Origin: Corynebacterium auris
GTDB lineage: Bacteria > Actinomycetota > Actinomycetes > Mycobacteriales > Mycobacteriaceae
Assembly (NCBI RefSeq): GCF_030408575.1
Contig: NZ_CP047047.1
Coordinates: forward strand, 977,990-1,041,989
Length of the DNA: 64,000 nucleotides
Direction of reading: 5' to 3'
The notes beneath the pieces were generated by a model that saw only the letters and a list, made by a program, of their open reading frames with translations, was not told the origin of the DNA and ran no database searches. Within the stretch, counting starts at the first letter, position 1; each line of letters opens with the position of its first letter. Below are positions 1 to 64,000 of this stretch, one piece after another. Position numbers and translations under genes: made by a program.

Positions 1-1851
1 ATCCGAGCCGGGGTTGAGGCCCACGGCATCGGCGTCGACGTGCACTGTTGCCTCCTGGGTGGCGTGGGGGTCGAGGTTGACCACGACGAGGACGGCGTTG
101 CCGGTTACGGCATCCACCTTGGAGTAAGCGAGGATGTGCTCGTTGGCCGCGTCGTGGAAGCGGATCTGGCGCAGCTGCTGCAGGGCCGGGTTGTCACGGC
201 GAATGCGGTTAAGCAGCGTCAGGTAGGGCTCGAGCGAGTCGCCGCGCTCGGCGGCTGCTGCGAAGTCGCGCGGGCGCAGTTCGTATTTCTCGGAATCCAG
301 GTATTCCTCGCTGCCTTCGTGGACGGGTTCGTCCTCGTAGAGCTCGAAGCCGGAGTAAACGCCCCACAGCGGGCTTAACGTAGCCGCGAGCGTCGCCCGG
401 ATGGCGAAGGCGGCGCGACCGCCGGTTTGCAGCGAGGCGTGGAGGATATCGGGGGTGTTGACGAAGAGGTTGGGCCGGGACACATCGGAGACGTCGACAA
501 GCAACCCTGCGAAGTCGGTGAGCTCGGCCTTGGTCGTTTTCCACGTGAAGTGGGTGTACGACTGCGAAAAGCCGGCCTTGGACAGCCCGTACATGCGCGG
601 CGGGCGGGTGAAGGCCTCGGCGAGGAAGATGACCTCCGGGTGCGTTTCGTGGACCTTGGTAATCAGCCAGTGCCAGAAATTGACCGGCTTCGTGTGCGGG
701 TTGTCCACGCGGAAGGTGGTGATGCCCAGGTCCACCCAGTACATGAGCACGCGGTAGATCTCCGCGTACAGGGTTTCGGGTGCGTTGTCGAAGTTGATGG
801 GGTAAATGTCCTGGTACTTCTTCGGCGGGTTTTCCGCGTAGGCGATGGTGCCGTCCGCCAGGACTGTAAAAAACTCGGGGTGCTCGGCTGCCCACGGGTG
901 GTCCGGCGCGGCTTGCAGCGCGAAGTCAAGGGCGATCTCGAGCCCCAGCTCGTCGGCGTGGGCCTTCATGGCAAGGAACTCGGCCTCGCCGCCGAGGTCG
1001 GGGTGGAACGCGTCGTGGCCGCCGGCGGCGGAGCCCACGGCCCACGGGGAACCGACGTCGCCCTCCTGAGCCTCCAGGGTGTTGTTGCGCCCCTTCCGGT
1101 TGACCTGGCCAATCGGGTGGATCGGAGGAAAGTAGACGGTGTCAAAGCCCATCGCGGCGACGCGGTCCAGCGCGGCGGCGGTGGTCTCCCACGTGCCATG
1201 CACGGGCTTGCCCTCCGCGTCGACCCCGCCGGTGGACCGGGGGAAGAGCTCGTACCAGGAGTTAACCAGGGCAGCGCGGCGCTCCACCAGGACATCGCAC
1301 ACCGGCCCGCGGGTCAGCATCTCTCGCAGAGGGTGGGCGGAGAGGGCCTCGCGGACCTTGTTACCCAGGCCGGGGGCAAGGCGCTGCGCGAGGGGGAGGG
1401 AGGTATCTCCGAGCGCGCGGGCCGCGTCCTCGAGCACCTCGCGGGTAGGAGCGGGGGCCTGCGCCGCGGCGGCGGCGAACAGCTCAGCCCCGTGGGCGAT
1501 GTCGTTGGCCAGCTCGTCCGCGCCCTGGCCGGCGTTGAACTTTTTCGTCACGGCGTTGCGCCACGTCGCCATGGCGTCGCCCCACGCGTCCACGCGGAAG
1601 CGCCACGTGCCCTCCACGTCGGGAACGAACACGGCGTGGGCGTAGTCGGGGCGGTACACCTCCGGCTGCATAGGCACGTGGTACTGCTCGCCGTCGGGCC
1701 GGGTGACCACGAGCGTGGCGGCCACGGCGTCGTGGCCCTCGCGCCACACGAGAGCGGACACCGGGACAACCTCGCCCACGACTGCCTTCGCGGGAAGGGT
1801 GCGCCCGGAGACCTGGGGGCGTACGTCGTCGATACCAAAGCGTCCAATCAT
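1..1851 (-). CDS. glgE: Alpha-1,4-glucan:maltose-1-phosphate maltosyltransferase GlgE (3' end outside window)
   Basis: GlgE transfers maltosyl units from maltose-1-phosphate onto alpha-1,4-glucan in the cytosol (GH13_3 family). The 617 codons in the window stay open to the left edge, so the C-terminus is missing; family members are about 650-700 residues. The start at 1851 (MIGRFGIDDVRP) has an AAGGA site eight bases upstream. The catalytic region reads FRVDNPHTKP, with the expected nucleophile Asp at residue 383, followed by VIFLAEAFTRPP with the expected acid Glu at about 412. A YSKVDAVTGN...VVNLDPHATQE segment near the edge matches the C-terminal beta-sandwich. It is divergent from the ABC ATPase gene. 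Assignment from family knowledge is strong. Confidence 0.95.
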   Translation of the reverse strand, partial: MIGRFGIDDVRPQVSGRTLPAKAVVGEVVPVSALVWREGHDAVAATLVVTRPDGEQYHVPMQPEVYRPDYAHAVFVPDVEGTWRFRVDAWGDAMATWRNAVTKKFNAGQGADELANDIAHGAELFAAAAAQAPAPTREVLEDAARALGDTSLPLAQRLAPGLGNKVREALSAHPLREMLTRGPVCDVLVERRAALVNSWYELFPRSTGGVDAEGKPVHGTWETTAAALDRVAAMGFDTVYFPPIHPIGQVNRKGRNNTLEAQEGDVGSPWAVGSAAGGHDAFHPDLGGEAEFLAMKAHADELGLEIALDFALQAAPDHPWAAEHPEFFTVLADGTIAYAENPPKKYQDIYPINFDNAPETLYAEIYRVLMYWVDLGITTFRVDNPHTKPVNFWHWLITKVHETHPEVIFLAEAFTRPPRMYGLSKAGFSQSYTHFTWKTTKAELTDFAGLLVDVSDVSRPNLFVNTPDILHASLQTGGRAAFAIRATLAATLSPLWGVYSGFELYEDEPVHEGSEEYLDSEKYELRPRDFAAAAERGDSLEPYLTLLNRIRRDNPALQQLRQIRFHDAANEHILAYSKVDAVTGNAVLVVVNLDPHATQEATVHVDADAVGLNPGSD

Positions 1852-1977
1852 GGGTGCCGTCCTTAGGGAAAAGCTGCTGAGCGGGGTCTCGCGCGGTGGC
1901 GCGCGCTACACCCGACCACCCTAGCCACTCGCCCGGCGGCGCGCCGGGTCCACCGCCGGCGGGGAATTTAAGCCAAA

Positions 1978-2865
1978 ATGGAGGGCGTGACTGACACGAC
2001 CCGAAACCGAGAGACTGAGTTAGACACCGGGTTAGAGAGCGATCCGGACCTGATGATCGACTTCCGCGGAGTGGAGTTCGTCCGCGACGGCGCGAGGTTG
2101 GTCGGCCCGGTCGACTGGCAGGTCGAGCTCGACGAGCGCTGGGTCATTGTCGGGCCCAATGGGGCCGGCAAGACCACGCTGATCCGCGTCGCCTCAGCGC
2201 AGGAATTCCCTTCCTCCGGGGTGGCCTTCGTTCTTGGGGAGCGCCTCGGCCGCACGGACATGCGCGACCTGAGGGCGTCGATAGGCCTGACGTCGTCCGC
2301 CATCGCCCACCGGGTGCCAGCCCAGGAGACGGTGAAGGACCTGGTGGTCTCGGCGGGCTACGCCATCCTCGGCCGATGGCGCGAGGACTACGACGAGATG
2401 GACTACGTGCAGGCGCTTGAGGTCCTCGAGCAGGTCGGCGCGATGCACCTGATCGACAGGACGTGGGGCACGCTTTCCGACGGCGAGAAAAAGCGCGTCC
2501 TCATCGCCCGCGCGATCATGACGAACCCGGAGCTGCTCATCATGGACGAGCCAGCCGCAGGGATGGACCTCGGCGGCCGCGAGGACCTGGTGGGCTACCT
2601 CGGGGATCTCGCACTCGACCCGGACGCCCCGGCGATTGTCATGATTACTCACCACCTCGAGGAAATCCCCTACGGCTTCACCCACGCGATGCTCCTCGAC
2701 GAAGGAGAGGTCGTCGCCCAGGGCCTCATCGAGGACGTCATCACCTCGGAAAACGTCTCGCGCGCCTACCGCCAGCCGATCGAGGTGACCTACAGCGACG
2801 GCCGCTTCGCCGCGCGCCGGGCGCGCCGCGGCGGAGCGCACCGCGCCCCCACGCGCGGGCACTGA
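1978..2865 (+). CDS. ABC transporter ATP-binding protein without adjacent permease
   Basis: A 295-residue cytosolic ATPase. Walker A is GPNGAGKT at residues 59-66, Walker B is LLIMDEP, and an H-loop follows in MITHHLEEIP. The signature loop is LSDGEKKR instead of the usual LSGGQ. The sequence resembles the FecE/ModF-like single-domain ATPases found alone in corynebacteria. No permease or binding protein lies nearby, so the transported substrate, if any, cannot be inferred. A GTG at 1987 is an alternative start; the ATG has no clear ribosome site. The Nudix gene follows 55 bases downstream and may be cotranscribed. Confidence 0.85.
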   Translation: MEGVTDTTRNRETELDTGLESDPDLMIDFRGVEFVRDGARLVGPVDWQVELDERWVIVGPNGAGKTTLIRVASAQEFPSSGVAFVLGERLGRTDMRDLRASIGLTSSAIAHRVPAQETVKDLVVSAGYAILGRWREDYDEMDYVQALEVLEQVGAMHLIDRTWGTLSDGEKKRVLIARAIMTNPELLIMDEPAAGMDLGGREDLVGYLGDLALDPDAPAIVMITHHLEEIPYGFTHAMLLDEGEVVAQGLIEDVITSENVSRAYRQPIEVTYSDGRFAARRARRGGAHRAPTRGH

Positions 2866-2920
2866 CGCGGCAAGAACGGGCACAATTGGCGGAGTAGGCA
2901 AGTAAGGAGGTGAGCGGCCC

Positions 2921-3748
2921 GTGGCCCTGGAGCGCGAGCACAACGCGGTGCGCGGGATCAACGGCGCCCGCCTGGCCAGTACCGTCATCCTTACCCGCGA
3001 CGGCTCTGAGGGGCTGGAGGTGTGGGTCTTCGAGCGCGTGCTGACCCTGCCAAATTACCCGGGGATGACGGTCTTTCCCGGCGGCGGCGTAGATAGCCGC
3101 GACTTCCCGGCCCGCGGCCGCACCGGCGAGCTATGGCACGGCCAACCCGCGGCCGATCTCGGGCGGCGCCTCGGCGTGGAAGCGGAAACGGCCAACGCGC
3201 TCTTGTTCGCCGCGGTCCGTGAGCTGTTTGAAGAGACAGGCACCCTGCTTGCCGTGGACGAAAAAGGCGAGCTCCCCGCTGATGCACGCCCTTTCCACGG
3301 ACAGCGCCTGGCGCTGGAAACGCACGCGCTGTCGCTGACCGACTTTTTGCGTGATAACGACCTCAGCGTGTCCGCCGATATGCTGGCGCCCTTCGCCCGC
3401 TGGGTCGGCCGCTCGGGCCGCGGCACCCTCTACGACACCTTCACCTGGCTCGCCCGCCTGCCGGCGGGGCAGGAGCCTGACGGCGCGACGGGCGAGGCCG
3501 ACGACGCCAACTGGTTCACACCGGAGCTCCTCCTCGACGGCTGGCGCGCCGGGCTGGTCCGCTTCGCCCACTCGACCTGGGCACAGCTTGTCGACGTCTC
3601 GCGCTACGATTCCACCGAGTCGCTGTGGCGCGCGGCCAGCGGGGCCAGCATGACCACGAACATGGCCGAGGTAGACGATAATCCCCGATACGCGGAGTTT
3701 TTCACCCTCCGCCCCGAAGACAGGATTGGACGCCCTTTTGAGCTTTAG
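2921..3748 (+). CDS. Nudix hydrolase, NUDT19-like
   Basis: A 275-residue hydrolase of nucleoside-diphosphate-linked substrates. The C-terminal half of the Nudix box is clear (RELFEETG, residues 100-107). The glycine-rich start of the box (VFPGGGVD, residues 51-58) is separated from it by about 40 residues, a split box like that of NUDT7/NUDT19 CoA pyrophosphatases. A GTG start at 2921 follows a strong AAGGAGGTG at 2903-2911. The stop overlaps the next gene, suggesting translational coupling. Substrate (CoA derivatives or others) is inference. Confidence 0.85.
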   Translation: MALEREHNAVRGINGARLASTVILTRDGSEGLEVWVFERVLTLPNYPGMTVFPGGGVDSRDFPARGRTGELWHGQPAADLGRRLGVEAETANALLFAAVRELFEETGTLLAVDEKGELPADARPFHGQRLALETHALSLTDFLRDNDLSVSADMLAPFARWVGRSGRGTLYDTFTWLARLPAGQEPDGATGEADDANWFTPELLLDGWRAGLVRFAHSTWAQLVDVSRYDSTESLWRAASGASMTTNMAEVDDNPRYAEFFTLRPEDRIGRPFEL

Positions 3749-4889
3749 CCCGGACGAGGTTCGCTTCCTCGCTGCCCACACCGCCGAGATCGACGAGGTT
3801 GCCCCGCAGGTGGCGCTCACCGCAGCCACCGTGTTCGCGGACAGGAAACTATTGGACGCACACTTCGGCGGCTATGCCCGAGCCGCGATGGAGGCGATCT
3901 ACGCCCGACGCCTGAGCGAAGGAAAGCTGCCACCCGGCTGGCTGGCGGATATCGACGCCGCCCAGCAGGCCACCCCGGCGCTGGTCGCGAGAGTGAGGGC
4001 GCGGAGGGTGCAGGCGGCCTCCCCGCGCTTGGTATGCGACGTTACCTGTTCCGTCGGCACCGAGGCCCAAGCTTATGACCAGGTGCACTGGCTGGGCTCG
4101 GATCTGGACCACGCGCGGCTGCTCATGGCGCGCCACAACTTGGGGGATCGGGCCTGGCTGGCGCGAGCGGATGCGCTGGAGCCGGTGGTTCGCGCCCCAG
4201 GGACCGTCATCGTGGCCGACCCGGCTCGGCGTGTCGACGGGCGCCGGATCACCGATCCCGCTAAGCTCCGCCCGCCGCTTCCGCGTCTTTTGTACGCCCA
4301 CCGGGGGGAACGGATGGCGGTGAAATGCGCGCCCGGCATCGACTACTCCGAATGGGACGGCCTAGTCAGCGTGGTCTCGGTCGACGGCGGGGTCAAGGAG
4401 GCGTGCTTGTACACAGCCGATCTGTCCGGGGGCCTCAGCCGAGAGGCCGTCGTCGCGCGTAGCGACGGGTTTATGGAGACGGTGACCTCCGCCGATCCGG
4501 ACGAAGTTTCCCTCGGCCGCCCCGGGGCGTACATCGTGGAACCCGACGGCGCGGTCGTGCGGGCCGGGTTGGTCCGCGCCTGGGCCGCGCGGCACGGGCT
4601 GTGGATGCTCGACCCCCACATTGCCTTCCTCACTGGAGACAGCATTCCGGCCGGTTACAGCGGGTTTGCCTTCCTCGAGGACGTGCCGCTGCGCAAACTC
4701 AAAGCTGCACTGCAGGCGCACGAAGCTGGATCCGTAGAGATCCTAGTGCGCGGTGTCGATGTGGATCCGGACCGGTTGAGGGGCAAGCTCAAGTTGAAGG
4801 GATCGCGGCAGATGGGGGTTGTCATTGCCCGACTTGGGGATACAGCTGTTGCCCATATCTGTGGGCCGCGAGAGCGTCCCGGCTCCTGA
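3738..4889 (+). CDS. Class I SAM-dependent methyltransferase with C-terminal THUMP-like domain
   Basis: About 383 residues beginning MSFSPDEVRFLA from a TTG at 3738; a TTG at 3726 would add four residues. The start lies inside the end of the Nudix gene. A methyltransferase-type core is visible around CDVTCSVGTEAQAYD and GSDLDHARLLMARHNL, where the cofactor loop and acidic residue are expected, followed by VIVADPARRVDGRR. The C-terminus (LVRGVDVDPDRLRGKLKLKG) matches the THUMP-like module of actinobacterial tRNA/rRNA-methyltransferase-like proteins. The RNA target is unknown. Confidence 0.75.
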   Translation: MSFSPDEVRFLAAHTAEIDEVAPQVALTAATVFADRKLLDAHFGGYARAAMEAIYARRLSEGKLPPGWLADIDAAQQATPALVARVRARRVQAASPRLVCDVTCSVGTEAQAYDQVHWLGSDLDHARLLMARHNLGDRAWLARADALEPVVRAPGTVIVADPARRVDGRRITDPAKLRPPLPRLLYAHRGERMAVKCAPGIDYSEWDGLVSVVSVDGGVKEACLYTADLSGGLSREAVVARSDGFMETVTSADPDEVSLGRPGAYIVEPDGAVVRAGLVRAWAARHGLWMLDPHIAFLTGDSIPAGYSGFAFLEDVPLRKLKAALQAHEAGSVEILVRGVDVDPDRLRGKLKLKGSRQMGVVIARLGDTAVAHICGPRERPGS

Positions 4890-5756
4890 GCGCTAGCGGG
4901 GCGCGTGACGGTGTTACGAATACGTTGGTGCGAAAATCGTATTTTTTCGCTACGGCGTGTGGGGCATGTAGCGCTCTCCGCAGTCAATTCGGGGTGTTTA
5001 GATAGCTTTTGTGAGGCTAACAGCTGGTCTGGTAAAGGTCACTCTACGGCACGAATCTTATATCAGAAGGAAGAAGCTTAGCTTGCGTATTAATCACAGT
5101 TTGTGTGATTGCAGCGGTGCTTATTTCCTTGGTCATGGGTTTTTCCGGTCGCCGCCCTCCTCGAACTTCGGTGAACCTCACAGATTTATAGCCTTCCTCA
5201 CCTTCTTCATCGTCGGTGCCATCGGGGTTTTCTGTTCTTCAGTTTCCTGTGAGGCCCGTACATCGGCCCGTGGTTAAAGAAGAAAGCCAGGGATAAGTCC
5301 CCCAAATGGGTCGGAAGTTACCGAAGATCAAAACGACTGACTGATTCCGCGAAATAAGGTCTAATAAGGCGGAGCAAGGGCCTGTTCCAGGCGTTGCCGG
5401 GGTCGCCTCGTGTGGGGGGCGGACAGCACGAGGGCAGGAACGGACACTGGCGAGCGTTGCGGCTGGCCGGTGCCCGAAACCGTTTTTCGGTTTTCGCGCG
5501 GTGGAAGAAGTTCTCTGGCCCTGTCGTATTCGACGTGAATAAATCCTGAATAGTATTCTCGGCGCGCGTGACAGCTGTGCGTACGGTTACGTGAAAGCCG
5601 TACACGCTTGTCATCGATGTTGTGAAAGAAGGAACGTGCTGTGCAGGAAAGGATTGTCTGTACGTGGGCCACGCCCATCAACCGGGAGTGCACGGGGGGT
5701 GCGGAATGAGGGCAGAAGTGACTGCTCGCGGTGTCGCCGAGAGAGGTTCAGCTGCC
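4890..5756. other. Intergenic region, clearly AT-richer than surroundings
   Basis: About 0.8 kb with no intact recognisable gene between the methyltransferase and the cysteine desulfurase. Base composition is visibly lower in G+C than the flanking genes from about 4915 to 5340 and again around 5490-5640. It holds a broken small membrane ORF (separate entry) and a short inverted repeat AAACCG-TTTTT-CGGTTT near 5480. In C. glutamicum, as I remember it, the electron-transfer flavoprotein genes fixA/fixB occupy this position; they are absent here. Confidence 0.5.
5011..5277 (+). pseudogene. Possible frameshifted small membrane protein
   Basis: Two hydrophobic segments lie in different frames. 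One frame encodes a basic N-terminus ending IRRKKLSL from a GTG at 5011 and, further on, RFIAFLTFFIVGAIGVF. The other frame, from about 5080, encodes SLACVLITVCVIAAVL followed by a stop near 5190, but has no start codon of its own. A one-base shift near 5095 would join the basic leader to the transmembrane segment. I read this as a decayed short membrane protein; a chance hydrophobic stretch cannot be excluded. Confidence 0.3.
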
Positions 5757-6893
5757 GTGGCGGCGTACTTCGACCACGCCGCCACGACGCCCATACGCCA
5801 GAGCGCGGTAGAGGCGTGGGTGCGGCATGCGGCCCTGCTCAACCCGGGCGGGCAGTACAGGTCGGGGCGTCAGGCGGCGGCCGTGCTTGCCGACGCCCGA
5901 GAAGAGATCGCCGAGCTCCTCGGGGCGGATCCGGCTGAGGTGATCTTCACCGGATCCGGCACGGAGGCCGACAATATCGCCGTCCGCGGCCTCTACCGCG
6001 CCTCGCAGAGCAACCGCATTGTGGCGAGCCCGATCGAGCACTCGGCCGTGCTGGAGACGGTAAAAGCGCTTGCGGCTCACGAGGGCGCCGAGGTGGAATG
6101 GCTGCCCGTCGGCCGCGCCGGCGCGGTTGATGACCTCGCTGCGCTTGCCGCCCCGGCGGCGCTAGCGACCGTGATGTGGGTAAACAACGAGACCGGCGTG
6201 ATTCAGCCGGTAGAGCAGGTGGCCCGCGCGGCCGCGGAGGCGGGCGTGCCGCTGCACGTGGACGCGGTGCAGGCGGTGGGCAAGCTACCCGTCGATTTTC
6301 ACGCGCTCGGAGCGACGACGCTGGCGGCCAGCGCACACAAGTTCGGCGGGCCGCGCGGGACGGGCATCCTCCTGGCGCAGCGCTCCCCGGCGCCGCTTCC
6401 CGTGATCACGGGCGGGGGGCAGGAGCGCGGGCTGCGTTCGGGGACGGTGGACGTCGCCTCGGCCGCGGCTACGGCCGCGGCGTTGCGGGAGGCAGTCGCG
6501 GAGATGGAGAGCGAGCACGACAGGCTCGTCGCCCTCGGTGACAGGCTTGCTACCGGGATTCTCCGAGAGGTGCCCGACGCGCAGCTCACCACTACCGCGC
6601 CCACACTGCCCGGCCACGTGCACGTGCTCTTTTCCGGGGCGAACGGGGACTCGCTGCTCATGCTTCTCGACGCCCACGGGGTGGAAGCCTCCCTCGGCTC
6701 CGCCTGCGCCGCCGGGGTCAACAGATCCAGCCATGTCCTCGAAGCTATGGGGGTCGCCCCGCGCGACGCCGCGGGGGCACTGCGTTTGACGCTGGGGCGC
6801 ACGACCACGGAGGAGGACGTTGACGTGGTCGTGGGGGTGATTGCGGACGTCGTGAAGCGGGCTCGGGCCGCGGGGGCACTGTTGTGGTCCTAA
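5757..6893 (+). CDS. Cysteine desulfurase family protein (NifS/IscS-like)
   Basis: A PLP enzyme that removes sulfur from cysteine for Fe-S or thionucleoside synthesis. The N-terminus AAYFDHAATTPI is the family start. The PLP lysine is in SAHKFGGPRG (residue 195) and the catalytic cysteine in LGSACAAG (residue 317). The GTG at 5757 is preceded by GAGAGG; an ATG at 5706 in the same frame behind a G-rich run is a possible longer start. About 378 residues, normal for the family. mnmA, a user of such sulfur, lies 2 kb downstream, but the muramidase gene separates them, so a pathway link is only inferred. Confidence 0.9.
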   Translation: MAAYFDHAATTPIRQSAVEAWVRHAALLNPGGQYRSGRQAAAVLADAREEIAELLGADPAEVIFTGSGTEADNIAVRGLYRASQSNRIVASPIEHSAVLETVKALAAHEGAEVEWLPVGRAGAVDDLAALAAPAALATVMWVNNETGVIQPVEQVARAAAEAGVPLHVDAVQAVGKLPVDFHALGATTLAASAHKFGGPRGTGILLAQRSPAPLPVITGGGQERGLRSGTVDVASAAATAAALREAVAEMESEHDRLVALGDRLATGILREVPDAQLTTTAPTLPGHVHVLFSGANGDSLLMLLDAHGVEASLGSACAAGVNRSSHVLEAMGVAPRDAAGALRLTLGRTTTEEDVDVVVGVIADVVKRARAAGALLWS

Positions 6894-6957
6894 GTAGCCT
6901 ATGGTGTGCGTGTGTCGCGTGTGAAAAATGTGGCGAATGTGCAGTAGTGTGCTGAGC

Positions 6958-7998
6958 ATGCACGTGTCTCGCATCCTTCGTCCCCTCATCGCCTGCCTGG
7001 TCGCCGCCGCCACCGCGCTCGGCCTCGCCGCCGCCCCCGCCCGCGCGCTCGATATTCCCGGCCTTGTCCAGGGAGTCGACGTTGCCGGCCATCAGCGCCC
7101 CGGCGGACACCCGATCGAATGGAAAACGGTCGCCGGGCCCGGGGGCCAGAGCTTCGCCTTCATCAAGGCCTCCGAGGGCGAGGGATGGAAGAACGTCTAC
7201 TACGACGAGGACGCCGCCGCGGCCAAGGACGCGGGCCTTGCCATCGGCGCCTACCACTACGCCCGCCCCGCCGGCGACCCGAAGGCGCAGGCGGAGTACT
7301 TCGCCAGCGTGATTAACGCGGGCCCGCAGCTCGACCTGCCGCCCGTGCTTGACCTCGAGGTGGACGAGGGCCGCAACCCCGCCGCGCTTGCGGTGTGGAC
7401 CCAGACCTTCCTCAACGAGGTCGAGCGCGCCACCGGCGCGAGGCCGATGATCTACACTTACCGCTACTTCTGGTACGAGCGCATGGACAACACCAACGCG
7501 TTCACGGATTACCCGCTGTGGCTGGCCGCCTACCAAAACCAGCCGCCGCGCCCGGTCGGCGGGTGGGACAAGGTCTCCATCTGGCAGCGCGCGAGCGACG
7601 GGCGCGTTGCGGGAGTGTCCACACCCGTGGACCAAAACGTCTTCAACGGGGACCCCGGTGCTTTCAACCGCTTCGTCGACGGTGACCTCAAAGCCGGCGG
7701 CGGCCTCCTCGAGGCCTTCCAGGCCCCGGAGCAGGGCGAGCTTGCCGTCCTGGAGCAGAACTCCACGGCGCTGGTGGTGGCCATCCTCGGCCTGGCCACG
7801 GGAATTCTCGCCGCCCCCCAGATTGCAGACGCGGCCCGAGCTTTCGGCTTTGACAACTTCGACGCCGACAACATCGCGGGCGCGGTGCGGGACCTGGTAA
7901 CCAGCGGCCAGCTACCGGTCGATGACCTGCGCACCATGATGATCGGGGACTACTCGGTGGGAGACCTGCTCATCCTGCTGGACAACGCCTTTAAGTAA
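6958..7998 (+). CDS. Secreted GH25-family muramidase (lysozyme)
   Basis: 346 residues with a signal peptide ending APARA at about residue 30, so the enzyme acts in the cell wall. GH25 landmarks are present in order: QGVDVAGHQ, FAFIKASEGEGW, IGAYHYARP, VLDLEVDEG (catalytic acidic residues expected here), MIYTYRYFW and LAAYQNQPP. The catalytic domain takes about 210 residues; the remaining C-terminal 110 residues (one hydrophobic helix, then a helical tail) are a corynebacterial extension I do not recognise. The ATG at 6958 lies seven bases after TAGTGT, suggesting a leaderless transcript. Nothing phage-like is nearby. Confidence 0.9.
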   Translation: MHVSRILRPLIACLVAAATALGLAAAPARALDIPGLVQGVDVAGHQRPGGHPIEWKTVAGPGGQSFAFIKASEGEGWKNVYYDEDAAAAKDAGLAIGAYHYARPAGDPKAQAEYFASVINAGPQLDLPPVLDLEVDEGRNPAALAVWTQTFLNEVERATGARPMIYTYRYFWYERMDNTNAFTDYPLWLAAYQNQPPRPVGGWDKVSIWQRASDGRVAGVSTPVDQNVFNGDPGAFNRFVDGDLKAGGGLLEAFQAPEQGELAVLEQNSTALVVAILGLATGILAAPQIADAARAFGFDNFDADNIAGAVRDLVTSGQLPVDDLRTMMIGDYSVGDLLILLDNAFK

Positions 7999-8011
7999 CG
8001 CGCATCAGGAC

Positions 8012-8037
8012 GAGCTAGGAGCCGGAGCTAGGAGCCG
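8012..8037. repeat. Tandem 13-bp duplication at a stop codon
   Basis: GAGCTAGGAGCCG occurs twice head to tail (8012-8024 and 8025-8037). One copy supplies the minus-strand TAG that ends the spermidine-synthase-like gene; the other lies in its last codons. Likely replication slippage. Confidence 0.9.
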
Positions 8038-8815
8038 GATCGTGCCGCGGCTTCGACACCTGGCGCCGCGCCCACTCCTCGCCCGTGAACTGCGCCGGGA
8101 CAGCGCCGGAGAGCAAGCGGCGGGTCAGCCCGGGGCTGGGTTTCAGGGGTGCGTTCGCGCCGATGAGCACGATGTTTCCGTAGCGGCGCCCTTTCAGCAT
8201 CGGCGGGTCGGCGATCGCGGCGACATGCGGCCACACCTCGGCCATGCCGGCCAGTTCCTCGCGGGCCTCGCGCAGATCCGAGCGGGCTCCGCAGTTGGCC
8301 ACGTAGAGACCGCGCTCGCTCAGCGAGGCCCGCGCCGCAGCGTAGAACTCCACGGTGGTCAGCTCCCGTGGCGTGGTGGAGCCGGAGAAGACGTCGCGGA
8401 TGATGACGTCGCGGGTGGCCGGTTTGAATCGCTCGGTCTCGGCGCGGGCGTCGCCGACGCGGATTTTGACGGTGGGCGCCCGGGGGACGTCGAAAAGCGA
8501 GCGAACCAGGCGGGCGAGCTCGGCGTCGATCTCGACGACCGTATTGCGGCTGCCCGGCCACGCGGCGGCGAAGTAGCGGGCAAGTGAGCAGGCCCCGCCG
8601 CCGAGGTGCGTCAGGCGCGGGGCGTCCCAGCACCGGGCGCTGTCGAGGAAATCGGCGATCCAGCGCATGTACTCGAAGTCGAGGCGCAGCGGCTCACCGG
8701 GCACGACGTGGGAGCTGGGCACGCCGTTGACCAGCAGGGTCAGCGAACCGTCGTGCTCGTGGACGACCTCGGCCTCGCCGCTGTCGATCTGGTAGCGCTC
8801 GCTTTTTGGGGCCAT
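8015..8815 (-). CDS. Spermidine-synthase-like methyltransferase-fold protein
   Basis: 266 residues starting [13 protein letters not shown]. The Rossmann core is visible: [16 protein letters not shown] (cofactor loop), [15 protein letters not shown] (acidic residue after the second strand) and IRVGDARAE, with [13 protein letters not shown] resembling the aminopropyltransferase DAF/DVF motif. Corynebacteria encode such proteins without a proven polyamine role, so the substrate is uncertain. It is divergent from mnmA with starts only 25 bases apart, so the two promoters overlap. Confidence 0.75.
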
Positions 8816-8840
8816 GCCCAGCGAGGGTACACTGCGGCCC

Positions 8841-9920
8841 ATGCGAGTTTTGGCGGCGATGAGCGGGGGAGTGGACAGCTCCGTGGCGGCGGCGCGCCTC
8901 GTCGAGGCGGGCCACGACGTGGTCGGCGTGCACCTGGCGCTGTCGCGCGATCCGCAGGCCACGCGCGAGTCGGCGCGCGGCTGCTGTTCGCTGGAGGACT
9001 CCGCTGACGCCCGCCGCGTGTGCGACAAGCTGGGCATCCCCTTCTACGTCTGGGACTTTTCGGAGCGCTTTAAGGAAGACGTCATTGACAACTTCGTCTG
9101 GTCCTACGAACACGGCGAGACCCCGAACCCCTGCCTGCGCTGCAACGAGAAGATCAAGTTCGCGGCGCTGCTCGACCGCGCCCTGACCCTCGGCTTCGAC
9201 GCCGTGGCCACTGGCCACTACGCCGTCCTCGACGCCGGGGGCAACCTGCGCCGCAGCGCCGACCCGCGCAAGGATCAGTCCTACGTGCTCGGCGTGCTCA
9301 CCCGCGAGGAGCTCGACCACTGCATGTTCCCGGTCGGCGACACCGAAAAGCCGCAGATCCGCGAGGAGGCGGCGCGCCACGGCTTTTCGACGGCCACAAA
9401 GCCGGACTCCTACGACATCTGCTTCATCCCCGATGGCAACACCCAGGCGTTCCTGGGCGCCTCGATCGGCATGCGCCCCGGCATGATCCGCGACCAAGAC
9501 GGCACGGTGCTGAAGGAGCACGACGGGGCGTTCCAGTACACCATCGGCCAGCGCCGCGGGCTGAACCTGCGCGTTCCCGCCGCCGACGGCCAGCCGCGCT
9601 ACGTCACCGACATCGACGCGGCCACCGGAGCCGTCACCGTTGGGCCGCGCTCGGCGCTTCAGGTGCGCGAGATCCGCGCGGACCGGCTCAAGGTGCTGCA
9701 CCCGGCCATGGCCGGGGCCTTCGAGGCGAACGTGCAGATCCGCGCCCACGGGGGCGTGGTGCCGTGCCGCGCGGTGATCGATGGGGAGGAGATGGTGCTC
9801 GAGCTGCACGAACCCCTGGAGGGAGTGGCGCGCGGCCAGGCCGCCGTGCTCTACCTGCCGGATCCGGACGGTCTCGGCGACGTCGTCGTCGGCTCCGGCA
9901 CGATCTGCGCCACGGCGTGA
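8841..9920 (+). CDS. mnmA: tRNA-specific 2-thiouridylase MnmA
   Basis: 359 residues. MnmA thiolates U34 of Gln, Glu and Lys tRNAs in the cytosol. The PP-loop is SGGVDSSV at residues 8-15. The two catalytic cysteines are C98 in NPCLRCNE and C194 in ICFIPDGN. The C-terminal beta-barrel (TIGQRRGLN onward) is complete. The start lies seven bases after TACACT (8828-8833), a leaderless arrangement. The window also holds tRNA-Gln and tRNA-Glu genes, but both have C34 anticodons and are not substrates. Confidence 0.96.
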
Positions 9921-9941
9921 CGGGCCGGATAGTCTCGCAGT

Positions 9942-10811
9942 ATGACTGTGTCTGAGCCGCGCCCGAAAACCGCGTTCGGCCTCGGCGAGTTGCCGGGCAT
10001 GGACCTGGTGAAAGCCGCCGACGTCGTGAGAGGCGAAAGCCCCACCCCGCACATCCCGCAGCTGCCGGCCCGCGGCCCCGGTTCGGACGCGGTCGGGCGC
10101 ACCGCTGCGCTGCTCGACATCCCCATCGACCGCGGCCCGCGCGGGTGGCGTGTGGCAACGCAGCACCGCGGCGCGCGCGACCAAATGCCGCGCGATTTGG
10201 ACGTGCTCGAGGAGTGCTGGGGTAGCGTCGAGGAGCTGAAAGTGCAGCTCGTCGGCCCGTGGACTCTGGCGGCGGAGGTCGAGATGTCCAACGGCCACCG
10301 CATGATCACGGACCCCGGCGCCCTGCGCGATGTCACCGAGGCGCTGCTCGAGGCGGTGCGCGCGCACCTTTCGGACGTTGCTCGGCGCTTCGGTGCCCGC
10401 CCCATCCTGCAACTCGACGAGCCGCGGCTTGACGACGTCATCCGCGGGCGCCTCGAAGGCCCCACCCGCTTCCACGACATTCCCGCAGTCCCGGAGCCGC
10501 TGGAGCGCCTCGAACCCTTCGGAGAGTTCCTGCTCCACACCGACGCGCTGGTGGAGGCCTCGTGGCTCACCGTCGACCTGGACGCGTTGACGACGCCCGC
10601 ACAGAAGGATCGGCTGGCGCGCCTGATCGAGGCGGGCGCACGCCTCGCCGTGGCGCCGGTGGAGCCGGCGACGCTGTGGCGGTTGTTCGACGAGCTGCAG
10701 ATCGACCCGGCGGGCGTGCAGCTGGACGTGTGGGCGCGCCCTGCGCGCACGCTGAAGCAGGCGGCGCGCAACTACCGCGCGGCCAGGATGATGTGTGAGG
10801 GACTGGATTAA
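9942..10811 (+). CDS. Methionine synthase (MetE-like, short form)
   Basis: 289 residues, about the size of one MetE barrel. Recognisable pieces are FGLGELPGMDL, VQLVGPWTLAAEVEMSNG and PILQLDEPRLDDV, the last resembling the QxDEP strand of cobalamin-independent methionine synthases. The zinc-binding His/Cys set of full MetE is not obvious, so catalytic activity in methionine synthesis is doubtful; the family is usually annotated only by homology. The start is eight bases after GATAGT (leaderless). It converges on the exonuclease gene, with a perfect 14-bp palindrome (GCCGGCTAGCCGGC) across the junction. Confidence 0.7.
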   Translation: MTVSEPRPKTAFGLGELPGMDLVKAADVVRGESPTPHIPQLPARGPGSDAVGRTAALLDIPIDRGPRGWRVATQHRGARDQMPRDLDVLEECWGSVEELKVQLVGPWTLAAEVEMSNGHRMITDPGALRDVTEALLEAVRAHLSDVARRFGARPILQLDEPRLDDVIRGRLEGPTRFHDIPAVPEPLERLEPFGEFLLHTDALVEASWLTVDLDALTTPAQKDRLARLIEAGARLAVAPVEPATLWRLFDELQIDPAGVQLDVWARPARTLKQAARNYRAARMMCEGLD

Positions 10812-10819
10812 CGTGCCGG

Positions 10820-13796
<2,977 letters not shown>

Positions 13797-13800
<4 letters not shown>

Positions 13801-14816
13801 GAGTCCGTCTCCTTGGTCGCGTTGAGCAGGGCCGCGCCGAGCGCTTCGGTTCCTGTCGGGCTCGAGTTGTTCACGAAGGCGGCGCGGTGTTCGTCTGCGG
13901 GATCCCACACGAGCATGGTGCGGTAGCCGCCGGTCCCGCCGTTGTGGAAGGGGTAGGCGGTGCCCTCGTGCTCCCATTCGCTCCAGGCGTAATCGGGGCG
14001 GCCGTGGTCGGCGACCCACCTCACGTAAGCGGCCATATCTGTGGCGGTGGAGCGGATGGCGCCGGCGGGCGCCCAGCCGTCCATCTCCCACGGCTCGGCG
14101 TCCCGCCCACTCGACCCGACCCCGCGCGGGCCGTCCCCGACGGTGCCGGGGGTGGCCAGGTAGGTTGCCGTCATCCCGGCCGGCTCGAAAATGCGGGTGC
14201 GCAGGAGCTCCCCGTAGGTGGTGCCGGCGCTGGCGGCCAGGAGCTGGCCGAGAAGGGCGTGGCCGTAGTTAGAGTAAGAAACCTCGCCGCGCCCTTCGAC
14301 GGAGGCTTCTGTGGTGATGTCGAGGATGTCCTGCGGGGTGTGGTCGGCGTAGGGGTTGCCGCCCTCGCGCAGGTTGGCCAGCATGAGCTCGCCGAAGCCC
14401 AGGCCTTCCAGGCGGTCGAGCCCGGAGGTGTGGTTGAGCAGCTCCTCGATGCGCAGGTCGGAGACGGGCGATTCGGGGGCGTCGATAAGCTCGCCCACCG
14501 TCGTGTCGAGGCTGAGTGCGCCCTCCTCGATGAGCTGGCGGACGAGCTCGGCGTTGAAGGTCTTGGTCACGGAGCCGATTTCGAACTCGGTGTGTTCGTC
14601 GGCGCCGAGGCCGCCGAAGGTGACCTCGCCGTTGTCGTAGACGAAGGCCGACAGGGTGTGGTGGCCCCGCTCGGCGTTATCGGCGAGGGCGGAGGTGATC
14701 TGCTCGTCGCCGTACGTTTCGTCACTGAGGCTGACCGGGCGCGGGCCGAAGAAGATCAGAACGGCCAGCGTGGCACCGCCCGCCGCGACGCCGATGAGGC
14801 GGTGGGTGGTGTTCAT
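13797..14816 (-). CDS. Beta-lactamase-fold serine hydrolase (class C / PBP-like)
   Basis: 339 residues with an N-terminal membrane or signal segment (LIGVAAGGATLAVLIFF). Ser-x-x-Lys is SVTKT in FEIGSVTKTF; the Tyr-x-Asn motif is SYSNYGHAL; FHNGGTGGY near the end serves as the HxG-type third motif. Such proteins are often esterases or D-aminopeptidases, and nothing shows that it hydrolyses antibiotics. A GGAGGG site precedes the start. It sits directly downstream of a winged-helix regulator, with overlapping stop and start (TGATG). Confidence 0.85.
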
Positions 14817-15313
14817 CAGTGTCCCTCCGCTGCAGTCATGATGACCATCAGGGGGATGACCCGGCTGACGGGGACGGAATAGGTGCCGGAAGATTTGCTC
14901 ACCCAGCCCGCGGCTTGAAGGGCATTGAGGTGGTGGTAGGCGGTTCCGGCGGAGGAGACAACTCCCTCGGAGACGAGCTCGGCGGCGGAGCCGGGCGCAC
15001 AGACAAGGCGGCGCAGGATGTCGCCTCGGATCGGGTGGGCGAGCGCGGCGAGGCGTTCGATCTGCTCGTCCCAGTCGTTGTCGGCGACCCAGTGCGTGGG
15101 GCGCACCCACTGGTAGTCGTAGGAACGGCTCCCGGAGGTGACGGAGCCGCCGAACATGACGGCGCCGTCGGTGAGTTCGGGCGAGTTTTTGATGGCGCCG
15201 ACGATGTCGGGCAGGGACGGGGCGGACGGCTGCGGGTGGGAATGGAGGGCGTCTTCGAGGGCGGCGACGCGCTTTTCGAGGGCGGTAATGCGGTCAAGGT
15301 CGGTGGAGGTCAT
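14816..15313 (-). CDS. ArsR-like winged-helix transcriptional regulator
   Basis: 165 residues. A short coiled-coil N-terminus (ITALEKRVAALEDAL) precedes a winged helix: LAALAHPIRGDILRRLV, then AGTAYHHLNALQAAGWV as the recognition helix. No metal-binding cysteines are visible, so it is not a classical ArsR metal sensor. It heads the operon with the serine hydrolase and small membrane protein and probably controls it through the palindrome at 15314-15328. Confidence 0.8.
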   Translation of the reverse strand: MTSTDLDRITALEKRVAALEDALHSHPQPSAPSLPDIVGAIKNSPELTDGAVMFGGSVTSGSRSYDYQWVRPTHWVADNDWDEQIERLAALAHPIRGDILRRLVCAPGSAAELVSEGVVSSAGTAYHHLNALQAAGWVSKSSGTYSVPVSRVIPLMVIMTAAEGH

Positions 15314-15328
15314 GGAATCTATAATTCC
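15314..15328. promoter_or_regulatory. Palindromic operator of the winged-helix regulator
   Basis: GGAAT-CTATA-ATTCC, perfect 5-bp arms, directly abuts the regulator ATG and contains the TATAGA hexamer on the minus strand. Occupancy would block the promoter and the start of the message, so autorepression is the simple reading. Confidence 0.55.
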
Positions 15329-15365
15329 AGAACTCTAAAAATGCCGCAACGGGGTGCCAAAGGTG

Positions 15366-16034
15366 TCAGCAGCGCAGCAGGGCCCCGATGATCGTGCCCA
15401 GGTCTCCGATCTGGGAGACCTCTGAGGCGAGGAAGTCCGGCCCGCCGACGCGCCCGATGACCAGCAGAAGGTCGGTGCCGGTGAGGGGGCAGGCCGCTAC
15501 CGTGGTCTCCAACAGCCACCATGGCTCCGGTACCCAGCGGTCCGATTCGGGGTGGAGGATGCGCGCCGAGTCGACCCCGCAGGCGGTGGGGGAGGAGTCG
15601 TCGTCGGAAGGCGCGGCCTGGGAGGCGGCGACCCGGCGCAGCCCTTCCCCGGTGTCCTCCAAGACCACGGCCCAGGAAGAAGTCAAGGCCTGCGGCATGA
15701 CGGAGACGAGTTCGCCCATGGCGGCGGCGACGTCGTGCGTCTGCGAGGCGATGCGCGCGAGCATCTCCACCTGGCCGCGGCGATCCACCCGGCCGGTAAA
15801 CGGGCGGATGCCGTCGACTTCCACGTCGTCGAGGCTGGCGGCGGCGGTGATGAGGGCGTCGACGAGCGTGCCCGTGGGAAGGTCGACGACGATGTCGTCG
15901 GTGACGGCACCGCTGGCGTCCGTCTGCACGATGTCCACAGAACGAATGTCGGCGTCGATCATCCCGAACGCCTCCGCGAGCTGGCCGAGGCTGCCCGGCT
16001 GGTCGGGAAGGGTCACGCGGATGAGGTAGGACAT
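15366..16034 (-). CDS. ACT-domain amino-acid-binding regulatory protein
   Basis: 222 residues. An N-terminal ACT domain (LIRVTLPDQPGSLGQLAEAFG) is followed by a second region that may be GAF-like (AVVLEDTGEGLRRVAAS ... LLLVIGRVGGPDF). No catalytic domain is attached. The ligand is unknown; ACT domains usually sense amino acids. TATAAA six bases upstream of the ATG suggests a leaderless transcript. It is divergent from gatC. Confidence 0.75.
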   Translation of the reverse strand: MSYLIRVTLPDQPGSLGQLAEAFGMIDADIRSVDIVQTDASGAVTDDIVVDLPTGTLVDALITAAASLDDVEVDGIRPFTGRVDRRGQVEMLARIASQTHDVAAAMGELVSVMPQALTSSWAVVLEDTGEGLRRVAASQAAPSDDDSSPTACGVDSARILHPESDRWVPEPWWLLETTVAACPLTGTDLLLVIGRVGGPDFLASEVSQIGDLGTIIGALLRC

Positions 16035-16154
16035 GCAACATTTATAGCACCGCGGGCATGGGTGACAGGCCGAAAACGTCCACCCCGGTTGCTCTGACCG
16101 GCTGCTAGGATAGTGGCGTTTTACGTATCTCCACCACGAAAGATTGGATCTGCT

Positions 16155-16478
16155 TTGACTGAAACTTCCGGGCCTGAAACCTCAGGTATTTCGCGCGACG
16201 AGGTCTCCCACATCGCCAAGCTCGCGCGCATCCGCATGAGCGAGGAGGAGCTCGACGACATCGCCGCGCAGCTCGACACCATCGTCGACGCCGTCTCCCA
16301 GGTGCGCACGGTCGACACCGAGGGGGTCGAGCCGATGAGCCACCCGCACTCCCTCGAGGCGGGTATGCGTGACGACGTAGCGCGGACGACGCTGACACAG
16401 CGGCAGGCGCTCGACCAGGCCCCCGCGGTGGAGGATGACAGGTTCGTGGTGCCGCAGATTCTCGGGGAGGGTGAATAA
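16155..16478 (+). CDS. gatC: Aspartyl/glutamyl-tRNA amidotransferase subunit C
   Basis: 107 residues; the small subunit that stabilises GatA and GatB. ISRDEVSHIAKLARIRMSEE and VDTEGVEPMSHPH are family hallmarks. I chose the TTG at 16155 because it gives the usual N-terminal length; the open frame runs further upstream without homology. gatA follows after three bases. Confidence 0.92.
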   Translation: MTETSGPETSGISRDEVSHIAKLARIRMSEEELDDIAAQLDTIVDAVSQVRTVDTEGVEPMSHPHSLEAGMRDDVARTTLTQRQALDQAPAVEDDRFVVPQILGEGE

Positions 16479-16481
16479 CGT

Positions 16482-17969
16482 ATGACCGACTACACCCTGC
16501 CGAAAGAAGGCATCACCAGCCTGCCCGCCCACGTCCTGGCGCAGAAGATTCAGTCCGGTGAGCTTACATCCCGCGCGGTCACGGAGGCATTTTTGGCCCG
16601 CATTGCGGAGACCGACGACGAACTCGGGGCTTTCCTCCACGTCGGCGCCGACGAGGCGCTCGCCGCCGCCGACAAGGTGGACGAGCAGGTCGCCTCCGGT
16701 GCCGAGCCCGCCTCCGCGCTCGCCGGAGTCCCGCTGGCGCTCAAGGACCTCCTGGTCACCACCGACGCCCCGACGACCGCGGCCTCGAAAATCCTCGAGG
16801 GCTACATGAGCCCCTACGACGCGACCGTCGTTACCAAGCTGCGCGCCGCCGGCATCCCGATCGTGGGAAAGACTAACCTCGACGAGTTCGCGATGGGCTC
16901 GTCCACGGAAAACTCTGCGTATAAGAACACGCGGAACCCGCACGACCTCGAGCGCGTCCCCGGCGGATCCGGCGGCGGCACCGCCGCTGCGCTCGCCGCC
17001 GGGCAGGCGCCGCTCGGCATCGGCACCGACACGGGCGGCTCCATCCGCCAGCCGGCCTCGCTGACCGGCACCGTCGGCGTCAAGCCCACCTACGGTGCCG
17101 TCTCGCGCTACGGTGTCATCGCCTGTGCCTCCTCGCTCGACCAGGTCGGCCCCTGCGCCAACAACGTCCTGGACACGGCTCTGCTGCACGAGATCATCGC
17201 CGGGCACGACGAGTTCGACGCCACCTCCGTCGAGCGCGCCGTCGCACCCGTCGTCGCCGCCGCACGCGAGGGCGCCTCCGGCGACCTGAAGGGGATGCGC
17301 GTCGGCCGCGTGGCTCAGTTCGACCGCCCCGGCACCCAGGCCGGCGTCACCGAGGCCATCGAGGCCGCCTACGCCCAGCTTGAGCGGCAGGGCGCCGAGA
17401 TCGTCGAGGTGGACTGCCCCGTCTTCGAGGACGTCATGGGCGCCTACTACCTCATCCAGATGTCCGAGGTCTCCTCCAACCTCGCCCGCTTTGACGGGAT
17501 GCGCTACGGCCTGCGCGAGGGCGACGACGGCACGCACTCCGCCGAGGAGGTCATGGCCATGACCCGCGGCGCCGGCTTCGGCGCGGAGGTCAAGCGCCGC
17601 ATCCTCTTGGGCACCTACGCTCTCTCCGTCGGCTACTACGACGCTTACTACCTCCAGGCGCAGCGCGTGCGTACCCTCATCGCCGAGGACTTCCGGCGCG
17701 CCTTCGAGCGTGTCGACGTCATCGCCGGCCCCGCGGTGCCCCAAACCGCCTTCAAGCTCGGCGAAAAGGTCGACGACCCGCTGGCGATGTACAACTTCGA
17801 CCTGTTCACCCTGCCGCTGAACCTCGCCGGGCTGCCCGGCATGTCGGTGCCCGCGGGCAACGCCCCCGACACCGGCCTGCCGGTCGGACTCCAGCTCATC
17901 GCCCCGGCGTTCGCGGACGACCGGCTCTACCGGGTCGGGGCGGCGTTCGAGGCCGGGCGCAGCAGCTAG
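16482..17969 (+). CDS. gatA: Glutamyl-tRNA(Gln) amidotransferase subunit A
   Basis: 495 residues. GatA is the amidase that supplies ammonia for converting Glu-tRNA(Gln) to Gln-tRNA(Gln). The Ser-cisSer-Lys signature is complete: Lys in [10 protein letters not shown], and both serines in [12 protein letters not shown] and [12 protein letters not shown]. It is cotranscribed with gatC. gatB lies separately 1.8 kb downstream. The tRNA-Gln gene and gltX at the other end of the window are its functional partners. Confidence 0.96.
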
Positions 17970-18007
17970 CCGGGCGTCGCTAGGCAAAGGTGGCTAGGGT
18001 GGGGCGT

Positions 18008-19039
18008 ATGCGACTCGCGACACTCACCTCAGGTGGCGACTGCCCGGGCCTCAACGCCGTCATCCGCGGTATCGTCCGCACGGCCAGCGCCGAGTACGGC
18101 TCCACCGTCGTCGGTTACCGCGACGGCTGGGTCGGGCTCATGGAGGACAGGCGCGAGGACCTCTACGACGACGCATTCATCGACTCCATCCTCCTGCGCG
18201 GCGGCACCATCTTGGGCACGGGGCGCCTGCACCCGGATAAGTTCAAGGCCGGGCTGGACAGGATCAAGGCGAACCTGAGCGACGCCGGGGTCGACGCGCT
18301 CATCGCGATCGGCGGCGAGGGCACGCTCAAGGGAGCCAAGTGGCTCTCGGATAACGGCATCCCCGTCGTCGGCGTGCCCAAGACCATCGACAACGACGTC
18401 GCCGCGACCGACTACACCTTCGGCTTCGACACCGCCGTGTCCGTGGCCACAGACGCGATCGACAGGCTGCACACCACCGCGGAGTCGCACAACCGCATCC
18501 TCATCGTCGAGGTCATGGGGCGCCACGTCGGGTGGATCGCCCTGCACGCCGGCATGGCCGGCGGCGCCCACTACACGGTCATCCCCGAAGAACCCTTCGA
18601 CATCGCCGACATCTGCAAGGCTATGGAGCGCCGCTTCCAGATGGGGGAGAAGTACGGCATCGTCGTCGTCGCGGAGGGCGCCGTGCCCAAGGAAGGGACC
18701 ATGGACGGCGATCTCGGCGAGGAAGACGAGTTCGGCCACATCACGTTCAACGGGATGGGCCAGATCATCGCGGACGAGGTGAAAAACCGCCTCGGCTACG
18801 ACGTGCGCACCACCGTCCTCGGCCACATCCAGCGCGGCGGTACGCCCACCGCCTTCGACCGCGTGCTGGCCACCCGCTACGGCGTCCACGCCGCGCGCGC
18901 CGCGCACGAGGGCAACTTCGGCACCTGCGTCGCGCTGCACGGCGAGGATATCGAACTCGTCGGCCTCGACGACGCCGTCGCGCACCTGAAGACGGTCCCC
19001 GCTGGGCGCTACGTCACGGCGCGCACGATGTTTACGTAG
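18008..19039 (+). CDS. pfkA: 6-phosphofructokinase
   Basis: 343 residues. It phosphorylates fructose-6-phosphate in glycolysis. SGGDCPGLN at residues 8-16, [10 protein letters not shown] (phosphoryl donor loop) and PKTIDND (catalytic Asp) are visible. A Gly in GGEGT favours ATP as donor, while the Lys in PKTIDND is seen in the mixed group III/PPi-related enzymes; the actinobacterial form is generally ATP-dependent. TAGGGT seven bases before the ATG indicates a leaderless start. Confidence 0.95.
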
Positions 19040-19102
19040 TTCCCCTAATTCGTGTCGCCAGCCCCTTCCGGGTGCTCGCGCGAGGCGCTAGGATCACAAC
19101 CC

Positions 19103-19174
19103 ATGAAGAACGCAGAGCGCGTCGCAGCGGCATTCCCGCTGCTGGGGGCCGCCACGGTGGGGAGGACGGCATGA
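19103..19174 (+). CDS. 23-codon leaderless upstream ORF coupled to the acetyltransferase gene
   Basis: TAGGAT at 19089-19094 is followed eight bases later by ATG and a short open frame beginning MKNAERVAAAF. Its TGA overlaps the ATG of the acetyltransferase (ATGA at 19171-19174). The downstream gene has its own GGGGAGGA site inside this ORF. It could be a leader that controls translation by coupling, or simply a fortuitous reading frame. Confidence 0.4.
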   Translation: MKNAERVAAAFPLLGAATVGRTA

Positions 19175-19731
19175 TCCTGGGTACCTCGCCGATCCGGCTT
19201 GAGCCCCTCTCCGCCGCGCACGAGGCGGACCTTTCCGCTGCCGCAGCGACCCTACCGGACATCTGGTACGTCGACCACGTGCCCGCCCCGGGGGCTGTCG
19301 GCGAGCAGATCGCTTTCCTCACCGCCAGCGACAACTACAGGCCATGGGCCATCATCGATGCCGAAGCCGACCGCGCTCTGGGCCTGACCTGCATCTACAA
19401 CGTCGACGAGCACAACAAGCACTGCGAAATCGGCCACACCTGGATCTCCGCCGAGGCCCAGGGCACCCACGTCAACCCCGCGGCGAAGCTCCTGTTGCTC
19501 ACCCACGTCTTCGAGGAGATGCGCTACATGCGCGTCGAGTTCCGCTGCCACAGCATGAACTTCCAATCGCGGCGCGCGCTGGAGCGGCTGGGCGCGAAGT
19601 TCGAGGGTGAGCTGCGCCGCTACCGCATCATGAATAACGGCACGGTGCGCGACTCCCGGATCTATTCCATCCTCGACTACGAGTGGCCGACCGTGAAGTG
19701 CGGCCTGACAGCCCGCTTGCGCCAGGTGTGA
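19171..19731 (+). CDS. GNAT-family N-acetyltransferase (RimJ/RimL-like)
   Basis: 186 residues. [12 protein letters not shown] at the N-terminus, then [21 protein letters not shown] (cofactor-binding region) and [20 protein letters not shown] match the RimJ/RimL acetyltransferase branch, which acetylates proteins or small amines with acetyl-CoA. The ATG at 19171 has an excellent ribosome site; a longer in-frame extension through pfkA is not real. It sits between pfkA and gatB. Confidence 0.85.
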
Positions 19732-19808
19732 GGCGAGGGGCCCGCTGCGACCGGCGGGGGGGCGGGCCGCGCACACGGCGAGGGCGGGCGCGAACTAAAC
19801 TGGTGCGC

Positions 19809-21308
19809 ATGACTGCCTACGACCTGATGGATTACAGCGAGGTGCTGGAGAAGTACGACCCAGTGATGGGTCTTGAGGTGCACGTTGAGCTCGCGACGGA
19901 AACGAAGATGTTCTCCACCGCCTCGGCTCACTTCGGCGCCGAACCCAACACGAACATTGATCCGGTCTCGTTGGGGCTGCCGGGAGCGCTCCCGGTGGTC
20001 AACGCGAAGGGCGTGGAGTGGGCCATCAAGATCGGGCTCGCGCTGAACTGTCAGATCGCGGAGCGCTCCCGCTTCGCCCGGAAGAATTACTTCTACCCGG
20101 ACCAGCCGAAGAACTACCAGATCTCGCAGTACGACGAGCCCATCGCGTACGACGGCTACCTCGACGTCGTCCTCGAGGACGGCACCGAGTGGCGCGTGGA
20201 GATCGAGCGCGCGCATATGGAGGAGGACACCGGCAAGCTCACCCACTTAGGCTCCGCGTCGGGGCGCATCACGGGCGCGACGGCCTCGCTGGTGGACTGC
20301 AACCGCGCCGGCATCCCGCTCATCGAGATCGTGACCAAGCCGATCATCGGCGCGGGCGAACGCGCCCCTGAGGTGGCCAAGGCGTACGTCGGTGCGCTGC
20401 GGGAGCTGGTCAAGGCGCTCGGCGTGTCGGACGCCCGTATGGACCAGGGCAGCATGCGCTGCGACGCCAACGTCTCGCTGCGCCCCATCGGCCAGGAGAA
20501 GTTCGGCACCCGCACCGAGACGAAGAACATCAACTCGCTGAAGTCGGTGGAGCAGGCGGTGCGCTTCGAGATGATGCGCCAGGCAGCGGCGCTCGATAAT
20601 GGCGAGGAGATCGTCCAGGAAACGAGGCACTACCAGGAAAAGGACGGAACGACGTCGAAGGGGCGCCCGAAGGAGGAGGCGAGCGACTACCGCTACTTCA
20701 ACGACCCGGACCTGCCGCCGGTGATTGCGAAGCCGGAGTGGGTCGAAGAGATCCGCGCAACCCTGCCGGAGCTGCCGTGGGTGCGTCGCGCGCGCATCCA
20801 GGAGGAGTGGCAGCTGCCGGAGAAAGAGTTCCGCGATCTGGTCAACGCCGGCGCGCTCGACCTCGTGGCGGACACCGTGGAGGCGGGCACCACCCCGGAC
20901 GAGGCGCGCGCATGGTGGGTCTCGTACATCATGTCGAAGGCGAACGAGCTGGGCCGCGACCTCGACGCCGTCGGTGTCGAGCCGAAGGACGTCGCCCGAG
21001 TGGTGCAGCTGGTCAAGGCGGGCAAGCTCACGACGAAGCTGGGGCGCCAGGCCATCGACGGCGTCATCGCGGGTGAGGGGGGCGTCGACGAGGTCGTCGG
21101 GAAGCGCGGGCTCGAGGTCGTGCGCGACGACGGCGCTATCGAGAAGGCCGTCGACGATGCTCTTGCCGCGAACCCCGACATCGTGGAGAAGTACCGCGCG
21201 GGCAACAAGAAGGTCACCGGAGCGATCGTCGGCGCGGTGATGAAGGCGACGCAGGGCAAGGCGGACCCCGGCCAGGTGAACAAGCTCATCGCGCAGAAGC
21301 TCAAGTAG
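19809..21308 (+). CDS. gatB: Aspartyl/glutamyl-tRNA amidotransferase subunit B
   Basis: 499 residues. GatB binds the misacylated tRNA and activates its carboxylate. [30 protein letters not shown] and KTENINSLKS-like (TKNINSLKS) motifs are present, with the C-terminal YqeY-like helical domain ending [16 protein letters not shown] lies seven bases before the ATG (leaderless). A strong hairpin terminator follows. Confidence 0.96.
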
Positions 21309-21330
21309 CGAGGCGGAGGCAGCACTCAAG

Positions 21331-21379
21331 CCTCACGCCCCCACTCCGCGATAGGGCGGGGTGGGGGCGTGAGGTGTTT
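21331..21379. terminator. Rho-independent terminator after gatB
   Basis: A perfect 19-bp stem (21331-21349 with 21356-21374, six-base loop) followed by TGTTTTT. It lies between convergent genes and may also serve the YkvI-like gene. Confidence 0.9.
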
Positions 21380-22804
21380 TTAGCGTCCGTCCGTGTCTTT
21401 CGACTTGTCTGCCGGGGAGACTGCGGGGAAGGAACCCGTTTCGTACATCTTCTCGTAGGCCGCCCAGTTAATGGGCGCATCCGAGGGGGTCGGGGCCCCG
21501 TTGTAGGAGTCGGCCTCTGGGTTGAGCGCGGGGTTGTCCTCGAGGGAGAACTCGCTGGAGGAGTCGGCGTCCAGGTCGGCGGCGACCTCCTCCTGCACCG
21601 ACTGCCACAGGTGGGTGTCGGCGACGTTGGACTCGTCGACAAGCTTCTCGATCTCGCGGCGCTGCGCCGAGGTGAGGTCGTCCTCGCCGGGGTCGAGAGC
21701 GGTGGCGGCCAGGCTGGCCAGGCGTTCGCGGCGCCTCGTTTCGGCGCGGATGCCGGCGCGGCCGTTGATCCAGCCGATCACCATGACCACGATGAGCGCC
21801 ATGCCCAGGTACCCCAGCACCGGGTAGACCCAGCTGACCAGGTCTGCGAAACCGATGAAGGACAGTGCAAAGCCGATGAGGACAACGGTGAAGTAGACGG
21901 GGCGGAAGCGCTCCGGGTGGGAGGCGGTCAGGCGCCGCGACATGGCGTAGAACATGCCCACCGCCGTGTTGTAGACCATCATGTAGATGACGATGGAGAC
22001 CACGATGCCGACTGCCGGGTGCATGCTGTTGAACACCATGAGCAGCGGGAAGTCGGCGCCGAACGCGCTTTCCATGTTGAGGAAGATGATGAAGACAAGG
22101 ATGACCAGCAGGCTGGCAAACAGCATGCCGCCGATCAGCCCGCCGACGCCGGCTTCGCGGGGGTTGAGCTGGGATCCCGCGATGACGAGGATCATCGACA
22201 CCGCCATAATGACACACAGCGAGGCGTAGTTCAGCGCCGAGATCAGCCAGTTGTTGAACACGCCGCTGGTGGGCTCGTTCTGCATCGCCAGCTCGTTGAG
22301 GCCGCCGATGTTCTCGGGCATGTTGAGGATCGTCACCACCAACGCTGCGAGCACGGCGAGGATGAGGAAGGGGGTAATCGCCGAGATCACGCGGGTGAGC
22401 TTATCGACGTCCAGGAAGCCCGACAGGATAAGGAAGAACGTCAGGATGGCGGAGCCGACCCAGGTGGGGAAGCCGAACTGCTGCTCCAAGTTGGACCCCC
22501 CGCCGGCGATCATGACAAAGCCGATGGAAAACAGGGTCAGCATCGTGGCCACATCCATGAAGGTGGACACGACGGGGTAGGAGACGTTGCGGAAGACGGC
22601 GCTGTGGTCGTCGGCGAGGTAGTAGGAGCCGAGCTGGAACAGGCTGGCACCGACCACGACGATGGTGATGCCGGCGACGATGGCCCCGACGATGCCCCAG
22701 TAGCCGTAGGCAAGAAAGTACTGAATGGTCTCCTGCCCCGACGCGAAGCCGGCCCCGACGAGGAGACCGACGAAGGCGAGGGCGACCGTAACCGATTTTC
22801 TCAT
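21380..22804 (-). CDS. YkvI-like multi-pass membrane transporter
   Basis: 474 residues with about ten hydrophobic segments through residue 350 and a soluble acidic C-terminal tail of about 120 residues. The start VALAFVGLLVGAGFASGQET, with its GAGFASGQE motif, is typical of YkvI/LeuT-fold putative transporters. Substrate unknown. RBS AGGAAGTG precedes the ATG. The long hydrophilic tail (DADSSSEFSLEDNP) is unusual for the family and may be regulatory. Confidence 0.75.
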   Translation of the reverse strand: MRKSVTVALAFVGLLVGAGFASGQETIQYFLAYGYWGIVGAIVAGITIVVVGASLFQLGSYYLADDHSAVFRNVSYPVVSTFMDVATMLTLFSIGFVMIAGGGSNLEQQFGFPTWVGSAILTFFLILSGFLDVDKLTRVISAITPFLILAVLAALVVTILNMPENIGGLNELAMQNEPTSGVFNNWLISALNYASLCVIMAVSMILVIAGSQLNPREAGVGGLIGGMLFASLLVILVFIIFLNMESAFGADFPLLMVFNSMHPAVGIVVSIVIYMMVYNTAVGMFYAMSRRLTASHPERFRPVYFTVVLIGFALSFIGFADLVSWVYPVLGYLGMALIVVMVIGWINGRAGIRAETRRRERLASLAATALDPGEDDLTSAQRREIEKLVDESNVADTHLWQSVQEEVAADLDADSSSEFSLEDNPALNPEADSYNGAPTPSDAPINWAAYEKMYETGSFPAVSPADKSKDTDGR

Positions 22805-22979
22805 GTCACTTCCTAGGTTGAAAAAAGGTCGAAAAAGAAAACTAGCGGCCTACTAGGTTAGCAAACGCTTCGCTTTGTCCCTATTTGGCCCAGCCGTCCT
22901 GCCGCGGGAGCAAAAAACTTCGGAGCCACGCCGCGCGCGCTGGCTGGACGGGGGAGAGGGCTCGCCTACTGTCGGGAGA

Positions 22980-23780
22980 ATGAGCGAGAAGAACTGGCGA
23001 GACGTAACCTCCGACGACTTCGACGACGTGCCCGAGGTGCCCACCTACCGACACGACGCGGGAAACGGCGCGGCCCCCACGCCCCCGCAGGACATCTACG
23101 AGCGGACCGGAAAGGCCGCCCCAACGGAAGTGTTCCCGGTCAGCCCCGCGCCCGCCCCCGCTGCGGCGGAGCCGACGGAGTATCTGGCCCCCGCCGGGCC
23201 CGCCCCGGTCGGGGGAGAAACCGCGGTGGCCCCCGCAATGTCCGAGCCCGCCAACCTGCCCGCCCGCCGCGGCACCACCGACTTCGGTCTTCTCCTGTTG
23301 CGCCTTCTGGTCGGTGGGTATCTCATCCTGGACGCGGTGCGGATTTTCTTCCGGCTCGGCGGCTCGGCCGGAATCGAGGGGCTGGAAAACGCTTTCGCGG
23401 CCTACGCCTACGGTGACGTCCTGGCCGTCGTCATTCCCACCCTGGCGCTCGCCGCCGGAGTGTTTCTTGTGCTTGGGCTCATCGCGCCGGTCGCCGCTAT
23501 GGTCGCCGTCGTGGTCAGTGCCTTCGGCGCGGCGCACGCGCTGGCGCAATCTGGGGTGGGGGCGAACCCGCTGGATTGGGACGCGGCGCTGTGGCTGCCC
23601 GTGATGCTTTTCGGCACCAGCTTCGTGCTGCAGTTCACCGGGCCGGGCCTCTACGGTGTCGACGCAGGGCGCAGCTGGGCCCGGCGCCCCCTGGCCAGCT
23701 CCTTCGTCTGCGCGGCGCTGGGCGTTGCCGTTGCCATCCTGGTGTGGTGGTTCGGCGCGGGCGTCAACCCGCTGGCCTAG
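22980..23780 (+). CDS. DoxX-family membrane protein with disordered N-terminus
   Basis: 266 residues. About 100 Pro/Ala-rich hydrophilic residues precede a four-helix DoxX-like core (FGLLLLRLLVGGYLILDAV, then VVIPTLALAAGVFLVLGLI). DoxX proteins are linked to respiratory or redox-stress complexes; the role here is unknown. TACTGT seven bases before the ATG suggests a leaderless message. It converges on ilvD; a GGCGCC hairpin separates them at 23781-23800. Confidence 0.75.
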   Translation: MSEKNWRDVTSDDFDDVPEVPTYRHDAGNGAAPTPPQDIYERTGKAAPTEVFPVSPAPAPAAAEPTEYLAPAGPAPVGGETAVAPAMSEPANLPARRGTTDFGLLLLRLLVGGYLILDAVRIFFRLGGSAGIEGLENAFAAYAYGDVLAVVIPTLALAAGVFLVLGLIAPVAAMVAVVVSAFGAAHALAQSGVGANPLDWDAALWLPVMLFGTSFVLQFTGPGLYGVDAGRSWARRPLASSFVCAALGVAVAILVWWFGAGVNPLA

Positions 23781-23801
23781 GGGGCGCCGCCCGGCGCCTC
23801 G

Positions 23802-25640
23802 CTAGTCCACCTGGCGCACGGCACCCTTGTCGGCGCTCGTGGCCATCTTGGCGTAGGCGCGCAGGGCCTTCGTCACGGTGCGGGTGCGGTTGGGCGTCCA
23901 AGGTGCGTCGGAGGCCTCCATCTGGGCGCGCCGCTCGGCCAGGACCTCGGCGGGGACGTCGAGGGTGAGCTCGCGGCGGGACACGGAGATGGAGATGGTG
24001 TCGCCGTTTTCAATCAGCCCGATCAGGCCCCCGTGCGCGGCCTCGGGCGAGATGTGCCCGATGGACAGGCCCGAGGTCCCGCCGGAGAAGCGGCCGTCGG
24101 TGATCAGGGCGCACTTCTTGCCCAGCCCGGCGCCCTTGAGGAAGGACGTCGGGTGGAGCATCTCCTGCATACCCGGGCCGCCGGAGGGGCCCTCGTAGCG
24201 GATCACCACGACCTCGCCCTCCTGCACCTCGCGGGCGAGGATGGTCGAGACGGCCTGTTCCTGAGAGTCGACAACGCGAGCGGGGCCGGAAAACTCCCAC
24301 AGCCCTTCCTCGACGCCGGCCGTTTTGAGGATGGCCCCGTCCGGCGCCAGGTTCCCGCGCAGAACCACCAGGCCGCCGTCGGAGGTGAAGGGGTGCTCGA
24401 CGTCGTGGATGACACCGACGGTGGAGTCCGTGTCCAGCGACGACCAGCGCGCGGACTGGGAGAAAGCCTGCGTGGTGCGCTGCCCGCCGGGCGCTGCGTG
24501 GTAGAGCTCCACTGCGTCTTCGAGCGGGTTCTCGGAGCGGATGTCCCAGTCCGCCAGCCACGCGTCGAGGCTGGGGTAGGCAACGGTGTGGACGTCCTTG
24601 TGCAGCAAACCGGCGCGGTCAAGCTCGCCGAGGATGGCGGGAATACCGCCGGCGCGGTGGACGTCCTCGACGTGGGCGTCGCCGTTGGGGGCGACTTTGG
24701 ACAGGCACGGGATCTGGTGCGAAAGCTCGTCGATGTCGGTGAGGTCGAAGTCGACCTCACCCTCCTGGGCGGCGGCGAGGATGTGCAGGATCGTGTTGGT
24801 GGACCCGCCCATCGCCATATCGAGGGCCATCGCGTTGCGGAAGGCGTGCTCGGAGGCGACGGAGCGCGGCAGCACCGTCTCGTCGCCTTCTCCGTAGTAG
24901 CGATTGCACAGCTCCACGATGGTCTCGCCGGCCTTCTCGAACAGCGCGCGGCGCGCGGTGTGCGTGGCCAGGGTCGTGCCGTTGCCCGGCAGCGACAAAC
25001 CCAGCGCCTCGGTGAGGCAGTTCATGGAGTTGGCGGTGAACATGCCCGAGCAGGACCCGCAGGTGGGGCAGGCGTTGTTGGCAATGTCGTCGAGCTGGGC
25101 GTCGCTGACGCTGTCGTCGGCGGACAGAGCGATCGCGTCGATGAGGTCGGACTTCGGCTTGGTCACGCCGCCGACGGAGATCGCCTTACCGGCCTCCATC
25201 GGCCCGCCGGAGACGAAGACGGCGGGGATGTTCAGGCGCATCGCGGCGTTGAGCATGCCCGGGGTGATCTTGTCGCAGTTGGAGATGCACACCATCGCGT
25301 CGACGGTGTGGGCGTTGACCATGTACTCCACCGAATCGGAGATGATTTCGCGAGACGGCAGGGAGTAGAGCATGCCGGAGTGGCCCATGGCGATGCCGTC
25401 GTCGACGGCGATCGTGTTGAACTCTTTGGGGATGCCCCCCGCGGCGCGCACGGCCTTCGCGACGATGTCGCCGACGTCCTTGAGGTGGACGTGGCCGGGG
25501 ACGAACTGGGTGTAGGAGTTCACGATGGCCACGATCGGTTTGCCGAACTCGTTTTCTTGCGTTCCGGTGGCGCGCCACAGCGCGCGGGCGCCTGCGGCCT
25601 GGCGGCCGACTGTTGTCACTCGTGAGCGAAGGGGGATCAC
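23802..25640 (-). CDS. ilvD: Dihydroxy-acid dehydratase
   Basis: 612 residues, full length. IlvD dehydrates dihydroxyisovalerate and dihydroxymethylvalerate, the third step of valine/isoleucine synthesis, using a [2Fe-2S] or [4Fe-4S] cluster. Cluster cysteines are visible in [10 protein letters not shown] and [13 protein letters not shown] start at 25640, whose GGAG site lies inside the last codons of the PH-domain gene. ilvBNC lies 2.4 kb away on the other strand. Confidence 0.96.
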
Positions 25641-25643
25641 GGC

Positions 25644-26177
25644 CTACTCCTTATCGTTGTCGGTGGGTGTTCGTACCGGGCGCGGGCCCGGGGTGTCGGG
25701 GTTTTCGCTGAGGTAAACCTCGTACTCCTCGCGGCTGAGGAGGACCTTGTTGCCCTCGCGGTCGATGATTTCGTACTTGCCGTCTGCGGCCTCGGCGCTG
25801 CCGGTGATGACGTCGGTAACGCGCCCCCGTGAGGCCTCGGACAACTCGGGAATCGAGTTGAAGGTGACGCCGGGCATCGGCAGAGCGCGCCCGTCGGTGG
25901 TGGTCGCAAGTACGCGGGCGCCCTTGAAGGCGATGCCCGTAAGGTCGTCCCACGGGATGGTCTCGTCCCGCCGGAAGAGATACCGCAGCGAAATCCCTTG
26001 CTCACCCACTGTAGTCGAGGCGGTGAGCACCCATGCCAAGGCTGCGACGGGGAAGGCGAGGAGCCAACCGAGGTAGAGCGGCGCCCAGGCGATTCCGATA
26101 AGCGCGATGCCGATCATGAGCACGATGGCTACGACATGCTCTCGGCTGGGGCGGAAGACCTGCGACGGCTCAGTCAT
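25644..26177 (-). CDS. Membrane-anchored bacterial PH-domain protein
   Basis: 177 residues. Two hydrophobic segments at about residues 15-50, then a domain resembling bacterial PH domains (GISLRYLFRRDETIPWDDL, LPMPGVTFNSIPEL), and an acidic tail. Function unknown. Its stop is three bases from the ilvD start, so the two are cotranscribed and probably coupled. TAGCAT seven bases upstream of the ATG suggests a leaderless start for the pair. Confidence 0.75.
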   Translation of the reverse strand: MTEPSQVFRPSREHVVAIVLMIGIALIGIAWAPLYLGWLLAFPVAALAWVLTASTTVGEQGISLRYLFRRDETIPWDDLTGIAFKGARVLATTTDGRALPMPGVTFNSIPELSEASRGRVTDVITGSAEAADGKYEIIDREGNKVLLSREEYEVYLSENPDTPGPRPVRTPTDNDKE

Positions 26178-26200
26178 GCCTGCAATGCTAGTCACCCGCC

Positions 26201-27790
26201 TTAGGGTGCCTGCGTCTGGGGCGCGTTCTCATTCGGTGCTGTTGCCTGGCCGCCCTCACCGCCGGGGGCGCGGGTCTCCGGCTGGCCGGCCGGCGTCGCC
26301 GGGGCCTGCGTGCCCTGCTGCTCGCTCGGGCTCTGCGGCTGCGGCTGCGGCGTCCCGGTGGCGGGCGGCTGGCCCGTGGGCGACGTCGGCTCCGGCTGGG
26401 GTGCTGTCGGCTGCGTCGTGGCGGGCTGCGTCGCGGTGGGCTGCGGTGTCGTGGAGGTGGGCGTCGGCTCCTGGGAGGTGGTGGTGGCGCTCGTGCGCGG
26501 CGGGGGCGCGAGAATGCCGGAGCGCTCCGGGTCGTCCTCGGTCGGCCCGAGCGTGAGCCCGCGCGCGATGAGCAGGATGACGAAGACACCCAGCAAAATG
26601 GCGGTGGACATCCGCATTTTGCCGCCGAAAGCGAGGCTGGTCTGCTTGTGTGCCTCATCCGCGAGCATGTCCGAGGCGGGGTCGTCGTCCGGGTCGGTGA
26701 TGTGCTCGGTTTCGGCGTCGTTGCTCGCCTCCGTGGATTCGCCGGCGCCAGCGGGCACGGGGCTCAGGCGCGTTGAGGTGCTCTCAGCCGGGCGGTCGAT
26801 GACCTCGGTGGGCTGTTCAGCCTGCGCGTCCTCCGCGTCCGCGGCATCGTGTGGTTGGCGCGGCCCGGCCACCTGCCCGGCGGCGGCGAAGGCCTCCGTG
26901 GCCTTGGCGTGGTCAAGCACGTGATCCATGCGCGTGCCAGTGACCGTGGGGGCGGAGCCGTACTCGTCCCAGAACTCGTTGAGCAGCGACACGCGCAGAG
27001 CGCGCTCAACCATCCATTGGCTCAGCGGCTCGACGCGCACCATCAGGCGCAGGTCCATCGTCCATGGCATGCCCACGGTGGCCGGCGGATTGACGTCCAC
27101 GGCCGGGTGGACCTCGAGTTCGCCCAGGACGGTGGGAGCGACGTCAGCGGAGGCCAGGGTGGCGCGGGCCGCCTTTTCCGCTCGGTCGACGGCTTCCTCC
27201 GCGCTGTCCGAGCCGAGCAAGGGGATGGGCATGACCACGAGCGCCGTGGACCAGTAGTTGGAGTAGTTGACGGCGATACGCGCGGCGGAGTTGGGGATGG
27301 AGACGGTGGCCTGCTCAAGCGTGCGGATGTGCGTGGAGCGCATCGTGATCTGGATGACGGTACCGCTGACGTCCAGCCCGCCGCCTTCGAAAGAGACGTG
27401 GTCGCCGACGCCGAACTGCTTTTCGGTCAGGATGAAAAAGCCAGCCAAGAAGTCGGCGATGATGTTCTGGGCGCCGAAACCGACGGCGGCCGAGACGACC
27501 GTTGCGGGGATGGCGGCGCCCGCGAGGGAGAAGCCCATCTGCTGCAGCAGGAAGACCAGCAGCAGGAAGAAGGCAATGATCTGCGCGATGTTGATGCCCA
27601 CGCCGGCTATCGCCAGGCGCGTCTTCGCCTCGTCGGCGTCAGCGGTGTTGCTGACCTGCCGCTCTACCACGCGGTTGGCAAAGCGCGCGGCGCGCGGGAT
27701 GAGCAGCGCCACGACAACGAGGAGAGCAAGGTTAATTCCTGTTTCGGCGATCCAGCGCCAGAGTTCTTCAGCGATACGGGCAAATGGCAT
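26201..27790 (-). CDS. MscS-family mechanosensitive channel with long cytoplasmic tail
   Basis: 529 residues. N-terminal transmembrane helices, then the MscS core: VVSAAVGFGAQNIIADFLAG (pore helix and following beta domain), DHVSFEGGGLDVSGTV and TVSIPNSA. After the core, a hydrophilic region, one additional hydrophobic helix near residue 400 (AILLGVFVILLIARGL) and a Pro/Thr/Gln-rich low-complexity tail of about 100 residues. A similar extra helix and tail occur in the C. glutamicum glutamate exporter MscCG, but this gene sits beside ilv genes and orthology is not shown. Leaderless start after TAGGGT. Confidence 0.82.
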   Translation of the reverse strand: MPFARIAEELWRWIAETGINLALLVVVALLIPRAARFANRVVERQVSNTADADEAKTRLAIAGVGINIAQIIAFFLLLVFLLQQMGFSLAGAAIPATVVSAAVGFGAQNIIADFLAGFFILTEKQFGVGDHVSFEGGGLDVSGTVIQITMRSTHIRTLEQATVSIPNSAARIAVNYSNYWSTALVVMPIPLLGSDSAEEAVDRAEKAARATLASADVAPTVLGELEVHPAVDVNPPATVGMPWTMDLRLMVRVEPLSQWMVERALRVSLLNEFWDEYGSAPTVTGTRMDHVLDHAKATEAFAAAGQVAGPRQPHDAADAEDAQAEQPTEVIDRPAESTSTRLSPVPAGAGESTEASNDAETEHITDPDDDPASDMLADEAHKQTSLAFGGKMRMSTAILLGVFVILLIARGLTLGPTEDDPERSGILAPPPRTSATTTSQEPTPTSTTPQPTATQPATTQPTAPQPEPTSPTGQPPATGTPQPQPQSPSEQQGTQAPATPAGQPETRAPGGEGGQATAPNENAPQTQAP

Positions 27791-27862
27791 AGCACCCAAC
27801 CCTAGACACAAATCTGTACCGTTAGTCCAACAGTTTCCTGTGTCGTGTGTATGATCTATCGC

Positions 27863-27913
27863 ATGACCAGTTTTCGACTAGCGGTAATTATTCCGGTGCG
27901 GCGCTTGCCGTAG
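27863..27913 (+). CDS. ilvBNC leader (attenuator) peptide
   Basis: A 16-residue peptide, MTSFRLAVIIPVRRLP. Two Leu, two Val and two Ile make up six of 16 residues, as expected for attenuation by branched-chain aminoacyl-tRNA supply; C. glutamicum ilvBNC is known to be attenuated in this way. TATGAT at 27850-27855 lies seven bases before the ATG, so the peptide itself is translated from a leaderless end. Confidence 0.8.
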   Translation: MTSFRLAVIIPVRRLP

Positions 27914-27947
27914 CGGTCTGAATTTCTGCTCAGTCGCCACAACAAGC

Positions 27948-27987
27948 GCCCCCGCACAGCACCTCCTGCTGCTCGGGGGCTTTGTTT
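27948..27987 (+). terminator. Attenuator hairpin upstream of ilvB
   Basis: GCCCCCG (27948-27954) pairs with CGGGGGC (27974-27980) and is followed by TTTGTTTT. It lies 34 bases after the leader-peptide stop and before the ilvB ribosome site, the position of a transcription attenuator. Confidence 0.85.
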
Positions 27988-28030
27988 TGGTCACCTGACC
28001 TGTCCCTTACCCAAAAAGGAGCTTTCCAGC

Positions 28031-29887
28031 GTGGCTGGTTCCCAGAAGCCTTCGAAAAAGTCCCCGTCGAAGCAGAAACGGTCCCCGGAAGCGGACCCCG
28101 CCCGCGCCCCCGAGCGGATGAGCGGCGCCGATGCCGTGGTCCGCAGCCTCGAGGAGCTCGGCGTCGAGCTCGTCTTCGGCCTGCCCGGCGGCGCGGTGCT
28201 GCCCCTGTACGATTCCCTCTTCGCCGCCAAGAAGTTGCGCCACGTGCTCGTGCGTCACGAGCAGGGCGCGGGCCACGCGGCAACCGGGTACGCCCAGGCG
28301 ACCGGGAAGGTTGGCGTGTGCATGGCCACCTCGGGCCCCGGCGCGACGAACTTGGTCACCCCGCTTGCCGACGCCTACCTCGACTCGGTCCCGATCGTCG
28401 CCATCACGGGCCAGGTGGGCTCGCCCCTGATCGGCACCGACGCCTTCCAGGAGGCTGACATTCGCGGCATCACCATGCCCATCACCAAGCACAACCTCAT
28501 GGTGACCAGCGCCGACCAGATCCCGCAGGCGATCGCCACAGCCATCCACATCGCCAGCACGGGTCGGCCCGGCCCCGTGCTCGTGGATATTCCGAAGGAC
28601 CTGCAGGCGGAGGAGATCGAGTTCCACTGGCCGGCCGCGCTCGACCTGCCCGGCTACAAGCCGAACGTCAAGCCGCACAACCGCCAGATCACGCAGGCGG
28701 CCCGGATGATCTCGCAGGCGAAACGGCCCGTCCTCTACATTGGCGGCGGTGTGATCAAGGCGGAGGCGCACGAGGAGCTGCGCGAGTTCGTCGAGGCGAC
28801 CGGCGTGCCCGTGGTGACCACGCTCATGGCCCTCGGCGCGTTCCCGGAAAGCCACCCGCTGCACTTGGGCATGCCGGGAATGCACGGCACGGTGCCCGCC
28901 GTCGGTGCGCTGCAGGAGGCCGACCTCCTCATCGCCATCGGCACGCGTTTCGACGACCGAGTCACAGGCAACACCGCGACCTTTGCGCCCGGGGCGAAGA
29001 CGATCCACGCCGACATCGATCCCGCGGAGGTGGGCAAGATTCGCGACGTCGAGGTGCCCATCGTCGGCGACGCCAAGCGCGTCCTTTCGGCCCTGACGGA
29101 CTCTTTTGTGGCGAAGGGGCTGGACAAGCCGTCGATAAGCGAATGGCTTGAGCGTCTCGACGACCTCAAGGAGCGCTTCCCCCGCGGCTACGAGCCGCAG
29201 TCGGACGGGAAGCTGGCGCCGCAGTTTGTCATCGAGACCCTCTCGCGCGAGGTCGGCCCCGAGGCGATTTACGTCGCCGGCGTGGGCCAGCACCAGATGT
29301 GGTCGGCGCAGTTCCTCGACTTCGAGCACCCCCGCACGTGGATCAACTCTGGCGGGCTGGGGACCATGGGGTACGCGGTTCCCGCCGCGCTGGGCGCGAA
29401 GGCCGGACGGCCGGACAAGGAGGTCTGGGCGGTCGATGGAGACGGGTGCTTCCAGATGACCAACCAGGAGATCACCACCGCGGCGCTCGAGGGCTTTCCC
29501 ATCAAGATCGCCCTGATTAACAACGGCAACCTCGGCATGGTGCGCCAGTGGCAGACCCTGTTCTACGCGGGCCACTACTCGCACACGAAGTTGGGCGGGG
29601 AGGTCTACGTCCCAGACTTCGTCAAGCTTTCCGAGGCGCTCGGCGCCGAAGCCATCCGCGTCACCTCCGAGGAGGAGGTCGTCCCCGCGATCCGCCGGGC
29701 CCGAGAGATCAATGACCGCCCCGTCGTCGTCGAGTTCATCGTCGGTGAGGACGCCCAGGTGTGGCCGATGATCGCTGCGGGCAGCAACAACTCGGACATC
29801 CACTACGCCCTGAACATCCGCCCGTTCTTCGACATGGAGGAGTCCGCGGCGGAAACCCCGGCGGACATCCACGAGAGGGGAAAGTAA
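28031..29887 (+). CDS. ilvB: Acetolactate synthase large subunit
   Basis: 618 residues. The ThDP enzyme condenses pyruvate with pyruvate or 2-oxobutyrate. After a basic, disordered N-terminus come the Glu-containing [14 protein letters not shown], the FAD/beta domain ([17 protein letters not shown]) and the ThDP motif VDGDGCFQM...[13 protein letters not shown] start at 28031 preceded by AAAAAGGAG. ilvN follows after three bases. Expression is likely under the attenuator upstream. Confidence 0.96.
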
Positions 29888-29890
29888 ACA

Positions 29891-30409
29891 ATGCTGAATA
29901 ACGACGAACCCACCCGCAACATCCTGTCGGTGCTGGTGCTCGACCTCGACGGGATCATCACCCGCGTGACCGCCCTGTTCACCCGGCGCGGCTACAACCT
30001 GATCTCGCTGGTGTCCGCCAAGACGGAGACCGAGGGCATCAACCGGCTGACCATCGTGGTGGACGCCTCCGAATATCACATCGAGCAGATCACCAAGCAG
30101 CTGCACAAGCTGGTTCAGGTGCTCAAGGTCGTGCGGCTTGAGGACGACACGACCATCGCGCGCTCCCTCATGCTGGTGAAGGTGGACGCGAATAACTCCA
30201 ACCGCACGCAGGTCGTCGACGCCGCCGCGATCTTCCGCGCCCGCGTCGTGGACGTCTCGCCGGACTCCGTGGTCATCGAGGCCACCGGCGTGCCCTCGAA
30301 GCTGCGCGCGTTCCTCGACGTGATGGAGAGTTTCGGCGTGCGCGAGCTGGTGCAGTCCGGCCAGGTGGCGCTCAACCGCGGGCCGAAAACTTTTGCGCCG
30401 TCAAAGTAG
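29891..30409 (+). CDS. ilvN: Acetolactate synthase small (regulatory) subunit
   Basis: 172 residues. An ACT domain (ILSVLVLDLDGIITRVTALF) gives valine feedback control, and the C-terminal half (VDAAAIFRARVVDVSPDSVV) activates the large subunit. Translation is likely coupled to ilvB. In the C. glutamicum enzyme, feedback-resistance changes map to this ACT domain. Confidence 0.95.
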   Translation: MLNNDEPTRNILSVLVLDLDGIITRVTALFTRRGYNLISLVSAKTETEGINRLTIVVDASEYHIEQITKQLHKLVQVLKVVRLEDDTTIARSLMLVKVDANNSNRTQVVDAAAIFRARVVDVSPDSVVIEATGVPSKLRAFLDVMESFGVRELVQSGQVALNRGPKTFAPSK

Positions 30410-30428
30410 GAAGTAGCCAGCCCAATCG

Positions 30429-30460
30429 CAGCGGCGGGCCCGCCGCTGTGTCATAATATG
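30429..30460. promoter_or_regulatory. 20-bp perfect palindrome and ilvC promoter
   Basis: CAGCGGCGGG followed directly by CCCGCCGCTG (30429-30448) forms a perfect palindrome, and TCATAATATG with a -10-like CATAAT follows at once. ilvC is known to have its own promoter in C. glutamicum; here the palindrome occupies the spacer/-35 region. It could be an operator, or a hairpin that reduces read-through from ilvN. Confidence 0.55.
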
Positions 30461-30469
30461 AAACAGTAA

Positions 30470-31519
<1,050 letters not shown>

Positions 31520-31545
31520 TAGCCGCGGAGTGGCGCTGGAACACG

Positions 31546-31587
31546 CGCCCCGGTCGGCCAGTGGGAGGGGGCTGGCCGACCGGGGCG
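31546..31587 (+). terminator. Terminator after ilvC
   Basis: A 16-bp perfect stem (31546-31561 with 31572-31587), ten-base loop, ending in a short GTTCC. The U tract is poor but the stem is very stable, as usual in GC-rich actinobacteria. Confidence 0.75.
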
Positions 31588-31643
31588 TTCCGGCATTTTC
31601 AATAGGTTGCCAATAAGCTGGTGTGGCGGTTAGGCTGCACCCT

Positions 31644-32567
31644 ATGACGCAGCTACACCGAGAACCGGGGAGCGGGCACACCCACGTCCACGCGCACCCT
31701 GGGGCGCCGCTGCGCGCTCTGCTCCTGGCCCTCGCGATCACCGGCACGGTTTTTCTCGCCGAGCTTGTCGGCGGGTGGCTCACGGGCTCGATGGCGCTGG
31801 TGGCGGACGCGATGCACATGCTCTCGGACGCGGCGGGTCTTATCATCGCGGTGGTGGCGGTGCTCGTCGGTAAAAGGGCCGTCACTGCCGCGGCGACGTA
31901 CGGGTACCGCCGCGTCGAGGTGCTCGCCGCCCTGGTCAACGCGGTGACGGTCATGGTCATCTCGGTGTGGATCGTGGTGGAGGCGGTGCGCCGGATGCGC
32001 GCGCCGGTCGCAGTTGAGGCGGGCCCGATGATGCTGATCGCGCTGATCGGTCTGGTGGCCAACGCTGCCTCGGCGCTGCTGCTGCGCCGCCAGCGCGGGG
32101 CGTCCATCAACGTTGAGGGGGCGTTCCTCCATGTCCTAGTCGACCTGCTCGGCTCCGTCGCGGTACTGGTGGCCGGCGCGGTTGTCGCGTTGACGGGCTG
32201 GAACGGGGCGGATGTCCTCGCCTCGCTGGTGATCGCGGCGCTTGTCGTACCGCGGGCGTGGCAGCTGATGAGCCAGTCGGGGCGCGTCCTGCTGGAGCAG
32301 GTCCCGCGCGGTGTGAACCTGGACCGAGTTCGTACCGAACTGCTCGGCCTGCCCGGGGTGGTGCGCGTGCACGACCTGCACGTGTGGTCCCTTGACGGCA
32401 CGGGGGTGCTGTGCACCGCCCACCTCGTCGTAGGAGAGAGCGCGCGGACGCAGCCGACCCTGCGCGCGGCGCACCGCGCGCTGCGCGAGTGCGGGGTGGG
32501 CCACTCGACGATCCAGATCGAGCGAGCGGGCCAGGAGAGCGTGGAAGGTCCCGAGAATGTGTGCTGA
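31644..32567 (+). CDS. Cation diffusion facilitator (ZitB/CzcD-like metal exporter)
   Basis: 307 residues. Six transmembrane helices, with the zinc-site residues in ADAMHMLSD (helix II) and HVLVDLLGS (helix V), a His-rich N-terminus (GSGHTHVHAH) and a C-terminal metallochaperone-like domain (GVVRVHDLHVWSL). Zinc, possibly cobalt or cadmium, is exported against protons. TAGGCT seven bases upstream gives a leaderless start, with TTGCCA 18 bases before it as a -35. The 10-mer GTTGCCAATA at 31606-31615 also occurs at the anchored-repeat operon promoter. Confidence 0.88.
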   Translation: MTQLHREPGSGHTHVHAHPGAPLRALLLALAITGTVFLAELVGGWLTGSMALVADAMHMLSDAAGLIIAVVAVLVGKRAVTAAATYGYRRVEVLAALVNAVTVMVISVWIVVEAVRRMRAPVAVEAGPMMLIALIGLVANAASALLLRRQRGASINVEGAFLHVLVDLLGSVAVLVAGAVVALTGWNGADVLASLVIAALVVPRAWQLMSQSGRVLLEQVPRGVNLDRVRTELLGLPGVVRVHDLHVWSLDGTGVLCTAHLVVGESARTQPTLRAAHRALRECGVGHSTIQIERAGQESVEGPENVC

Positions 32568-32588
32568 ATCTGCTTTAGAGTAAAGGCC

Positions 32589-34427
32589 ATGGGTTTCACC
32601 ACGCCGAGCTACCCACTGCCCGACCTGTTCGCCCGCGCCGAAAGGGGGGAGCTGCAGCTCCCGGACTTCCAGCGCGATTACGTGTGGGACGTCGACCGCG
32701 TCCGCTCGCTCATCACCTCTGTGCTGCGCGGGTACCCGATCGGTTCCCTCCTTGCCCTCGATACCCGCAACGTCCCCATGCGCTTTCGCTCCCGCCCGCT
32801 GCGCGGTGCGCCCGACACGGGCAGGGAGCCGGGTCTTGTGCTTCTCGACGGCCAACAGCGCCTGACCTCCCTTTACCACGCGCTCCGCGGCAGCGGCGTC
32901 GTCCCTGCAAGAGACTTCCGCGGCCGGCTGATTGAGCGCCGCTTCTTCGTCGACGTCGAGGCGGCGGCGGCCGGCGGCGCCGCGCCGCTTCCGATCGAGT
33001 CCGTCTTCGCCGTCGACACGGAAGGGTATGTCCGCTCGCACTTCGGCCCGGACCTCGGCGGGCCCGTCACCAGCCGCGAGACGATGGTGGACCACGGGGT
33101 TATCCCGGTGTCCTGGCTGCTTGGTGCGGAGGGCACCAACCTGCTCGTCGACATGGCAGCGCAAGCGCAGACCCCGCAGCGCCTGGCCGCGGTGAAGGCC
33201 TTCCACGGTGCCGTGGTGCCGCAGATTGTGGCCTACAGCGTGCCGGTGGTGCGCATCGACCGGGAGACCTCGCTGGCCGGCGTCGGGCAGATCTTCGCGC
33301 ACGCCAACGTGGCGGGCGTGCAGATGGACGTGTTCGACCTGCTGGGGGCGCTGTTTTCCCTGCAGGACGAGTCCTTCGACCTGGGGGAGCACTGGGAGGG
33401 CGTCGACAAGCAACTGCGCGAGCACCCGGCGTTGGACGGCATTGGGCGAATTGAGTTTCTGCGCGCGATGTCATTGCTCCTGACGGGCCGCCGCGGTGCG
33501 GCGGCGGGGCACCGCGGCGACATCCTTAACCTCAGCCTGGCGGACTACCGGGAGCACACCGCGGAGCTCGTCGCGGCCTTCGCCAGCGCGGCGGAGTTTT
33601 TGGAGCACAGGTGCTTTATCACCCCCGAGCAGGTGCCGTACGCGGCGCAGATCGTCTCGCTGGCCGCGATTATGGCCCGACTTGCCGAAGACGGCGAGGA
33701 GCGCGGGCAGGACGCGGTGGACAGGCTCAACCGGTGGCTCTGGTGCGGTCTGTTCGGCGAGCTCTACGGCGGCCACGCCCCGACGACGCGTTCGGGCGCC
33801 GACGTCGACGAGGTAACCCCCTGGGTCCGCGGGCAGACGGAAAAGCTGCCCCGCACCGTGGAGAACGCGGTGCTGCGCCAGTCCCGGTTGCTTTCCGCCG
33901 GGCCGGATTCCGGCGTCTACCGCGGCGTGTACGCGCTGATCATGGCGCGGGGCGCGCGCGATTGGCGGACGGGGGAGGCGTTCGACGCCGAGACCTGCGA
34001 GCGGCTCGAGCCAGGGTTCCACGAGGTCTTCCCGCGCGGGTTCTGCGAGGCGCATGGGGTCGCGCCGCAGCTTGCGGCGTCAGTGCTCAACCGCACCCCG
34101 ATGGGCATACGCACGAAGGTGCTCATCGAGAACAACGGCCCGAAGCGCTACCTGCCCCGGTTGCAGTCGAAGAGCCTCATGGACGACGCGGAGTTTGACG
34201 CCATGCTCGCCGGGCACCAGCTCGATCCGGTTCTGGCGCGCGCCTCCGACCACGCGGGTTTCTTCGCCGACAGGCTGAGCCGCTTCACGGAGATCATCGA
34301 GTATTCGATGGGCACGCCGGTCATCCGTGACCTTGGGGAGGGGGAGGATACGATGGACCCGTTGAGCTTTGCCGAACTCCGTGGAGGCGACACCCATGCA
34401 GAACCGGACCCGGACGCGGGCACGTAG
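32589..34427 (+). CDS. DUF262-domain protein (GmrSD/ParB-like fold)
   Basis: 612 residues. The N-terminal DUF262 domain is clear: LQLPDFQRDYVWDVDRVRSL and LVLLDGQQRLTSLYHALRG (DGQQRLTS at residues 87-94, the nucleotide-binding motif of GmrS-type enzymes). The C-terminal part has HEVFPRGF and LNRTPMGIRTK...GPKRYLP, recalling a DUF1524 HNH nuclease (H-x-x-F-P ... N-x-T ... P-x-x-Y) but not fully conserved. Such proteins restrict modified DNA or act in other anti-phage systems. It stands alone among housekeeping genes. Leaderless start after TAGAGT. The downstream lipoprotein gene overlaps its end. Confidence 0.75.
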   Translation: MGFTTPSYPLPDLFARAERGELQLPDFQRDYVWDVDRVRSLITSVLRGYPIGSLLALDTRNVPMRFRSRPLRGAPDTGREPGLVLLDGQQRLTSLYHALRGSGVVPARDFRGRLIERRFFVDVEAAAAGGAAPLPIESVFAVDTEGYVRSHFGPDLGGPVTSRETMVDHGVIPVSWLLGAEGTNLLVDMAAQAQTPQRLAAVKAFHGAVVPQIVAYSVPVVRIDRETSLAGVGQIFAHANVAGVQMDVFDLLGALFSLQDESFDLGEHWEGVDKQLREHPALDGIGRIEFLRAMSLLLTGRRGAAAGHRGDILNLSLADYREHTAELVAAFASAAEFLEHRCFITPEQVPYAAQIVSLAAIMARLAEDGEERGQDAVDRLNRWLWCGLFGELYGGHAPTTRSGADVDEVTPWVRGQTEKLPRTVENAVLRQSRLLSAGPDSGVYRGVYALIMARGARDWRTGEAFDAETCERLEPGFHEVFPRGFCEAHGVAPQLAASVLNRTPMGIRTKVLIENNGPKRYLPRLQSKSLMDDAEFDAMLAGHQLDPVLARASDHAGFFADRLSRFTEIIEYSMGTPVIRDLGEGEDTMDPLSFAELRGGDTHAEPDPDAGT

Positions 34428-35262
34428 GCTCGTCGCGCTGTGCGTCGCGGCCGCGCTGGGGCTGACCGGCTGCGCGAGCGCACCCGCCGCCGACCCGCTG
34501 AGCCAGGCGCGCAGCGCGAACCAGTCCCGGCACGTCTCCGAACGCTTCGCCGAGCACCCGGTGGTCGTCGACGATCCCGTGGGTATTGAGACGGCGCGCA
34601 TGCTTTTCGACGTCTCCGAGACCCTCGTGGTCACCGACGGCACCCTGGAGGCGCAGCTGCGCGGGGCGTCGATAGCCGTCGTCGCCCACGCCCCGATGCT
34701 CATCTACAACCGCTCCCGCCACGACCAGATCATCCAGGAGATCCAGCGGATGAAGTCGCACACCGTGCTCACCGTCGGCGACGTCGCCCTGGCGAGCTCC
34801 TCCGGCGCGGTGCGGCTGTCGCGCGACCCGGGCGGCTATGACGCGCTGGCGGAGATGACCACCCTGCGCTTCGACGAGGAAGAGATCGACAGCCCGGATG
34901 CGGCCGCGTTTCGCGTGGCGCAGCTGGATCCGGAGCAGCCGACGTGGCTGCGCGCCACCTGGGCGGAGCCGGAGGTGATGCCGGCAGCGCAGGCGCGCCC
35001 GTTCCCCGTGCACTCGCGCCGCGACGCCGACATGGCCCCGATGGTCGTGGCCACAAGCGAAAGTTCGATCCCGGCGGTGGCCAACCTGCGCGCCTTCGGC
35101 GCGACGGTGACGATGGTGGAAGAGCCCGACCCGCGCGAATCCGAGACGACGATGTTGGCGGTGGCCGGACTGGCCGAGGAGCCGCTCATCGCGCTGGGGC
35201 CCCAGTTCGGCAGCGCCGAACAGCTCAGCGAGAGAATTATGCGCGCCGAGGAAAACTATTAG
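34396..35262 (+). CDS. Lipoprotein related to the cell wall-binding repeat 2 family
   Basis: 288 residues. Signal with a lipobox (LGLTGC) at about residue 25, so it should be anchored to the outer face of the membrane. The body holds alternating segments VVVTDGTLEAQLRGASIA, APMLIYNR and LTVGDVALAS, the pattern of cell wall-binding repeat 2 domains (cysteine-to-value, then a name/level repeat). It is a paralogue of the lipoprotein at 38312. The ATG lies inside the DUF262 gene (32-base overlap) behind GTGGAGG, so the two are coupled. Confidence 0.65.
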   Translation: MQNRTRTRARRLVALCVAAALGLTGCASAPAADPLSQARSANQSRHVSERFAEHPVVVDDPVGIETARMLFDVSETLVVTDGTLEAQLRGASIAVVAHAPMLIYNRSRHDQIIQEIQRMKSHTVLTVGDVALASSSGAVRLSRDPGGYDALAEMTTLRFDEEEIDSPDAAAFRVAQLDPEQPTWLRATWAEPEVMPAAQARPFPVHSRRDADMAPMVVATSESSIPAVANLRAFGATVTMVEEPDPRESETTMLAVAGLAEEPLIALGPQFGSAEQLSERIMRAEENY

Positions 35263-35370
35263 GCCCCGCGAACGGAACGGCCGGGTGAGGCGGGCTATTC
35301 TACTCGTGGCGGCGGGTGTGGCCCGCCGCCCTTATCCCATCCCGTTTCCCGACCCGCAGGAGTATACGCC

Positions 35371-36954
35371 GTGACCAGACCCGTCGTGCTCATCGCAGAC
35401 AAGCTCGCCCCGTCCACCGTCGAAGCCCTGGGCAACTCCGTGGAGGTGCGTTGGGTCGACGGACCGAACCGCACCGAGCTCCTCGCCGCGGTTCCGGACG
35501 CGGACGCCCTCCTCGTGCGCTCCGCGACGACCGTGGACAAGGAGGTCATCGACGCCGCCCCCAACCTGAAGATCATCGGCCGCGCCGGGGTCGGGCTGGA
35601 CAACGTCGACATCGCCGCGGCCACCGACCGCGGCGTCATGGTGGTCAACGCCCCGACGTCGAACATCCACTCCGCCTGCGAGCACGCCATCGCCCTTCTT
35701 TTGGCAACCGCCCGGCAGATCCCGGCGGCGGACGCGACGCTGCGTGACGCCGAGTGGAAGCGTTCCGCCTTCACCGGCGTCGAGGTGTTCGGCAAAACCG
35801 TCGGTATCGTCGGCTTCGGGCACATCGGCCAGCTCTTCGCCCAGCGCCTGGCGGCGTTTGAAACCACCATCATTGCCTATGACCCCTACGCCAATCCGGC
35901 TCGGGCCGCCCAGCTCGGCGTGGAGCTCGTCGGGCTAGACGAGCTCATGGGGCGCGCCGACTTCGTCACCATCCACCTGCCCAAGACGAAGGAAACGGCG
36001 GGCATGTTCGACGCCGAGCTGCTGGCCAAGGCTAAGAAGGGGCAGATCCTCATCAACGCTGCGCGCGGCGGGCTTGTCGACGAGCACGCCCTGGCCAACG
36101 CCATCGAATCCGGCGCCATCCGCGGCGCGGGCTTCGACGTCTACGCCACTGAGCCCTGCACGGACTCCCCCCTGTTCGGCCTCGACCAGGTCGTGGTCAC
36201 CCCGCACCTGGGCGCCTCCACCGTCGAGGCGCAGGACCGCGCCGGAACCGACGTCGCGGCCTCCGTGCTCAAGGCGCTAGCCGGCGAGTTCGTCGCTGAC
36301 GCGGTCAACGTCACCGGCGGCCGCGTCGGCGAGGAGGTCGCACGTTGGCTGGAGCTGGCCCGCAAGCTCGGCCTCATCGCGGGCAAGCTGCTGGGGGAGG
36401 CCCCGGTCTCGCTGAAGGTCACCGCCGCGGGTGAGCTGTCCACGGAGGACGTGGACACGCTCGGACTGTCCGCCGTGCGTGGGCTGTTTTCGGGCATCAC
36501 CAGCGAACCCGTCACCTTCGTCAACGCCCCCCAGATCGCGCAGCAGCGTGGCCTGGACTACAGCGTGGACACCGCGACGGAGGCGCGCAGCCACCGCAGC
36601 ACCCTGGAGGTCCAGGCGGTCTCCGCGGCGGGCGAGGCCTGTGCCGTCACCGGTGCGCTGACGGGGCTCGACGGCGTGGAGAAGATCGTGCGCATCGACG
36701 GCCGGGGACTCGACCTGCGAGCCGAAGGACGCAACTTCTTCCTGCGCTACACGGACGTACCGGGGGCTCTAGGCAAGGTGGGCAGCCAGCTTGGTGAGGC
36801 CGACATCAACATCGAGGCCGCCGCCCTGACCCAGGCAACGAAGGGCGACGGCGCCGTGCTCATCCTCCGCGTGGAAAAGGAGATCCCGGCAGAGCTTGAA
36901 CAGCGCATTGCCGCATCCGTCGGCGCCGTGACCGCGCAGATCGACCTGGATTAG
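35371..36954 (+). CDS. serA: D-3-phosphoglycerate dehydrogenase
   Basis: 527 residues, the long form with a NAD-binding core, an intervening domain and a C-terminal ACT domain. GFGHIGQLFAQRL binds NAD; RAGVGLDNVD, and PHLGASTVEAQ with the catalytic His, are present; the tail DVPGALGKVGSQLGEADIN is the ACT domain that binds serine in the mycobacterial enzyme. First step of serine synthesis. GTG start behind GCAGGAG. Confidence 0.96.
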   Translation: MTRPVVLIADKLAPSTVEALGNSVEVRWVDGPNRTELLAAVPDADALLVRSATTVDKEVIDAAPNLKIIGRAGVGLDNVDIAAATDRGVMVVNAPTSNIHSACEHAIALLLATARQIPAADATLRDAEWKRSAFTGVEVFGKTVGIVGFGHIGQLFAQRLAAFETTIIAYDPYANPARAAQLGVELVGLDELMGRADFVTIHLPKTKETAGMFDAELLAKAKKGQILINAARGGLVDEHALANAIESGAIRGAGFDVYATEPCTDSPLFGLDQVVVTPHLGASTVEAQDRAGTDVAASVLKALAGEFVADAVNVTGGRVGEEVARWLELARKLGLIAGKLLGEAPVSLKVTAAGELSTEDVDTLGLSAVRGLFSGITSEPVTFVNAPQIAQQRGLDYSVDTATEARSHRSTLEVQAVSAAGEACAVTGALTGLDGVEKIVRIDGRGLDLRAEGRNFFLRYTDVPGALGKVGSQLGEADINIEAAALTQATKGDGAVLILRVEKEIPAELEQRIAASVGAVTAQIDLD

Positions 36955-36983
36955 CGCTGCTTGGATCCTCAGGGTTTGGCCTG

Positions 36984-37090
36984 GGGTTTTGGGTCTCGGT
37001 TTTCGTTGGGGTCGACCGTGGTCGACCGCAACGCATCGCGTTCGCGCGCGACCTTGGGTTTTGGGCCCCGGTTTTCGTTGAGGTCGACCG
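36984..37090. repeat. 35-bp imperfect direct repeat upstream of leuB
   Basis: Copies at 36984-37018 and 37056-37090 match at 32 of 35 positions (both begin GGGTTTTGGG and end GGTCGACCG, start to start 72 bp). The palindrome GTCGAC occurs three times. The stretch fills the serA-leuB gap and contains no credible gene. Confidence 0.85.
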
Positions 37091-37218
37091 CAACACGTGG
37101 CAAACCCCGACTCCGCGCTTCCCGCCCGGAGCTGCGGGAACAGAACATCCGTCTCGGCGCTCCCGCGGTCCTGATAGGCTGAAGCGGAAGTCCATCAGGT
37201 GAGAAAGGAATCTCAAAA

Positions 37219-38235
37219 ATGAAGATCGCTGTCATCGCCGGCGACGGCATCGGCACCGAGGTCATGGAGGAGGGGCTGAAAGTCCTGCGCGCTCTGCACC
37301 CGGATGTGGAGACGACAGATTATGACCTGGGGGCGCGCCGCTACCTGCGCAACGGCGAGCTGCTCACCGACGCCGACCTGGCCAGCCTGCGCGAGCACGA
37401 CGCGATCTTGCTCGGTGCCGTCGGCGACCCGCGCCAGGTGCCCCCCGGCGTGCTGGAGCGCGGCCTTTTGCTTCCCCTGCGCTTCAATCTGGATCACTTT
37501 GTCAACCTGCGCCCCTCGCGCCTTTACCCGAACGCGGTCAGCCCGCTAGCCAACCCCGGGGACGTCGATTTCGTCGTCGTCCGCGAGGGCACCGAGAGCC
37601 TGTACGCCGGAAACGGCGGCACGATGCGCGAGAACACTCCGCACGAAATCGCCTGCGAGGTGTCCCAGAACACCCGCTACGGAGTGGAGCGGCTCGTGCG
37701 CTACGGGTTCGCCCAGGCGGCGGCGCGCCGCGGCAAGCTCACGCTCGTGCACAAGACGAACGTCCTGGTCAACGCCGGCGGCCTGTGGCAGCGCACCGTC
37801 GACGCGGTGGCCCCCGAGTTCCCGGACGTCGAGGTGGATTACAACCACATCGACGCCGCGACGATCTATATGGTCACTGACCCGCAGCGCTACGACGTCA
37901 TCGTCACCGACAACCTCTTCGGGGACATCCTCACCGACCTCGCCGGCGCGATCACCGGGGGAGTGGGTCTGGCCTGCTCCGCCAGCATCGACGCCAGCCG
38001 GCAGAACCCGTCGATGTTCGAGCCGGTGCACGGCTCGGCCCCGGACATCGCTGGGCGCGGCGTGGCAGACCCGACGGCCATGATCCTCTCCGTCGCCATG
38101 ATGCTGCGGTGGCTCGGCGACACAGCCGGCGCCGGGAGGATCGACGAGGCGGTTGAGCGGGACGTCGCTACGCGCGGCGGCGGCGAGGTGCGCACCGTCG
38201 AGGTGGGTGACCGCATTGTTGCGGCCCTGAAGTAG
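37219..38235 (+). CDS. leuB: 3-isopropylmalate dehydrogenase
   Basis: 338 residues. NAD-dependent oxidative decarboxylation in leucine synthesis. [14 protein letters not shown] at the N-terminus, the substrate-binding arginines in the [14 protein letters not shown] neighbourhood, Lys in HKTNVL, and metal Asp residues in [25 protein letters not shown] binds NAD. An AAAGGA site precedes the ATG. TAGGCT at 37176-37181 is a possible -10. Confidence 0.95.
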
Positions 38236-38311
38236 GGTAAAGACGCGTGCGCGGGACCTAATGCGTCTCGCGCCAGGAACGGATACGCATGCGCAGGAGA
38301 GGATAAACCGC

Positions 38312-39790
38312 ATGAACATGACCCCCGCATTTACACGAACGGCCGCCCTCGGCGCCGCGCTCGCCTGCGCCGCAGCGGTGCTGACCGCGTGCGGGGAGGA
38401 TACGGAAAACGGCGCCGCGGGCGGCGAGCAGGAGACGCCGCGGCTGGAGACCAACGGCCCTGAGGTGCTCACGGACCCCGACGGCACCGGCGTTGAGGTC
38501 TCGCAGCGGTTGTTCGAGGAGTCGGACACTGTCGTCGTCGCCACTTCCGATCGGCAGTCCCAGTTGGCCGCGGCCGCCGCGGCTAACGCCAACGGCGCGC
38601 CGATGCTGACGCGCCTTCCCGGCACCGATGCCGCCGTCGACGCCGAGATCGAACGCCTCGGTGCCGAGAACGTTATCGAGGCGTCGGAAAGCGGCGAGGT
38701 TGAGCCTGTCTCCTCGCCGAGCCCGGAAGAAGATGTTGCCTCGATCATCGCGCAGCAGCCCGCGGAGCCGCTCGACCTCGTCCTGCCCCCCGTGCTGGTC
38801 ACCCCCGAAACCTCCCGGGCGGCGGCCGCCACGGCGCGCGCGGCCGGGGCGGAGGTGACGCTTGTCAACGTCGCCGACCCCCGCGCGACGGGCGAGTCGA
38901 TGCAGACGGTCACCGACCAGGACACGATCGCCCTCGGGGCCCAGTGGGGTACGACGGAGGACTACCGTGCGCGCGTGGAGCTTGCACACAACGGCGAGCT
39001 GCCGGGCGGGGGCGGTCTGGTCTTTCCCGGCCGGCGCATGATCGCTCTCTACGGCCACCCCTCCGGCCCCGCGCTCGGCGTGATGGGCGAGCAGGGCCCC
39101 CAGGAGGCCGCGCAGCTGGCGGACCAGTACGCGGAGCAGTACCGCCCGCTCGATCCCCAGCCGATCATCCCGGCCTTCGAGATCATCGTGACGGTCGCCT
39201 CCGACTCGCCGGGCGAGGACGGGGACTACTCCAACGAGACGGACCCTGCCGACGTCGTTCCCTACCTCGACGCCATCACCGAGGCCGGCGGCTACGCGGT
39301 GCTCGACCTCCAGCCGGGGCAGGGCGACTTCTTGCACCAGGCGAAGCTCTACGAGGACCTGCTCAAGCGGCCGAACGTCGGCCTGGCGCTGGACGCGGAG
39401 TGGAAGCTCAACCCGGGCGAGGCGCCGCTGTCGCGCGTCGGCTCCGCAACGGCCGAGGAGATCAACGCGGTGGCCGACTGGCTCGCGGAGCTGACCCGCA
39501 GCAACAACCTGCCCCAAAAGGCGTTCATCCTGCACCAGTTCAAGGTGACCATGTTCCCCGACCGCGAAAACATCCGCACCGACCACCCCGAGCTGTCGTA
39601 CATCCTGCACGCCGACGGCCGCGGCACCCCGGGCGAGAAGTTCGACACCTGGAACGTTCTGCGCGAGGGCCTGGACCCGAACTTCTTCATGGCGTGGAAG
39701 AACTTTATCGACGAGGACACGCCGATGTTCACCCCCGAGCAGACCTACCAGGAGGTCGAGCCGCGCCCCTGGTTCGTGAGCTACCAGTAA
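38312..39790 (+). CDS. Lipoprotein with cell wall-binding repeat 2-like domain and C-terminal barrel-like domain
   Basis: 492 residues with a lipobox (AVLTAC) near residue 27. The first 220 residues resemble the lipoprotein at 34396 (VEVSQRLFEESDTVVVAT; VTLVNVADPRATGES; DTIALGAQWGT). The second half (VVPYLDAITEAGGYAVLDLQ; NVGLALDAEWKLNPGE; FILHQFKVTMFPDRENI) looks like a TIM-barrel, glycoside-hydrolase-like fold with conserved acidic residues at strand ends. Probably a surface protein acting on the cell envelope; activity unproven. Confidence 0.65.
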   Translation: MNMTPAFTRTAALGAALACAAAVLTACGEDTENGAAGGEQETPRLETNGPEVLTDPDGTGVEVSQRLFEESDTVVVATSDRQSQLAAAAAANANGAPMLTRLPGTDAAVDAEIERLGAENVIEASESGEVEPVSSPSPEEDVASIIAQQPAEPLDLVLPPVLVTPETSRAAAATARAAGAEVTLVNVADPRATGESMQTVTDQDTIALGAQWGTTEDYRARVELAHNGELPGGGGLVFPGRRMIALYGHPSGPALGVMGEQGPQEAAQLADQYAEQYRPLDPQPIIPAFEIIVTVASDSPGEDGDYSNETDPADVVPYLDAITEAGGYAVLDLQPGQGDFLHQAKLYEDLLKRPNVGLALDAEWKLNPGEAPLSRVGSATAEEINAVADWLAELTRSNNLPQKAFILHQFKVTMFPDRENIRTDHPELSYILHADGRGTPGEKFDTWNVLREGLDPNFFMAWKNFIDEDTPMFTPEQTYQEVEPRPWFVSYQ

Positions 39791-39830
39791 AACGCCCCTC
39801 TGGCCCGGCCCGCGGGGCTACAGTAGGTGC

Positions 39831-41693
39831 ATGAAGGTCGAGCTGGAGGAGATCGCGGGCTTCCTCGCCCAGCACGAGCCGTTCGCGCGCCTGCCGGAGG
39901 ACACGCTGCGCTGCCTTCCCGCCAAGATGGCCATTACCTACGTGCGCCGCGGCGCGCGCGTCATCGAGGCGGGCCAGGACAACGACAACCTCTACGTCAT
40001 CCGGTCCGGCGCCGTCGACGTCATGGACAGCGAGGGCAACCTGCTGGACCGCAGGGACGCCGGGCGCAACTTCGGCTATTCCACGCTTGTCGACGCCCCC
40101 ACCTCCCGCTACACCATGGAAGCGGTGGAGGATTCGGTCCTGCTCATCCTCCCGCGCGAAGCGTTCGCCGAGCTTGTCCGCGCCAACCCCGGAAGCGAGC
40201 GCTACTTCGCCTCGCAGTCGCGCCGGATCCGGGCCGTCGCCGACGAGCTGCGCGAGGGCAACCCGGCCGCCGACGTTTTGCGTACCCCGATGGGGCAGCT
40301 CGTCGCTGGTCGTCCTGTGGCGTTGATCTCGGCGTCGTCAAGCATTGCGGAAGCGGCGCGAGCAATGGAGGCCAACCGTTCCTCGTACATCCTGGTCGAG
40401 GCCGAAGGGGAGACCGGGATCCTCACCGACCGGGACCTGCGCTCGCGCGTGGTGGCGCGAATGCTTGACCCGCAGCGGCCGGTGGCCGAGGTGATGACCT
40501 CGCCGGTGCGTACCATCGGCGCTGAGACCATGGTCTTCGAGGCGATGCTCATCATGAGCGAGCTGGGCTTTCACCACCTTCCCGTCGAAGGCCCCGAGGG
40601 CATCGTCGGCGTGGCGGGCAGCGCGGATATCATGCGCCCCTTGCAAAACGACCCGATCTACCTGGCTGCAGCGGTGGATCGTGCCGACGAAGCCGAACTG
40701 AAGGGCGCCTATCAGCGCGCAGCGGTTGTGGCGGCCCGCTTCCTTGAGCGCGGGGCCTCCGCGGCGGAGGCGCAACGGCTGCTGAGCAGTATCGCGGACA
40801 ACATCGCCCGCCGCCTCGTTGCTCTCGCCATCGAGAGGTTCGGCCCCGCTCCCGTCCCCTTCGCCTTCGTCGCGGTCGGCTCGCAGGCGCGCCGCGAGAT
40901 GGGGCCCGCCTCCGACCAGGACAACGCACTCATCCTCGACGACTCCTACGACCCCGCCGCGCACCCGGAGCAGGCCACGTACTTTGCGGACGTCGCTGAG
41001 TTCGTCTGCGCGGGGCTCTCGGAGGCGGGCCAGGCGCTGTGCCCGGGCGACATGATGGCCACCAACCCGCACTGGCGGATGAGGGAAGCGGAGTGGAACC
41101 GGGCGTTCCACGGCTGGGTGACGGCCCCCGAGCCCGATGCCTTGCTGCACACGCAGGTCTTTTTCGACTTCCGCTGCATCGCGGGCGACGCCGCTTTGGC
41201 GGAGCGGGTGCACACCCGCGCGGTAGCGGCAGCCCGCGGCTCGCGGCGGCTGCACACCCACTTGGCCGCGCTGGCCACGCGACGCGAACCTCCCCTCGGC
41301 CTGTTCCGCGGCTTCGTGGTCGAACGCAGCGGAGACTACGCCGACACCCTCGACGTGAAGAAGGGGGGCACGGCCGCGGTGGTGCAGATGGCGCGCCTCT
41401 ACGCCATCACAGCCGGGGTTGAGGCCGTGGATACACTCTCGCGCCTGAAGGAGGCTGCGGGTACGGGCGTGTCGGCGCGGGGGGCGGAGGACCTCATTGG
41501 CGCCTACGAGTACCTGTCCACCCTCGCGCTGCGCCACCAGGCCCGCCAGCTTCGGGCGGGCGAGCGCCCCGATTACCGCATCGACCCGAAGCAGCTGCCC
41601 GGCCGGGACCGTGACGCTTTGCGCGACGCCTTCGGCGTGATCAAGTCCCTGCAGTCCGCGCTGACCAGCGCCTACCCAGTGAGGGCCGTGTAG
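39831..41693 (+). CDS. cNMP-binding/CBS/DUF294 nucleotidyltransferase signalling protein
   Basis: 620 residues. Domains in order: cyclic-nucleotide-binding fold (1-125, GQDNDNLYVIRSGAVDVMD), paired CBS domains (about 145-275, TDRDLRSRVVARM), a DUF294 nucleotidyltransferase-like domain (about 330-430, VAVGSQARREMGPASDQDN, with the SDQDN metal-site signature) and a C-terminal helical domain. It resembles GlnD-type signalling proteins; the modified target is unknown. TACAGT lies six bases before the ATG (leaderless). The exonuclease gene starts on the very next base after its stop. Confidence 0.85.
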   Translation: MKVELEEIAGFLAQHEPFARLPEDTLRCLPAKMAITYVRRGARVIEAGQDNDNLYVIRSGAVDVMDSEGNLLDRRDAGRNFGYSTLVDAPTSRYTMEAVEDSVLLILPREAFAELVRANPGSERYFASQSRRIRAVADELREGNPAADVLRTPMGQLVAGRPVALISASSSIAEAARAMEANRSSYILVEAEGETGILTDRDLRSRVVARMLDPQRPVAEVMTSPVRTIGAETMVFEAMLIMSELGFHHLPVEGPEGIVGVAGSADIMRPLQNDPIYLAAAVDRADEAELKGAYQRAAVVAARFLERGASAAEAQRLLSSIADNIARRLVALAIERFGPAPVPFAFVAVGSQARREMGPASDQDNALILDDSYDPAAHPEQATYFADVAEFVCAGLSEAGQALCPGDMMATNPHWRMREAEWNRAFHGWVTAPEPDALLHTQVFFDFRCIAGDAALAERVHTRAVAAARGSRRLHTHLAALATRREPPLGLFRGFVVERSGDYADTLDVKKGGTAAVVQMARLYAITAGVEAVDTLSRLKEAAGTGVSARGAEDLIGAYEYLSTLALRHQARQLRAGERPDYRIDPKQLPGRDRDALRDAFGVIKSLQSALTSAYPVRAV

Positions 41694-42257
41694 ATGTTTT
41701 TCCGGCGCGGCGCTCGCACACTCAACGAAGGCCACCTGCTTGCCGTCGACGTGGAAACCACGGGCCTGAAACCGGGGCGCGACCAGCTCGTCGCCATCGG
41801 CTGGGTGCCGGTGACCGACCGTGTCATCGACCTATCCGGGGCGCGCGACTTTCTCGTCGCCGGCGCCGAGGTCGGCGATTCCGCCACCCTCCACGGCGTG
41901 ACGGACCAGGACATCGCGCGCCGGGGCGTGGCGCTGGAGGAGATCCTCGAGGAGTTCGAGCGCGCGCTCAAGGAACGCTACCTTTTGGCGCACTTCGCGC
42001 AAATGGAAACTGGGTTTATCAGCCACGCGTTCAAGCGCACGCGCGGGGTCGCGTGGACGTTCCAGCCCGCGGAGGTGGTGGACACCTTCGCACTCGAGCG
42101 GCGCCACATGGAGCGCATGGGCACCTACCCGCGCGGGGAGGACCTGCGCCTGGCGCGCGTGAGGCAGCGCTACGGGTTGCCCGCCTACCGCAACCACAAC
42201 GCGGTGACGGACGCGATTGCCTGCGCCGAGCTCTACCTCGCGCTCACCGCGTCGTAG
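41694..42257 (+). CDS. DEDDh exonuclease (epsilon-like), coupled to the signalling protein
   Basis: 187 residues. ExoI AVDVETTGLKP, ExoII around LLAHFAQMETGFI and ExoIII YRNHNAVTDAIACAELY. The start abuts the upstream stop (TAGATG), so translation is coupled. The same pair occurs in C. glutamicum near leuB as I recall it. Role of the pairing unknown. Confidence 0.87.
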   Translation: MFFRRGARTLNEGHLLAVDVETTGLKPGRDQLVAIGWVPVTDRVIDLSGARDFLVAGAEVGDSATLHGVTDQDIARRGVALEEILEEFERALKERYLLAHFAQMETGFISHAFKRTRGVAWTFQPAEVVDTFALERRHMERMGTYPRGEDLRLARVRQRYGLPAYRNHNAVTDAIACAELYLALTAS

Positions 42258-42284
42258 AGCTGCAGTGTAGGTAAGCTGTGCCCC

Positions 42285-43076
42285 ATGCGTTTTGGACGAA
42301 TTGCAACACCAGAAGGTATGACCTTCGCCGTTATTGACGAGGAAGCGACCACCGCGAAGGCCATCGCCGGCACGCCCTTCACGGAACCCGAATACACCGG
42401 CAAGGAGTGGCAACTCGACCAGGTTCGGCTGCTGGCGCCGATGCTGCCCTCGAAGGTGGTGGCCATCGGCCGCAACTACGCCGACCACGTCGCCGAGGTG
42501 TTCAAGCAGTCCGCCGAGCACCTGCCTCCGACGCTGTTTCTCAAGCCGCCGACATCCGTGATCGGCCCCCAGGCGCCCATCCGGATCCCGGAGTTTGCCA
42601 CGAAGGTCGAGTTCGAGGGGGAGATGGCGCTGGTGGTCGGCACCCCCTGCAAGAACGTCAAGGCCAAGGACTGGAAATCCGTGGTGCGCGGAGTCACCGT
42701 CGTCAACGATGTTTCCTCCCGTGACCTGCAGTTCGCCGACGGTCAGTGGGCCCGCGCGAAGGGCATCGACACCTTCTGCCCCCTCGGGCCGTGGATTGAG
42801 ACGGACCTGGAGAAGTTCGACTTCACCAACACCCCGATCAAGGCCCATCTCACCCACGACGGCGTGACCGAGACGAAGCAGGACTCCAACTCCAACCAGA
42901 TGATCATGAACCTCGGAGAGATCATCGAGTTCATCACATCGTCGTTCACCCTGCTGCCGGGCGACGTGATCTGCACCGGATCCCCGGCCGGCACCGCCGA
43001 GATGGTCCCGGGCGACTACATCGAGGTGGAGATCCCGGGCATCGGCACGCTGGGAAACCCGATTGAGCGGGCCTGA
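42285..43076 (+). CDS. FAH-superfamily hydrolase / probable oxaloacetate decarboxylase
   Basis: 263 residues. FAH fold: VVAIGRNYADHVAEV, FLKPPTSVIGP, the metal-binding Glu residues in VEFEGEMALVVG and Asp in VNDVSSRDLQ, then GDVICTGSPAGTAEMVPGDYIEVEIPG split over the C-terminus. Its position matches C. glutamicum cg1458, a characterised soluble oxaloacetate decarboxylase, so that activity is likely; fumarylpyruvate hydrolysis is the alternative. Leaderless start after TAAGCT. Confidence 0.87.
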   Translation: MRFGRIATPEGMTFAVIDEEATTAKAIAGTPFTEPEYTGKEWQLDQVRLLAPMLPSKVVAIGRNYADHVAEVFKQSAEHLPPTLFLKPPTSVIGPQAPIRIPEFATKVEFEGEMALVVGTPCKNVKAKDWKSVVRGVTVVNDVSSRDLQFADGQWARAKGIDTFCPLGPWIETDLEKFDFTNTPIKAHLTHDGVTETKQDSNSNQMIMNLGEIIEFITSSFTLLPGDVICTGSPAGTAEMVPGDYIEVEIPGIGTLGNPIERA

Positions 43077-43123
43077 ACTGACGCGCCTGGCTCATCCGTT
43101 CACAACCTCCCGAGGAAGCACAG

Positions 43124-44233
43124 CTAGAGCCCGAAGGCGCGCATGATCGTGCGCAGCTTCGCCGTGGTCTCGTCGAGCTCGGCGGCGGGGTCCGAGTCCG
43201 CGACCAGCCCGCCGCCGGCCCAGGCCCGCGCGGTTGTGCCGTCCGCGGCGACCTCAGCGCAGCGAATAGCCACCATATATTCGCCGTCACCCGTGCCGTC
43301 CGTGTATCCGACCGCGCCCGCGTAGAACCCCCGGTCCGACTCGGCCGTGCCGATGAGGGCCTCCGCCGCATGCGTCGGTGTCCCGCAGATCGCCGGTGTC
43401 GGGTGCACGCGCACGGCCAGCTCCAGCGCCGAAAGCTCGGGCTTTTTGAGCTTACCGACGATCGGAGTGGCCAAATGCCACATCTCATTCGTCTTCGTCA
43501 GCTCGGGCGTCTCCGGAATGAACAGCTCTGAGCACAGCGGCGCGAGAACGCCGCGCAGGTGCTCGACCACAAAGGCGTGCTCGATCCTGTCCTTCGCCGA
43601 AGCCGCGAGGCGCTCGCCGCGCTGGGCGTCCTCGGCCCGGTTCGGGTGCCGCGGAGCCGAGCCGGCCAGCGGGAAGGCGCTGACGGTGTCTCCGGAGCGC
43701 CGGACCAGCACCTCCGGGGAGGACCCAACCAGCACGGAGGCGCGCCCGGCGGGGGAGAGATCGGCGATGAATCCGTCCCTGTGGGAGGAGTTGTCGATCA
43801 GCCGCGCGGCGACCAGGAGAGGGTCCACCGGCGGATCGAAGGCGATGTCGACGGCGCGGGCAAGGACCACCTTTTCCAGTTTGGAGGCCCGGATCGTGCC
43901 AATCGCCGCCTCCACCCGCCTCAGGTGCTCCCCGCGCTCCGGGTCGAGCCCGGTGACGGAGGCGCGCAGGCGCGCGCCTTCACCGAACCGGTAGTAAGCG
44001 GGCGGCTCCAGCGGCCCGTCCTCGCGGATGACGCGTTCCGGCACGGTCAGCGCCGCGGGCGAGTCGACGTCGAAAGGCAGCGCCCCGACGACCATCTCGA
44101 CGCGGCCCGAGGAAAGAGCGTCGATGGCAGCCCAGGCGTCCGTGAAGGTTTCCCGGCTGCCTTGGGTGCGTACCGAGCCGTGCGCCCGGGACAACAGGAA
44201 GTCCGGGGCGGTGGTCGGTCGGTTCGCACGCAT
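43124..44233 (-). CDS. Isochorismate synthase
   Basis: 369 residues, chorismate-utilising fold. LEKVVLARAVDI, GSSPEVLVRR, PLAGSAPRHPN, VRVHPTPAICGTP and GFYAGAVGY are diagnostic of MenF/EntC/DhbC enzymes. It makes isochorismate for menaquinone or a catecholate siderophore; no siderophore genes are nearby, so menaquinone is the simpler reading. TAAGAT eight bases upstream of the ATG suggests a leaderless message. The anchored-repeat operon ends 77 bases upstream on the same strand. Confidence 0.88.
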   Translation of the reverse strand: MRANRPTTAPDFLLSRAHGSVRTQGSRETFTDAWAAIDALSSGRVEMVVGALPFDVDSPAALTVPERVIREDGPLEPPAYYRFGEGARLRASVTGLDPERGEHLRRVEAAIGTIRASKLEKVVLARAVDIAFDPPVDPLLVAARLIDNSSHRDGFIADLSPAGRASVLVGSSPEVLVRRSGDTVSAFPLAGSAPRHPNRAEDAQRGERLAASAKDRIEHAFVVEHLRGVLAPLCSELFIPETPELTKTNEMWHLATPIVGKLKKPELSALELAVRVHPTPAICGTPTHAAEALIGTAESDRGFYAGAVGYTDGTGDGEYMVAIRCAEVAADGTTARAWAGGGLVADSDPAAELDETTAKLRTIMRAFGL

Positions 44234-44310
44234 GGAGGCAGATCTTACCCGCTTGCTCAGACCTGGCTAAACGGGCGCCCAGCTTCGCGCGCCGGCCCCT
44301 GTGACGCCTC

Positions 44311-45645
44311 TTAGCCGCGCCCGTCGAGGTGGGACAGGACACGCCGGGCGCTGAAGAAGAACAGCACCCCGGCGAACAGGGAAGCGATGCCAAGCCCTAG
44401 TACGAGACCGGCCCACCAGGTGCCCTGCTGCCATGTCGCGCTGGCGGCCTGCGTCTCCGGGGCGGCGTAGGTGACCGGCTGGGCCGGGGGTTGAGCCGCG
44501 CTCGGGGCGGCGTCTGGGATGGGCTCCGCGCCCGGGGCAGTGGTCGGCCCCGACTGCGAGGCGGCCTGCTGGGCAGAAGCGTTTTGTGCCGGAGCTTTTT
44601 GTGCCGGGGCTTTTTGTGCCGGAGCTTTTTGTGCCGGGGCCTTCTGCGCCGGCGCCTGCTGGGCGGGCGCGGCGGCAACGGAGGTCGAGCGCAGCGAGGT
44701 CGGGGCGGGAGATTGGCCTTTCGCGGTGGCGCTCCGTGCCGGGGCCGACTGCTTCGTCGGCTCGCCGGAGCGCGTGGCGGGGGAGCGCGGGGCCGGGGTG
44801 GGCGCCGGGGCGGTCGTCGAGGGGTAAATCTCCTTCAACACCTGGGAGGTAAAGCCGCCCCACGCCTTGTCCAGGGCGGTGAACTCCCTCGTCAGGGCGT
44901 TGAGGTTGCGGGTGATTTCGGCTGGGTCGACGCCATCTCGGCTCGGCCCGCCCGTGCCGTCCTGGTCGTCCTCGGGGGCGAGAGGCGGGATTTCGCTCTG
45001 TTCGACGCATTCCACGGTGGCACTGCCCGTCCGCTCCGCCTCGTCGAGGGTGTCGTCGCCGACGAGGAAGAGCGTGTTCAAGGTCGCGCGGTGCGCACCG
45101 AAGGCGACATTGAAGGTGACGGAGTAGGCGCCGGGCTCGGTGAACCCCCACTCGACGTGCAAGTGCTGGCGCTCGTTGAGGTGGATCGCGGTGCGGGGGG
45201 AGGCGCTATCGAGAAGGATGCGTGGCTTTTCGCCCAGCGGGGTTACCCACGCGAGGACGCGGCCGGGACCCTCCACGGAGGCGAAGGAGATCTCTGCGGT
45301 GGTGGCGATGTCTTCTGCCGAAAAGCCGAACCACGGCAAGTCCTTCTTTTGCACCGAGCTGAGGTAGTACATGCGCGCGGGCAGCGAGGGGTAGTCAATG
45401 GAGGACCACGTCGACCCCGGTACTGCGACGCTGAACTCACCGGAGTTGCGGTCTTCGCCCTCGTCACGCACCACCACGCCCCCGCCCGGCTGCGGTCGCA
45501 GGTCCTGGTGCCCGTTGCGGATGATGTGTCCGACGTCGACGGCGGTGCCGCACACGGAAGGCTCGGCGGCGAAGGCAGGAGGGGCGAAAAAGAGGGGGGT
45601 AGTGGCAAGCGATGCGGTAAGGAGTGCAGAAGCGAGTCGTTTCAT
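44311..45645 (-). CDS. Choice-of-anchor M surface protein with APAQK repeats (operon gene 8)
   Basis: 444 residues. Signal peptide ending AFAA near residue 27; one anchor-M domain (about 30-225) with a divergent NGHQDL start, a PWFGFSAED centre and HLHVEWGFTEPG. Then a hydrophilic linker with a possible coiled coil (NLNALTREFTALDK), about 120 residues of Pro/Ala-rich low complexity with five pentapeptide repeats, and a C-terminal membrane helix ending in basic residues. No LPxTG is seen, so it should be membrane-tethered and reach through the wall. The ATG overlaps the permease stop (ATGA). Confidence 0.85.
   Translation of the reverse strand: MKRLASALLTASLATTPLFFAPPAFAAEPSVCGTAVDVGHIIRNGHQDLRPQPGGGVVVRDEGEDRNSGEFSVAVPGSTWSSIDYPSLPARMYYLSSVQKKDLPWFGFSAEDIATTAEISFASVEGPGRVLAWVTPLGEKPRILLDSASPRTAIHLNERQHLHVEWGFTEPGAYSVTFNVAFGAHRATLNTLFLVGDDTLDEAERTGSATVECVEQSEIPPLAPEDDQDGTGGPSRDGVDPAEITRNLNALTREFTALDKAWGGFTSQVLKEIYPSTTAPAPTPAPRSPATRSGEPTKQSAPARSATAKGQSPAPTSLRSTSVAAAPAQQAPAQKAPAQKAPAQKAPAQKAPAQNASAQQAASQSGPTTAPGAEPIPDAAPSAAQPPAQPVTYAAPETQAASATWQQGTWWAGLVLGLGIASLFAGVLFFFSARRVLSHLDGRG
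44581..44655. repeat. Five 15-bp tandem repeats encoding APAQK-type pentapeptides
   Basis: Units start at 44581, 44596, 44611, 44626 and 44641 (consensus TTTTTGTGCCGGRGC on the plus strand). They code for the Pro/Ala stalk of the surface protein and look slippage-prone. Confidence 0.9.
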
Positions 45646-46493
45646 GCGGGTACTTTCGAACGGAAGCGGACGGGCTGAGCAACCCAGGTAAACAGAAAGA
45701 CGGCGGTCAAGGTGAGCACGATCGTCGCGCCGGTTGGCGCGTCGAGGGCCCAGGACAGGTACAGCCCACACACGGACCCGCCGACGCCGATGAGTGCGGC
45801 CAGCGCCATCATCGACGGCAGGCGGTTGGTCAGAAGCCGCGCGGTCGCGGCCGGGGTGATCAGCAGCGCAAGAACGAGGATGTTGCCGATGGTGCGCAAC
45901 GAAATCACCACCGCGGCGGTCACCGCCAGATAAAGGACCACGTCAAGCGCGAGAACAGGCAGGTTCATCGCGCGCGCCGTTTCGCGGTCCAGGGCCAGAG
46001 CGGTCAGCTGCGGGGTCAGGGCAATGAGCAGCGTGACGACGCCCGCCCCGACCACAAAGGCGATCACGATGTCGGATTCGGACACTCCCGTGATGGAGCC
46101 GAACAGGATGCTGGTCAACGACGCCGTGTAGCCCTGCACGCGCGAGATGATGACCAGGCCGAGAGCGAAGGAAGCGGCGAAAAAGATCCCGATCAAGGTA
46201 TCTTCTTTCACCCGCCGACGCTGGGAAAACACCGCGATGAGAACAGCCACCGACGCCCCGGCGACAGCGCCGCCGAACAAAATGGAGACCTCCAGCGCGA
46301 AGGCGATGGCGATCCCGGGGAAGACGGCGTGGGCGACGGCATCACCGATGAAGGCCATCCCACGCAGGACCACGTGCGTGCCCACCACGCCGCACACCGC
46401 GGCCACGATGATGGAGATGACCAAGGCGCGCGGCAAAAACCCGAGCGCTGGGTTGGCGAGGTCGGAGACGAACTCGAGGGGACTGAGCATCAC
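45642..46493 (-). CDS. Anchored-repeat-type metal ABC transporter permease (ZnuB/AztB-like)
   Basis: 283 residues with about eight transmembrane helices. GTHVVLRGMAFIGDAVAHAVFPGIAIAF contains the AVAHAV coupling region typical of family-9 (Zn/Mn) permeases, and TIGNILVLALLITPAATARLL is the second hallmark. The GTG at 46493 (or ATG at 46490) overlaps the ATPase stop. With the ATPase and binding protein it should form a zinc or manganese importer. Confidence 0.9.
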   Translation of the reverse strand: MMLSPLEFVSDLANPALGFLPRALVISIIVAAVCGVVGTHVVLRGMAFIGDAVAHAVFPGIAIAFALEVSILFGGAVAGASVAVLIAVFSQRRRVKEDTLIGIFFAASFALGLVIISRVQGYTASLTSILFGSITGVSESDIVIAFVVGAGVVTLLIALTPQLTALALDRETARAMNLPVLALDVVLYLAVTAAVVISLRTIGNILVLALLITPAATARLLTNRLPSMMALAALIGVGGSVCGLYLSWALDAPTGATIVLTLTAVFLFTWVAQPVRFRSKVPA

Positions 46494-47236
46494 GCGTTCA
46501 CCCCCACGGCGGATAGGAGAGGGGAATCCGGGCGCACGCCGAAGGTATCGATCCAGGGCTGGGCGATGTTCAGGCGCGCCCGGGAGCCTTCGGCGACGAC
46601 CGTGCGGTTAAACAGCACCAGCCGGTGGCAGGCATGAACAGCCTCGGCGAGGTTGTGGGTGGACATGACGATTGCGGTGCCCTGGCCCGCCAGGTTGTCA
46701 AACAGCTCGAGCAATTGCTCCGAGCTGGGGATGTCGAGGCCGGTGAAGGGTTCGTCGAGAAGCAGCACTTTAGGGCGCGTGGCCAAGGCGCGCGCGACGA
46801 GCACGCGCTGGCGCTGCCCGCCGGAGAGCTCCCCGATCGGGCGGTGCGATAAATCGCTGAGCCGAACGCGCTCTAAGGCCTCGTCGACGGCCTCGTGGTC
46901 CTTCGCGCCCGGGCGCCGGAAGAAGCCGATCAGCCCAGTGCGCCCGCCCATGACGGCCGTGCGCACGTCGATGGGGAAGTCCCAGGCCACCTCGTGGCGC
47001 TGCGGGACGTAGCCGATGAGATCGCGCACCGCGCGCCCCGTCTTGCCGCACACGTCGACGCGCCCCGCCTCAATCGGGATTAACCCAAGAATGGAGCGCA
47101 GCAGCGTTGTCTTCCCCGCCCCGTTCGGCCCCAACAGCCCAACGAATTCACCCTCGTCGATACACAGGCACGCACCGCCAATGACGGGCCGACCTGCCAG
47201 GGATACCGCCAGATCCTCTACTGTGAGCACGCTCAT
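46490..47236 (-). CDS. Anchored-repeat-type metal ABC transporter ATPase (ZnuC/AztA-like)
   Basis: 248 residues. Walker A GPNGAGKTT, Q-loop YVPQRHEVAWDFP, signature LSGGQRQRVLVARAL, Walker B VLLLDEPFTGLD and a switch His in STHNLAEA. Q-loop and signature fit the zinc/manganese subfamily. The ATG overlaps the preceding surface-protein stop (ATGA); the protein begins MSVLTVEDLAVSL. Confidence 0.93.
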   Translation of the reverse strand: MSVLTVEDLAVSLAGRPVIGGACLCIDEGEFVGLLGPNGAGKTTLLRSILGLIPIEAGRVDVCGKTGRAVRDLIGYVPQRHEVAWDFPIDVRTAVMGGRTGLIGFFRRPGAKDHEAVDEALERVRLSDLSHRPIGELSGGQRQRVLVARALATRPKVLLLDEPFTGLDIPSSEQLLELFDNLAGQGTAIVMSTHNLAEAVHACHRLVLFNRTVVAEGSRARLNIAQPWIDTFGVRPDSPLLSAVGVNA

Positions 47237-48138
47237 CGACGCCCACCCTTCCGGCTCACAGCCACGACAGCCGCGGCGACGATGACGAGAAGGAGAACAC
47301 CCGCCCCGAGCAGCCACCAGATGCCGGACGTCTCCGACGCGCCGGGCCCGGCAGCGGTATCCGAGTCCGCGGCGGCGCGGAAGTCGCCCGTCCAGGTCGT
47401 CGCCTGGGCGGCTTCGACGTCGGTGGCGTCGCCCACCGCGAAGGTGATGACCTGGGTGGTGGAGGTCTCCGTGCCGTCGAGAAGCGGCACGGTCACGCGC
47501 AGCGCGACCTGATGGATGCCCGGCTCGGTAAAGACCCAGTTGGCGTGGGTGTGCGTGTTCAGCTCGGCGAAGAAAGGCTGCGTGCCCTCGGCGGCGGAGT
47601 TCCACAGCAGCTGGGGCGGCTCAAAGCCACCGTTTTGCAGGAAGAGGCTGAACTGGCCCGGGCCCTCGTGGCCCGCGAACTCAAAGGTCACGCCGCGGTC
47701 CGCTGCACCGATCAGGTCCGGATTTTGCGTGTTCCAACCGAGCCAGGGAACCCCGGGCACCTCTGTCTGCGGGACAACCCACACGGTCTGGCCGGGGGCG
47801 GCGCCGGTGAATTCAAACTGGTCGCCCTCCGGGAGCGTCTGGGCCGCGGCATCGCCGATGCGCAAAACGACGTCGTCGGTGTGGCGCCAGACAGGCGGCA
47901 CGGACGTGTCGTCGCGGGCGAGGAGATCGAACTGACCCTGGTCGGGCCCCGGCAACGGGCCGAGGTCGACGTGGCCGGCCTCGATGGTAGCCGCAGTCCC
48001 GGGGGATGCCACGGCCTCGTCAGCAGTGACGGTCTGCTGCAGCGCAGGATCCACCGGGGCGGTGGCCGCCAGCGCGGCCGGGGCAACAGTGAGAGCCGCC
48101 GCGAGGGTGAGGGCCGTGGTGCGGGTCGGTGAAAACAT
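47233..48138 (-). CDS. Choice-of-anchor M surface protein (operon gene 5)
   Basis: 301 residues. Signal peptide, one anchor-M domain with all landmarks (AGHVDLGPLPG, VWVVPQTEVPGVPWLGWNTQ, HTHANWVFTEPG, TFAVGDA), a short linker and a C-terminal membrane helix ending SRKGGRR. No sortase motif; single-helix membrane anchor. The gene lies between the binding protein and the ATPase and is coupled to the latter. Confidence 0.88.
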   Translation of the reverse strand: MFSPTRTTALTLAAALTVAPAALAATAPVDPALQQTVTADEAVASPGTAATIEAGHVDLGPLPGPDQGQFDLLARDDTSVPPVWRHTDDVVLRIGDAAAQTLPEGDQFEFTGAAPGQTVWVVPQTEVPGVPWLGWNTQNPDLIGAADRGVTFEFAGHEGPGQFSLFLQNGGFEPPQLLWNSAAEGTQPFFAELNTHTHANWVFTEPGIHQVALRVTVPLLDGTETSTTQVITFAVGDATDVEAAQATTWTGDFRAAADSDTAAGPGASETSGIWWLLGAGVLLLVIVAAAVVAVSRKGGRR

Positions 48139-48177
48139 GGAAAACTCCTATTCTCGTGATCGAACGCGGTGGCGGGC

Positions 48178-49620
48178 TTAAGCCAAACAACGAGCCAGGC
48201 TGTCCGCGTTCTGCTTCATAAAATCGGCGTATGTCGGGGCCCCGTCGTCGAGGGTGTCGCCGCGAATGGGGCACACCGCGATGCCGAGGTCTTTTGCGGT
48301 CTCCGTCAAGGGGGAGGACTGGCGCGCCAGCTGCGGCTCCAAAAACACCGCGGGGACCTGGAGGTTTTCCAGCGTGCGCGTCAGTGCGATGAGGTCACGC
48401 GGGGTCGGTTCCACAGCGGGGTTCGGGCTGACGAAACCGGCGATGGAGATCCCGTAGGCGCGGCCGAGGTAGGCGTAGCCGTGGTGCGTCGTCACCAGGT
48501 GGCGGTGCTGCGCCGGGATTGATTCGATCCGCTCCCGCACGTAGGCGTCCACCTGGGTCAGTTCCGCGAGGTAGGCGTTGGCGTTGCGCTGGTATTCTCC
48601 CGCCCCTGCGGGGTCCACGCGCACCAACTCATCGCGGATCACCTGCACCATCGCCGCAGCTGCGGTCACGTCGTGCCACACGTGGGGGTCGCTTTCCCCG
48701 TGGACGTGTCGGCCGAGTACCGCTTGCGGCAACAGGTATGTCTCGGCACCGGGCCGGCCGAGGAAGCGAAACGCCGGATCGCCCGGGATCGGCTGCAAAG
48801 TCGTGCCCGGCACGGCGATCACTGCGCCCGCCGGATCGAGGGACTGCTTCGCCCCGTGGTCGGTGTCCAAGACCAGCTCGATGACGTCGCCGTCCGCGGT
48901 GATGTCCACGTGCCCCGCGTCCATGACAACGGGGTCGTTGATCCCGGTTGAGGTCGCGGGGTCGACGCCGACGGCCACCGTGACAGTGGCCGCGGGGCCG
49001 GCGGCTTCTGCAACGTCGAGCTCGTAGACGCCCGGGGCGCTAAACGCCCACGACACGTGCGTGTGCGCGCCCACCGGCAGCACGACTTCGTCGGCGGAAT
49101 CCAGCCCATCGGCGCTGTTGAACAGCACCTCAGGCTGGCCGAACGTGGTCGTGATGTAGGCCGCGGCGTCGCCGGGGCCCCGGACATCTGTTAAGGCCAG
49201 GGTGGCATAGTCGGTCGTCGATAAGCCGCTGCCCGCGACACGCAGGCCGAGCCAGACCGCGTCGAGCGCGACGTTTTCCACCAGGGAGACGAGCTCAGAT
49301 CCGTAGCGCGCGAGGTTCTCCGCGACCGGCACCACGGGCGCCGGTTCCAAAAGAAGCCCGTTCGTCAGGGCGAGGTCGGCGTTGGCTATGTCGCGCACGG
49401 CGCGCAGCCCCGGCTCGTAGGAGTGCGGATCCGCTCCCGGCGGGATGAGCGCACGCACGACGGCGCGATCGCCCGCGACGTTGGCCGCGAGGTCGGCCAG
49501 GATCGTGGTCGTGGCCACGACGGAGGGGCGCGCGTCCGCCTCGTCCGGGCCGGCCTGCGCCGGGGCGCATGCGCTTGCTGCTAACGCGAGAGCGAGGACT
49601 GCCATGACGCGGCGCCTCAC
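48178..49620 (-). CDS. Metal-binding protein with an inserted, half-swapped choice-of-anchor M domain
   Basis: 480 residues with a weak lipobox (LAASAC, Cys18). The N-lobe of a TroA/ZnuA-like binding protein (about 30-100) contains IPPGADPHSYEP; the C-lobe (about 325-480) contains SDPHVWHDV, VTTHHGYAYLG and VFLEPQ, giving the three His and one acidic ligand expected for Zn or Mn. Between them lies an anchor-M domain in which the second half (VWLGLRV ... HTHVSWAFSAPG ... VTVAVGV) comes before the first half (DAGHVDITADGD ... ETYLLPQ). The GTG start overlaps the upstream stop (GTGA). Confidence 0.9.
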   Translation of the reverse strand: MRRRVMAVLALALAASACAPAQAGPDEADARPSVVATTTILADLAANVAGDRAVVRALIPPGADPHSYEPGLRAVRDIANADLALTNGLLLEPAPVVPVAENLARYGSELVSLVENVALDAVWLGLRVAGSGLSTTDYATLALTDVRGPGDAAAYITTTFGQPEVLFNSADGLDSADEVVLPVGAHTHVSWAFSAPGVYELDVAEAAGPAATVTVAVGVDPATSTGINDPVVMDAGHVDITADGDVIELVLDTDHGAKQSLDPAGAVIAVPGTTLQPIPGDPAFRFLGRPGAETYLLPQAVLGRHVHGESDPHVWHDVTAAAAMVQVIRDELVRVDPAGAGEYQRNANAYLAELTQVDAYVRERIESIPAQHRHLVTTHHGYAYLGRAYGISIAGFVSPNPAVEPTPRDLIALTRTLENLQVPAVFLEPQLARQSSPLTETAKDLGIAVCPIRGDTLDDGAPTYADFMKQNADSLARCLA

Positions 49621-51149
49621 TTGTGGGCCCTGCCCATCGCGTAGGAGAAGCGCGCGACACCGATGCCGAAGACTAGCAATCCGACGCCGAGGATGGCGAA
49701 GGGGAGGGTCATGAGGGTGGTGCCGGTCTCTGCCAACGTGCCCTGCGCCTGGGGCCGATTGCTCGCAGCGGGTGAGCCTTGAGCGGCGGAGGCGCTAGCG
49801 TTGTCGCTTGCCCCGCTAGCCACGGCGCCAGAAGCGCAGTCCCCGCCGGCCGGGTCGAACTGTCCGCCGAGGTCGAAGTGGCCGTCATTGGCGTTGCCGC
49901 CGCCTTCCCCGACGTGGAAAGTAAGCACGCCGGTACCGGAGTAGGTTGCGCCATCCTTCACCGTGGACTGGCGGATTCCGACTTTGTAGGTACCGGGGCT
50001 GCTGAACAGCCACATCGGGTGGACGTGGGTATTCGGTGCGACGGTGTGCGCACCCTGGCCCTGGCCGTCGCCGCCGCGGAACCACTCCTCGCCCATGATC
50101 TGGCCGAGACCCCCCTGAGTGAACACAACCATCGTGCCGGGGCCCTCAAAGGAAACCAGTTCCCAGGTGACGTCGCCCACCTGGTTTTCCAGCATGGTCG
50201 GGTGCTGGGTGTTCGCGCCCAGCCAGGGCACGCCGGGTTCCTGGACCGCGCCGATCATCCATGCCTCGCCCGCCGGGACGGGGCCGACGGGTTCCGGCAG
50301 GTTCTTCTTCGCGGCGTCACCGAGGCCGAAGGCCAGCTCGCTGGGCGCGCGCCACTCAGCGGGGACGCTGCGGTCATCCTTGACCATCGGGACGATGCCG
50401 GGCGTGCACTTCTGGTCGGCTGCGGGCGCTGCCTCGCCGCCCTGGCCGGGTGCCGGATCGTTGTTGTTGGCTGCCGGGGCGGATGCCGCCAGCGGGGTGG
50501 GCGCAGGTGCGCCATCAGCGGCCGTCCCACCGTCGCCGACGACCCACGTGTAGGTCGCCGTGTTGCTGGACACCCCGTTGCCTGAAGCGTTGACGCGCAT
50601 GGTGTACACGCCGGGCTCTGTGAACGCCCAGTTCACGTGGCGGTGAGCCGGGTGGGGCTGGGTGATGACGGAGCCGCTGATCAGGGCCAGAGAACCGTTG
50701 CCCAGGACAGGGTTGATACCGCCGAGCCCGGCAGTTTCAAAGACGAACACCTCACCGGGGCCGCTGACCTCTTGAAAAACGAGGTCGATGGAGGAGAACC
50801 CGGCGGCGGACACGGCCTGCGTATCCCAGCCCGGCCAGATGAGGTTTTGGTCCTGCGCCTGGGGCAAGTAGTAGGTGGGCTGTCCAATGCCTTCGACGGC
50901 AGCCGTGGCCTCCGACCACGCGGCGTCTTTGACCACGAGGGTGACATCTTCCGGCGCGTGGCGCACGTGGCTGCCTGTGACATCTTCTTTGAGGTCGAGC
51001 ATGAGACCTCCACCGTCCGCAGTGACGTTGAAAGCGTCCACGTGGCCGGAGTCAAGCGCAAGATCCTGCGCCGCGGCTGGCGGCGCTATCCCCACCACAA
51101 TCAAGAGCAGAAGCAGCAGGGACGAGGGGGCAAGTCTGGACGGTGCCAT
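49617..51149 (-). CDS. Two-domain choice-of-anchor M protein with LAETG sortase signal (operon gene 3)
   Basis: 510 residues. Signal peptide; first anchor-M domain (about 30-215: DSGHVDAFNVTADG, YYLPQAQDQ, HRHVNWAFTEPG) and second (about 255-430: WMIGAVQEPGVPWLGANTQ, HVHPMWLFSSPG). The C-terminus is a complete wall-sorting signal: LAETG at 472-476, a hydrophobic helix and a basic tail ending GRAHK. It is the only covalently anchored member of the operon; the LAxTG form suits actinobacterial class E sortases. Confidence 0.9.
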   Translation of the reverse strand: MAPSRLAPSSLLLLLLIVVGIAPPAAAQDLALDSGHVDAFNVTADGGGLMLDLKEDVTGSHVRHAPEDVTLVVKDAAWSEATAAVEGIGQPTYYLPQAQDQNLIWPGWDTQAVSAAGFSSIDLVFQEVSGPGEVFVFETAGLGGINPVLGNGSLALISGSVITQPHPAHRHVNWAFTEPGVYTMRVNASGNGVSSNTATYTWVVGDGGTAADGAPAPTPLAASAPAANNNDPAPGQGGEAAPAADQKCTPGIVPMVKDDRSVPAEWRAPSELAFGLGDAAKKNLPEPVGPVPAGEAWMIGAVQEPGVPWLGANTQHPTMLENQVGDVTWELVSFEGPGTMVVFTQGGLGQIMGEEWFRGGDGQGQGAHTVAPNTHVHPMWLFSSPGTYKVGIRQSTVKDGATYSGTGVLTFHVGEGGGNANDGHFDLGGQFDPAGGDCASGAVASGASDNASASAAQGSPAASNRPQAQGTLAETGTTLMTLPFAILGVGLLVFGIGVARFSYAMGRAHK

Positions 51150-51179
51150 GGGCGAAAAACGGGGTCCTTTCTAGGTGTC

Positions 51180-52865
51180 TTAGCGGCCGATGGTCCTGTT
51201 GAACCACGCGGCGAGCGCGGGGGCGTGCTGGGCGAAGAAGGAGACGACTGCGATGCCGAACACGGCCGCCATCGTCACGCCGATAACGCCGTAGAGGTCG
51301 ACGGAGGAGCCGCTGGATAGGGTGTTTGATTGCCCCGGGTTCGGGCTGTCGTCCTGGCCATCGCCCGGGTCCGGCTCGGGGTTGTCCGCGCCCAGCGCTC
51401 CCGCGGCGTTCTGCGTGGCCGAATGGGAAAACGGCTCGTGCAGGGCCAAAACGCCTGCGGGCGCATTGACGGTGGGGTGGGGAAGGAGGTCCGCGCGCAG
51501 AAGGTACCCGTCGAGAACGCCGAGGGAATCAAACTCCAGTTCCAAGTGGCCGTTTTCTACGGCTCCGTATATAAAGAGGGAGGCCAGCCCTGAGTCCTCT
51601 GTATCGACGTCTGGTTCATAGAGGCCGCCGCGCATGAAACCGCGGAAGTTCTTGTCCTCGAAGTCGACGGTGAGCTTGCTGCGTGTCCCCTCGAGAGGCT
51701 CAACCTTCGCGGTGTAGTTGAGGTTGGTCGGCGTGTGGAGGTCATCGCCCAAGACGGTGTTCGCGGGGTCGTTGACGGGGGCGGCCAGTTCGGCGTTGCC
51801 CTGTTCGGACGTCACCTTGTTGGGCTTGCCTTTGGCATAGCTCAGGGCGGGGGAGATCCAGCGCGCGCCGGTGTCGCCTTCGGGGGTGAAGACCGCCTGG
51901 ATGTCGGAACTTTCGGCGCCGAGGAGCTCGTTCCAGGTGGCTGTGCCGTCGGTGACGTCGAGGTCCGTGAGGAAGTAGCCGTTGATGAAGAGCGTCAGGG
52001 TGCCCTTCAAGGTGGAGTCCTTGGCCGTGAAGGTCACGGTGGACAGATTTTCGTCGCCATCTTTTTCGCCGCCTTCGTAGGGGGCGACCGAAAGCGAGTA
52101 GCCTGCAGCGTCCAGGTCTCCTGCCGGCGCTTTGTCGTAGCGCTCCGAGACAGGCGGCGTTTTCTGGTCCAGGGGACGCTGGCCGCCGACCTGGATGGGC
52201 ATAGTGGTCAGCTCGGAGCTGACGATGTTCCCCTCGAGATCGCGGGCGACGGTGCGGTAGGTCACCTCGTAGCGGCCCGGACGCGTGAACGTCGTGTAAT
52301 TGTGTGTGTGCGCGCCGGGCCACAGGAAGTAGGAACGCGGGCCGTCGGCGGAGCTGAGCAGGTATTCGATGGGGCTGTTCGAGCGCTGCTTGATGAATTT
52401 GTCAACACGGCCAGGGCCGTTGACCGAGACAAGGTCGAGCGAGACGGTGCCGTCGCGGAACTTCTCAGTGGGGAGGTCATCGGCGCCGAAGCCGAGCCAG
52501 ATGGGTTCGTTTCCGCCGATCGGATTGTTGGGTGCGGCATAGACGATGTCCCCGGGGGCTCCGAGGAAACTCAGTGCAGGATCGGTCGGCACCTCGAATT
52601 GGTACTGATTGTCCCCGGTGCCGCCCCAGGCCCAGCCTTTCCCCACCCACACGACCGTGTCTTCGACGTCCTTGACCTTGTCGCCCTCGTAGGAGGACTT
52701 GAGCCGGAAAGTATCGCCGGACCAGAAGGTTTTCGGGGCGTCGACGTGGGTTCGGGTCACGACGGCCTTGCCGTCGTCAGGCCCGGCGACGGCGGTGACG
52801 GGGGACAGGAGGAAAAGTGCGGTCACAGCGGCTGCGACGCGGCGGCTCGTGCGGAGGGTACCCAT
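51180..52865 (-). CDS. Large anchored-repeat surface protein (operon gene 2)
   Basis: 561 residues. Signal peptide cut near VTAVAG; a divergent anchor-M domain (RTHVDAPKTFWSGD ... PIWLGFGADD ... HTHNYTTFTRPG), then about 270 residues of beta-rich sequence unique to this protein (STVTFTAKDSTLKGTLTLFI; LEFDSLGVLDGYLLRADLL), a Pro/Asp-rich linker, an SSGSS motif and a C-terminal membrane helix. The start at 52865 has AAGGAAA upstream; an in-frame extension to 52916 lacks a signal. It replaces GHVD by THVD and may bind a different partner. Confidence 0.82.
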   Translation of the reverse strand: MGTLRTSRRVAAAVTALFLLSPVTAVAGPDDGKAVVTRTHVDAPKTFWSGDTFRLKSSYEGDKVKDVEDTVVWVGKGWAWGGTGDNQYQFEVPTDPALSFLGAPGDIVYAAPNNPIGGNEPIWLGFGADDLPTEKFRDGTVSLDLVSVNGPGRVDKFIKQRSNSPIEYLLSSADGPRSYFLWPGAHTHNYTTFTRPGRYEVTYRTVARDLEGNIVSSELTTMPIQVGGQRPLDQKTPPVSERYDKAPAGDLDAAGYSLSVAPYEGGEKDGDENLSTVTFTAKDSTLKGTLTLFINGYFLTDLDVTDGTATWNELLGAESSDIQAVFTPEGDTGARWISPALSYAKGKPNKVTSEQGNAELAAPVNDPANTVLGDDLHTPTNLNYTAKVEPLEGTRSKLTVDFEDKNFRGFMRGGLYEPDVDTEDSGLASLFIYGAVENGHLELEFDSLGVLDGYLLRADLLPHPTVNAPAGVLALHEPFSHSATQNAAGALGADNPEPDPGDGQDDSPNPGQSNTLSSGSSVDLYGVIGVTMAAVFGIAVVSFFAQHAPALAAWFNRTIGR

Positions 52866-52984
52866 GAAAGTTTCCTTATGTAGAGGGCCAAAGTGCCCTT
52901 TGACGAAAATGTGCAAGAACAGATGGGGGAGCGCCCGCGCCGGCAGCCGAGTGACGAGGGCACAGGCGCAGCCTCACCCCTTCA

Positions 52985-53005
52985 GCGGCGCCGACACGGC
53001 GCCGC
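52985..53005. promoter_or_regulatory. GC-rich intra-operon hairpin
   Basis: GCGGCGCCG-ACA-CGGCGCCGC, nine perfect pairs, immediately after the stop of operon gene 1 and without a U tract. It may lower expression of the downstream genes or protect the 3' end of a first-gene message. Confidence 0.5.
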
Positions 53006-53009
53006 GGGT

Positions 53010-53903
53010 TTAGCGGCCGGTCAGGTTGCTGATCCAGCCGGTGATCGCCGGGATGTTGCTGGCGAGGAAAGCGAGAAGGCCCGCGCCAAAGACGGCCGCC
53101 AGGGCAATCCCGGCCGTGGCACCTGGATCGAGCGAAGAACCGCTGGACAGAATGCTTGATTGTCCCGGGCCGGGGGCGGCGCAGTCGGTTGCTTTTGTGA
53201 CGGCGTCTTTGCCGACGGCGAACGTTGCCTTCTGCACCTCGGACTTCAGTTCCTTGCCATCTTTGGTGCGGGCGGTGTACCAGACGTCGAGGGTGTAGGT
53301 GCCTGGCTGAGTGAAGATCCAGTTGGTGTGGACGTGGGTGCTGAGGCCGATGTCGATAGTGGTGTCGCCATCTTTGGTGCTGAGCAGGAGGGGGCCGTCG
53401 GCGTGGAACAAGGCGAGGTGGCCGTCTTTAGGGCCGTCGGCGATGGTGATGTGGAGATCGACGGTGCCGTCGATGGTGCCGTAGTCGATGGTCTCGGTGT
53501 TGTATCCGGGCCAGAGAATGTCGGGGTTTTGCACTTCGGGCAGCAGGTAGAACGGTGAATCTTTGGGGTCGATGAAGTTGTAGAAGGGGTCGGCGAAGGC
53601 GCCTTCGCGGAATTTGCGGGCGTTGTCGCGGACGCCGAAGACGACGCTGTCGAGGCGGCGTTCTGTCACGCCGGGGGTGGTGTTGGTGTCGTCTTGCAGG
53701 ACGATGCCGAGATTAGTTTTCCCGCCGGTGGCTTTGATGTCCACGTGGCCGCGGTCGATGAGCGGCTTATCCGAACACACCTCAGCGCCTGCGGCTTGAG
53801 CGGTGAGGCTCTGGCTGGGCTCGGCCAGTGCGGTGGACGGGGCGAGGAGGCTGGCCGCGAGCGCCGCCGCGATCGCTGGGCGGCGTAGCGTGGAGCTGTG
53901 CAT
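53010..53903 (-). CDS. Choice-of-anchor M surface protein, first gene of the operon
   Basis: 297 residues. Signal peptide ending STALAE near residue 28; one anchor-M domain with DRGHVDIKATGG, YLLPEVQNPDILWPGYNTE and HVHTNWIFTQPG; then an SILSSGSSLDP stretch and a C-terminal membrane helix. The start at 53903 (MHSSTLRRP) has GAAAGG upstream. The SSGSS motif shared with gene 2 is typical of corynebacterial exported membrane-anchored proteins. It sits directly behind the Zur-like palindrome, so it should be the most metal-responsive gene. Confidence 0.87.
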   Translation of the reverse strand: MHSSTLRRPAIAAALAASLLAPSTALAEPSQSLTAQAAGAEVCSDKPLIDRGHVDIKATGGKTNLGIVLQDDTNTTPGVTERRLDSVVFGVRDNARKFREGAFADPFYNFIDPKDSPFYLLPEVQNPDILWPGYNTETIDYGTIDGTVDLHITIADGPKDGHLALFHADGPLLLSTKDGDTTIDIGLSTHVHTNWIFTQPGTYTLDVWYTARTKDGKELKSEVQKATFAVGKDAVTKATDCAAPGPGQSSILSSGSSLDPGATAGIALAAVFGAGLLAFLASNIPAITGWISNLTGR

Positions 53904-53950
53904 TAGGAAAACCTTTCTTCGGAGGGGGCTGGGATTCTCTATAAATCTAG

Positions 53951-53973
53951 CTATTGGCAACGATTTCCAATAG
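53951..53973. promoter_or_regulatory. Zur-box-like palindrome at the anchored-repeat operon promoter
   Basis: CTATTGG and CCAATAG flank CAACGATTT, with further symmetry inside. On the operon strand the central 15 bases, TGGAAATCGTTGCCA, match a TGAAAATnnTTTTCA-type Zur site (from memory) at about 12 positions. It lies just upstream of TAGATTTATAG, which can serve as the -10. Confidence 0.5.
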
Positions 53974-54041
53974 TGTGCAACGCGCGGGCACCCCCGTCGT
54001 CTAGCGCTTTGCGCAGCTCACAGACGCTTACCGCCCGTTTG

Positions 54042-54056
54042 TGGAAGCGATTTTCA
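54042..54056. promoter_or_regulatory. Second Zur-box-like sequence
   Basis: TGGAAGCGATTTTCA followed by TTA; on the operon strand TGAAAATCGCTTCCA, about 13 of 15 to the remembered Zur pattern. It lies 70 bases upstream of the first site and about 63 bases before the gltX start. Confidence 0.4.
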
Positions 54057-54118
54057 TTACCCCCGCTGGCAAAGCCCTGGACGAGTTGCAGCGCGTGCGG
54101 CGCAGTACCATGGCGCCC

Positions 54119-55624
54119 ATGACTACTTCCCCGGCCCGCGCGCCGATGCGCGTTCGCTTTTGTCCTTCGCCCACCGGCACCCCCCACGTGGGGATGGTGC
54201 GCACCGCCCTGTTCAACTGGGCGCAGGCCCGCCACTCGGGCGGCACCCTCGTCTTCCGCATCGAAGACACCGATGCTGCCCGCGACTCCGAGGAGTCCTA
54301 CCAGGCGATCATCGACTCGCTGACCTGGCTCGGCCTCGACTGGGATGAGGGCGTGCTCAAGGGCGGGCCCCACGAGCCCTACCGCCAGTCGCAGCGCATG
54401 GACATCTACAAGGATGTGCTGAACAAGCTGATCGAGGCCGGCGAGGTCTACCCCTCCTACTCCACGAACGAGGAGGTGCAGGAGCGCCACAAGGCCGCGG
54501 GACGCGACCCGCAGCTCGGCTACGACAACTTCGACCGCGAGCTTTCCGACGCCCAAATCGCCGCATTCGAGGCGGAAGGCCGCAAGCCCGTCTGGCGCCT
54601 GCGCATGCCGGACCAGGACTGGAGCTGGACCGACCTGGTGCGTGGCGAGGTGACCTTCAAGTCCGAGACCCAGCCCGACTATGTGGTGGCCCGCTCCAAC
54701 GGCGCGCCCCTGTACACGCTGGTCAACCCGGTCGACGACGCGCTCATGCAGATCACGCACGTGCTGCGCGGCGAGGACCTGCTGTCCTCGACCCCGCGCC
54801 AGATGGCCATGTACGCCGCGCTGCAGCGCATCGGCATCACCGACTTTACCCCCGAGTTCGGCCACCTGCCCTTCGTGATGGGCCAGGGCAACAAGAAGCT
54901 GTCCAAGCGCGACCCCGAGTCCAACCTGTTCAACCACCGCGACAACGGAATCATCCCCGAGGGTATGATCAACTACCTGGCGCTTCTGGGGTGGTCGCTG
55001 TCCGCGGACAAGGACATCTTCACGGTCGACGAGCTTGTCGCGGCCTTCGACGTCTCGGACGTGCTGGGCAACCCGGCGCGTTTCGATCAGAAGAAGCTCG
55101 AGGCGATCAACGCCGACCACATCCGCCTGCTCGCCCCGGACGACTTCGCCGCGCGCCTGCGCGACTACCTCACGGAGTTCACGGACTTCCCCGCGGACTA
55201 CCCGGCGGACAAGTTCGCCGTCGCGGCGGAGCTTGTGCAGACGCGCATCAAGGTGCTGTCCGACGCCTACGGGCTGCTCAAGTTTCTCGTCACCGCCGAC
55301 GAGGACCTCGAACTCAACGAGAAGGCCGCGCGCAAGAACCTCAAGCAGGCCGCCGAAGAGCCTCTCGACGCGGGCATCGCCGCCCTGGAGGCCATCGATG
55401 AAGAGGAGTGGAGCACCGCGTACATTGAGGACGCCCTGAACAAGGCCCTCATTCACGACCTCGAGCTCAAGCCGCGCACCGCCTTCGGCGCGCTGCGCGT
55501 GGGCATCTCGGGCGAGGCGGTCTCGCCGCCGCTGTTCGAGTCGATGGAGCTGTTGGGCAAGAAATCGACCCTGGCGCGCTTGCGGGCAGCCCGCGCGGTG
55601 ACCCCGTACGTGGCTGCTGGCTAG
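54119..55624 (+). CDS. gltX: Glutamyl-tRNA synthetase
   Basis: 501 residues, class I synthetase. The HIGH-type motif is [13 protein letters not shown] near residue 15 and the KMSKS-type motif is KKLSKRD. It charges tRNA-Glu and, non-discriminatingly, tRNA-Gln for GatCAB, whose genes lie in this window. TACCAT seven bases before the ATG at 54119 points to a leaderless start; the open frame further upstream crosses the Zur-like box and is not coding. Two tRNA genes for its substrates follow. An 8-bp stem hairpin (55666-55690) is a weak terminator candidate. Confidence 0.95.
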
Positions 55625-55759
55625 TTACGCGGGTGTCATTACGGTGCGGCTTTTAATGCCGTTGAGCTGGCGATTTGTTTCGTCGCCAGCGTGATGGTTA
55701 TAGTAATCCACGTTGTTCAGAGAGAGCAGCTCGAAAGAGCAGCAGGATCTGGAAAACGA

Positions 55760-55831
55760 TGGCCTATGGTGTAATTGGCAACACAACGGTTTCTGGTACC
55801 GTCATTCTTGGTTCGAGTCCAGGTAGGCCAG
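55760..55831 (+). tRNA. tRNA-Gln (CUG)
   Basis: Acceptor arms TGGCCTA and TAGGCCA pair perfectly. The anticodon stem ACGGT/ACCGT holds the loop TTCTGGT, giving anticodon CTG. The T-arm contains GGTTCGAGTCC. TATAGT at 55699-55704 is a possible -10. Confidence 0.95.
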
Positions 55832-55855
55832 CTGCAGAGCCATCTGCTAGTCCTT

Positions 55856-55928
55856 GCCCCGTTCGTCTAGCGGCCTAGGACGTCGCCCTCTCACGGCGGT
55901 AACACGGGTTCAAATCCCGTACGGGGTA
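55856..55928 (+). tRNA. tRNA-Glu (CUC)
   Basis: GCCCCGT pairs with ACGGGGT (one G-U), the anticodon loop CTCTCAC gives CTC, and the T-arm reads GGGTTCAAATCCC. It lies 24 bases after tRNA-Gln, so the two share a transcript ending at the hairpin at 55935. Confidence 0.95.
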
Positions 55929-55934
55929 CAAAGT

Positions 55935-55976
55935 AGGAGCGGGGCAGCCGGTGATGAACCGGGCTGCCCCGCTCCT
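55935..55976 (+). terminator. Terminator of the tRNA-Gln/tRNA-Glu unit
   Basis: A 15-bp perfect stem (AGGAGCGGGGCAGCC at 55935-55949 with 55962-55976) followed by TTATGTCTTTTTG. Confidence 0.92.
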
Positions 55977-56050
55977 TTATGTCTTTTTGTTGTGGGGTTA
56001 AACGAGGGTTAAGGGTCAAAAAGTGTGTCTGACTCCGGCGTGTCGCGGGG

Positions 56051-56629
56051 TTAGATCTGGCCTTTTTGGATCCCGATTGAGTGGGTGTAGTGGGTGTCGA
56101 TAGCGTTGTCGTAGAGGGCTGGTCGTCCTGTTTCGTGGTTGGCTTGGTTCTCGTTGTGGGGCAGGGTTGAAGCTTTGGCGAGTTGGTCCTGACCCCAGTT
56201 GGACTGTCTGGCGATCTCGACTGGGTCGTCAGGCAGTTCTGTTTTCAGGTAGAGCCACCAGTCGAGCATCCGGCGTTGATGCTCACCGGATCTGCCGCGA
56301 TGGGTGCGGGCAAGCAGTTTCAGCTGGGCGTTGATCCCGCCTTCAAGACTGTTAGTGGTGGATTTGATGCGGCTAGCATCGAGCACACCGTCGGGTGGGT
56401 CGAGGTAGACAAACAACAAGTTGTTGCGCCACAGGTGGTTGAGGCTGTTGTAGGCCTTGCGGGTGCGCTCATGCGTCCACGACCAGGTGCGTTGTTTCGT
56501 CAATGGGTCGGTTGTCCACGTTTTCTGGTTCATCCAGCCGCGGTAGACGTTGCCGTATTCGTGGAGCTTGGCGCCCCACGTGTTGCGACCGGCTATTTGG
56601 TAGCAGCGTCGTGACTTTCCGGTAGCGCT
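56051..56629 (-). pseudogene. C-terminal remnant of an IS1249-like transposase
   Basis: An open frame without its N-terminal part. STTNSLEGGINAQLKLLAR and HRGRSGEHQRRMLDWWLY are characteristic of IS1249-type transposases near their last catalytic Glu. Reading upstream continues as NTWGAKLHEYGNVYRGW and then meets the end of the IS21-type element and a stop at 56630-56632. The 5' part was lost when that element arrived, or earlier. The strand with GTGTGTCTGACTCC near 56020 may be its old terminal repeat. Confidence 0.7.
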
Positions 56630-56806
56630 TCAGTGAGTATCCGGTAGCAGCTCACAGCGCTCAAGGTGATACTTCCGGTAGCCGCACCACTCGGGTGCGG
56701 CTCGTACTGGAAGGAGTCCGCTTATGACGGATTACCGTGCGGTGATGACGCTGCTGATTCGGCAGCGTTCTTACCGCCAGATTGAACACCAGCTCGGATG
56801 CTCGCA

Positions 56807-58247
56807 GAGGGTGTCAGGTGTTTTGTGTGTGAGGCTCTGATCCAGAAGGAGTTTCACTGATAATGACTACCGTGTCACCGAAGAAAGGCCATGACCCGAG
56901 CAGGGTCAACGAGATCAGCGCGAAGCTGATGGAAAACCCGGAAATCGCCGCACTGATCGGCGAGCTATCGACCTCCGTCGACGATGCCAGCGACCTGGTC
57001 AAAGGTCTATTGCAAGCCTCGATCAACGCAGGTCTGCAGGCGGAGATGGACGCCCATTTGGGGTACGGACACTCCGATCGCGCGGCCAAAGCCCAGGTAA
57101 ACCCCTCAAACGGTGGCAATCACCGCAACGGGTCGTACACCAAAACTGTGGGCACCGGCTACGGCCCGGTGGATATCACAGTGCCTCGGGATAGAGCGGG
57201 CACGTTTCACCCGGTCATGGTGCCGAAAGGGGCACGCCGACTGACCGAGCTCGACGACATGATCGTCTCGCTCTACGCCGGCGGAATGACGGTACGCGAT
57301 ATCCAGCACCACCTGGCATCGACCCTGGGGGTGGACATCAGCCCGGATACCATCAGCACCATCACCGATGCGGTCCTCGATGAGGTGATGGTGTGGCAAA
57401 ACCGTCAGCTCGACGAGTTCTACCCGGTCATTTTTCTCGACGCGCTACGGGTGAAAATCCGCGACGGTCACCGGGTGGTCAATAAAGCCTGCTACATGGC
57501 TGTTGGCATCGACATAGACGGGACCAAACACATCCTGGGCCTGTGGATCGCCGATAATGAAGGGGCTGCATTCTGGGCATCCGTGTGCGCGGACCTGGCG
57601 AACCGTGGAGTCAATGACGTGTTCATCGTCTGCTGCGACGGGCTCAAAGGCCTGCCCGAGGCCGTAGAAGCGACCTGGCCGAACTCGATGGTACAAACCT
57701 GCATCGTGCACCTGATCCGGGCCGCCAACAGGTGGGTGTCCTATAAGGACCGCAAACCCGTATCCAGCGCACTGCGCAAGGTCTACACCGCACCGAACGA
57801 GGACGCCGCTTGCGCCGCACTCGATGCCTTCGAAGCCTCGGAACTGGGTAAGAAGTACCCCCAGTCGGTGAAAGTCTGGCGCGACGCATGGGAGAGATTT
57901 ATACCGTTTCTGCAGTTCCCGCCTGCAGCTCGCCGGGTGCTCTACACCACCAATGCCATCGAGTCGCTTAACGCTGAGCTGCGGAAAGCGACCCGCAACC
58001 GCGGCCAATTCCCCACGGATGCTGCGGCGTTGAAGACGCTGTGGTTGATGGTCTGCAACATCGAAGACAAACGCGCCGCCCAACGCGCGAAAAAAGCGAA
58101 GCGGGCAATCGACTGCAACGGCTATATTGAAGGGGCGAAAACCACCGGATGGAAACAAGCCATCAACCAACTATCCGTGGCCTACCCAGACCGGTTCGCC
58201 AACTACCTGTAAACCAAGCCCCCACACACAAACAAACCGACACTCTC
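56807..58247 (+). mobile_element. IS256-family element, copy 1
   Basis: 1441 bp. Terminal inverted repeats begin GAGGGTGTCAGG on the left and GAGAGTGTCGG (inverted) on the right. The 8-bp target duplication TGCTCGCA lies at 56799-56806 and 58248-58255. Inserted in codon 28 of istA of element A. Plus orientation. Confidence 0.93.
56863..58212 (+). CDS. IS256-family transposase, copy 1
   Basis: 449 residues, complete mutator-type transposase. MDAHLGYGHSDR near the N-terminus, DDE-region pieces FLDALRVKIRDG and CDGLKGLPEAVEA, and the C-terminal NAIESLNAELRKATRNRGQFP with the last Glu. It differs from copy 2 at six residues (for example LGVDI versus LAVDI). Presumably functional. Confidence 0.95.
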   Translation: MTTVSPKKGHDPSRVNEISAKLMENPEIAALIGELSTSVDDASDLVKGLLQASINAGLQAEMDAHLGYGHSDRAAKAQVNPSNGGNHRNGSYTKTVGTGYGPVDITVPRDRAGTFHPVMVPKGARRLTELDDMIVSLYAGGMTVRDIQHHLASTLGVDISPDTISTITDAVLDEVMVWQNRQLDEFYPVIFLDALRVKIRDGHRVVNKACYMAVGIDIDGTKHILGLWIADNEGAAFWASVCADLANRGVNDVFIVCCDGLKGLPEAVEATWPNSMVQTCIVHLIRAANRWVSYKDRKPVSSALRKVYTAPNEDAACAALDAFEASELGKKYPQSVKVWRDAWERFIPFLQFPPAARRVLYTTNAIESLNAELRKATRNRGQFPTDAAALKTLWLMVCNIEDKRAAQRAKKAKRAIDCNGYIEGAKTTGWKQAINQLSVAYPDRFANYL

Positions 58248-58697
58248 TGCTCGCACCGCGCGATTTCACGAGCGAACCAAGCACTGCGAAGCCTTGGTCT
58301 GACCACTGTTGAACAGGTCGCGGCGTTGACGGATGACGAGTTGGACGAGATATTCGTAGATAGACGCAGTAGCGGGCAAGGCGAGTTCGTCCCGATTGAC
58401 TTTGACGCGGTCGTTAAAGCACGCACAGGACGGGTGAAGCTAACACTGCAAGTATTGTGGGCTCGCTACACCACAACGCCGGCCCAGCTGGGCCAGCGTC
58501 ACTACAGCTATGACCGGTTCCGCCAACTGGTTGCCTCCCATGTCGACGCGGCCGGGCTTACCGCCCGGATCACCCATGCACCAGGGCATACGATGCAGGT
58601 GGTGTGTTTTGTCAAGTTGTTGTAGGCCGTTTCGGCGCGGTTTTTTAGGCCGGGGTGGCGTGGTTTTGGGCCGTTTGGGCGTTGCTGGGTTTTTGGG

Positions 58698-59438
58698 TTA
58701 TTTCATGAGGGCGTTTGCCATGCGGTAGGACTGGCCGGTGAAGGTGATCATGCGGCCGTGGTGGACGATGCGGTCGATTGCGGCGGCTGCCATGTCGTCG
58801 CTGCCGAAGACGTGGCCCCATTGGGAAAACGCGAGGTTGGTGGTGATGATGAGGCTGCGTTGTTCGTAGGCATCGGCGATGGCTTGGAATAAAAGCCTCG
58901 CCCCGTCGGTGTCGATTGGGATGTAGCCGAGTTCATCGATGACGAGCAGTTCGTTTTTGCCGAGGGCTGCGAGTTCTTTGTCGAGTTTGCCGGCGAGTTT
59001 TGCGTTGCGCAGATGGTCGACCAGGCTGGCGGCGGTGAAAAACCTTGCAGGAGTGCCTCTGAGACATGCTGCGGTGACCAGGGCGATGGCGAGGTGTGTT
59101 TTGCCGGTGCCGACATCACCGTAGAAGACGAGGTCTTCACATCCGTTGAGGAAGTCGAGGGTGGTGAGGTGTTCGCGGGTGATGTCGGCGGGCAGACTCA
59201 CCGGGGACCAGTCGTAGCTGTCGAGAGTTTTTCGTACCGGGATTCGTGCTCGGTGTAGCAGGCGGCGCGCTCTAGATGCGGATCTGGATTCAAGTTCAGC
59301 TTCGAAAAGCTCAATGAGTATGTCGCACTGGCGTGGGGTGGCATGGTCTGCGCATTCGCGTAGCACCGCGGTGGTCAGGTAGAGCTGGCGGCCGAGTGCC
59401 ACCACGCGGTCTTTGCTGTTGGTGGTATCGGTGCTCAT
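58698..59438 (-). CDS. istB: IstB-type helper ATPase of element B
   Basis: 246 residues. AAA+ ATPase that assists IstA. Walker A is YGDVGTGKTHLA and Walker B LLVIDELGYIP, followed by SLIITTNLAFSQW. ATG at 59438 behind GAGGAGGA, one base after the istA stop. The longer in-frame extension upstream is out-of-frame istA sequence. Appears intact, so it may still supply IstB activity although its partner istA is broken. Confidence 0.93.
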   Translation of the reverse strand: MSTDTTNSKDRVVALGRQLYLTTAVLRECADHATPRQCDILIELFEAELESRSASRARRLLHRARIPVRKTLDSYDWSPVSLPADITREHLTTLDFLNGCEDLVFYGDVGTGKTHLAIALVTAACLRGTPARFFTAASLVDHLRNAKLAGKLDKELAALGKNELLVIDELGYIPIDTDGARLLFQAIADAYEQRSLIITTNLAFSQWGHVFGSDDMAAAAIDRIVHHGRMITFTGQSYRMANALMK

Positions 59439-59755
59439 TTTAGGTCTCCTCCTCATGATCAGGTGTGGTGGTGCTGGTGGCGAGCAGCTGATCGTAGGTG
59501 GTGAGATTCGCTCGCGCGTGCTGTGTTGGTGGTGGGGCGCTGTAGCGTGCGGCGATGCCGAGGTGTGGCCCGGTCGGTGTCGCGTTGGTTTCCAGCAGTG
59601 CCGCGGCAGCGGTGACGGTGGTGTCGAATCCGCATTCTGTGGCGGTGGTTTCGGCGTGGGTGAAAAACTCTCTGCGGGTTGTCGCATCTGCTGCGTCGAG
59701 ATAGCCCACGACAGCGTCCGGCATGTGGCGGCGAAGTGGTGAGTTCGCCCACGCC

Positions 59756-61196
59756 GAGAGTGTCCGTTTGTTTGTGTGCGGAGGCTTGGTTTACAAGTAG
59801 TTGGCGAACCGGTCTGGGTAGGCCACGGATAGTTGGTTGATGGCTTGTTTCCACCCTGTGGTTTTCGCCCCTTCAATATAGCCGTTGCAGGCGGTTGCCC
59901 GCTTCGCTTTCTTCGCCCGTTGGGCGGCGCGTTTGTCCTCGATGTTGCAGACCATCAACCACAGCGTTTTCAACGCCGCAGCATCCGTGGGGAATTGGCC
60001 GCGGTTGCGGGTCGCTTTCCGCAGCTCAGCGTTAAGCGACTCGATGGCATTGGTGGTGTAGAGCACCCTGCGAGCTGCAGGCGGGAACTGCAGAAACGGT
60101 ATAAATCTCTCCCATGCGTCACGCCATACCTTCACCGACTGGGGGTACTTCTTACCCAGTTCCGAGGCTTCGAAGGCATCGAGGGCGGCGCAAGCGGCGT
60201 CCTGATTCGGTGCGGTGTAGACCTTGCGCAGTGCGCTGGATACAGATTTGCGGTCCTGGTAGGACACCCACCTGTTGGCGGCCCGGATCAGGTGCACGAT
60301 GCAGGTTTGTACCATCGAGTTCGGCCAGGTCGCTTCTACGGCCTCGGGCAGGCCTTTGAGCCCGTCGCAGCAGACGATGAACACGTCATTGACTCCACGG
60401 TTCGCCAGGTCCGCGCACACGGATGCCCAGAATGCAGCCCCTTCATTGTCGGCGATCCACAGGCCCAGGATGTGTTTGGTCCCGTCGATGTCGATGCCAA
60501 CAGCCATGTAGCAGGCTTTATTGACCACACGGTGGCCGTCGCGGATTTTCACCCGCAGCGCGTCGAGGAAAATGACCGGGTAGAACTCGTCGAGCTGACG
60601 GTTTTGCCACACCATCACCTCATCGAGGACCGCATCGGTGATGGTACTGATGGTATCCGGGCTGATGTCCACCGCCAGGGTCGATGCCAGGTGGTGCTGG
60701 ATATCGCGTACCGTCATTCCGCCGGCGTAGAGCGAGACGATCATGTCGTCGAGCTCTGTCAGCCGGCGTGCCCCTTTCGGCACCATGACCGGGTGAAACG
60801 TGCCCGCTCTATCCCGAGGCACTGTGATGTCCACCGGGCCGTAGCCGGTGCCCACAGTTTTGGTGTACGACCCGTTGCGGTGATTGCCACCGTTTGAGGG
60901 GTTTACCTGGGCTTTGGCCGCGCGATCGGAGTGTCCGTACCCCAAATGGGCGTCCATCTCCGCCTGCAGACCTGCGTTGATCGAGGCTTGCAATAGACCT
61001 TTGACCAGGTCGCTGGCATCGTCGACGGAGGTTGATAGCTCGCCGATCAGTGCGGCGATTTCCGGGTTTTCCATCAGCTTCGCGCTGATCTCGTTGACCC
61101 TGCTCGGGTCATGGCCTTTCTTCGGTGACACGGTAGTCATTATCAGTGAAACTCCTTCTGGATCAGAGCCTCACACACAAAACACCTGACACCCTC
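59756..61196 (-). mobile_element. IS256-family element, copy 2
   Basis: 1441 bp, the same length as copy 1, in the opposite orientation. The 8-bp duplication CCCACGCC lies at 59748-59755 and 61197-61204. Inserted near the 3' end of istA of element B. The ends match those of copy 1 with a few substitutions (GAGAGTGTCCG versus GAGAGTGTCGG). Confidence 0.93.
59791..61140 (-). CDS. IS256-family transposase, copy 2
   Basis: 449 residues, complete, and identical to copy 1 except for six residues (LAVDI, YQDRKS, PNQDAA, AKRATACNG). All DDE-region motifs are unchanged. The differences show that the copies were not made by a single very recent event. Confidence 0.95.
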   Translation of the reverse strand: MTTVSPKKGHDPSRVNEISAKLMENPEIAALIGELSTSVDDASDLVKGLLQASINAGLQAEMDAHLGYGHSDRAAKAQVNPSNGGNHRNGSYTKTVGTGYGPVDITVPRDRAGTFHPVMVPKGARRLTELDDMIVSLYAGGMTVRDIQHHLASTLAVDISPDTISTITDAVLDEVMVWQNRQLDEFYPVIFLDALRVKIRDGHRVVNKACYMAVGIDIDGTKHILGLWIADNEGAAFWASVCADLANRGVNDVFIVCCDGLKGLPEAVEATWPNSMVQTCIVHLIRAANRWVSYQDRKSVSSALRKVYTAPNQDAACAALDAFEASELGKKYPQSVKVWRDAWERFIPFLQFPPAARRVLYTTNAIESLNAELRKATRNRGQFPTDAAALKTLWLMVCNIEDKRAAQRAKKAKRATACNGYIEGAKTTGWKQAINQLSVAYPDRFANYL

Positions 61197-63848
61197 CCCA
61201 CGCCCCGGGCTTTTTCGCCAGCGAAGGCAAAACACTCAGCGGGTTGATCACCGTTTCCTCTGTGGTGCCGAAGACTCGTGGCAGTGCGACGATGCGTCGG
61301 GTGTTGTCGTCTAAGACGGTGATGGTGTCATGCGATAGCTCCACCGTGACTTGCCGTCCCGCCCAGGCAGGGCCCACAAGGTAGCGATTGCCGCCGACTG
61401 TGACGACCCCGGTCTTATCGGTGCGGCGCACTTCGAAGCGCACCGGGTTAAACCTCACCGACGGGCACGCTTTGAGCGCTTGCTGATCCTGTTGGAATAG
61501 CTCCGCGATCGTGGCCGACTTTTTGTAGTGGGTCTGGTCGGCAAACGCGGCGCACCCGGAGCTGAGATAGTCGTTTAGCTCCGCCAGGCTGGCTACTTCA
61601 GGCACAGGCACACACAGGTTGCGCCGGATGAAGCCGACCGCGTTTTCCACGTTGCCTTTCTCATGGCCCGAGTACGGGTTGCAGTAGCGAGCCTTCGTCC
61701 GATAGTGCGCCTTAAGAGCGGCGAAGAGTTCGGATTCCACCACGTTGGTGGCCCAAGCGTCGCCCAATGGCGGTGGCGTTGTCGAAGACCATCTCTCTCG
61801 GCACCCCGCCGGCGGTGTCGATGACGTCCAACAGGCCGGTGATAACGCACTCAGCGGTCTCTCCGGCGAACGCCCTGCAAAACCGCATATTCGAGTACGG
61901 AAACGTCACCACCAAAAGGTGCACCACCTTAGCAGTTCCCGCCATAACGACCTCGGCCTGGCCGAAATCGACCTGGATGACCCCAGGTGACCATTCCAAC
62001 TCCATGAACCCATCCCCTGGGGATGTGTGGTCCTGTTTCCACTGCTTGACGTAGCGCTGAACCGGGGAATACGAGCCGGTATATCCGTGCTCGTCGACGA
62101 GGCGGTCGCAAATGCGTCGCGCGGTGTGGCGCTGCTTTCGCGGCATGCGCTGATCATTTTCAAGCCAACCATCAATCACGGCGCACAGCGTCTCACCCAG
62201 CACGATCGAGCCGGGTTTACGCACCGTCACCGGCGGGGAGGGGCTGAAATCTTCCTGATTGACGTACTTATCGACCGTGGCCCGCGCCACGTTTACCGCT
62301 TTGGCAATCGCTCGTCTGGACATTCCCTCGTCATCGAGCTGCCTGATAGTTTCGACCGTGGTCATGCTGATCGTCATCTACTTTCTGGTCCTTTCCTGAA
62401 ACATCCACGTCCCGGACCTCGCGAATAAACGAAGGCGGGACATTTCTCAGGAACAGAAACCTACTGGGGGATCGTTATCGGCATGGCCCTTTCCCTATCC
62501 AAAAAAGGGGCCACACCAGTCACAGCCACATGGGGAAGTGGCCTAATTTTCCGCGCTGAAACGGACCAAAACAGGCCGCCAACACGGCCTACTTCCCAAG
62601 CCGAACCGGACCAACTACATCAGATCAGACACAGGTGGACTGGGCTGGGACCAAGATGCGCCTGTACGACCCGGCGGGCACACCGGGTGCGAAAGTCAGT
62701 GTTTTCGTCGCCTCGCTGCCATATTCAGGGATGCTCTTTGCATGTGCGTGTGCTGACCAGCGGCAACAGTCCTGGCTTGATGCTCACCGTCAAGCGTTTG
62801 ACTACTTCGGTGGGGTCTGCCAGGTTGTTGTCCCAGATAACGCGTCGACGGCGTCGAATGCGATCAGCACTGCCGATAGGAATCGGAAGGTCAACGACAC
62901 CTACCAGCAGTTCTTGGAGCACTACAACACAGCAGCACTTCCCACACGCGCGCGTCGTCCGAAGGATAAAGCAAATGTGGAAGCTGCGGTAAAGATCGTC
63001 ACACACAAAGTCATCCACGCGCTTAATGGCCACCAGTGTGTTGACCTTGACGAGCTCAACGAAAAGATTGTGGGCTTCGTCGACGCAATCAACACGTCCG
63101 TGCCGTTTCGCAGCCAGCAGTCAAGCCGGAGGGATCTCTTTGAAGAGCACGAACAGCATCTGCTTGCGGATCTGCCGGCAACCCCGTGGCAACACACTGA
63201 GTGGAAACGGGCAAAAGTGGCCCCGGATTTCCATGTCACGGTTGCAACAGTGCGTTACTCCGTTCCGCACCAGCTTGTTGGCCGCACTGTCGATGTGCGC
63301 ATCACCGGCCAGATGTTGACCGTCTTTGACCAAGGGGCAACCGTGGCAACCCACCGGGTTTCACATAAGCGTGGGGCCTATGTCACTGACTACGAGCACA
63401 TTCCATCTGGAATGGACTCCACCCGTGGACTGTGGACAAGCGACTACTTTTATCGCGAAGCCAGCAAAGTTGGCCCGGCAACACGCAAGGTCATCGAAGA
63501 ACTCATCACGGCGAAAGCCATCCCGGCCCAGGCATACCAGTCCTGCCGAAACGTGCTGTCAATGGGCAAACATGCCAACAAACCAATCCTGGAAGAAGCA
63601 TGCCAACGCCTGATAGCCAACGACGGCAGCCGACGGGCAGTGTCATATACCGCAGTCAAAAACATGATGGCCGCTGTCCGCAAGGAACACGCAACCCGAC
63701 CACGCGGGTTTGACCAGCCCCCGCGCAGCACCACAACCAACCAACCCGCCCGACCTGTAGCCGCTGACCGGGACACCACCGGCGCGTTCCTTGGCGGTGC
63801 AGACCAGTTCAGCATGGACAACCTCGCTAAGAAAGGAAACTAAAACCC

Positions 63849-64000
63849 ATGTCCTCACCAACCCCGCCAACAGATCGCTTCCTTGACGAATCCGTCCTGG
63901 CCGACTTCACCGCACTGCGGATGACTGCCTTCGGCAGAAGCGTCATCGATATCGCCAACGATCCCGCCTTCGACACGTGGACGTTTTCCCAAAAGGTGCT
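63849..64000 (+). CDS. istB: IstB of element A, N-terminal part only
   Basis: The first 50 codons, starting MSSPTPPTDRFLDESVLADF, behind GAAAGGA and five bases after the istA stop. The window ends before the Walker A motif. Assignment rests on position after istA and a helical N-terminus of the usual type (ALRMTAFGRSVIDIAND). Confidence 0.75.
   Translation, partial: MSSPTPPTDRFLDESVLADFTALRMTAFGRSVIDIANDPAFDTWTFSQKV

Follow-up and report, generated by a model that had tools for sequence, protein, structure and literature searches.

Eight minus-strand genes, named P1 to P8 here, were found at 53903-44311 of the window (the whole stretch of 64,000 nucleotides of Corynebacterium auris DNA that was analysed), and their ORF coordinates were checked in the window. 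The unit is a Corynebacterium anchored-repeat ABC importer together with five surface proteins. A preliminary description of this DNA had proposed an eight-gene unit of a metal ABC importer and five surface proteins, and all genes lie where it had placed them. The genes and related features are listed below; residues of P4 are counted from the ATG at 49605.

53952..53972, no strand: candidate Zur operator TATTGGCAACGATTTCCAATA, a 21-bp palindrome beginning 49 nt 5' of the P1 ATG
53010..53903, minus strand: P1, secreted; one standard HxD/HxH domain (HVD, HVH) and a C-terminal LSSGSS plus transmembrane (TM) tail
51180..52865, minus strand: P2, secreted; one standard HxD/HxH domain and an LSSGSS plus TM tail as in P1
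49617..51149, minus strand: P3, ZnuG-like (TIGR03773); first domain (D1) standard, second (D2) with the HxD strand at its C-terminal end; LAETG sortase signal
49872..49880, minus strand: HFD codons of P3-D2, after HxH rather than ahead of it; strand 423-432 in the model
49722..49736, minus strand: LAETG sortase motif of P3, from the translated sequence
48178..49620, minus strand: P4, ZnuA/TroA-like (TIGR03772, PF01297); start at GTG 49620 or ATG 49605
48715..49272, minus strand: insert of P4 (residues about 112-297), a circularly permuted HxD/HxH domain in which model part 78-185 stands ahead of part 3-74
47233..48138, minus strand: P5, ZnuE-like; standard HxD/HxH domain and C-terminal TM anchor
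46490..47236, minus strand: P6, ABC ATPase of the anchored-repeat type, ZnuC-like (TIGR03771)
45642..46493, minus strand: P7, ABC permease of the anchored-repeat type, ZnuB-like (TIGR03770)
44311..45645, minus strand: P8, one HxD/HxH domain, Ala/Pro/Gln-rich stalk and glycine-rich TM tail; directly 3' of the permease, which is the position of ZnuF

The assignment to the TIGRFAM anchored-repeat ABC families, also made in the preliminary description, was borne out by the NCBIfam models. Curated cut-offs were exceeded by the binding protein P4 (607.6 bits against TIGR03772, cut-off 350.45), the ATPase P6 (354.8 bits against TIGR03771, cut-off 268.8), the permease P7 (415.1 bits against TIGR03770, cut-off 296.8) and the wall protein P3 (330.6 bits against TIGR03773, cut-off 190.3). 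The choice_anch_M model (cut-off 55) scored 146.7 bits in P1, 137.3 in P2, 176 in P5 and 71.1 in P8. By their coordinates, P3/P4 (given the GTG start at 49620), P5/P6, P6/P7 and P7/P8 overlap by 4 nt, and gaps of 30, 39 and 144 nt separate P2/P3, P4/P5 and P1/P2, respectively. A single transcript for all eight genes is plausible on the sequence. The 144-nt gap showed strong RNA folding (z of −3.96), and this structured gap may uncouple P1 from the other genes. A scan with promoter consensus sequences returned no promoter at all and the corresponding terminator scan was likewise uninformative; the method cannot judge promoters here.

P1 and P2 match the two halves of a single two-domain protein in one relative (locus L057), P1 being the C-terminal half; the extra region of P2 gave a weak Ig-like match under the cut-off. 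In P5 the motifs are HVD at 56 and HTH at 196, and the gene is placed between P4 and P6, as is ZnuE; a binding-protein gene followed by a domain gene was present in 116 of 123 distinct loci. The glycine-rich tail of P8 is conserved at the ZnuF position, where the strict motif W.G...G.G was found in 35 of 61 genes (several of the others are out-of-frame ends). The LSSGSS plus TM tail was considered as a genome-wide, sortase-independent wall signal, which would explain the unsolved localisation of ZnuF, and was rejected, the matches being confined mostly to the operon. An alignment of three LSSGSS tails matched only P1 and P2 strongly in the genome, with two more matches at E values of 0.58 and 0.68. 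With eight tails aligned and 12 picked genomes searched, there were 12 strong matches, all in the operon and in 9 genomes, and seven weak matches outside it (E values of 0.0005 to 0.04); three of the 12 genomes had no match.

The number of same-strand surface genes was determined for 72 loci, the window included, and was two in 10, three in 33, four in 19, five in 6 and six in 4 loci. The counts of L060, L074 and L109, among the fives and sixes, are apparently inflated through broken frames, and low counts may be underestimates since four of the 72 loci end at contig ends. Surface HxD/HxH domains number six in the window and at least six in 20 of the 72 loci (window included). The preliminary description took five surface genes to exceed a usual number of one to three; the number is indeed high, with at least five in 10 of the 72 loci, window included, but it is no record, as six genes occur in four loci. 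The 10 loci with five or more genes and the 20 with six or more domains weaken the idea that the window is exceptional, and it was not retained.

Among the five surface proteins, only P3 shows an LPXTG-like motif within 70 residues of its C terminus, together with a TM segment and a charged tail; its C-terminal helix spans 481-509 in the model. Three sortase-family genes (PF04203 matches) are present in the genome. Fold comparison of P3 yielded common beta-sandwich matches only, with no bearing either way on the domain. P4 is probably a lipoprotein, judged by eye, and scored 222 bits against PF01297. Its residues H61, H308, H374 and D450 were invariant in 55 sequences, and the three histidines form the predicted cluster A-I site by alignment to published C. 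diphtheriae residues. The best Foldseek matches of P4 were YfeA, MtsA, MntA, PsaA and AztC, and structure comparison placed the insert in the gap that the D-loop occupies in solved AztC. The preliminary description had missed that the TroA-like protein itself bears a circularly permuted HxD/HxH domain.

Read from the sequence, the HxD/HxH domain occurs within this one operon in three circularly permuted orders, i.e. the standard order, that of P3-D2 and that of the P4 insert, which is new here. In ZnuA-like proteins the break lies in the middle of the domain, which is inserted at the position of the zinc-accepting loop of AztC, as observed in 122 of 123 distinct homologues. Rotation raised the domain score of the P4 insert from 62.7 to 104.6 bits and improved 150 of 151 binding-protein frames (median from 68.6 to 107.2 bits), whereas none of 150 standard domains, taken as control, was improved (157.6 to 96.0 bits); the strand order in the predicted models agrees with the permutation. 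These data make it very improbable that the P4 permutation is an alignment artefact, with unrelated beta segments carrying HxH and HxD by chance. Such an artefact would find some support in the strict motif test, which, of 152 binding-protein frames, had HxH ahead of HxD in 133 and gave no call for 19, and in the minor gain of P3-D2 upon rotation (113.5 to 117.9 bits); the latter is small because the moved strand is short. Among the literature matches listed on ZnuA, zinc and substrate-binding proteins the term circular permutation was absent (the wider literature may hold it), and a search on choice-of-anchor M, TIGR03769, TIGR03773 and anch_rpt returned, by title, other subjects only. Each of the seven domains in the operon retains both HxD and HxH, and the conservation of these motifs in three strand orders provides evolutionary evidence that the two motifs may form one site. 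One or both motifs were missing in 81 of 612 domains (motif test), so that metal binding is not required of every copy.

The search for Zur boxes gave one match in the window, where 0.14-0.15 were expected; no second 21-bp box was found in the 64 kb with up to two mismatches allowed. The candidate box fits the 21-bp 10-1-10 palindrome near a promoter that is known for actinobacteria (consensus taken from PMC2823685). An exact Zur core motif was present near the start of a surface or binding-protein gene in 31 of the 72 loci, which are related and hence not independent; gene-start windows cover 6.2% of the DNA of these loci, and 35 of the 49 core motifs lay inside them, against an expectation of 3.0. 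The genome carries one Fur-family gene, whose scores were far below all NCBIfam cut-offs (65.6 of 220 bits for the best Fur model and 33.1 of 167 for the Zur model). The Zur boxes of the window and its relatives, together with the data on C. diphtheriae, where the homologues are zinc-regulated and zinc-binding (PMC6711530, PMC12445094), make zinc the likely metal. That manganese or iron is imported instead we regard as improbable: the lobes of the binding protein do match the manganese and iron proteins MntA, PsaA and YfeA best among solved chains, but the boxes, the C. diphtheriae homologues, the three-His site and the presence of zinc-specific AztC among the close structural matches all argue against it.

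Our main reading, with a probability of roughly 0.8, is that the whole unit is a Zur-repressed zinc-uptake system of the znu/anchored-repeat type, operating by the following mechanism. Upon zinc shortage, Zur would leave its box (53952), allowing expression of the genes. P6 and P7 would form the importer. As its receptor, P4 would offer metal two stations: the classical cluster A-I site, and the inserted HxD/HxH domain where other zinc receptors have a mobile His/Asp loop. P5 would serve as a membrane-anchored carrier of the domain and P3 would be linked to the wall via sortase, while in P1, P2 and P8 membrane tails or a stalk would carry the domain. The surface domains would capture zinc when it is scarce and keep a buffer of it close to the membrane, P5 would hand zinc to the matching domain within P4, and the site of P4 itself would then load the permease. 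A zinc relay from surface to importer, with hand-over steps and order as we infer them, is plausible, and the permuted domain within the capture protein suggests such a route.

The surface proteins could alternatively store or withhold zinc, either as a buffer or in denial to competitors or the host, and not feed P4 at all, with transport carried out by P4-P7 only; we place this not far short of an even chance. In the C. diphtheriae study (PMC12445094), ZnuE, ZnuF and ZnuG bound zinc in vitro and showed zinc-dependent thermal shifts. With the importer intact, removal of znuF alone or of znuG alone was without effect, and the lag phase was longer when the whole znuF-445 locus was missing; in the absence of the importer both proteins reduced growth. 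Sequestration or storage was named by the authors among the options. The variation from two to six surface genes in 72 loci around a mostly constant core order is also what an accessory layer would give. Against storage speak the interleaving of surface and importer genes, some with 4-nt overlaps, the homology of the P4 insert to the surface domains, and ZnuE, which carries the same domain and is required for growth of C. diphtheriae at low zinc (PMC12445094). Against the main reading stand, in C. diphtheriae, the modest effect of znuA deletion, the lack of any effect of single znuF or znuG deletion, and a triple-His mutant of ZnuE that kept its zinc response in vitro (PMC12445094). From the preliminary description we keep a metal importer with membrane- and wall-anchored metal-domain proteins in one probable unit. 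The inward hand-over from several depths of the envelope stays a proposal; the ZnuF and ZnuG data fit sequestration or storage at least equally well.

More tentatively, and somewhat further below even odds, the main reading may be extended: one zinc-binding domain would have been re-cut into three permuted forms, each suiting another mechanical setting, and the mid-domain cut would have allowed insertion into ZnuA at the zinc-accepting loop. With donor and receiver of one fold, zinc could then pass like-to-like, starting at the wall and reaching the receptor via the membrane. The C. diphtheriae study of 2025 could not establish in vitro that HxD/HxH is the zinc site, and it did not settle the relation between surface proteins and importer (PMC12445094). 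A receiver domain inside ZnuA that is homologous to the surface proteins is a direct, testable hand-over partner, and structural work could draw on P3-D2 and the insert of ZnuA as natural permutants.

These systems had been called hardly studied, which is outdated, as the unit is of the same kind as the C. diphtheriae znu cluster published in 2025 (PMC12445094). It resembles znuAECB plus znuF-dip0445 in the kinds of genes and the core order of ZnuA, ZnuE, ATPase and permease (PMC12445094; PMC6711530), and shares the HxD/HxH domains and Zur control, the latter predicted here from the box. The gene after the permease encodes a surface protein without sortase signal in C. diphtheriae, and none was found in P8 either; P8 is called ZnuF-like and P3 ZnuG-like by position, sortase motif and tail only. 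Unlike in C. diphtheriae, surface genes flank the importer here with three on its upstream side and one downstream. C. diphtheriae has a second Zur-controlled promoter inside the permease gene; in the window no second 21-bp box with up to two mismatches was found. P3 has two domains, the second permuted, where a single motif is described for ZnuG (PMC12445094). The reversed HxD/HxH order in ZnuA had already been noted by the authors, whose Results and Discussion mention neither circular permutation nor the P3-D2 form (PMC12445094). The C. diphtheriae locus was absent from the best 80 of 424 relatives in a scan of named genomes. Of the NCBIfam models for the anchored-repeat ABC system (TIGR03769 to TIGR03773, choice_anch_M), those above cut-off include three of equivalog and one of hypothetical-equivalog type; the descriptions returned give family names only, with neither permutation nor zinc specificity.

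In AdcA of Streptococcus pneumoniae the extra domain is a C-terminal ZinT domain, unlike that of P4, which is inserted and permuted. Both proteins are two-domain, zinc-recruiting lipoproteins of an ABC importer (PMC7858048), as far as P4 is predicted to be one. The AztABCD system of Paracoccus denitrificans has, like P4, a cluster A-I receptor, and AztC takes zinc from a dedicated zinc protein by way of a flexible loop that immediately precedes the His of DPHxW; zinc transfer from the chaperone AztD requires this loop and its three histidines (PMC7463823). AztD is a beta-propeller (PMC7463823), whereas in P4 the loop position is taken by a folded domain from the family of the supposed donors themselves.

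The eight genes P1–P8 run along the minus strand from 53903 to 44311, and the preliminary description of them as genes of an ABC importer and of surface proteins held up in the profile searches. P4, P6 and P7 were identified as the anchored-repeat ABC binding protein, ATPase and permease, respectively, and P3 as the wall protein TIGR03773, all above curated cut-offs. The choice_anch_M domain, a supposed zinc-binding domain with HxD and HxH motifs, was found in P1, P2, P5 and P8; Pfam placed PF01297 (ZnuA) in P4 and ABC-3 in P7. Within the whole 2.44-Mb genome choice_anch_M is confined to the operon (8 matches, 7 above the cut-off), and all seven operon domains carry both motifs. The operon and its setting are as follows (window positions):

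53952–53972, candidate box TATTGGCAACGATTTCCAATA for the zinc-dependent repressor Zur, a 21-bp palindrome that fits the reported actinobacterial Zur consensus (PMC2823685)
53903–44311, minus strand, P1–P8: surface proteins P1, P2, P3, P5 and P8, ZnuA/TroA-like P4, ATPase P6 and permease P7
43124–44233, isochorismate synthase gene, flanking the operon
gltX, plus strand, flanking the operon

The system is of a known kind, since work on the znu operons of C. diphtheriae has been published (PMC12445094, PMC6711530), and the earlier view that anchored-repeat systems are hardly studied has to be dropped. In that species zinc is reported to control the znuAECB and znuF-dip0445 operons (PMC12445094, PMC6711530). 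ZnuE, ZnuF and ZnuG are described as containing HxD/HxH motifs and as responding to zinc in thermal shift measurements; the authors obtained no proof that the HxD/HxH residues bind zinc (PMC12445094).

The domain inserted in P4 is circularly permuted. Its profile match begins with part 78–185 and continues with part 3–74 (59–165, then 2–73, with the NCBIfam model), and the same order was found in 151 of 152 binding-protein frames, or 122 of 123 after removal of duplicates, the exception being the fragment L109. By a strict motif test HxH precedes HxD in 133 of the 152 frames, with 19 undecided; the reverse motif order of C. diphtheriae ZnuA has been remarked on before (PMC12445094). Using a profile of 120 standard domains, from which binding proteins and the window were left out, rotation raised the score of the P4 insert from 62.7 to 104.6 bits and improved 150 of 151 binding-protein frames (median 68.6 to 107.2 bits; duplicates included, L109 excluded). 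None of 150 standard domains outside the profile, taken as a control, improved on rotation (157.6 to 96.0). The strand order predicted by AlphaFold2 for P4 (118–123 ... 206–212, 232–238 ... 288–292; mean pLDDT 87) agrees with a permutation.

Another permuted form is seen in P3, whose second domain (D2) has the HxD strand, GHFDLG, after the HxH region. Among 612 domains from 422 unique surface proteins, 66 have an HxH whose only HxD lies downstream, together with a profile match that starts beyond position 12, and 81 lack one or both motifs in the motif test; a slightly wider rule gave 66 cases of the D2-like form in Corynebacterium and 2 elsewhere. Rotation of D2 extended the match from 21–185 to 5–185, with a gain of only 4 bits. 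In the AlphaFold2 model of P3 (mean pLDDT 80.8), D1 starts with strand 35–45 (HVD) and D2 ends with strand 423–432 (HFD), in agreement with a moved HxD strand.

The occurrence of the system was assessed in 151 genomes of the genus Corynebacterium, the window's genome included, drawn evenly from a larger group; 71 contained a TIGR03772 protein above the cut-off. The window, the 70 other TIGR03772 loci and one below-cut-off fragment (G131) made up a set of 72 loci, four of them shortened by contig ends. Two same-strand surface genes were present in 10 loci, three in 33, four in 19, five in 6 and six in 4; the window has six surface zinc domains, and at least six were counted in 20 of the 72. P1 and P2 look like separated halves of one protein, because each matches one half of a single two-domain protein in locus L057 of a relative (C-terminal half to P1, 67% identity; N-terminal half to P2, 60%). 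Further loci were added from the best 80 of 424 relatives, a set that partly overlaps the first and extends to Gleimia, Boudabousia, a Bifidobacteriaceae MAG, Microbacterium, Streptomyces, Jiangella and Micromonospora. After removal of duplicates 123 distinct binding-protein loci remained, and in 116 of these the gene directly after the binding-protein gene carries the domain. In six loci from several species (L072, L073, L075, L081, L085, L088), the protein encoded before the binding protein, the ZnuG position, keeps a glycine-rich transmembrane tail, and the inspected tails contain no LPXTG-like motif, which would fit a loss of sortase anchoring.

The transmembrane tail of the gene product after the permease (P8, 44311–45645, and relatives; the ZnuF position) is well conserved, with the consensus GGFWAGLLLGLGAMALLGG over 61 sequences and the strict motif in 35 of the 61, and is a candidate explanation for the sortase-independent wall localisation of ZnuF. 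At the other end of the operon, P1 may be expressed differently, because the gap between P1 and P2 is 144 nt long and strongly folded (52866–53012; −68.9 kcal/mol, z −3.96). Its strong hairpins lack a T run, and an attenuator or a site of mRNA processing may lie there.

TATTGGCAACGATTTCCAATA is the sole such site in the window (0.14–0.15 expected). The 15-bp Zur core occurs 49 times in the 72 loci, which are related, so that the counts are not independent; 35 of the cores lie in windows around the starts of surface or binding-protein genes (6.2% of the DNA, 3.0 expected), spread over 31 loci, and 28 of these have it at the gene that comes first on the operon strand. For the reversed pattern the count was 8, with 2 inside such windows. 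In the own genome the core was found 8 times versus 2 for the reversed pattern, and two of the other seven sites were judged good from their flanking bases. One, TAATGGCAATTGTTTTCATAA (L120:1498–1518, near 1922643), is placed about 30 nt upstream of an ABC permease gene that resembles FecCD/BtuC (the models score below cut-off) and may belong to a Zur-controlled importer of the metallophore or cobalamin type; the second lies near a frame resembling, by eye, a 3-hydroxy-type acyl-CoA dehydrogenase. The genome has one Fur-family gene, unnamed by NCBIfam (best match Fur, 65.6 of 220 bits; Zur, 33.1 of 167). Just upstream of it (L226, near 1732229) an ArsR-like reading frame seems, from the DNA, to stop early, which may point to an effect on the zinc-regulator pair or to an assembly error.

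Overall, the parts of P1–P8 are compatible with a zinc-uptake unit. Zinc would be bound by the surface domain copies, the ZnuE-like P5 would act as a carrier close to the membrane, and P4 would take the metal through its own domain of the same family; we infer a hand-over between the surface proteins and P4. The surface proteins may instead store or withhold zinc, which is the main rival and could hold alongside uptake. Storage or withholding is compatible with the growth data reported for C. diphtheriae (PMC12445094): ZnuE is required at low zinc, ZnuF and ZnuG are singly dispensable and both harmful to growth without the importer, and loss of the whole znuF-445 locus lengthens the lag.

The site of the P4 insert bears on the proposed uptake through P4. 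The alignment of the P4 N-lobe to solved chains stops near residue 88 (numbered from the ATG at 49605) and restarts near 300, just ahead of DPH308VW, and profile alignment gave the identical gap; H300-x-H302, adjoining the insert, is invariant in 55 sequences. In AztC, the D-loop (residues 117–133) is reported to occupy the corresponding gap just before a zinc ligand, and zinc uptake from AztD to require this loop and its three histidines (PMC7463823). The insert fills the gap in which the D-loop lies and therefore replaces a zinc-accepting loop: where AztC has a loop, P4 has an HxD/HxH domain.
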